DNA of 39,041 nucleotides from Arcobacter sp. 31_11_sub10_T18 (GTDB lineage Bacteria > Campylobacterota > Campylobacteria > Campylobacterales > Arcobacteraceae): positions 1-39,041 of the forward strand of contig MAAG01000047.1 in NCBI GenBank assembly GCA_002163065.1, in the 5' to 3' direction. Positions 1-39,041 of this stretch are shown here, one piece after another; positions within the stretch are counted from its first letter, which is position 1; the number at the start of each line of letters is the position of its first letter. A program made the translations under genes and the position numbers. The notes beneath the pieces were generated by a model. The model searched no databases, had not been told where the DNA came from, and was given only the letters and a program-made list of their open reading frames with translations.

Positions 1-890
1 TTTATCCAATTGAGACAGACAAATTTGAAGACCTAAGAGAAGCCTTAGAAAAACTAAGACTAAATGACAGTTCAATTTCTTTTGAACCAGAAAGTTCAGC
101 AGCACTAGGAAGTGGTTTTAGAACAGGATTTTTAGGAATGCTTCACATGGAAGTAATCAAAGAAAGGTTAGAACGAGAATTTGACCTTGATTTAATTGCA
201 ACTGCTCCAACGGTTGTATATGAAATTCTTAAAACAGATGGAACAAAATTCTCTATTCAAAATCCATCTGAGCTTCCAATGCCAAATCATATTGATACTA
301 TTTTTGAACCTTATGTAAAAGCAACTATTTTAGTACCTGATGAGTTTTTAGGAAATGTAATAAAACTTCTTAATGACAAAAGAGCAATTCAAAATAAAAT
401 GGATTATATAGGAACGAGAGTTCTATTAGATTATGATATTCCTATGAATGAAATTGTTATGGATTTTTATGACAAATTAAAATCAACAACAAAAGGTTAT
501 GCATCTTTTGACTATGAACCAATAGGTTTTAGACCTGGAGTTTTACAAAAACTTGATATCAGAGTTGCGGGTGATGTTGTAGATGCATTATCAATCATTG
601 TTCCTGAAAACAAAGCTGTTTCAAAAGGTAGAGAGTTTATCAAAGCCTTAAAAGAAATGATTCCAAGACAATTATTTGAAGTTGCAATTCAAGCTTCAGT
701 TGGCTCTAATATCATTGCACGTGAGACTGTAAAATCAACAGGGAAAAACGTAACAGCAAAATGTTATGGTGGAGATATTACAAGAAAGAGAAAGCTTTTA
801 GAGAAACAAAAAGCAGGGAAGAAAAGAATGAAAGCAATTGGAAAGGTCAACGTTCCACAAGAAGCTTTCATGGCAGTTTTAAAAATATAG
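1..890 (+). CDS. lepA: Elongation factor 4 (LepA), C-terminal part; 5' end outside window
   Basis: Open frame from base 3 ([60 protein letters not shown]...) with the LepA C-terminal signature GRKKRMKxIGKVxxPQEAFxAVLK-like end. The ORF track start at 138 is internal. Confidence 0.97.
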
Positions 891-911
891 ATTAATCTTT
901 TATACAATTTC

Positions 912-980
912 GGCGTTGAATAATAAATTTCAATTACTCACTTACAGTTGTAAGCTCCTAATTAAAATTTCTTCTTCGCC
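912..980. repeat. Copy 1 of dispersed palindromic intergenic element (imperfect inverted repeat, arms ~31-34 nt)
   Basis: GGCGTTGAATAATAAATTTCAATTACTCACTTAC-agtt-GTAAGCTCCTAATTAAAATTTCTTCTTCGCC. The reverse complement aligns with 34248-34329. Confidence 0.8.
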
Positions 981-1127
981 TTGAACTTGAGCAAAATCTC
1001 AAACTCTATTTTCAAAATTCAAATTCAAATCACTCATCAATATTTAATTCAATTTTATTCTGTGCTATTATTTTAGAATATAAAACTTTTAAGATGGGGG
1101 GCACTATATTATAAGTTTTTCCAATAA

Positions 1128-2957
1128 CTAGAGTTTTTGTTTGAATTCTTTAATTAAATACTTTAGTAGTTTTACGTTTAAATGACTATTACTATATGGC
1201 TCTAGATACTTTAATGCTTCATCTAAATAATTCTTCGACCTATCATAATAACTAACTCCCATGACCAAAGTATTGGCACAATGATATCCATAGACACTAG
1301 GAGTGATACTAGCTAGTACTCGATATAGATTTAGTGCTTCAGTGTAGAGTTTTTCTGCTTCATCCATGTTTGAAGCATCTTTTGTGTAAAGAGCAGCAAG
1401 ATTATTAAGTGTCATTGCAACACTTGGCATATGAACTTCTGGATTTAACTTCGCAAGTTTTCGTGAGATACTTAATGCTTCCACATATTCATGTTCTGTT
1501 TCAAGTATTTTTGTTTTATCTTTCACATGGAAAGCAGCCATATTATGCAGTGTTTTTGATACATTGGCTAAATAAGCACCAGGGTTTTGATTTGCCAATT
1601 CTCTTATTATCTCTAATGCTTCTGTATACTCACTTTGTGCTTTTTCTCTTTTATTATTATCTTGTGCATGAAGATTTGCTAAATTATTAAGTATCATCAC
1701 AACATTAGGAAGGTATATATCTGGATCTGTTTTTGCCAATTTTCTTGCAATTTCCAAAGCCTCATAATATTCTTCTTGTGCCTCGCCTCTTTTTGTATTA
1801 TCTTTGGTATGAAATGAAGCCAAATTATTTAGTACCATTTCAACATTGGGTAGATATTCTTCTGGGTTAATTTTAGCCAATTCCCTGGCCAAATTTAATG
1901 CCTCTTGATATTCCTCTTCTGTTTCAATTTTTTTTGTGTTATCTTTTGAATGAAAAGAGGCAAGATTATTCAATATCATTTCTACGTTTGGAATATACTT
2001 GTCAGGATTTGTAACTGCTAGCTTTCGAGCTATTTCTAAAGCTTCTAAATACTCTTTTTGTGTTTCATCTCTTTTTGAATTATCAGAGGAGTGAAAAGTA
2101 GCCAAATCATTCAATATAATTTCAACTTTTGGTATATATCTCTGCGCATTTGTTTTTGCCAGTTGTCGAGCTAGAGTTAAAGCTTCTTGGTAGTCTTTTT
2201 CAGTTTCTACTCTTTTGGAGCTATCATGGGAGTGAAATGATGCTAAATTAGTAAGTGTCATTTCCACATCTGCTAAATAAGTATGGGGATCAGTAATAGC
2301 CAGTTCTTGTCCAAGATTTAACGCCTTGAAATACTCTTGTTCTGCTTGAGACTTTGTATTTGAATCTTTAGCATGAAGATTTGCCAAATTATTAAGTATC
2401 ATTTCAATATTGGGTTTGTATTTATTTGGATTTTCTTTTGCTAAATCTAAAGCTTCTTCATAAGATAAGATTGCTTTTTCAAAATCGCTCTTATATCTTT
2501 GAAAAAAATACCCTACTTCAAAAAGATTATCAACACTCTTGTGACATTCAATGGCTTTTTCATACAAATTTTCAGTATCTGCTAGATTCCTCTCAGACAA
2601 GGTCATTTTTGCTTCAAATAAGAAAATATCTGCTTGCTTTTTACTTTTATTATCAGATTCAAGAGCAATTTGATTTTTAATATACGCTCTGGCTTCTAAA
2701 GTCCCTTGTTCGTTAAAGATATTATAGGATTCATCTATGTAAGATTCATCAATATTTTTTTCTAATTTATTCATATAATAGTTGATTTTTCTTTGAAAGT
2801 TCAACTCTTTTGATAAATCGTTTATTTTTTTTGACAGTTCTAATTGTTCTTTGATTTCTAAAGATTCAAACGAATTTTCTTTAAGAGTAGCAAGATTCTC
2901 TTCCAGTGATATAACTATTTTTAGTTTTTTATCTATTTTAATATGTTGAAAATCCAT
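1128..2957 (-). CDS. Tetratricopeptide-like repeat protein with ~47-aa repeat units
   Basis: 609-aa ORF with about 8 repeats of the form YLPNVEMxLNNLASFHxKDNxKRxETExEYxEALxLARxLAxxNPxx. Confidence 0.85.
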   Translation of the reverse strand: MDFQHIKIDKKLKIVISLEENLATLKENSFESLEIKEQLELSKKINDLSKELNFQRKINYYMNKLEKNIDESYIDESYNIFNEQGTLEARAYIKNQIALESDNKSKKQADIFLFEAKMTLSERNLADTENLYEKAIECHKSVDNLFEVGYFFQRYKSDFEKAILSYEEALDLAKENPNKYKPNIEMILNNLANLHAKDSNTKSQAEQEYFKALNLGQELAITDPHTYLADVEMTLTNLASFHSHDSSKRVETEKDYQEALTLARQLAKTNAQRYIPKVEIILNDLATFHSSDNSKRDETQKEYLEALEIARKLAVTNPDKYIPNVEMILNNLASFHSKDNTKKIETEEEYQEALNLARELAKINPEEYLPNVEMVLNNLASFHTKDNTKRGEAQEEYYEALEIARKLAKTDPDIYLPNVVMILNNLANLHAQDNNKREKAQSEYTEALEIIRELANQNPGAYLANVSKTLHNMAAFHVKDKTKILETEHEYVEALSISRKLAKLNPEVHMPSVAMTLNNLAALYTKDASNMDEAEKLYTEALNLYRVLASITPSVYGYHCANTLVMGVSYYDRSKNYLDEALKYLEPYSNSHLNVKLLKYLIKEFKQKL

Positions 2958-3088
2958 GAGTACCTCTTATATTGATATCAAGACCTGAGTTACTTTATAT
3001 TAATTCAACTAAGCTGTTGTTTGTATATGTCATTTTTGTTATAGTTTAAAACAAAGTTATTTTTTATAAAAGAGACATATTTTACAGT

Positions 3089-3433
3089 TTAATCTTCAGT
3101 GATTCGTCCTTGTTTTTTAACATAAGTGAGTCCCCATTTATACATTTCTTCCAACAAGGGTCTTAACTCTGCACCAAGTGGAGTCAGAGAGTAAATAACA
3201 CGTGGGGGGACTTCTGCAAAAGCTTCTCTATTTATAATTCCAATTTGTTCAAGCTCTCGCAATTTGGCTGTTAGTGTTTTTTTTGTTACGTTATTGATGA
3301 TATCAAAGAGTTCAGTGTATCGTTTCTCACCTTCTAATAAATACCATATTACATCAAGTTTCCATTTGTCATTAAATATCTCAGTGGTAACAGTCACTGG
3401 ACAAACGTATTCTTTATCATTTACAATATACAT
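3089..3433 (-). CDS. HxlR-family winged-helix transcriptional regulator
   Basis: 114 aa; CPVxxTxExFNDKWKLDVIWYLLEGEKRYTELFxIINNVTKKTLTAKLRELEQIGIINREAF..PPRVIYSLTPLG is the HxlR core. Confidence 0.93.
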   Translation of the reverse strand: MYIVNDKEYVCPVTVTTEIFNDKWKLDVIWYLLEGEKRYTELFDIINNVTKKTLTAKLRELEQIGIINREAFAEVPPRVIYSLTPLGAELRPLLEEMYKWGLTYVKKQGRITED

Positions 3434-3487
3434 ATATTGCCTTTTTACTTGAATTATAACACAGTAACCTTAAATGGGGATTCTAAA

Positions 3488-3540
3488 TATTCCAAGGATA
3501 CTATTTATACCTAAGGAGTCATAAGTATCCTAAGGATATT
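3488..3540. promoter_or_regulatory. Operator-like triple repeat in HxlR/MdaB divergent region
   Basis: AAGGA motifs at 3494, 3513 and 3532 (exact 19-nt period) within TATTCCAAGGATAC / TATACCTAAGGAGTC / GTATCCTAAGGATAT; AGGATACT (3495-3502) is inverted to AGTATCCT (3524-3531). Confidence 0.6.
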
Positions 3541-3590
3541 ATAAGATTCAAAGTACTATACTTCTCAAATCAAAATTCAAAAGGAAGAAA

Positions 3591-4184
3591 ATGAAAAATG
3601 TTTTAATTATCAATGGTCATCAAAAATGGGAAGGTGTTGCAAATGGAGATTTAACACAACAATTCGTAAGTACAACAAATGATTTTTTAAAAGAGAATGG
3701 TTTTAATATCAAAAATACAATCACCCAAAGTGATTATGTTATACAAGATGAGTTAGATAAATTTGCATGGGCTGACTATATCTTTTTACAATTTCCAATT
3801 TATTGGATGGGTGCACCATGGCTTACAAAGAAATATATAGATGAAATATTTTCACATGGTTATGGAACTGTTACTTATGTAAATGATGGAAGAAGTAGTA
3901 CCGACCCTTCAAAAAAATACGGAACTGGTGGATTATTAAAACAAAAAAAGTATATGTTATCAGTGACTTATAATAGTCCCCAAAGTGAGTTTGATAATGA
4001 AGATGGTTTTTTTGAAGGAATGAATTTAGATGAAGCCAATGTAGCTACCCACAAAACTTTTAAATATTGTGGTGCACAGCCGCTTGAGTCATACTCTTTA
4101 CATGATGTTCATAAAGGTGACTTAGATATTACTCATGCAAAACAAGAATTTGTTGATGTGTTAAGAAGAAATTTTTTAACTTGA
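3591..4184 (+). CDS. NAD(P)H quinone oxidoreductase / flavodoxin-fold protein (MdaB-like)
   Basis: MKNVLIINGHQKW...FLQFPIYWMGAPWLTKKYIDEIFSHGYG...GGLLKQKKYMLSVTYN; SD AAGGAAG upstream. Confidence 0.9.
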   Translation: MKNVLIINGHQKWEGVANGDLTQQFVSTTNDFLKENGFNIKNTITQSDYVIQDELDKFAWADYIFLQFPIYWMGAPWLTKKYIDEIFSHGYGTVTYVNDGRSSTDPSKKYGTGGLLKQKKYMLSVTYNSPQSEFDNEDGFFEGMNLDEANVATHKTFKYCGAQPLESYSLHDVHKGDLDITHAKQEFVDVLRRNFLT

Positions 4185-4259
4185 TTTTATATGGGTGTTA
4201 CATATTTTGTGACACCAAAACTTCATACAAGTTGATATACTAAAATAAAAAGTTTAACT

Positions 4260-4832
4260 ATGAGATGTATTACTTGTGAGCAATGGTCTTTTCAAATTAT
4301 CTGTAAATCTTGTCAAACTACCCTACTTCAACCCACACTATATAAACGACAACTAGATGAGGATTTTTTCGTCTATTCTTTTTACTCTTATGAGGAACTT
4401 CAAGATTTACTCAATACCAAATATGAATTTTTTGGGGACAAAGTTTTCAATATACTTGCCAAACTTTCTTTTGATAAATTTTCTTCTACTTTTAACTATC
4501 CTGAACAAATAATAAGTATTCCAATAGATGACCATACAAGACATGAGTTTTCACAAAGTGCTATTTTAGCAAGACATACAAAGTCCTCATATATTACACC
4601 AATCTACTCAACTTTAAAAGCTAACAATAAAATAAAATATGCAGGGAAAAACTTAGAATTTAGGGAGAAGAATCCTCGAAGATTTAAATATACTGGAAAA
4701 AATGATATTAAAGTGATACTAATAGATGACTTAGTAACAACTGGTCTAACACTTATTGAAGCTAGGAAAAAGTTACTGCAACACAAGTGTCAAACTCTCT
4801 TTGCTTTAACTTTATGTGATGCTAAATTTTAG
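4260..4832 (+). CDS. comF: ComF family protein (phosphoribosyltransferase-like)
   Basis: N-terminal CxxC zinc-knuckle-like motifs and C-terminal PRPP-type motif VILIDDLVTTGLTLIEARKKL. Confidence 0.88.
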   Translation: MRCITCEQWSFQIICKSCQTTLLQPTLYKRQLDEDFFVYSFYSYEELQDLLNTKYEFFGDKVFNILAKLSFDKFSSTFNYPEQIISIPIDDHTRHEFSQSAILARHTKSSYITPIYSTLKANNKIKYAGKNLEFREKNPRRFKYTGKNDIKVILIDDLVTTGLTLIEARKKLLQHKCQTLFALTLCDAKF

Positions 4833-4852
4833 TATAATTTATTTTTTAAACT

Positions 4853-4880
4853 CTAAGGACAACTCGTTGTCCTCTTTAGG
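4853..4880. terminator. Hairpin downstream of comF
   Basis: AAGGACAAC-tc-GTTGTCCT palindrome just after comF. Confidence 0.5.
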
Positions 4881-4942
4881 ATTTGCTTCTTTAAAAATGG
4901 CTTTGCCATTTTGTGAAAAGAAGTCATACTGTATACTGGTCC

Positions 4943-4971
4943 CCTTAAAACTTGGGAACCAAGTTTTAAGG
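4943..4971 (+). promoter_or_regulatory. Perfect hairpin overlapping the hisH ribosome-binding site
   Basis: CCTTAAAACTTGG-gaa-CCAAGTTTTAAGG (13 bp, 3-nt loop). Its 3' arm supplies AAGGA (4968-4972), 6 nt before the TTG start at 4979. Confidence 0.7.
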
Positions 4972-4978
4972 AATAAAT

Positions 4979-5587
4979 TTGATTGGAATAATTAATTACA
5001 ATATGGGAAATCTTGCTAGTGTTTATAATGCATGTCATTTATTAGACGGTGATGCACAAATAGTAAGTGATCCTAGTAAATTAAATGAATATGATAAGTT
5101 AATCCTGCCAGGTGTTGGTGCCTTTGGTGATGCCATGGAACACTTAATTCAAACAGGGATGAAAGATGCCATCTTAGAGTATGCCAAAACAGGCAAAGCT
5201 ATGTTGGGTATTTGTCTGGGAATGCAACTTTTGTTTGAAAGTTCAAATGAATTTGGTGAACATGCAGGTTTAGGACTTATTGATGGACATATTGTTAAGT
5301 TTGATAAAGAAAATATGCATGAAGATACTAAGATACCCCATGTGGGTTGGAATGTAATCAAAACCAAAGATGATCATACCTTATTTGAAGGTCTAGAAGA
5401 TCCTTACTTGTACTTTGTACATTCATACCATGTGCAAACTGATCCAAAAAATGTGATTGGTAAAACAGAGTATGGATATGAATTTGTAAGTGCTGTTCAC
5501 AAAAACAATATTTACGGTTTTCAACCTCACCCAGAGAAATCCCATGAAAATGGCTTAAAAATACTAAAAAATTTTATAAACTTATAG
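4979..5587 (+). CDS. hisH: Imidazole glycerol phosphate synthase subunit HisH (TTG start)
   Basis: MIGIINYNMGNLASVYNA...LPGVGAFGDAM...GICLGMQLLFESSNE...GLGLIDG...PHVGWN...YFVHSYH...GFQPHPEKS. Confidence 0.97.
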   Translation: MIGIINYNMGNLASVYNACHLLDGDAQIVSDPSKLNEYDKLILPGVGAFGDAMEHLIQTGMKDAILEYAKTGKAMLGICLGMQLLFESSNEFGEHAGLGLIDGHIVKFDKENMHEDTKIPHVGWNVIKTKDDHTLFEGLEDPYLYFVHSYHVQTDPKNVIGKTEYGYEFVSAVHKNNIYGFQPHPEKSHENGLKILKNFINL

Positions 5588-5598
5588 GACTAAAATAG

Positions 5599-6306
5599 AT
5601 GGATATATTACCAGCGATTGATTTAAAAGATGGAAAAGCAGTAAGACTTAGCAAAGGTTTAATGGACAGTGCAAAAATTTACAGTGACGAACCGTGGAGT
5701 GTTGCAAAAAGATTTGAAGAACTTGGAAGTAAATGGTTACATATCGTTGATTTAAATGGTGCATTTAAAGGTGAACCAGCAAACTTAGAACAAATCAAAA
5801 AAATAAGAGAAAACTGTAACTTAAAAATCGAACTTGGCGGTGGTATCAGAGATGAAAAAACCATCAAGATGTATTTAGAACTTGGAGTTGACAGACTTAT
5901 TCTTGGTTCAATTGCAGTAAAAGACCCTCAGTTTGTTAAAGATATGGCAGCCAAATATCCAATCGCTGTTGGAATTGATGCTATGAATGGTATGGTTGCA
6001 GTTGAAGGTTGGGCTGAAGTATCAACTATGAAAGCTACTGATTTAGCACGTGAGTTCGCAAATGCAGGTGTTGAAGCAATTATTTGTACAGATATTTCAA
6101 AAGATGGAATGTTGTGTGGAGTTAACGTTAACTTTACTGAAGAAATTGCTCAAGCTAGTGGTGTTGATACCATAGCAAGTGGTGGAGTTAAAGATATCAC
6201 TGATATAACAAACTGTAAAGAAAATGGTAATATAGCAGGTGTGATTGTTGGAAAAGCATTTTACGAAGGTACTTTAGATTTAGAAGAAGCTTTTAAAGTT
6301 TTATAA
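5599..6306 (+). CDS. hisA: Phosphoribosylformimino-5-aminoimidazole carboxamide ribotide isomerase
   Basis: [20 protein letters not shown]...[13 protein letters not shown]...[10 protein letters not shown]...[13 protein letters not shown]...ASGGV. Confidence 0.97.
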
Positions 6307-6321
6307 TACAAAGGATAAATT

Positions 6322-6666
6322 GTGGCAGCTAAAATGGTAATCAAAGAGTTAAACAAAAAAAAAGATGGGTTAAATACTTTTATTTCTAAACTAGAAAGTA
6401 TTATTGAAGAGAAAAAGACTGAAATTCATCATTTAGATAGTACCATTCAAATTTTTGAAAATGATTCAAGTGAACAAGAATTAGAAGAAACAATTAATCC
6501 AAATATCATTAAACATGATTTTAATAATTCCTTAGATATTGAGCCCAATACTGATATGGAAGACAATATAAAAAAATCAATCAAAAAGCAAGCTGTTCAA
6601 GTTGAAAAACTACATAACGATGAAAAAGAGATTTTAAAACAGTTTAAACAATTGATGAGAGGTTAA
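6322..6666 (+). CDS. Hypothetical coiled-coil protein (GTG start)
   Basis: 114-aa ORF directly after hisA, same strand, charged helical composition; no family recognised. Confidence 0.7.
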   Translation: MAAKMVIKELNKKKDGLNTFISKLESIIEEKKTEIHHLDSTIQIFENDSSEQELEETINPNIIKHDFNNSLDIEPNTDMEDNIKKSIKKQAVQVEKLHNDEKEILKQFKQLMRG

Positions 6667-6676
6667 CCCCTCTCAT
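6655..6676. terminator. Bidirectional hairpin between convergent genes
   Basis: ATGAGAGG-ttaacc-CCTCTCAT, overlapping the stop of the 114-aa ORF. Confidence 0.6.
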
Positions 6677-6686
6677 TTAACTCTAC

Positions 6687-9650
6687 TTACTTTTCTTCAT
6701 CCAACATAGAATAGTGTAACTCTAATCCCTTAGACGTAGCTACAAATCCATTCACATTTATTTTCCCATCATGAACCATTTTGTGATGTTCTTTACATAA
6801 AGGAATCAAATTGTATTTATGATTTTGGTTTACATGTCCAATAAATCCTTGTTCATCTGCTTTTCTCTGTTCTTGAATATGATGTACATCATCAACTGGA
6901 CGTGAGCAAATCACACAAGTACTTACAATTAAATCTTTATTGTACTTACTGCTTTTTCTTTTTGTTAATCGCTCAATTGGAGCATAGTCATCTGTTATTT
7001 TTTTTCTAATATCATTGGCAACTTTTAAAAATTCTTTATCCATATGAAGAGATTTGGCAAATTCCAAACCGTACATGCTACTTCCACTTCCAATTTGTAA
7101 TTTTCGATCAAAGATTAACTTGTCTTCATTTTCTTCATACATAACAGATAGATGTAAACAAATAATATTTTTTAGCCTTTGAATTTCATCAAGTTCTGGT
7201 AACTGATGTAAGTGGGTTGCAAACATAAATATTGATTCTAATTTAGACAGTTTCATGATTGCACTAGCAACGATACTTACCCCACTCATAGTTTCAGTAC
7301 TGTGACTAATTTCATCTCCTAAAACCAATGATTGTTTACTTGCACGATTGAAAATATTTTTTAACTCCAACATTTCAACAGCAAAAGAGGAAAGACCTTT
7401 TGCAATATTATCTGCCCCACTAATTCGTGTAAAAACAGATTCAAATATGGTAAATCGCATGGACTTAGCAGGTACAAAAAACCCAGCTTGGGCTAAAATC
7501 ACTGAAATTCCCACTGATTTCATTAAAGAAGATTTTCCACTACTATTAATTCCATATAACAGTACGCCATGCATGTGATTGTCATAAAAATTTACAGGAT
7601 TAGAATTTTTAATAATGACATTTTTTTGAAACTCTTTTTTAGCCAGAGTTAAATTCCCTAAAATCACATCATTGGGAATATAAATACCTTGTTCTTGTTC
7701 TGCTTCAATTATTGGGTGTCTAACATCGATTAATTCTAAGAAGTTTGAATCATCTTCAGTTTTAACTATTTGAGGACAAACATAGTTGTATTTTTTGGCT
7801 GTTTTTATATTGGATACTGTTAAATCAATTTCAGCTATAAATAAAACAAGGTCATCTAAAAGCGTAGAGAACTTTTTTTCAAACTCAGTGATTTTTTCTT
7901 TAAATACAAGTTTGTTCAGTTCAATTATTTTACGCAGATTATGTACATATTTATCCGAAATATCATCTATTAACTTATTACTAATTTTTACAGAATTGGT
8001 TTGTTCTTTAATCTTAAAATCTTTGAACAAATACAAATCATCATCAACAATTAAATGACTGTCCATGAGTTTTTCTTTAATAAGTTTAAACCTATTTTTT
8101 GTAAGCCCTATATAAAAACCTTCCTTATCCAGTCTATTGATACTTACAAAGTTACCATCTCCACCATTTAAAAAAGATAAAATATGAGTTCTAAAGATTT
8201 CCAGTTTTTCTTTTAAAAGTAGATTTTCTTTCATCAATTCGTCAATTTGTGAATTTACACCATCATTAACCATGTTGGCTTCCACATCTTTTAACATATA
8301 TTTTCCACTAATGGTTAAATCAAACGTTGAATTAATTGCATTAATAAAAATAGTCAAATCCGCAGATGTACAAGGGGTTTTGAAAAACTTATAGTTTTCC
8401 ATAAACGTTACTACTTCTTTTATGCTAAGAAGAGAATCATGTAAATAGTTTAATTCAAAAGGATGTAAACGTGACAGTTTAATTCGTCTGGTTAATCGCT
8501 CTATATCATAAATATTAGCCAATTCATTTTCGATGGGTGCGTGATAATCAAATAATTCTTTGGATAATGTATATCGTCTATGTAATTCTTTGGGATCTTT
8601 TACCGGATGGGTTAACCTTTCTTTTAAAAGTCGTTTACCCATAGCTGTAGATGTATTATTCATCAATTTAATCAAACTTGGATTGTGTGATGTTTCAATA
8701 ACATTTAATTGCTCAAGGGCATTATTCCCTAAATAAACATATTTACTCACATCGAGTTTTTGAGGAAGGGAAAGCTTTTGAATAATTTTTGCATCATGTC
8801 CTATTACAAAATCAATTAACACAGCTAGACTCTCGCTTGACAAAGGAGTTCGTTCCATATCAAGATGTTCAATGGCTGTTAATAAAGACTCAATTGAAAA
8901 AACATTTTTGAATAATTCATTTTGATAAGTGATTTTGGGTCTAAAATTTGAAACATGGAAAGTTTTATGGGAAAGTTCTAAATACTCAATAACTTCTTTT
9001 TGATTTATATTTTTATCAGCAAAACTAATCACCACTTCATTGGTCTTGTGCATATTCATATAATTAAATACTTCATCCAAGGCATAAGACTTGTCTTCAC
9101 TGGTACCATGTACTTCATTAAAGTAACACTTTCCAGTTGTAACATCGATTGCACTATAACCAAGAGAATATATTCCTCTATTTTGATCAACTATTAAAGA
9201 AGTAATATTATTTTCATCTTGATTTATTACAAAATCAAAATTTGTACCTGGACTAACAACCGTATCCAAATAACGAGACACTTTTGGAGGAAGACCACGT
9301 TGTCTAATAATAGCGATGGTATATTTTTGTTCATTGATAATACGAGCCAAGTGTTTTTCGAGTGAAATAGAGGGGACTCCTGCCATAATTGGGTTTTCAG
9401 GAGAGTTTTCAATAATAGATTTATTTTTTCGTGTAAGTTGTATATTTAACAGTTCAGCAATTTCTTTTGCTTTACCAATTTGAACTTCCTCATTATTGAC
9501 TTCGTAAACTTCAAAAAATGTTCCAATTTCCATAAGTACAACAGCATTTTTTCCATACTTATCTTCGAACATTTTTTGTAACTTAAAATACGTAACAGTT
9601 AATAATTGTGATTTATCTAATAAAAGTTCATTTGCTTCATTTGCTAACAT
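6687..9650 (-). CDS. MutS-family protein with C-terminal HNH endonuclease domain (MutS7-type)
   Basis: N-terminal MutS-I-like FEDKYGKNAVVLMEIGTFFEVYEV; ATPase HGVLLYGINSSGKSSLMKSVGISVILAQAGFFVPA and LVLGDEISHSTETMSGVSIVASAI; C-terminal CVICSRPVDDVHHI...NLIPLCKEHHKMVHDG (HNH, about 6690-6917). Confidence 0.93.
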   Translation of the reverse strand: MLANEANELLLDKSQLLTVTYFKLQKMFEDKYGKNAVVLMEIGTFFEVYEVNNEEVQIGKAKEIAELLNIQLTRKNKSIIENSPENPIMAGVPSISLEKHLARIINEQKYTIAIIRQRGLPPKVSRYLDTVVSPGTNFDFVINQDENNITSLIVDQNRGIYSLGYSAIDVTTGKCYFNEVHGTSEDKSYALDEVFNYMNMHKTNEVVISFADKNINQKEVIEYLELSHKTFHVSNFRPKITYQNELFKNVFSIESLLTAIEHLDMERTPLSSESLAVLIDFVIGHDAKIIQKLSLPQKLDVSKYVYLGNNALEQLNVIETSHNPSLIKLMNNTSTAMGKRLLKERLTHPVKDPKELHRRYTLSKELFDYHAPIENELANIYDIERLTRRIKLSRLHPFELNYLHDSLLSIKEVVTFMENYKFFKTPCTSADLTIFINAINSTFDLTISGKYMLKDVEANMVNDGVNSQIDELMKENLLLKEKLEIFRTHILSFLNGGDGNFVSINRLDKEGFYIGLTKNRFKLIKEKLMDSHLIVDDDLYLFKDFKIKEQTNSVKISNKLIDDISDKYVHNLRKIIELNKLVFKEKITEFEKKFSTLLDDLVLFIAEIDLTVSNIKTAKKYNYVCPQIVKTEDDSNFLELIDVRHPIIEAEQEQGIYIPNDVILGNLTLAKKEFQKNVIIKNSNPVNFYDNHMHGVLLYGINSSGKSSLMKSVGISVILAQAGFFVPAKSMRFTIFESVFTRISGADNIAKGLSSFAVEMLELKNIFNRASKQSLVLGDEISHSTETMSGVSIVASAIMKLSKLESIFMFATHLHQLPELDEIQRLKNIICLHLSVMYEENEDKLIFDRKLQIGSGSSMYGLEFAKSLHMDKEFLKVANDIRKKITDDYAPIERLTKRKSSKYNKDLIVSTCVICSRPVDDVHHIQEQRKADEQGFIGHVNQNHKYNLIPLCKEHHKMVHDGKINVNGFVATSKGLELHYSMLDEEK

Positions 9651-9653
9651 TAT

Positions 9654-10025
9654 TTATTCATTTTCCTTAAATAATAGACTATAAATTCTTTGAATATCTT
9701 TTTGAAATTGAGTCATTGATAAATTTCGTCCAACTCTAAAAAATTCTTTTCCTTCGAAAAAAACTAAAATAGTGGGAAATGAAAATATACCATAATTTGA
9801 TGTTATTTCTTTTGAAGTATTCTCTTGCATAAAAATTTGTTTCAAATTTGGAAAGGTGGAATTGAAAGTAGTTTGTATTTTTGGTTTTAATACTTCACAC
9901 ACGGAACAATTAGGTGCGGAAAAATAAACTAAAACAGCTTTATTATCTAAAATTTGCTGTTTTAATTCATCCAAAGAGTTAATCATTGTGAGTGGTTTCA
10001 TCTTTGATAACTGCTTTGATTTCAT
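9654..10025 (-). CDS. Thioredoxin-fold protein
   Basis: [19 protein letters not shown] (CxxC) and [21 protein letters not shown]. True start is probably the internal Met near 9986 ([11 protein letters not shown]), which shortens the overlap with the upstream gene. Confidence 0.85.
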
Positions 10026-12000
10026 CTTTTATATGCTCTTGTTCTTCTTGATGTTTTTTCTCTTTGATTTTTTCTTCATGTCTTGATTCAAAAATCTCTT
10101 TCCTACTTAAGCTGATACCTTTCATATGAGACAAGGGAAATGCAAAAGCAAGTCCTTTTCCATTTGTAGTAATATGAAGGGAATGAATGATAGCTTTAAT
10201 CACAGGATTAACCATTCTCTCTGGTAATAAAAACAATAACAAAGAGTCATCAGCTTCAAAACTGGCTCGGTAATAGTTGTCTAATTCGCCAAACCCAATT
10301 CCATCAGCTCTCATCACAGTAACACCACTGGCCCCAGCATTGTGAGCTGCTTGTATGGCATCCACTTTTTTATTTGTGGGAACAATAATAATCACAGCAG
10401 AAAAAGCCATTTTAAAAGAATGTCGTCTATCCGACCCATCAACACTCACCGTTGCCAAATCCATATTCTCAGCATCAATTAGTGCTTCTTTTAGGATATT
10501 GGAAGTTTCAATATCCGTATCGGATTTTATACCCAGCTTTTCAGTCAAAACACCATATATCATTACGGTTAACATAGGGAACAGTGAAGCAAAAGCAATA
10601 AGCCCAAAACCATCAATAAGAGGATTTCTACCATCTATATTTGTAGCTAATCCAATACCTAACGCTGCAACAAGAGGTACAGTTATAGTTGAAGTGGTAA
10701 CTCCCCCACTATCATATGCAATAGGAATAATATACTTGGGAGCTAAAAAGGTTAAAATAATTACCAGTAAATATCCAACAATGATGTAATAATGTATCTG
10801 TCCGCCATCTACAATTCTAAAAGCACCTAAAGCAATTCCAAAAGCCACACCAAAGGCAACAAAAAGTCGAAGTGCAAAGTCATTGATTTTACCATCACTT
10901 ATTTCTTTGGCTTTTTTTGCAATTGCCATAAGAGCTGGTTCTGCCATAGTAGTTGAAAAACCAATAGCAAATCCAAAGGTATAAATAAGCATTTGTGAGT
11001 CTTGTTTGGTTAATTGATACGCCATTGTTTCACCAAGTGAGAACAGACCCATTTCAAGACCTAAGATAAATGCATACAGACCTATGATAACAAGCCCAAA
11101 TCCAAGTAACACTGTACTAAGATGTTTAATATGTTTTTTTAATACTGCATATTGAAAGAAGAAAATAATAGCTAAAATAGGAGCAACATCTTTTACAACA
11201 CTAACCAAACCCTCAAAGATTGAAAAAATTGTAATATCTGAAGAGGAAGATATGGTAGCTTTTACTACAAAATCCGTCACCTCTTTTGCTTCAACCAGAT
11301 TGTAAACTGCAATTCCATAAATTTGTACAAAAATCATAGGAGTAAGTGATGCAAAAGCAATCAAACCAAAACCATCAATAACAGGGTTTCTTCCTTTTAT
11401 TGCTGAAGCCAAACCAATTCCTAAAGCTGCAACTAAAGGTACAGTCACCGTGGAGGTCGTTACCCCACCCAAGTCATAGGCAAGTCCAATAATTTCATTT
11501 GGAGCAAAAAATGTCACACCTACTACTAAAATATATCCCGTGATAATGTAGTAATGGATTGGGTGACCTTTGATAATTCTATATACACCTAGAAGTATCG
11601 CAAATCCTACTGAGAGTGCTACAACCATACGTAATACAGTCGCGTCAATTCTTCCACTTGAAATACTCGCAGCTTTATCAGCAATAACCGCCAAAGCAGG
11701 TTCAGCAACTGTGGTACCAAAACCAATTAGAAATCCAAATATCAAAATCCAAGTAGTCCACCCAGACTTTGCAAAATCACGGGCAAGTCCTTCTCCCACA
11801 GGGAAGATACCAATTTCCAGACCTTGCAAAAATATTGCAAGTCCAACACCCACAATTAACATACCAATAGCTGTTGAGACCCAATTATCGGGCACTGACT
11901 GAATAATCGCCAATTGGAAAAATAGAATTACTAGAATAATAGGTATTAAATCTCGGAAAGAATCTCGTAATAGTTTAAGAAAAAAGTTAAACTGCATCAT
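9979..12000 (-). CDS. DUF1538-type membrane protein (two tandem copies) with C-terminal P-II-like domain
   Basis: Two copies of GTTxAEPAL...[20 protein letters not shown]...[20 protein letters not shown]; C-terminus [39 protein letters not shown] resembles P-II/GlnB. Confidence 0.85.
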
Positions 12001-12019
12001 ATTTATTTAGCCTTTTTGA

Positions 12020-12049
12020 GGTTAAATGCAAGAAGTCTTGCATTTAACC
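12020..12049 (-). terminator. Perfect 14-bp hairpin downstream of leuA
   Basis: GGTTAAATGCAAGA-ag-TCTTGCATTTAACC between leuA and the DUF1538 gene. Confidence 0.65.
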
Positions 12050-12054
12050 ATACT

Positions 12055-13608
12055 TTATACTTGGTGTTGCGCGTTTTTAGCCAATCTTTCTTTTTGTGAT
12101 AAATAAGAATTTAAAGCACTTAAGTATGCTTTAGCAGTTGCAAGCATGGTATCAATGCTTAAACCATGTCCAACCATAGAAGGTGTTTCAGTATCAAAAG
12201 AAACTCTACAAATTACTTTTGCCAATGCATCTTTTCCTTCACTAACAGCAGTTACTTTATAATCATTTAACTCGCCATTGTAACCTGTTAATCTATCTAT
12301 AGTTTTGAAAATAGCATCCATAGTTCCATCACCAATTGCTGCATCTTTCATGATTTGATCTTGGAATTTAATAGACACTGCAGCTGTTGGAATTCCATTT
12401 GAACAGTCTGAAATTTGTAATCCCATTAATTCGTATGTTTTTGCTGTATTTAATGATTCATCTGTAATTAACATTCGAACATCATCATCAGTAATTTCTT
12501 TTTTCTTATCTGCTAAGATTTTAAATCGCTCAAATGCTGCATTTAACTCTTCATCTGTAACATTATCAAAACCTAAGTGTTTAATTGAATCTCTAAATGC
12601 TGCTCGACCAGAATGTTTTCCTAAAATTAACGTACTTTGTTTATATACACCCACATCCTCAGGTCTCATAATTTCATATGTCTCTTTGTTTTTTAACATT
12701 CCATCTTGATGGATCCCACTTTCATGTGCAAAAGCATTTTTCCCAACAATAGACTTGTTTTGTTGTGGTTCAACTCCTGTAATGGTAGCAACCAATCTAG
12801 ATGTTGCATAAATCTCAGGTGTATTAATGCCAGTGTATAAATCTCCAAAAGCATCTTTTCTAGTCTTTATTGCCATTACCGCTTCTTCTAAGGCAGAATT
12901 ACCAGCTCTCTCACCCAAACCATTGATTGTTACTTCAATTTGTCTGGCACCACTTAAAACAGCCGCCAAAGTATTTGCTGTTGCCATTCCCAAATCATTG
13001 TGATTGTGTACAGATATAATTGCTCTATCGCCTGCAAAGTCAGATAATTCTTTAACCATTGATGCTAATTCTGTTGGCATTCTGTATCCTACAGTATCAG
13101 GCAAGTTAATTGTTCTTGCACCTGCAGCTATTACAGCATCCATTACTTCTTTCATAAAAGGAATTTCAGATCTTCCTGCATCTTCTAATGAAAATTCAAC
13201 ATCATCAACAAAAGTTCTAGCATATTCTACTGCATGAACAGCTCTTTTAATTACTTCAGCTTCACTCATTTTTAATTTATATTTCATATGAATAGGTGAT
13301 GTTGCAATAAAGGTATGGATTCTCCCACTCGCTGCTTTTTGAACTGCTAATCCTGATTGTTTAATATCATTATCAATAGCTCTTGACAAAGAACAGATTG
13401 TTGAGTTTTTTACCAAGTTGGCAATTTGACTAACCGCATCAAAATCTCCTGGAGATGCAGCTGCAAAACCAGCTTCAATGACATCAACACCCAACTTTTC
13501 TAATTGTAATGCAACTTTAATTTTTTCATCTGTATTCATTGAACAGCCGGGGCTTTGTTCACCATCTCTTAAAGTAGTATCAAATACTATTACTTTATTT
13601 TTATCCAT
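12055..13608 (-). CDS. leuA: 2-isopropylmalate synthase
   Basis: [51 protein letters not shown]...INLPDTVGY...[38 protein letters not shown]...[12 protein letters not shown]. Confidence 0.98.
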
Positions 13609-13701
13609 GTTGTAAACCTTTATAAATTGGTATGATTATATCTTTTTTTTAATAAAAAGATAAAAAGTTATTTTGTGATTGTTATATTTAGTTGTTAAAT
13701 A

Positions 13702-13779
13702 TTAGAGTGAGTAATTGAGGAGTAGAGAAGAGTTTACACTTTTTATGAAATGGTTATTAATAAAATCAAATATTTTCAT
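13702..13779 (-). CDS. Putative leucine leader peptide MKIFDFINNHFIKSVNSSLLLNYSL (25 aa)
   Basis: SD AGGAGAG 4 nt before ATG; Leu run CTA CTC CTC plus a further CTC; lies between a consensus promoter and leuA. Not in the supplied ORF track because it is too short. Confidence 0.8.
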   Translation of the reverse strand: MKIFDFINNHFIKSVNSSLLLNYSL

Positions 13780-13806
13780 TATTCTCTCCTGGTTTTTGTG
13801 TGAAAG

Positions 13807-13835
13807 ATTATAGTTAATTATTATTTATTTGTCAA
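13807..13835 (-). promoter_or_regulatory. Perfect sigma70-type promoter upstream of the leuA leader
   Basis: Minus strand TTGACA (13835-13830), 17-nt spacer aataaataataattaac, TATAAT (13812-13807). Confidence 0.85.
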
Positions 13836-13874
13836 GAATTTTTATTGGATTATATTAAATTGTAGAATGAAGGA

Positions 13875-13900
13875 GAAGGTCTTAAATAATTAAGACCTTC
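13875..13900 (-). terminator. Hairpin downstream of ftsH
   Basis: GAAGGTCTTAA-ataa-TTAAGACCTTC, perfect 11-bp stem just after the ftsH stop. Confidence 0.7.
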
Positions 13901-13905
13901 GTAGA

Positions 13906-16017
13906 TTATTTTTCTTCGTTTTGAACAGTTGCTTCTGTTTCACTTGAATCTGTATCTAATACTTCATCAAAGTTTAGCTCTTCATCATTTGAAACTTCAG
14001 AAGTTTTCTCTTCTTTTGATTCACTTTTTACTTTTGTTTTAGTTGAATCTTTTTTCTCATCTTCATCTTTGATTTCATCAGAATGCAAGTCTTCAGCTTC
14101 AAAAATTGTTCCACCATTATCTTTAATGATTTCTCTTACTCTCTTACCTTCAAGCACTTCAATTTCAAGTAGTTCTTCTGTCATTTGTTCAATAGATTCA
14201 GAATTATCTCTTAGAGCTTGTAGTACCACATCATATCTTTCATTTAATAAATCTTTGACATGAGTATCTAAATTTTTTGCCATATCGTCAGAAAAATCTT
14301 TTTGTGTTTGTCCACCTAAAAATTGATTTTGTCTTTTTTCAAGTACCATAAGTCCAGCAACATCACTCATTCCATAAACAGATGCCATAGATTTAATAAT
14401 ATCTGTTGCTCTCTCTAAGTCATTTCCAGCACCCGTTGAAACTTCACCAATAAATACTTCCTCAGCAGCTCGTCCACCTAATAAAGTATCTACTTCCGCA
14501 ATAAGCTCATGTTTTTGCATCAAGTATTTATTTTCTTCTGGTGTGTTTAAAGTATATCCAAGAGCGGCAAGTCCACGTGGAACTATTGAAACTTTGTTTA
14601 CTTTTTTAGCACCTTTTGTAATCTCAGCAATTAAAGCATGTCCACTTTCATGATAAGCAACAATTTTTCTCTCTTTTGGAGAAATTCTTCTACTTTTTTT
14701 CTCTAATCCAGCGATTTGTCTCTCAACTGCTTCTTTGAAATCTTCATTTTCAACAATCTCTTTGTTAGCTCGACCAGCTAAAAGAGCTGCTTCATTAATA
14801 ATATTTGCTAAATCGGCACCAGCAAGTCCAGCTGTCATTCTTGCAATATCTTTGATTTCCACATTTTTAGCCAGTTTAACATCTCTAATATGAACTTTAA
14901 GAATTTCAATTCTACCTTCGTAATCAGGTTTATCAACTAAAACTTGTCTATCAAATCTACCTGGTCGTAATAAAGCAGGATCAAGAACTTCTGGTCTATT
15001 TGTTGCAGCTAGAACAATAACAGGAGCACCTTCAGATGAAAAACCATCCATTTCAGCCAGTAATTGATTTAGAGTTTGTTCTCTTTCATCATTACCACCC
15101 ATTGGTCCACCGCTGGCTCTACTTTTACCAATAGCATCAATTTCATCAATAAAGATAATTGCAGGTGCTACTTTTTTTGCTTGTTCGAATAAATCTCTAA
15201 CACGACTAGCTCCAACTCCAACAAACATTTCAATAAATGAAGATCCAGATACAGATAAGAACTCAACATCTGCTTCACCAGCAACCGCTTTTGCCAATAA
15301 TGTTTTTCCAGTTCCAGGAGGACCTACTAATAGAACACCTTTAGGAATTTGAGCTCCAAGTTTAATATAACGCTCAGGCGCTCTTAAAAACTCAACGATT
15401 TCAGCAACTTCTTCTTTGGCTTCTTTATTACCAGCCATGTCTTCAAACTTCACATTTGGTTTTTCACTGTCAATCATTTTTTTAGAGCTTCCCATGCCAA
15501 GGATTCCTCCTCCGCCTCCACCCATACTTTTTTGCATTCGTTTAGCTAAGAACATCCAAATTGCAAAAAAGATAAAAATTGGTAAAATCCAACCAAATAA
15601 CATATCCGCTAAAAAGTTCTCTTCATTAATTCCACCATAACCAATGTTATGTTTTTCTAAAGAAGGGATTAATGTGTTATCAGGAATAACTCTTCGTGCA
15701 GTGTATGTTATTGCTCCGCCATTAGGAGATTTGGAGACACCTTTGATGGTAGTATTACCAATTCCAACATATTCGATTTGTCCAGTTTTTATTAATTGTT
15801 TTAAATCAGAATAAGCAACTGTTTTATGTTGTGTTTTTCCGTAAGCATTAATATTCGAATTACCCGTCTGCATTCCTTCATCTTGAGGGAATATTGTTTT
15901 AAAAGCAAGAATAGTAACAACAGAGAATATTGCAAATACCAATAATGGATTGCCATTAAAAAAATTGTTATTGTTGTTCTGATTATCTTGATTTCTATTT
16001 TTCTTTTTTTTACTCAT
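13906..16017 (-). CDS. ftsH: ATP-dependent zinc metalloprotease FtsH
   Basis: [23 protein letters not shown]...FIDEIDAIG...[10 protein letters not shown]; acidic C-terminal tail. Confidence 0.98.
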
Positions 16018-16838
16018 TAAATTAACTCCTGTTTATTTCTAAATACTACAGTAACCCATTCGTTTTTTTGAATTACTTCTAATTGTTCTAAACTTTTATA
16101 TTTTTTTAAAACTTTATCAATATGTTTATCTAATATACCTGATAGTATTAATATACCATCATCTTTTAAGCATTTTTTTAAATCTTTTTCAATCATTATT
16201 AAAACATCAGCAACTATATTAGCAACAACGATATCATAAGTATTCTGACTTTTAGTAGCACTACCAACCCAAGATTTGTTGAGTTTGGCATCATTTCTTT
16301 TGAAGTTTTCGCAGGCATCAGATACAGCGAAATCATCTGTGTCGCAGATATCAACTACAGCATCTAGTTTTGAAGCTCCAATTGCCAATATTCCGCTTCC
16401 CGTACCAACATCAAGTAGAGAGTTACCTTTAGTTACATATTTACCCATTGCAAGTAAACAATTGCTAGTAGTCTCATGATGTCCTGATCCAAATGATAGT
16501 GCTGGATCTATAATAATATTTAATTTGTCATTTTTTGATTGTTCCCAAGTTGGGTGTATATAGAATTTTCCAACTTCCACAGCTTTTACTGCTTCTTTGT
16601 ATTTATTAACCCAATCTTCATTTTTTAACTTTGATAGTTTTGTATCGCAATCGATATTCATTTGTTTTGAAAACTCGATGATACCGTATTCGATCTCTTC
16701 TAAATTTTCTTCACTTCTTAAAGTTATGCATCCAGTACTTTCTTCTATTGCTTCATCAGTTAGTGCTGATATTAAATCCAAAAAGAGTTCGTACTGAGAT
16801 TGGGGGTTTATTTGTAGTTCGTAATAATCTTCAACCAA
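16017..16838 (-). CDS. prmA: Ribosomal protein L11 methyltransferase
   Basis: IIDPALSFGSGHHETTSNCLLAMGKYV...LLDVGTGSGILAIGASKL...DIVVANIVADVL; 1-nt overlap with ftsH. Confidence 0.95.
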   Translation of the reverse strand: MVEDYYELQINPQSQYELFLDLISALTDEAIEESTGCITLRSEENLEEIEYGIIEFSKQMNIDCDTKLSKLKNEDWVNKYKEAVKAVEVGKFYIHPTWEQSKNDKLNIIIDPALSFGSGHHETTSNCLLAMGKYVTKGNSLLDVGTGSGILAIGASKLDAVVDICDTDDFAVSDACENFKRNDAKLNKSWVGSATKSQNTYDIVVANIVADVLIMIEKDLKKCLKDDGILILSGILDKHIDKVLKKYKSLEQLEVIQKNEWVTVVFRNKQELI

Positions 16839-16881
16839 TGATTGCCTTTGTATAAAATGCAGTTATTCTATCTAATTAAGG

Positions 16882-17811
16882 TTAAAAGAAAGATTTTATC
16901 ATGTCTCTCATTATGTCTGGTTCTTTAATGGTATTAATAATCTCTCGAAAGGCATTAGCACCTTGATATCCTTTAGAATATGAATGTAAAAATTTTCTAA
17001 ACATTACAACACCATGTTCACCATGAAATTTAATCATAGCATCCATGTGTTCAATGATAACTGATCTTTTTAATTCTTGATTTACGTCTTCTACACCGTG
17101 TTTAACTTGATAAAACACCCAAGGCTTACCAATGGCACCACGTCCAATCATAACACCAGCAGCACCAGTATAAGCCAATACTTCTTTTGCTTTATTATAA
17201 TCTTTAATATCACCGTTTGCAATTACAGGAATAGATACATTATCAACAATAGCTTTAATCGCATCGTAATCCACAGGTGCTTTATATTTTCCAGCTCGTG
17301 TTCTTCCATGAACAGATACAAAATCAACACCACATGCTTCAACTACTTTAGCAATTTCAACAGGTATTTTTTCATCAACACCAATTCTGATCTTTGCAGT
17401 TGTGTATTGTTTTTTATTGTATTTTTTAACTGTTGATAATATTTCTTCTAATTTTTTTAAATCACCTAGAAGATTGGAACCAGATCCATGGTTAAATACT
17501 TTGGGTGCAGGACACCCACAGTTTAAATCAATTCCATCAATTCCATCAATATCGTTTAATATTTCAACCGCATCTCGTACAAGTTCTGGTTTATTTCCCG
17601 CAATTTGAACAAAATAGGGATCTTCAATGGGCGATTTTTCAATCATTTTTAAAGTACGCTCTGATTTATAAACCAAAGCATTAGAAGAAATCATTTCAGA
17701 GATAGTCAGGTCTGCACCAAATTTTTTAACAACAGAACGGAAGGGTAAGTCAGTATATCCAGCAAGGGGTGCCAACACCATTAAGGGTTGGCTAAAATCT
17801 AGTTTTTTCAT
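16882..17811 (-). CDS. dusB: tRNA-dihydrouridine synthase
   Basis: LAPLAGYTDLPFRSVVKKFGADLTISEMISSNAL...IDLNCGCPAPKV...VSVHGRTRAGKYKAPVDYDAIKAI...VIANGDI...GVMIGRGAIGKPW. Confidence 0.95.
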   Translation of the reverse strand: MKKLDFSQPLMVLAPLAGYTDLPFRSVVKKFGADLTISEMISSNALVYKSERTLKMIEKSPIEDPYFVQIAGNKPELVRDAVEILNDIDGIDGIDLNCGCPAPKVFNHGSGSNLLGDLKKLEEILSTVKKYNKKQYTTAKIRIGVDEKIPVEIAKVVEACGVDFVSVHGRTRAGKYKAPVDYDAIKAIVDNVSIPVIANGDIKDYNKAKEVLAYTGAAGVMIGRGAIGKPWVFYQVKHGVEDVNQELKRSVIIEHMDAMIKFHGEHGVVMFRKFLHSYSKGYQGANAFREIINTIKEPDIMRDMIKSFF

Positions 17812-17813
17812 AT

Positions 17814-18830
17814 TTATTTAATATAACAAAGAGAATCTAAGGTATATTGTTTTCCTGAGTCTTTTAAATCTAAGAGTGCTTTATATGGTAACAACTCATC
17901 TTGAGCTGTACTACCAAATATGTCTCTAATATTGTCCAACATCTCATATTCAAAGAGAACATAGAGGTATGAATCTAAAGCCAAATCATTGTTATTTGAA
18001 ATTTCTTCAAATATTTTCAATAAGTCATCTGGCAACATATTATTTTTATACAATTTTGCAAGATATATAAAATCTTGTCTAGAAAAATCAACATTTTTAA
18101 TATACTTAATCACTTCTTCTTTACTTAAAGAAAAGTCAGTTTGTTCAGAATCTCTTTTAAAAAGTTCAAGAATCATTTCTTTATCAAGCTTAATATTAGC
18201 AAGCACTTTTTTAACAGTAGTCATACTTTTGTGAGCCAGAACTGTAAAATATGCTTTTTTAATAATCTCGCTTTTATGATTAGCAGGTCGTTTTAATATC
18301 TCTAAACAATAATCAGCATCAGTGTTAACTCTGTTATTGTTGTTTATAACCATTAACGGGTTAGCTTCATCTAACTTTAACTCTTTTGGAGTTAAATATG
18401 TTCCTGCATGTATACTTTTTACTTTTTCAACGATTGCATTGATTTCTGTATTAGATGAGTTAAAGTTTCCATCTTTTGGTACCAAATTAACTTGAGACAA
18501 GATTTCAGATACATCTCTAAATGCTTGTCTTTTATAAAGTTTGATATCGTTTTTATACAAAAGATTATTTTTAATAGATTCTAAAATATTCTCTTCATCT
18601 TTTACAATAGCTCTGTTTCCAAGATATCCCTTAAATCCATAAAAGAACATGTGAAGAATTGATGCTACTAAAAGTAGTAAAGTAGGTAATAGTATCCATA
18701 CAAATACTGGTAATTGAAGAGATATATCTGAAATTATAATTTCATAAGAACCAAGTTCAAGTGAAAATATATATCCAGCAACTAAAACAATTAATAAAAT
18801 TGAAAATATTACGTATTTTTTAAGTCCCAT
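17814..18830 (-). CDS. Conserved membrane protein of unknown function
   Basis: ORF of 17814..18896; start placed at internal MGLKKYVIF (about 18830) to avoid overlap with dksA. Two N-terminal hydrophobic segments. Lies between dus and dksA as in other Campylobacterota. Confidence 0.75.
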   Translation of the reverse strand: MGLKKYVIFSILLIVLVAGYIFSLELGSYEIIISDISLQLPVFVWILLPTLLLLVASILHMFFYGFKGYLGNRAIVKDEENILESIKNNLLYKNDIKLYKRQAFRDVSEILSQVNLVPKDGNFNSSNTEINAIVEKVKSIHAGTYLTPKELKLDEANPLMVINNNNRVNTDADYCLEILKRPANHKSEIIKKAYFTVLAHKSMTTVKKVLANIKLDKEMILELFKRDSEQTDFSLSKEEVIKYIKNVDFSRQDFIYLAKLYKNNMLPDDLLKIFEEISNNNDLALDSYLYVLFEYEMLDNIRDIFGSTAQDELLPYKALLDLKDSGKQYTLDSLCYIK

Positions 18831-18843
18831 TAAAAATCCTTTA

Positions 18844-19200
18844 TTATTCTTGTTCACCCTCGTATATTTCTCTACATGGTGTACAATATTTTGCAAATGG
18901 TTTAGCTCTTAATCTTCCTAATGCAATTTGTTCATCACACATTTCACAAACACCATAAGTTCCCTTTTGGATTCTAAGTAATGCTGATTCAATCTCTTCA
19001 AGTTCTTTTACTTGTTGATTTGCGATAATACCTTCTTTGAAACTATCACTACTTACTTCTGCATAATCAAATTCGTCATTGCATTCTGAATTTTTTAAAG
19101 AGTCAATACTATCTCGACTTTCTTGAATATTATTTTTTATTAATGCTAATCTATCTATTAGAATTTCTTTCAACTCTTCGATTTGTTTTTTATTCGCCAA
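18844..19200 (-). CDS. dksA: DksA/TraR C4-type zinc finger protein
   Basis: GTYGVCEMCDEQIALGRLRAKPFAKYCTPCREIYE. Confidence 0.93.
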   Translation of the reverse strand: MANKKQIEELKEILIDRLALIKNNIQESRDSIDSLKNSECNDEFDYAEVSSDSFKEGIIANQQVKELEEIESALLRIQKGTYGVCEMCDEQIALGRLRAKPFAKYCTPCREIYEGEQE

Positions 19201-19248
19201 AACTTGCCTTTTTAATAGTTTTACGGATTATACTCAATCATAACTAAA

Positions 19249-19707
19249 TTATTTATGATATGGATGATTATTGTTGATACAAAGTCCTCTAAATATCTGC
19301 TCCATCAACACTACATGCGCTATTTTGTGTGCCATTGTTAATTCACTTAAACTTATTTTAGCGTCACATAATTGCAAAAATTCATTGTTAAAACCATAAG
19401 CTCCACCAATAAAAAAATTAATTGTAACTTTATCATCAATGAGTTTGGCAAACTTAAAACTGTCAAGTTTTTTTCCTTTAACATCTAAAGCAATATTAAA
19501 ACCCTGCATATGTGGTAAAAATGCATCTGTATAAGCTTGTTGAGATTCTCGCTGACCAATCATTTGAGCTTTTGAAATTTTCTTATTAAACATATTGAAA
19601 CTTTCAACTTTTGCATACTTGGAAGACATTTTAATAAAATCATTTGAGATAAGATCAAATTCGTCGTTGTTTGATTTGGCTATAGAATAAATATTAATTT
19701 TATGCAA
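19249..19707 (-). CDS. rlmH: 23S rRNA (pseudouridine1915-N3)-methyltransferase RlmH
   Basis: INIYSIAKSNNDEF...FFIGGAYGF...KISLSELTMAHKIAHVVLMEQIFRGLCINNNHPYHK. Start is probably the TTG at 19707 rather than the upstream ATG at 19767. Confidence 0.93.
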   Translation of the reverse strand: MHKINIYSIAKSNNDEFDLISNDFIKMSSKYAKVESFNMFNKKISKAQMIGQRESQQAYTDAFLPHMQGFNIALDVKGKKLDSFKFAKLIDDKVTINFFIGGAYGFNNEFLQLCDAKISLSELTMAHKIAHVVLMEQIFRGLCINNNHPYHK

Positions 19708-19717
19708 GAGTGTTCCT

Positions 19718-20371
19718 TTAGTGAGTAAATAAACCTGAACCAATAACATTATAAGATGTATTGTCAATTATATCACTTAATTTAACCCCACCAATAGCAC
19801 AAACAGGATGTTTGGATATTTTTGCCAAATAAGGTAGTTTATCACCCAGTTGATTTTGTACATCTTTAGTTGTGGTTGTTTTATATGCACCCAATCCTAT
19901 ATAGTCAATATCAAAATTATTTGCTTCCAAAATTTCAATTTCATCGTGAGTAGATAAACCTAAAATTTTATCACCGATTTTTTTTCGAATCAACTTTAAT
20001 GACAAAACTCTATTATTTTTAACATAGGAATCTAAATCTTCTTGCCCAATATGTAAACCATCAGCATAGGCAATTAAATCTATTTTATCGTTAATTATAA
20101 TTGGTAAATTGCAGTTGTTTTTTAAGTACTTTAAGTTTTCTTTTTGTATGTCTAAATTATTAATTTTATCGCGATATTGAATAATTTTCACATGATGTTG
20201 TTTGCAGATTTGTAAATATTGTTCTAAAGTAGTATTGTGTTTTGTTAATAACTCATAATCACATAAAGCGTAAATAGAAGGCTTCAATGGCGAATTTTGA
20301 GGCCTTCTATTAAAAGAGTATATTTGGAATTCTTTTCTGTTCACAGCTTTCTTAACTAACCAGTTGTGCAT
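19718..20371 (-). CDS. Thiamine phosphate synthase-like (ThiE/TenI family)
   Basis: [11 protein letters not shown]...[11 protein letters not shown]...[23 protein letters not shown]...[32 protein letters not shown]...VCAIGGV...NVIGSGLF. Confidence 0.88.
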
Positions 20372-21218
20372 CTTTTTTAAATAAGGTTAATAAATCAGAT
20401 AAAGTTTTTTTCATATCATTTCTATTTACCACCATATCAATTGAACCATGTTCTAATAAAAACTCAGCTCTTTGAAATCCTTCTGGTAAATCAGCACCAA
20501 TAGTTTGTTTAATAACTCGCTGTCCTGCAAATCCTACTAAAGCTCCTGGTTCTGCCATAATGATATCACCAAGTAGTGCAAAAGAAGCAGATACTCCACC
20601 CATAGTAGGATCTGTTAACACAGAGATATATGGAAGACCTGCTGAATCTAATCTTTTAAGTGCAGCAGAGGTTTTTGCCATTTGCATTAAAGCAAAAGTA
20701 CTTTCTTGCATTCTAGCTCCTCCACTAGCACTCACAATAATTAAACCTTGATTCTTTTGAATACTTCTGTTAATTGCTCGTACAATCTTTTCACCCTCAA
20801 CAGAACCCAAACTTCCACCCATAAAAGAAAAATCAAATATTGCTATTTGAACAGGAACTTCATTGATAGTACACTCACCACTAACAACAGAAGATGTACG
20901 TCCTGTTTTAATCAATGCTTCATCCACTCTTTTTTTGTATGATTTTTTATCAACAAACTTTAATGGATCAGTAGGTTTTAGATTTGAATCATATTCTTCA
21001 AAACTTCCTTCATCACAAATAATTTCTATTCTTCTTTGTGCGCCTACTCTCATATGAAAATTACATTTGGGACATATATTATTTTGATTTTCAACCTCTT
21101 TAAAAAACATTAATGCGCTACATTCAGGACATTTAATCCAATGACTTGGTGCATCTTTTTTTTCTGGTTGTTCTTTTTTATCAAAAGAAATTTTATTAAA
21201 TAAGTTTTTTAAATCCAT
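20352..21218 (-). CDS. accD: Acetyl-CoA carboxylase carboxyltransferase subunit beta
   Basis: [31 protein letters not shown]...[25 protein letters not shown]...[40 protein letters not shown]. Confidence 0.97.
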
Positions 21219-21239
21219 AATATCTCCTAGTATTTATAT

Positions 21240-21259
21240 AAGGCGTATTTCTACGCCTT
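21240..21259 (-). terminator. metK terminator hairpin
   Basis: Minus strand AAGGCGTA-gaaa-TACGCCTT just downstream of the metK stop. Confidence 0.7.
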
Positions 21260-21263
21260 TGTG

Positions 21264-22478
21264 TTATTTTTTTAGTGCTTTAAATATGTCTAATTCGTCA
21301 AGTTGTTCCCATGGGTAATCACTTTGACCAACTTGTCCACGACTTGCCACATCTGCATAAAGAAATGTTTCTTCACTTGGCTTATCAAGGTCAAATTTTT
21401 CAGTTATCCATCTTGGAGTTAATGAAAAAGTATTCATTACAAATGTTGACAATCTGTCATCATCTAATAATGTGTATGTACCAAAAGTATCAACTGAAAC
21501 TGAAGTTGGTTTAGCAACACCAATTGCATATGATAATTGAACATTACATTTTTTTGCAAGTCCCGCAGCAACTACGTGTTTTGCAATCCAACGTGCAGCG
21601 TATAATCCAGATCTATCAACTTTAGTATAATCTTTAGAACTTTGTGCTCCACCACCAATTGGTGCATATCCACCAAATGAATCAACAATTAGTTTTCTTC
21701 CAGTTAATCCTGAATCATGAAGTGCAGAGTGATTTACATATCTTCCAGTTGGGTTGATATGAATAATAGTACTTTTTGGATCATATAATTCTGTTGGTAA
21801 TCCTGTATCATCAATTAAACCCTGAATCAACGTTCTAACTTCAGAAATATCCATATCTTCAACAGAAGGTGCACTTACAACAATTGTATGAATTTTTTGA
21901 GGTTTACAATTTTCAAAGTTTTCTTTATTGCCATAATCAATTGTAACTTGTGTTTTAATATCAACACCTAGTTTATGATTATGATTTAAAGCGTAGTTGT
22001 AAACTTTATCAGCTAACATTCGTGCATATGTAATGGCTGCTGGCATAAAGTCAGCTGTTTCATTGGAAGCAAAACCAAACATAATTCCTTGATCTCCCGC
22101 TCCAATTTCACCTGTTTCTTGATCAACACCTTGACTAATATCAGGACTTTGTTGATTTAATAAAACTTGAACTTGTACATCATCTGGATGTAAACATTGT
22201 TCTTTTGTAAAAGCAGATTTTCCGTCATACCCAATTTTTGCCAATGCGTCTTTAACCAATTTAACATAATCATCATTAGATAATTTTGTCTTAGATTTTA
22301 CTTCACCACCAATGATTACGTGTTTTCCAGCAACAAATACTTCACTTGCAACTCTACTTTCACTATCTTCAATGATTAATCTATCAACGATTGTATCTGC
22401 AATAATATCTGCACATTTATCTGGGTGACCTGGACTTACTACTTCACTTGTAAATAAGTATTTTGTTTTGTTTTCCAT
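21264..22478 (-). CDS. metK: S-adenosylmethionine synthase (start probably at the second ATG, 22478)
   Basis: MENKTKYLFTSEVVSPGHPDKCADIIADTIVD...GAGDQGIMFGFA...GRYVNHSALHDSGLTGRKLIVDSFGGYAPIGGGAQSSKDYTKVDRSGLYAAR. The ORF track start at 22517 lies in a duplicated segment. Confidence 0.96.
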   Translation of the reverse strand: MENKTKYLFTSEVVSPGHPDKCADIIADTIVDRLIIEDSESRVASEVFVAGKHVIIGGEVKSKTKLSNDDYVKLVKDALAKIGYDGKSAFTKEQCLHPDDVQVQVLLNQQSPDISQGVDQETGEIGAGDQGIMFGFASNETADFMPAAITYARMLADKVYNYALNHNHKLGVDIKTQVTIDYGNKENFENCKPQKIHTIVVSAPSVEDMDISEVRTLIQGLIDDTGLPTELYDPKSTIIHINPTGRYVNHSALHDSGLTGRKLIVDSFGGYAPIGGGAQSSKDYTKVDRSGLYAARWIAKHVVAAGLAKKCNVQLSYAIGVAKPTSVSVDTFGTYTLLDDDRLSTFVMNTFSLTPRWITEKFDLDKPSEETFLYADVASRGQVGQSDYPWEQLDELDIFKALKK

Positions 22479-22578
22479 GTTTGTTTTCCTATCTTGTTTT
22501 CCATGTTTGTTTTCCATTAAATATACTCGTTTATTTTAATCTTTTTAAATAAAAATAATTTGTATATATAATTTTAAC

Positions 22579-22598
22579 GTTGAGTATTTCTACTCGAC
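22579..22598 (-). terminator. glmS terminator hairpin overlapping the stop codon
   Basis: Minus strand GTCGAGTA-gaaa-TACTCAAC (one mismatch). Confidence 0.55.
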
Positions 22599-24395
22599 TG
22601 TAACAGATTTTGCCAAGTTTCTTGGCATATCTACATCATTTCCTAATCGAACTGAGATTTCCATTGAAAGTAGCTGCAAAGCAACCAGCATTTCAAAAAA
22701 CTCCAGCATATAATGATCAGTTTTATTTGTTTTAATAAAATCATCACTCAATTCAAAATCAAGTGGAGAAATTGAACAAATAGTACTATCACGTGCGCTT
22801 AACTCTTCAACATTAGATTTGATTTTATCATAGTGTAAATTTTGTGGCATTAAAGCTATTGTAAATAACTCCGGATCTGCCAATGCAATTGGTCCGTGTT
22901 TCATTTCACCTGCAGGATAACCTTCTGCATGTAAATATGATATTTCTTTTAATTTTAAAGCACCTTCAAGGGCCAATGGGAAAAAGACGTCTCGTCCTAT
23001 AAAGAAAAAACCATGACCATGAAGATATCTTTTTGATAATCTTCTGGTCTTTTCGTGCATTTTATCGCACACAATTAAAGCCTTTGGTACTTCTCTTAAT
23101 GCAAAAATCTCACTATTTAATTTATCTTGAGATATTGCATTTTTAAATTTAGCAAAATATAAAGCCATCATCCAAAGCACAACTGTTTGAGTTGAAAAAG
23201 CTTTGGTTGATGCCACTCCTTTTTCAATACCAGCTCTGGTTAAAACAGTCACATCTCCCAATCGTGTCATTGAAGAGTTATCTACATTACACACCACGAT
23301 TGATTTAAGTCCAGCTTTTTTAGCCATTTTTAAAGCTTCCAAGGTATCTGCTGTTTCTCCACTTTGAGAAATAACAACAAACAATGTTTTCTTACTCATG
23401 AGTGGTTCTTTATATCTAAACTCACTTGCAATTTCTACAGAACATCTTATCTTGCTTAGTCGCTCAAATAAATATGAAGCGGTTAATGCAGCATGATAAG
23501 AGGTCCCACAGGCGCAAATTTTTATTTCATCAATTCCTTCAATTATCTTTGCATCAAACTCATCAAAATGAATTTGATCATCTTGTAGTCTGCCCAACAT
23601 AGAATCAGTGATTACATCATGTTGTTCATAAATTTCTTTTTCCATAAAAAATCGAAATCCATCTTTTTGTGCATATTGTTTAGATTGAGGTAAAGTTGAC
23701 CAAGTGATCTCATCTGAGAAAAACTCAATCCCAGCAGGACTTGCTATTCCACCCATACCATCTTCTAAATAAACCACATCATCTGCAAGACCAATTAAAG
23801 GTGCATCTGTACTTGAAAATAAAACTTCTTTTTCTTCTTTCCCCTTAGCAACAATTAAAGGTGACCCATGTTTAAAAAAGAAAATAGAATCAGGTTGTAC
23901 TTTTGAGATTAAAAGAATTGAATAGGCACCTTTTAAATCTGCAATTGTTTTTTGAAATGCTTCTTTTGTATCATTTGAATTATTATAATAGTTTTCAAAA
24001 AGGTGAACGATAACTTCAGTATCTGTTTGTGATATAAATTTATGTCCATCTTGGATTAACTTATCTTTAATTTCTTTATAATTTTCAATAATTCCATTGT
24101 GTACCACATAAGAATACTCACCTAAGTGTGGATGTGCGTTTAACTCTGTAGGTTTTCCATGGGTTGCCCAACGTGTATGCCCTATTCCTAAAAAGTGATT
24201 CTCACCTACATTGGCATCAGAAATTTTTTGTTCTAAATTTTTTAATTTTCCAAGAGCTTTATATACTTCAATTTTATCATTATCTAAAAGTGCTATTCCA
24301 GTTGAGTCATATCCTCTATATTCAAGCTCTTTTAAACCATCCATTAAAATTTCAGTTGTATTTTTACTTCCGATATAACCGACAATTCCGCACAT
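22590..24395 (-). CDS. glmS: Glutamine-fructose-6-phosphate aminotransferase
   Basis: MCGIVGYIGSKNTTEILMDGLKELEYRGYDSTGIAL...GIGHTRWATHGKPTELNAHPH; SIS domains; ends PRNLAKSVTVE. Confidence 0.98.
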   Translation of the reverse strand: MCGIVGYIGSKNTTEILMDGLKELEYRGYDSTGIALLDNDKIEVYKALGKLKNLEQKISDANVGENHFLGIGHTRWATHGKPTELNAHPHLGEYSYVVHNGIIENYKEIKDKLIQDGHKFISQTDTEVIVHLFENYYNNSNDTKEAFQKTIADLKGAYSILLISKVQPDSIFFFKHGSPLIVAKGKEEKEVLFSSTDAPLIGLADDVVYLEDGMGGIASPAGIEFFSDEITWSTLPQSKQYAQKDGFRFFMEKEIYEQHDVITDSMLGRLQDDQIHFDEFDAKIIEGIDEIKICACGTSYHAALTASYLFERLSKIRCSVEIASEFRYKEPLMSKKTLFVVISQSGETADTLEALKMAKKAGLKSIVVCNVDNSSMTRLGDVTVLTRAGIEKGVASTKAFSTQTVVLWMMALYFAKFKNAISQDKLNSEIFALREVPKALIVCDKMHEKTRRLSKRYLHGHGFFFIGRDVFFPLALEGALKLKEISYLHAEGYPAGEMKHGPIALADPELFTIALMPQNLHYDKIKSNVEELSARDSTICSISPLDFELSDDFIKTNKTDHYMLEFFEMLVALQLLSMEISVRLGNDVDMPRNLAKSVTVE

Positions 24396-24584
24396 ATATT
24401 ACCTTGTTTTTATCTACTTAAAATTATAAGCTAAGATGTTATCTAAATGTTGATAAAAAGTGGCTTTTATCAGATATTCTAGATTCTAAAAATGTTTTCA
24501 AAAGTAAATAGGGAGTTTATTAAAAAACCTCCATACCAATTATTAAACTTCATATAAAAGTGGAGAATCTATGAAAAACAAACC

Positions 24585-25430
24585 CTAGCTTAGTAATTTT
24601 TTGAACTCTTCGCTATCTTTTAAATTTTCAAATAACTCTTCACTTTCAATTTCATCTTTTAAATTAGGAGATTTTTGTATAGCTGTTTCTAAATCAACAA
24701 GTGCTTCATTTTTATTATGTAGTACAGCATTAGCACAAGATCGTTGCCAGTAAGCATATCCATATTCAGGATCGATTTCTATGGCTTTATTACTAAGATT
24801 AAGTGCCCATTCATATTCATCCATATCAAGAACTGCATCTGCTTTATAAGCATAAACTTCAGCATCATCTGCATTGATATTGATAATCTCATCATAAATA
24901 TCAATTTTTGACTGAGGATTTGTTTCAAGATTTGAACGTATCCAAAGTGAGTGTATATACTGAGTATTATATATTTTATTCTGGTTATCAAGTATTTTTT
25001 CTGATTGCAGAGTCATCTCATCTTGAAGACTTTCCATACGAACATTATATTTTTTTGTAATCTGGTTTACTCGCTCTTCAACAATAGTCTCCGTTTTCTT
25101 CCTGATATCTCTAAGAGAATTCCAACCAGCAAATATTAGTATTGATGTGGCTGCAGCTATAAGATAAAAAATGTTACCAATTGTATCGGTCATATATCTA
25201 GCAGCACGGTCAGTTTGTTGAACTTCGTTTTTTGATATTCTTCGCTCAACTTCATTTCTCAATTTCATATTTTCAATACGTAAATCTTTTAATTCATCCA
25301 AAATATATCGCTCAATCAAAGGTTTTTCTAGCAATCGTTTTACTTCAACTGGATTTTTTTCAGAAGCAAATAGAGCACTAGAAAAGAAGAAAATTAATAG
25401 AAGTGTGAAAAATTTAGACGATAGATTCAT
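24585..25430 (-). CDS. Membrane-anchored TPR-containing protein
   Basis: N-terminal signal-like segment, internal TM (IGNIFYLIAAATSILIFAGWNSL), C-terminal TPR motifs (DEYEWALNLSNKAIEIDPEYGYAYWQRSCANAVLHNKNEALVDLETAIQKSP). Confidence 0.8.
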   Translation of the reverse strand: MNLSSKFFTLLLIFFFSSALFASEKNPVEVKRLLEKPLIERYILDELKDLRIENMKLRNEVERRISKNEVQQTDRAARYMTDTIGNIFYLIAAATSILIFAGWNSLRDIRKKTETIVEERVNQITKKYNVRMESLQDEMTLQSEKILDNQNKIYNTQYIHSLWIRSNLETNPQSKIDIYDEIININADDAEVYAYKADAVLDMDEYEWALNLSNKAIEIDPEYGYAYWQRSCANAVLHNKNEALVDLETAIQKSPNLKDEIESEELFENLKDSEEFKKLLS

Positions 25431-25666
25431 AAGGAGCCTTTATTATTAAAATTTGCAATTATTATAACAAAGCTGACATTAACTCCAATTCAAAATGAAA
25501 CATACCAGCAGTGCAAAATTATACTGCTAATTTCCTTTGGAACTCTAGATTAATAAAAACTTTGGAATAATTAGATTGATGGTATATTCAATATGATTTT
25601 AAGTATAAGTAACATGAAAGTAGCGTGAGTTTTTTGTGAATAATTTGTGAGTTTAAATGAGAAGAA

Positions 25667-25685
25667 TCGTCGATATACTCGACGA
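25667..25685 (-). terminator. groEL terminator hairpin
   Basis: TCGTCGA-tatac-TCGACGA, downstream of the groEL stop. Confidence 0.6.
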
Positions 25686-25728
25686 CTCTGCTCGATGTAA
25701 GAGTAGAAAGAAATGAGTCTTTGTCAGA

Positions 25729-27634
<1,906 letters not shown>

Positions 27635-27668
27635 TATAGTGTCCTTATTAAGTTTAAAATCATTGTTA

Positions 27669-27844
27669 TACCAAATTAGACCAAAAGTGATGACTTAAAC
27701 TGTACTACCCTGTGGGAAAATACCTAAAAGGCATCTTGAAAAAGAAAACAATTAAAATTAGCTACGGCTAGTTTGAATTGTTTTCTTTCCCAATCTGATC
27801 TTTTATCTATTTTTTTAAGTGGTCACTTTTGATTTAATTTGGTA
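27669..27844. repeat. MITE-like nested inverted repeat in the groES leader
   Basis: 31-nt terminal inverted repeats (TACCAAATTAGACCAAAAGTGATGACTTAAA vs RC TACCAAATTAAATCAAAAGTGACCACTTAAA, 27/31 identical), flanked by TTA on both sides; internal 22-nt inverted repeat 27741-27762 / 27767-27788. Confidence 0.7.
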
Positions 27845-27871
27845 TTAGCACTCATTAAAAATGAGTGCTAG
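27845..27871. promoter_or_regulatory. CIRCE element (HrcA operator)
   Basis: TTAGCACTC-N9-GAGTGCTAG. Confidence 0.97.
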
Positions 27872-27872
27872 A

Positions 27873-27901
27873 ATTGTATAAAAATTTGACTTAGTTGTCA
27901 A
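27873..27901 (-). promoter_or_regulatory. groESL sigma70-type promoter
   Basis: Minus strand TTGACA-N17-TACAAT, immediately upstream of CIRCE. Confidence 0.85.
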
Positions 27902-27942
27902 ATAAATTGAGTCACTTTGGCTAAGAGTTTATAATTTTGAGA

Positions 27943-28806
27943 TTACTTGTGTCGATACAAGTATTTATTAAGTAGAGGGTCTAAATTATTTTTAATGTCA
28001 TCATCAAAAGAGTTTAATGACTTTTCACATTTTTTCGCCAAAGTATTGGCACTATTAATAGATTCATCAAGTCCAAGAAGATTGATAAATGAGTTTTTAG
28101 AGGCATCATTATTTGTAGTTTTACCAGCAACTTCTGCACTTACTGTCTCATCAATAATATCATCTTGAATTTGAAATAATAAACCAATATCAATTCCAAA
28201 CTGATATAGTTTCTCTTGCGTTTGTAAATCTAGTCCTGCAATAATCGCACCCATTTTTAAAGAAGCAGCTATTAGTTTAGCCGTTTTATGAATATGCAAA
28301 AACTCTAATTGTTCCAATTCTAGTTTGTGATTTTCAAAGTAACAATCAATGGCTTGACCAATAATCATCCCTTTTATTCCACCATCACTTGACAGTACTT
28401 TGATCAATTCAATTTTACTATCATTACTTAAAGGTGCATTAGCAATTAAATTGAAACTATGTGTATTTAGTGCATCACCAACGAGAATAGCAGTTACTTC
28501 ATCATAAGTTTTATGTAAAGTGGGATAGCCTCTTCTTAAATCAGCATCATCCATAGCAGGTAAATCATCATGTATTAAAGAATAGGTATGTAACATTTCT
28601 AATCCCAAGGCTACAGGCATTGCATTGTTACACAACAAAGATTGTTTGGCATTAACAATACTTAATAGCAACATAGGTCGAAATCTTTTTCCACCCGCTT
28701 TTAACATATCTTGTAAAGCATTTTCAAAAATAGGATGGAAAGACTCAGACTTTGGAAGGTTAGTTAATAAGTGTTGTTCAAATTGCTCTAATAAAATTTT
28801 ACTCAA
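27943..28806 (-). CDS. ispA: Polyprenyl synthetase family protein (farnesyl/geranyl diphosphate synthase)
   Basis: GGKRFRPMLLLS...YSLIHDDLPAMDDADLRRGYPTLHKTYDEVTAILVGDALNT...FQIQDDIID. Confidence 0.95.
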   Translation of the reverse strand: MSKILLEQFEQHLLTNLPKSESFHPIFENALQDMLKAGGKRFRPMLLLSIVNAKQSLLCNNAMPVALGLEMLHTYSLIHDDLPAMDDADLRRGYPTLHKTYDEVTAILVGDALNTHSFNLIANAPLSNDSKIELIKVLSSDGGIKGMIIGQAIDCYFENHKLELEQLEFLHIHKTAKLIAASLKMGAIIAGLDLQTQEKLYQFGIDIGLLFQIQDDIIDETVSAEVAGKTTNNDASKNSFINLLGLDESINSANTLAKKCEKSLNSFDDDIKNNLDPLLNKYLYRHK

Positions 28807-28820
28807 ATAATAACTCTAAT

Positions 28821-29147
28821 TTACTTTTTTCCGAATGGATTAGCACCACTCATCATATTCATCGCCATCATTTTTTTATTCGCATCAGATTGTTTAAGTA
28901 CATCATTCATAGCTGAGATGAGTAATATTTGAAGAGAATCTTTGTCTTCAAGAAGTGAATCATCAATTTTTAAATCTATAACTTCACTATTTCCATTGAT
29001 TGACATTTCAATCATTCCTCCACCAGCTTTTGAGGTAAATATTAAATCAGCATTTTTCTCTTTTGACTTTTCAGCCATTTCTTGGAATTGTCCCATCATC
29101 TCATTTAAGTTTAATTTACTTAAATCTATACCATCAAACATGATCAC
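28821..29147 (-). CDS. YbaB/EbfC family nucleoid-associated protein
   Basis: [60 protein letters not shown]. Confidence 0.9.
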
Positions 29148-29517
29148 TCCCTACTAGTTCATTTGTGATTAAATCAATATTATTGTCATCGTCTAATATT
29201 ACTACTGTTGGTTTGTAATTTTCTAATTCTTCACTATTATATGATGCATACGCTATCACAATAATTTTATCACCGATTTCTACTTTTCTAGCAGCTGCAC
29301 CATTAAGACACATATCTTTACTACCAGCACGTCCTTTTATTACGTATGTAGAAAAACGCTCTCCATTATTTACGTTTACGATTTCAACTTTTTGTCCCAC
29401 TCTTAACTTAGACGCTTTTAAAAGGTCTGCATCAATTGTAATTGATCCTACATAATTAAGGTTTGCATCTGTTACAGTTGCTCTATGAATTTTACTATAA
29501 AGCATATCAAAGGTCAT
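29134..29517 (-). CDS. panD: Aspartate 1-decarboxylase
   Basis: [29 protein letters not shown]...[41 protein letters not shown]; Gly-Ser cleavage site present. Confidence 0.97.
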
Positions 29518-29529
29518 TCTTCTTGTCTC

Positions 29530-29901
29530 CTATGATTTAGATAAGTTCAGAGGGTCACTCCAAAGCTCATCAGCAATCAAATATTCTTTAATTGGGTTCC
29601 CACCAATTATATGTTCTTCTACTATTTTATCTATTTTTTCCTTAGATAATTGTACATACATATAATGTCCTGGCTCTACTAACATTAGGGGTCCTACTTC
29701 ACAACGACCAAGACAGGAAGTCTTGATTGCTTGAACAGGGCCCATAATTCCTTTTTCCATTAACACACTTGCCATATAGTTAAATAGACCTTTTGAGTCT
29801 TTTGTAACACAACAAGGTTTTGGAATTCCTGGAGGTGAACTTTGCTCACATTTAAACATATAAAATGTGGGTTGTGGCTTTAAACCTAAGTCCATTTTCA
29901 T
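29530..29901 (-). CDS. (2Fe-2S) thioredoxin-like ferredoxin domain protein
   Basis: FKCEQSSPPGIPKPCC...TSCLGRCEVGPLMLVEPGHYMYVQLSKEKIDKIVEEHIIGG. Confidence 0.85.
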   Translation of the reverse strand: MKMDLGLKPQPTFYMFKCEQSSPPGIPKPCCVTKDSKGLFNYMASVLMEKGIMGPVQAIKTSCLGRCEVGPLMLVEPGHYMYVQLSKEKIDKIVEEHIIGGNPIKEYLIADELWSDPLNLSKS

Positions 29902-30059
29902 CCTTTATTATCTTAAAATCCCCTCTAAGATAAATTTTGTCTGAATTCTAATCTAAGATTAGTTAAATACCCATAAAAATAAATTTTTAATAAAATTTTA
30001 AAACCATAAACTATATACTTGTACGATTTTACACATAAATCACAGAAAAGGAAATATTT

Positions 30060-30581
30060 ATGAAAAAACTTTTGTTAATTCTATCATTAACGTTAACACT
30101 TTTTGCAGCCAATCCAATTGCAGTCTTAGAAACAAGTCAAGGAGTCATTGAAATTGAACTCAGACCAGATATTGCACCAAAAACAGTTGAGAATTTTATT
30201 ACACATTCTAAAAATGGATATTATGATGGTTTAATCTTCCACAGAGTCATAGAAAAATTCATGTTACAAGGTGGAGACCCTATGGGTACAGGACGTGGCG
30301 GTGAATCAATTTGGGGTGGAAAATTTCAAGATGAATTCTCACCAAAAGCTTTATTTGACAAAGCAGGGATCCTAGCTATGGCTAACTCAGGACCAAATAC
30401 CAATGGAAGTCAATTTTTTATTACAACAGTTCCTACATATTGGTTAAATGGACGGCATACTATTTTTGGGTATGTGGTAAAAGGAATGGATATAGTTAAG
30501 AAAATAGAACTTACACCTACAAGTGGTCGAGGGAATAAACCTATTAATGATCAAGTAATTACTAAAATAACAATTAAATAA
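30060..30581 (+). CDS. Cyclophilin-type peptidyl-prolyl cis-trans isomerase with signal peptide
   Basis: [53 protein letters not shown]...[17 protein letters not shown]. Confidence 0.96.
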
Positions 30582-30588
30582 GAAAACG

Positions 30589-30619
30589 TCTTTAGAAAAG
30601 TAAAATACTTTTCTAAAGA
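30589..30619. terminator. Bidirectional terminator between convergent genes
   Basis: TCTTTAGAAAAG-taaaata-CTTTTCTAAAGA, perfect 12-bp stem. Confidence 0.8.
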
Positions 30620-30623
30620 TTAA

Positions 30624-31991
30624 CTATCTGGCTTTTCCACCAAAAAGTTTATTTAAAATACCCTGATCACCATGTTGTAATATTTTTCGCTCTAAAGTCT
30701 CTGCCCTTTTAGCTTCTTCTTTGGCCTTTTCTCTCCAATAATTCAACTTCTGGGTATATACTTCAGCATCAATTATTTCATCCATTTTAGATTTATATTC
30801 CGATAACTCTTTTTCCAAATCATCAATTTTAACTTCAAGATTAACTCTTTCTTGAACAAAATCCTTCTCTGTTGATTCGAGTAGTTTTTCATTTTGTAAT
30901 TTGAGTTTGGTAATCTCTTGTTTTAAATCAGAATTTTTCTTATTGATTTTAAGTGCTTTACTACTACTATCTCCATCTTTTTTATATTGTGCAATTTCGA
31001 TTTTTAATCTTTTATTTTCAAGAGTGTGTTTCTCTGCTTGATAAATAATTTTATCTTTAGATAGTTCTGAATTTTTATAAAGTTTTTGTAACTCGTTGAC
31101 TCTATTATTCAATTCTTTGATAATAGTATTTAATTCAGTTGAAGATTCTTTACCTTTAATAAAGATTTCACCCTTATCTTTCATAAGCGCTATTTGAACT
31201 TCTCTTCTTTGGTTTAACTCACTTGTGATATCTTTTTGTACAGAAATAGTGCCTGTAATTTCACCAGCATCATCAATGGTTGCAATGGCATAACATTCAA
31301 CAGTATAAGATTCTCCTGTTTTTGTTGCATTTTTCAACTTACCTTTCCAAGCAGTATTTTCTAAAACAGTTGAAAAAAGTTCATTAATAATTGAAGCGTC
31401 AGTATCTTTGTGTTTTATAATATCAAATTTTTGACCAATTACTTCATCTTCAGTGTATCCAGTTGTATCACAAAAGTGCTGGTTCACGTAGGTAATCGTA
31501 CTGCTAGTATCAGTTTTCACAACGATATTATTGGTATTGATAATATCTTTATATTTTTCAAGTTCTGAATTTTGTTGTTCTATTAAAAAGTCTTGATAAA
31601 GAATATTAGCTAAGTCATTCATCACTGCTAATAGATTTCGTATATCAATTGGTTTGATTATATAATCATGCACTTTGAGTTTAATAGCATCACTTAAAAA
31701 TTCATTGTCTGAGTATGCTGTTGCAAATACAACGGGAAGACTTGAATCAATTTCTCTAATTTTTTTCAACATTTCAATACCAGTTAATTTTGGCATATTA
31801 ATATCACTGATAATTACATCAATATCATCTGAGTTTTCCAAATAAGTTTTTAAACCTTCAGCCCCATCAGCCGCGGTGTATACTTTTCCGAAAAAATTTG
31901 AAAGAAGTGCGGAGAGTTCGGTTCGAATATGTTTGTCATCTTCTACATAAAGTGCTTTTAACCTTTTAAGTAGTTTTTTATCAATTGCCAT
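30624..31991 (-). CDS. Response regulator: REC + PAS + long coiled coil, no recognised output domain
   Basis: KALYVEDDKHIRTELSALLSNFFG...VIISDINMPKLTGIEML...YIIKPID; PAS TYVNQHFCDTTGYTEDEVIGQ; long heptad-rich tail. Confidence 0.88.
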   Translation of the reverse strand: MAIDKKLLKRLKALYVEDDKHIRTELSALLSNFFGKVYTAADGAEGLKTYLENSDDIDVIISDINMPKLTGIEMLKKIREIDSSLPVVFATAYSDNEFLSDAIKLKVHDYIIKPIDIRNLLAVMNDLANILYQDFLIEQQNSELEKYKDIINTNNIVVKTDTSSTITYVNQHFCDTTGYTEDEVIGQKFDIIKHKDTDASIINELFSTVLENTAWKGKLKNATKTGESYTVECYAIATIDDAGEITGTISVQKDITSELNQRREVQIALMKDKGEIFIKGKESSTELNTIIKELNNRVNELQKLYKNSELSKDKIIYQAEKHTLENKRLKIEIAQYKKDGDSSSKALKINKKNSDLKQEITKLKLQNEKLLESTEKDFVQERVNLEVKIDDLEKELSEYKSKMDEIIDAEVYTQKLNYWREKAKEEAKRAETLERKILQHGDQGILNKLFGGKAR

Positions 31992-31997
31992 TGGTTA

Positions 31998-32378
31998 CTA
32001 ATCCATTGCTGCAACAAGTTCAATAAACTTGATGAAGTCAAAAGGCTTGATTAAATAGTCCTTTACTCCTAAGGAGTTTGCTTTATTTATATATTCCGTT
32101 TCAGTATGTGCGGACATGACAATGACTTGGATTTTGGGGTGTAATTTATTTAAATTTTCGATTAAGTCTAAACCATTCATAACAGGCATATTGATATCTG
32201 TAATAACAATATCAACACTTGTTTCTTCCAAAAGATCTAAAGCTTCTTGTCCGTTTTTTGCAGTTACAAAATTGGCATCTAATTTTGTTAGAGTATCACT
32301 GATTATTTCTAATAAATCTTCTTCATCTTCAACAAAAAGAAGTCTTAATTCTTTAAGTTTAACTATTTTTTTTTGCAT
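31998..32378 (-). CDS. Single-domain response regulator (CheY-like)
   Basis: LRLLFVEDEEDLLEIISDTL...VDIVITDINMPVMNGLDLIENL...DYLIKPFDF. Confidence 0.92.
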   Translation of the reverse strand: MQKKIVKLKELRLLFVEDEEDLLEIISDTLTKLDANFVTAKNGQEALDLLEETSVDIVITDINMPVMNGLDLIENLNKLHPKIQVIVMSAHTETEYINKANSLGVKDYLIKPFDFIKFIELVAAMD

Positions 32379-32404
32379 TAATATACCTAGGATTTATTTT
32401 CAAT

Positions 32405-32908
32405 TTATACTTTTAACTCATCTTTATGGACCACAGATTCAATGTCCATTATTACCAACATTTGGCTGTTGTCAAGTCGTACAAAACCTTTTAAATATTT
32501 TGAGGGGATTGCAGAACCCATATCTGATACAGGAGAAAGAGTTGAAGCATCGATTTTTTGTACGTCATCAACTTTATCTACAACAATACCAATCATTCTT
32601 TTGTCTTCAGTAATTACTGCAATTACAGCAGTATTATCATTGTATTCAATTTCACCAGTATTAAATTTAATTCTAATATCTAAAATAGGAACAACTTCAC
32701 CTCTTAAGTTAATAAGTCCTTTAACCCAACCTGTTGTGTTTGGTAAAGTAGTAATAATCTCTGGGTAAGTTAAAATTTCTCGTATTTTTGGAAGTTCAAC
32801 TGCATATTTCATTCTTCCAAGTTCAAAAGTCATATATTCACTGGTATTTGCATAGTCGAGTTCTGCTACTTCTTCAGCCATTGTATTCTCCAATTTGTGC
32901 TTAGACAC
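32405..32908 (-). CDS. cheW: Chemotaxis coupling protein CheW
   Basis: YMTFELGRMKYAVELPKIREILTYPEITTLPNTTGWVKGLINLRGEVVPILDIRIKF-type CheW core. Confidence 0.94.
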   Translation of the reverse strand: MSKHKLENTMAEEVAELDYANTSEYMTFELGRMKYAVELPKIREILTYPEIITTLPNTTGWVKGLINLRGEVVPILDIRIKFNTGEIEYNDNTAVIAVITEDKRMIGIVVDKVDDVQKIDASTLSPVSDMGSAIPSKYLKGFVRLDNSQMLVIMDIESVVHKDELKV

Positions 32909-32988
32909 ATAAATTTTTAGTATTCAAGTTAGTACACTTATTTTAACTATTATTAACTTAAAAAGTATTCAATTTTTTTATTAAATTA

Positions 32989-34179
32989 TTATTTATTATA
33001 ATTGATATGCATTACTTTAGTTTTTACAGATAGTTTTGATGTTTCAAGGTTAATAATATCATCTAAGTGTAGCTCTTCCAAAGACACGATAGTATTCTCT
33101 TTTGTCACTTGAACAAAACCTTTTTTTGACTTTTTATCTGGGTGATTTGCCTCATATGAACTGGACAACAGTTTAATTTCTTGCTCTTTTCTTGAAAGGA
33201 TCTGCTTGAAAAAATTATTAAAATTTTTTTGAAGGTCTTTAATATTGTTTTGAACGAAATTAAATTTGTTTTCAAATGAGTTTTGTTTAAAAGAAGAAGA
33301 CAGATGATTAAGTACTGTTTCTTTATTGTTAATGACAATTTTAAATGCTCGTTCATACTCATCACTTAAGTTATCCAAATACATTTTAAGTTCATTGGAA
33401 TCAGGAAGTGCAATTTCTATAGCATTAGAAGGAGTTGCTGCGCGTACATCACTTACAAAATCAGAAATCACAAAATCACTCTCATGCCCAACAGCAGAAA
33501 TGATTGGCGTATTGGCAGAAAAAATAGCATCAGCTACCATTTCTTCATTAAAAGCCCAGAGATCTTCTATACTTCCCCCACCACGTCCAACTACCATTAC
33601 ATCCGCATTTAAGGTATCTGCTTTTTGAATAGCTTCGGCAATATCAAACTTAGCACCCTCACCTTGAACTAAAGCTGGAATTAAAATTAACTCAATCAAG
33701 GGCCATCTTTTACTTGCAACTTTTTTCATATCCTCAATAGCTGCACCAGTTGAAGAAGTAACCAGTACTATTTTTTTAGGATATTTTGGAAGTTCTTTTT
33801 TTCTAGCTTGGTCAAAATAACCTTTGAGTTCAAGTTTCTTTTTTAACTGTTCATAAGCAAGTGCTAGCGCACCTACACCTGAAGGTTCAATTTTAGTTGC
33901 AAGTAATTGATAATTCCCTCTTGGAGCATATACAGTAACTGAACCACTAAGAATTATTTTTTGACCCACTTCCAGTCTAAATTTCAAATAACGTGTATTT
34001 CCTTTAAACATCACACATGAGATGGTTGAAGAAGCATCTTTGATTGAAAAATAAATATGACCACTGTTGTGATAAGTAAGATTAGAAATTTCACCTTCAA
34101 CATATACAAAAGAAAATGTTGTCTCAAGTAGTGATTTTATTTGTACATTTAAAGTTGAAACAGTAATTGGAGAGTTCAT
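32989..34179 (-). CDS. xseA: Exodeoxyribonuclease VII large subunit
   Basis: SPITVSTLNVQIKSLLETTFSFVYVEGEISNLTYHNSGHIYFSIKDASSTISCVMFKG...VTSSTGAAIEDM...VVGRGGGSIEDLWAFNEE...ISAVGHESDF. Confidence 0.96.
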   Translation of the reverse strand: MNSPITVSTLNVQIKSLLETTFSFVYVEGEISNLTYHNSGHIYFSIKDASSTISCVMFKGNTRYLKFRLEVGQKIILSGSVTVYAPRGNYQLLATKIEPSGVGALALAYEQLKKKLELKGYFDQARKKELPKYPKKIVLVTSSTGAAIEDMKKVASKRWPLIELILIPALVQGEGAKFDIAEAIQKADTLNADVMVVGRGGGSIEDLWAFNEEMVADAIFSANTPIISAVGHESDFVISDFVSDVRAATPSNAIEIALPDSNELKMYLDNLSDEYERAFKIVINNKETVLNHLSSSFKQNSFENKFNFVQNNIKDLQKNFNNFFKQILSRKEQEIKLLSSSYEANHPDKKSKKGFVQVTKENTIVSLEELHLDDIINLETSKLSVKTKVMHINYNK

Positions 34180-34215
34180 AAAAAGTTCCTTTTAGGGGAA
34201 AAATATACTAAACTA

Positions 34216-34359
34216 AAAAGTGTAAGGTTACAGTTAGTTTTTGTATAGTTCAAGGCGAAGATGAAGTTTTATGAAGGAGCTTACAATAAGTAAGTGAGTT
34301 TATAAAACTTCATCTTCAACGCAGAAATCTGCAAAAAATAGCTGTAAATTTACACTTTT
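34216..34359. repeat. Copy 2 of dispersed palindromic element, with extended outer arms
   Basis: Core GTTCAAGGCGAAGATGAAGTTTTATGAAGGAGCTTAC-aata-AGTAAGTGAGTTTATAAAACTTCATCTTCAACGC; outer arms AAAAGTGTAAGGTTACAG / CTGTAAATTTACACTTTT reach into the ubiE 3' end. Confidence 0.8.
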
Positions 34360-35060
34360 CGGGCGATGAAGAGAGTCGATATATTCATGGAGAAACCTTT
34401 AACATAGATAGGTCTTAACCCTGCTTCATTTAACTCTTTTTTTAAATTTGTTGTTGTTAAAAATTCATCAATTGAATTTGGTAGATAGGTGTAAGCTTCT
34501 TTATTTCGAGAAATCAAACCACCTAAAACTGGCAATATTTTATTCATGTAAAAATCAGTGATATAATCAATAGGATTTTCTTTTTTGTTTTTTGTAAATT
34601 CTAAAATAACCATTAACCCACCTGGCTTTAAAACACGGGCAAATTCATCAAAAGCTTTTTGTCTCTCAACTACATTTCTAATTCCATATGAAATTGAAAT
34701 GATATCTGCACTGTTATCTTCAAGTGTTAGATCAGTTGCTCTGGCTTCAATAAATTGTACTTCTGGAAGTTTCTTTTTTGCAACGTCCATCATCCCAACA
34801 CTTGGATCAATCCCAACAATTTCTTGAAGGTTTACATTTTCTTCTAGAGCATTTTTTTGCCAATATGTAATCATATCACCAGTACCACAAGCCACATCAA
34901 CTATTTTTCCAAGTTCTTTTTTTCCATAGTATTTATATGCTAATTTGCAGGCTTTATTTCGCCAACTTTTATCTATTCCCATACTAAGTACTCTATTTGC
35001 CACATCATACGTACCAGCTATGTCGTCAAACATTGATACAATTTTTTCTTGTTTACCCAT
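34350..35060 (-). CDS. ubiE: Menaquinone/ubiquinone biosynthesis methyltransferase (UbiE/MenG)
   Basis: VSMFDDIAGTYDVANRVLSMGIDKSWRNKA...IVDVACGTGDMI...ISYGIRNVVERQKAFDEFARVLKPGGLMVILEFT. Confidence 0.95.
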   Translation of the reverse strand: MGKQEKIVSMFDDIAGTYDVANRVLSMGIDKSWRNKACKLAYKYYGKKELGKIVDVACGTGDMITYWQKNALEENVNLQEIVGIDPSVGMMDVAKKKLPEVQFIEARATDLTLEDNSADIISISYGIRNVVERQKAFDEFARVLKPGGLMVILEFTKNKKENPIDYITDFYMNKILPVLGGLISRNKEAYTYLPNSIDEFLTTTNLKKELNEAGLRPIYVKGFSMNISTLFIARKV

Positions 35061-35080
35061 TATTTTTCATTTCCCAAAAT

Positions 35081-35329
35081 TTATAATATATATTTTCCAA
35101 CCAAAACACCCAATATAAAACCAATATTAATACCTACGATAATTCGCATAGTATTTAGTTTCATATTTGCTTTTGGAAGAAGTGTTAAAATTCGCTCTTG
35201 ATGTTTCAAGGCTTCATTAAAACCTTTTGAAGAGTGTTCAATATCTTTCACTGTTTTACTTAATGTCAAATCAGTTAGTTCAATTTTTTCAACAAGCTCT
35301 TTTGCTTGTTTAAAGCTCATATCACTCAT
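35081..35329 (-). CDS. Small hypothetical protein with C-terminal transmembrane segment
   Basis: 82 aa; helical N-terminus then MRIIVGINIGFILGVLVGKYIL; 4-nt overlap with the upstream ParA-like gene. Confidence 0.75.
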   Translation of the reverse strand: MSDMSFKQAKELVEKIELTDLTLSKTVKDIEHSSKGFNEALKHQERILTLLPKANMKLNTMRIIVGINIGFILGVLVGKYIL

Positions 35330-36117
35330 TTTTTTATCTCAAGCCATTTGTCTAAATCATAAAATATTTTATTTAATACATCAAGTACATAATCTTTTGA
35401 TTCTGTTTGTATTCGTCTAAAAAAGAGATATTTTCTTGCACTTTCAATATCACCTAATTCTTTTGCCTGCATAGCTTTTTGTGCAAAATCAGTATTGTTA
35501 TAAGCCATTTCCCAAACTGTACTTCCAAGATATCTACTCATTGTAATTACCTTGTCGTTTTTAACAGGAAAGTAGCTGGGATCTTTTACAAAATCACAAA
35601 TTACAGAATTATTTTCTAAATACTTGTGTCCAAAAAAGTTAATGAACTGCTCTTCCACATAATCAGGCTCCATATTGATGGCTCTGTTTAATGCAAAAAT
35701 CATATTTTTTTCTGGATTGTCTTCGATCTTTCTAATTTTTTTCATGGTTGCAATGGCGTTTTTACCATCAAGTTCGCCATCACCTAAAGGTATAATCCAT
35801 TTTACATTTCCAAATGAACCTATTTTTTTGATTTCATCTAGTACCAAAGAAGAAGTTTTATTTCCGCCAACATCAACGATGATTTCATGGTTATCATCCA
35901 TTAAAATCATTTCATCTAATTCACTGATTCTGTTGGTACCCAACATTCTTTTATTAACTATTTGAGTACGTGTAAATGATTCGCTATCATTATTTTCATC
36001 ATCAATTTCAATATAGGTGATTTTTTTACCATGTTTTTTATACAAATAAGGTGCAATAATTTGCATTGCGACGGTTGACTTACCGACACCACCTTTAGTT
36101 TGTGGAATAATAATCAT
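35326..36117 (-). CDS. ParA/MinD-family (SIMIBI) ATPase, orphan
   Basis: MIIIPQTKGGVGKSTVAMQIIAPYL (deviant Walker A KGGVGKS), HEIIVDVGGN Walker B-like. Confidence 0.88.
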   Translation of the reverse strand: MIIIPQTKGGVGKSTVAMQIIAPYLYKKHGKKITYIEIDDENNDSESFTRTQIVNKRMLGTNRISELDEMILMDDNHEIIVDVGGNKTSSLVLDEIKKIGSFGNVKWIIPLGDGELDGKNAIATMKKIRKIEDNPEKNMIFALNRAINMEPDYVEEQFINFFGHKYLENNSVICDFVKDPSYFPVKNDKVITMSRYLGSTVWEMAYNNTDFAQKAMQAKELGDIESARKYLFFRRIQTESKDYVLDVLNKIFYDLDKWLEIKK

Positions 36118-36142
36118 TTAAAACCTTTGGTTATATGTACTT

Positions 36143-36787
36143 CTAATCAATATCATGTTTATTTTTCATAAACTCTACAATTTTTCCGTGAAGTCTGCAA
36201 TAAATTTGATTTAGACTAATATCAAATTCATAAAATCTGGTAATTTTATCTAAATTTTCATTAATACCAAATTCTAGCCAAGATTTCAAATCTTCGTAAC
36301 TTTCAAACTCATATCCGAATTTTTTCAGTAATCTATTTGCATAAGAATCAACAACAAATTCCTCTTGTTTACAAGCATAACACAAAATTGCATCGGCACT
36401 TTCAGGACCAATTCCTTTTTGTTCTAACAACCATTCTCGACACACCTCGTTTTGAAAAGACTCAAAGTTATCAAAGTCTTCAATAACATTTTGACACAAT
36501 TGTTTTAATCTTTTAGACTTTTGATTTTTAAAACCACTGGGAGTGATTAATTGCGTAAATAAAAGTAAATCTACATTTGCAATTTTTTCAAGTGAAACTA
36601 AATCATGTTTATGTAAGTTTTCTAAAGATTTTTCGACATTGGTCCATTTTGTATTTTGAGTTAAAATAGCACCTATAAAGGTTTCAAAAGTTCCATAAGA
36701 TGGCCACCAAAATTCTGGTGAGTTTTCTAAAAGATTTTTGTTTTTTAAAAAAACAAATAAATCGTAGCTATCATTGATATTATTCAA
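36143..36787 (-). CDS. HhH-GPD DNA glycosylase (endonuclease III / MagIII-like)
   Basis: FETFIGAILTQNTKWTNVEKSLENL...LLEQKGIGPESADAILCYACKQEEFVVDSYANRLLKKFG. Confidence 0.88.
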   Translation of the reverse strand: MNNINDSYDLFVFLKNKNLLENSPEFWWPSYGTFETFIGAILTQNTKWTNVEKSLENLHKHDLVSLEKIANVDLLLFTQLITPSGFKNQKSKRLKQLCQNVIEDFDNFESFQNEVCREWLLEQKGIGPESADAILCYACKQEEFVVDSYANRLLKKFGYEFESYEDLKSWLEFGINENLDKITRFYEFDISLNQIYCRLHGKIVEFMKNKHDID

Positions 36788-37592
36788 TAATAGCTCGAGT
36801 GATTACCCTATCATGTTTCTCACCATATATTTTTATCTTAAAGGCATCGGTTGTTTTTTCTTCTTTGATATCAAAAACCATCATCTGCAAAATAGACTTA
36901 CAAGCATTGGGTACATTAAAATGCCCACTTAATCCTGTTTGTGCTCTGTAAATTGGAATTTCTTTGTCCATTCCAATCACATTGTCTCGACATCCCGTTA
37001 ATCCAATATCAGTTAGATATGCTGTACCTTGATCAACGACTAAGTCATCTGTTCCCACATGCGTATGTGTTCCACAAATACCACTTACTTTTCCTTGAAA
37101 CATCATCATCATTACTCTTTTTTCACTGGTAGCTTCCCCATGAAAATCTATAAAAATATTTTTGATACCTTGCTCATGTAAATCATCAATAACTTTTGTT
37201 GCCCAGTTAAAAGGGTTCTCAACATTAGGCATAGAAAAAATTCCCATTAAATTAAGAACTGCAAATTTCTCGTCTCCAATGGTAGTTATATGAAGACCAG
37301 TTCCTGGAACTCCTTTGGGATAATTGTCTGGTCTTAAAACATGATCTGTTTCTAAAAGAGCTAACATTTCTTTCTTTTTATCAAAGGTGTGATTTCCACC
37401 TGTGATTAAATCTATTCCAGCTTTCATTAACTCATCACAATTTTTAACAGTTAATCCAAAACCGTGACTCGCATTTTCACCATTTGCAATTACATAATCA
37501 ATATCAAATTCATCTCTTAAATTTTTTAAATTTTCTTTAATTATTTTTCTACCAGGACGACCTACAATGTCACCTATAAAAGCTATTCTCAT
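36780..37592 (-). CDS. YmdB-family metallophosphoesterase (TIGR00282-like)
   Basis: MRIAFIGDIVGRPGRKIIKENL...ANGENASHGFGLT...GGNHTFDKKE-like...IFIDFHGEATSEKRVMMMMFQGKVSGICGTHTHVGTDD. Confidence 0.93.
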   Translation of the reverse strand: MRIAFIGDIVGRPGRKIIKENLKNLRDEFDIDYVIANGENASHGFGLTVKNCDELMKAGIDLITGGNHTFDKKKEMLALLETDHVLRPDNYPKGVPGTGLHITTIGDEKFAVLNLMGIFSMPNVENPFNWATKVIDDLHEQGIKNIFIDFHGEATSEKRVMMMMFQGKVSGICGTHTHVGTDDLVVDQGTAYLTDIGLTGCRDNVIGMDKEIPIYRAQTGLSGHFNVPNACKSILQMMVFDIKEEKTTDAFKIKIYGEKHDRVITRAIIE

Positions 37593-37641
37593 CTATTTTC
37601 CATTATGTATTATTTTAATTTATTTCGTAAATATTTTTGGA

Positions 37642-38802
37642 TTATACTATATTTTTGGCACAAACAAAAGCCGAACTAAAAGCCCACTGAAAATTATAAC
37701 CACCAAGCTCTCCAGTTACATCTAATGCTTCACCTAAAAAGTACAGTCCTTTTTGGTTTTTACTTTGTAAATCAGTCACATCTATTTGGCTGCAGTCTAC
37801 TCCACCCTTGGTAACTTCTGCTTTTGAATATCCAAAGTTTCCAGCAGGCGAAAACTCATAATCTTTTAAACACTTTAATTTTTCTAACTCATCTTTACTT
37901 AACTTGGAAATAGGTTTATCAGCAAGATCAATTGATTTTAAAAACTCTACTAGAAATCTCTTAGGAAGAGGAAGTGCTGAGGAGATAAGTTTATTACTTT
38001 TACACAAAGTGCTTAGTTTTTGATTGGGCAAAAAGTCAATAATCATGGTGCCTTTTTTCCAGTACAAAGAAGCATTTAAAATAACAGGACCAGAACAACC
38101 TTTATGGGCAAAAAGAAACCCACCTTCAAAAGTCTTATTTTCAATTTTAACTTTAACATTAAAAGATAAACCACTTAGATTTTTAAACCAAAATTGATCT
38201 TTTTGAACAGTAAATCCTACTAAAGCAGGACTTAGAGTTTTGAGTTCGTGATCAAAGTTTTTTGCAATATCATAAGAAATAGAACTGGCACCCAATTTTG
38301 GAAAACTCAATCCTCCACTTGCAACCACAAGTTTATTGGCTTCAATTTTCCCTTGTGAAGTATGTAAGATAAAATGTTTGTCATGCTCTACCTCATCAAC
38401 CTTTGTATTCAATTGTAGTTTCACATGTGTAATTAGTTTTGAAAACATAGAAATTACTTCACTGGAGCTATTACAAAAATAAGTACCTTTAACCAGCTTT
38501 GCATTGATTTTGGGTCTAACACCATTTTTATTTAAAAACTTTAAAAGATCATCTTTTGTGTATTGATCCAGTATTGTTTTCACAAACTCTGGATTTCCAA
38601 GGTAATTGCTATTTTTTACGTATTCATTGGTAATATTACACTTAGCACCACCACTTACTTTAATCTTTTCTCCAATTTTTCCATTGGTATCAATCAAGAT
38701 TACTTTTTTATTTTTTATTTGTGAGGCCAGCATTAATCCACTTGCACCTGCACCTATTATTGCTATATCATATATCAAGTATCTGTTGTCACTTTCGTAC
38801 AT
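37642..38802 (-). CDS. NAD(P)/FAD-dependent oxidoreductase (HI0933/YhiN-like)
   Basis: YDIAIIGAGASGLMLASQI...GEKIKVSGGAKCNITN...VVASGGLSFPKLGASSISYDIAKNF...FLGEALDVTGELGGYNFQWAFSSAF. Confidence 0.93.
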   Translation of the reverse strand: MYESDNRYLIYDIAIIGAGASGLMLASQIKNKKVILIDTNGKIGEKIKVSGGAKCNITNEYVKNSNYLGNPEFVKTILDQYTKDDLLKFLNKNGVRPKINAKLVKGTYFCNSSSEVISMFSKLITHVKLQLNTKVDEVEHDKHFILHTSQGKIEANKLVVASGGLSFPKLGASSISYDIAKNFDHELKTLSPALVGFTVQKDQFWFKNLSGLSFNVKVKIENKTFEGGFLFAHKGCSGPVILNASLYWKKGTMIIDFLPNQKLSTLCKSNKLISSALPLPKRFLVEFLKSIDLADKPISKLSKDELEKLKCLKDYEFSPAGNFGYSKAEVTKGGVDCSQIDVTDLQSKNQKGLYFLGEALDVTGELGGYNFQWAFSSAFVCAKNIV

Positions 38803-39041
38803 TTAAATTTATTGATTCCATTTTTATGTTCATATTCCAAACGGTATCCATTGGCTTTTAATATATTATGAACAATATAAAGTCCCAATCCAAAACTATC
38901 TGTTTGTTTGTTTTCATCTTTAGAAAAAGGTTCAAAATAAGTTTCAAGTTCATTTTCCAAAGAATTACCTGTATTTTCAACGAAAATATCTTCGTCAATG
39001 GTATACATTTTTACTTTATTATCACTACTGTATTTAACCCC
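38775..39041 (-). CDS. Sensor histidine kinase, C-terminal HATPase portion; 5' end outside window
   Basis: Open frame to the window edge: GVKYSSDNKVKMYTIDEDIFVENTGNSLENELETYFEPFSKDENKQTDSFGLGLYIVHNILKANGY (N-, F- and G-box-like). Confidence 0.88.
   Translation of the reverse strand, partial: GVKYSSDNKVKMYTIDEDIFVENTGNSLENELETYFEPFSKDENKQTDSFGLGLYIVHNILKANGYRLEYEHKNGINKFKCTKVTTDT

Follow-up and report, generated by a model that had tools for sequence, protein, structure and literature searches.

The 176-bp block between CIRCE, the HrcA operator, and groES in Arcobacter sp. 31_11_sub10_T18 is an insertion with a 3-bp TTA duplication. Most probably it is a non-autonomous, MITE-like element, with an outer stem that is moved by a transposase and arms that act as single-stranded hairpins. 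This copy is a truncated derivative of a longer element, and the internal fold of its family is conserved far past the terminal repeats; both points go beyond the preliminary description of this locus. The family is apparently widespread and undescribed. All coordinates refer to the window, i.e. the complete stretch of 39,041 nucleotides (contig MAAG01000047.1) that was analysed.

The block occupies positions 27669-27844 on the minus strand, which is the sense strand of groES. Its 31-nt terminal inverted repeats, 27669-27699 on the plus strand and 27814-27844 on the minus strand, are identical at 27 of 31 positions and form the two sides of the outer stem; a wider reading, 27668-27699 with 27814-27845, gives 28 matches out of 32. 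An inner inverted repeat pairs 27736-27762 with 27767-27793 around a loop of 4 nt. TTA flanks the block on both sides, at 27666-27668 and 27845-27847, and the right-hand TTA is at the same time the first three bases of CIRCE (TTAGCACTC-N9-GAGTGCTAG, 27845-27871). The preliminary description had reported the block, its ends, the internal hairpin and the TTA flanks, and all of these are confirmed. The inverted repeat is not a product of chance: over 32 positions it reaches 28 matches, and the best such repeats with a span of at most 260 in five Markov sequences of the window's length have 22-24. The list of open reading frames holds none of 80 or more amino acids inside the block.

The left terminal repeat is followed by an 8-nt remnant of a lost arm (27700-27707), recognised by comparison with a full copy from the same genome, and then a mini-hairpin, CCCTGTGGG (27708-27716), at what is the centre of symmetry in the family. 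The rest, 27717-27813, is a 97-nt hairpin arm of the alpha type, with its presumed functional form on the groES sense strand and its tip, ACTAGCCGTAGCTAAT, at 27757-27772 (minus strand). By comparison with other copies, a tandem G-A internal loop is located in this arm, with its 3' side (CAAGATG on the minus strand) at 27732-27738 and its 5' side (CAGATTG) at 27791-27797.

Pfam confirms groES (Cpn10, PF00166; 27377-27634, minus strand) and a polyprenyl synthetase gene upstream; groEL (25729-27375, minus strand) is an open reading frame identified by inspection. The block lies between CIRCE and the groES start at 27634. A sigma-70-like promoter, TTGACA-17-TACAAT (27873-27901, minus strand, a consensus match only), is found directly upstream of CIRCE, and because of this position the block is placed in the predicted transcribed leader. 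The leader folds with -78.3 kcal/mol, compared with -36.3 ± 4.2 for 200 shuffled sequences (z = -10). The predicted order is the CIRCE hairpin, the block and then a free ribosome-binding site, AAGGA (27642-27646, minus strand), that is unpaired in the predicted fold. Transcription from this promoter would thus give the groESL leader about 179 nt of additional, strongly folded RNA, and promoter, operator and ribosome-binding site would all stay intact. For the operator this had been proposed before, and CIRCE is indeed complete, both by its sequence and by comparison with the leaders of relatives. The event is a natural experiment, in which a structured insert entered a chaperonin leader and the repressor site was spared.

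In 14 other genomes of the same bacterial family, the gap between CIRCE and the groES ATG is 21-45 nt and the block is absent. When the flanks in the window are joined without the block (GAGTGCTAA|CAATGATTTTAAACTT...ATG), 31 nt remain, and this rejoined leader resembles that of L048 (GAGTGCTAACAGTAAATTTAAACTT). Empty sites are therefore present, and of the two readings offered in the preliminary description, a non-autonomous element or a long structured 5'UTR conserved at groES, the former is borne out and the latter is contradicted by these leaders. The source genome (74.5% complete) also contains further copies, for which the preliminary description had suggested a search. A full-length copy of 264 bp, on contig C42, has a Sir2-like deacylase ORF on one side and a nitroreductase-like ORF on the other (named by inspection) and is 86% identical to the window copy across 152 aligned bp. 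In addition, there are about ten end-only palindromes of 37-56 bp with little beyond the two ends, while the reversed end pattern, used as a control, gives zero matches in this genome. These palindromes, on contigs C13, C19, C47, C59, C81, C116 and C157 and several of them with TTA/TAA duplications, may be what internal deletion leaves in the end, or else minimal elements that are themselves mobile. Among the 17 copies of the window's end type that were judged genuine in the source genome and near relatives, ten are flanked by an exact duplication of 3 bp, which is TTA or TAA in every case, and seven are not; the same scan gave five chance palindromes, none of which has an exact 3-bp duplication.

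The complete plan of the element is seen in four full copies of 263-267 bp (C42, G059:C122, G035:C199 and G054), with arms of 95-99 nt. It consists of an outer stem of 31 nt per side, an arm of about 98 nt, a 9-nt CCCnnnGGG mini-hairpin and a second arm of about 98 nt, in total about 265 bp. This four-way plan is present in 84 of 90 collected full-length elements and in none of 270 shuffled versions. The arms of the collected elements are 98.4 ± 3.3 and 98.0 ± 4.3 nt long, and 75 of the 84 full elements have an exact CCCnnnGGG. The total length was measured as 270 ± 6 bp, in which the duplication is counted in part wherever it chances to prolong the stem; without it the length is about 265 bp. 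Of this plan, the window copy retains the outer stem, the mini-hairpin and one arm, and the other arm is reduced to eight bases. Comparison with C42 suggests that the second arm was lost after the insertion, by a deletion between two TTTA repeats.

To follow the family, we used three covariance models. R1, containing the arm and the mini-hairpin, was built from four copies and matches 11 of 104 genomes of the host's bacterial family, in six genera. Many of these matches bear wholly different ends (GGGCACCTCTAAAAA and others). R2 was built from 15 matches and finds the family in 102 of 399 Campylobacterales genomes, in 32 of 88 genera; nearly 300 genomes have no match, which favours its specificity. 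A scan of GTDB species genomes for the exact arm tip, GGACTAGCCNTAGCTAATTC, returned at least 120 stretches, where we estimate that a handful would be expected by chance. Among the matches listed, most are from Sulfurovum, Sulfurimonas, Sulfurospirillum, Nitratifractor and unnamed Campylobacterota, and others are from gammaproteobacterial genomes, including Candidatus Thiodiazotropha, and from a Saprospiraceae bin. One match to the tip pattern, L274, was dropped as it looks like a chance match within a coding region.

R3 is based on six matches from Gammaproteobacteria, with a G+C content of 63-66%. In each of ten selected genomes it gives 10-30 matches, some of them one arm counted on both strands, and it finds the family in 42 of 274 sampled Gammaproteobacteria genomes. 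R2 finds the window copy with an E-value of 9e-24, and R3, which was made from GC-rich gammaproteobacterial copies only, finds this AT-rich copy with an E-value of 4e-9. The latter is an independent check that both ends of the range belong to one family. About a quarter of the Campylobacterales genomes and about a sixth of the Gammaproteobacteria genomes sampled contain matching copies, often several to tens of them, and the models would permit its immediate annotation. Outside Campylobacterales the hosts are mostly metagenome bins. Saprospiraceae MAG-38 (G464; L283, L298, L304), a Bacteroidota bin, has ten model matches over many contigs; these may be binning errors, and if they are not, the family reaches a third phylum. 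Among plasmids and phages there is a single match, an unannotated family copy at 95718-95920 of NZ_CP087125.1, a 395-kb replicon of Sulfurovum mangrovi, and a search with gammaproteobacterial copies gave none; the exact tip pattern has no match in IMG/VR viral contigs.

The plan is constant over at least ten end sequences and over duplications of 3, 4 or 5 bp. Overall identity between end types is 0.51-0.61 and hence nearly random, as the value for shuffled pairs is 0.51 and reaches at most 0.57. TACC ends go with a 3-bp duplication. For GGGCACC ends it is 4 bp, in 11 of 25 cases compared with 11% in permuted flanks, and in a second count in 14 of 38 with 4.5 expected. Three gammaproteobacterial TACTC ends also have a 4-bp duplication. 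ACCTGAG ends show a 5-bp duplication in 11 of 16 cases (1.0 expected); these cases agree just as well with ends that are one base longer and a duplication of 3 bp. As duplication length tracks end type, different transposases were probably at work. Of the 87 judgeable elements, 72 are intergenic. The flanking genes of 67 scorable elements are divergent in 21 cases, co-directional in 36 and convergent in 10, so the elements are not restricted to gene ends.

The two arms are alike once the second is reverse-complemented. Each has a tip, GGACTA...TAATTC, followed by one of two loops: the alpha arm has the tandem G-A loop, TAAGATT / AAAGATTG, and the beta arm has a CAAGGC / CAACG loop. Since the arms mirror each other, the two halves on either side of the mini-hairpin are almost symmetric, and the first arm encountered on each strand is one in its proper form. 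In the alignment of the family 30 of 39 pairs have changed on both sides, 95% of the cells pair, and none of 500 shuffles comes near; this alignment was fitted to the structure and is therefore biased in favour of covariation.

A separate count of mismatches was made on 65 non-redundant elements folded with G-U pairing forbidden, using isolated mismatches only; it replaces an earlier count of 33:2 from a structure-fitted alignment. In the outer stem there are 27 G·T and 29 A·C mismatches, i.e. no strand bias. The first arm, read on its own strand, has 72 G·T and 10 A·C (p = 1e-12), and for the second arm, counted on the opposite strand, the numbers are 66 and 21 (p = 1e-6); these p-values are optimistic because the elements are related. 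When recurrent positions are left out, ratios of 26:3 and 33:9 remain. RNA tolerates G·T pairs, ssDNA does so to a lesser degree, and A·C pairs are tolerated in neither. The observed bias suggests that the arms act as single-stranded hairpins, either as RNA or as ssDNA. Template-switch correction of palindromes in duplex DNA could account for co-variation in stems, but would not be expected to give a strand bias or to let internal loops persist; it is a possible explanation for the outer stem.

From these observations we propose the following mechanism. The element would have jumped between CIRCE and groES with the TTA duplication. The outer stem would represent the ends of a transposon, on which DDE transposases that differ in specificity would act in trans, cutting and joining them and leaving duplications of 3, 4 or 5 bp. 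We consider DDE cutting at the outer stem most likely; the length of this stem is nearly constant, 31 bp. On the strand that reaches it first, each arm would be preserved as a single-stranded hairpin, and an element in either orientation would thereby offer one properly formed arm ahead of the other. The hairpins might act in read-through transcripts entering from either side, or in ssDNA, and they may aid tolerance by the host, for instance by shaping read-through RNA, or recruit a protein that helps movement. A transposase with matching ends, suggested earlier as something to look for, was found neither in the source genome nor in the collected loci, where no ORF lies between matching ends; around such ends in G036 there are ordinary genes. 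An autonomous parent with the same ends was likewise not found in the sequences examined, which cover the transposases of the genomes in part.

An ordinary MITE would be the deletion derivative of one insertion sequence, with an unimportant interior and with pairing kept by template-switch correction and not by selection. Terminal repeats, duplications, small size, many copies and intergenic location all agree with this, as does the outer stem, where correction predicts the observed lack of strand bias (27:29). We nevertheless consider it unlikely, as the same interior plan occurs in elements with differing ends and duplication lengths, and as correction would erase the conserved internal loops and tips and the mismatches in the arms are strand-biased. 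Movement as ssDNA through the hairpins, by a HUH transposase (IS200/IS605, REP) or by attC-like recombination, would explain why a strand-specific hairpin comes first on each strand and why unpaired features are conserved at fixed places. However, terminal inverted repeats and 3-5 bp duplications indicate a staggered double-strand cut by a DDE enzyme, no HUH enzyme or integrase was linked to the elements, and no attC boxes were noticed by eye, which makes this explanation rather improbable.

A conserved structured 5'UTR that regulates groESL, e.g. a thermosensor, is highly improbable. The strong predicted fold of the leader agrees with it, as does a family member with a CIRCE-like repeat on one side and an Hsp20-like ORF on the other, but the leaders of the 14 relatives lack the block and other copies lie at unrelated genes. 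That family member, at 1392-1740 of L165 (G008:C18), is from another genus and is complete; the repeat, TTAGCACTT-N9-AAGTGCTAA, is accompanied by a promoter, and the Hsp20-like ORF was identified by inspection. The element has a TTCA duplication and its alpha arm is in sense, as in the window. As it is one among about 90 collected elements, its placement at a heat-shock gene may be coincidence. Later co-option of the window copy in the groES leader is possible.

The MITE-like element that we favour is of a known kind, as its mobility rests on terminal repeats and a duplication, and it is for this reason that we file the family with MITE-like elements. Bacterial MITEs (Correia/NEMIS, ERIC, RUP and similar) are families united by their ends and by a shared parent transposon. 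Like them, the family is short, non-coding and foldable, with terminal inverted repeats, short target duplications of fixed length per end type, many intergenic copies and empty sites. Unlike in MITEs, where the ends unite the family and the interior has no fixed design, here the ends and the duplication length vary, and what stays the same is the four-way fold, including the length of its arms. Unity of ends is the usual property of MITEs and lies outside the strict definition, therefore we use the label MITE-like. MITE families are held together in the opposite way, by their ends and not by a fold, and a fold that is more tightly constrained than sequence or ends runs counter to what is expected from MITEs. 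This leads to a question that can be tested, namely what recognises the hairpins and whether the benefit is to the spread of the element or to its tolerance by the host. Tentatively, and with less confidence than in the element itself, we suggest a mobile class defined by shape, found in Campylobacterota, Gammaproteobacteria and perhaps Bacteroidota. It would be a chassis of about 265 bp, built as a four-way junction and independent of orientation, in which the fold is inherited, one functional single-stranded hairpin (RNA or ssDNA) comes first on either strand, and the interchangeable ends change to suit different transposases.

REP/BIME and IS200/IS605-type hairpins move as ssDNA and have neither terminal inverted repeats nor target duplications. 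They share with the family strand-specific hairpins with conserved irregularities and many intergenic copies, and differ from it in that the family has both repeats and duplications. In integron attC sites structure is conserved above sequence and the folded single strand is recognised. The family is similar in that structure outweighs sequence in conservation, but it has terminal inverted repeats and duplications, and neither cassette arrays nor attC boxes were noticed by eye. A cis-regulatory leader RNA would be conserved at orthologous groES loci, and this is not the case. Mitochondria also have double-hairpin elements and palindromic repeats (e.g. PMC5910586, PMC4478555). Such elements are mobile and keep their structure while the stem sequence changes. 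The family resembles them in its mobility and in a fold that outlasts the stem sequence. The mitochondrial elements are much shorter, organellar and without the 31-bp outer stem, the CCCnnnGGG hairpin and defined duplications. The MITEs of Thiomargarita are described either as Correia-like with TATA ends or as carrying 10-bp direct repeats (PMC4853749); compared by description, these ends and repeats do not support that they are the same family. Searches with the Rfam 15 covariance models at permissive thresholds gave nothing credible, and no paper with the tip or end sequences, or with a fitting description, was found in the open-access literature.

Two other kinds of repeat were observed. 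At 34216-34359 the window contains a second nested-hairpin family, with an outer inverted repeat of 36 nt and an inner one of 28 nt. It has a relative at 898-987 and about 13 further places in the genome, with 71-78% identity, and its outer stems seem to vary between copies. On visual inspection its arm (GTTCAAGGCG...CAACGCAG) is similar to the beta arm of the main family. As a relative of the main family it was left uncounted, because both R2 and R3 miss it. Tandem repeats of about 45 bp (AAAACTAGCCGTGGCGATTTTTGCTTTAGCAAAAAAGTTTCTGTG) lie near or inside family elements, in L150 downstream of 1660, in L149 and in L230 (G036, G047), and the start of the repeat resembles the arm tip.
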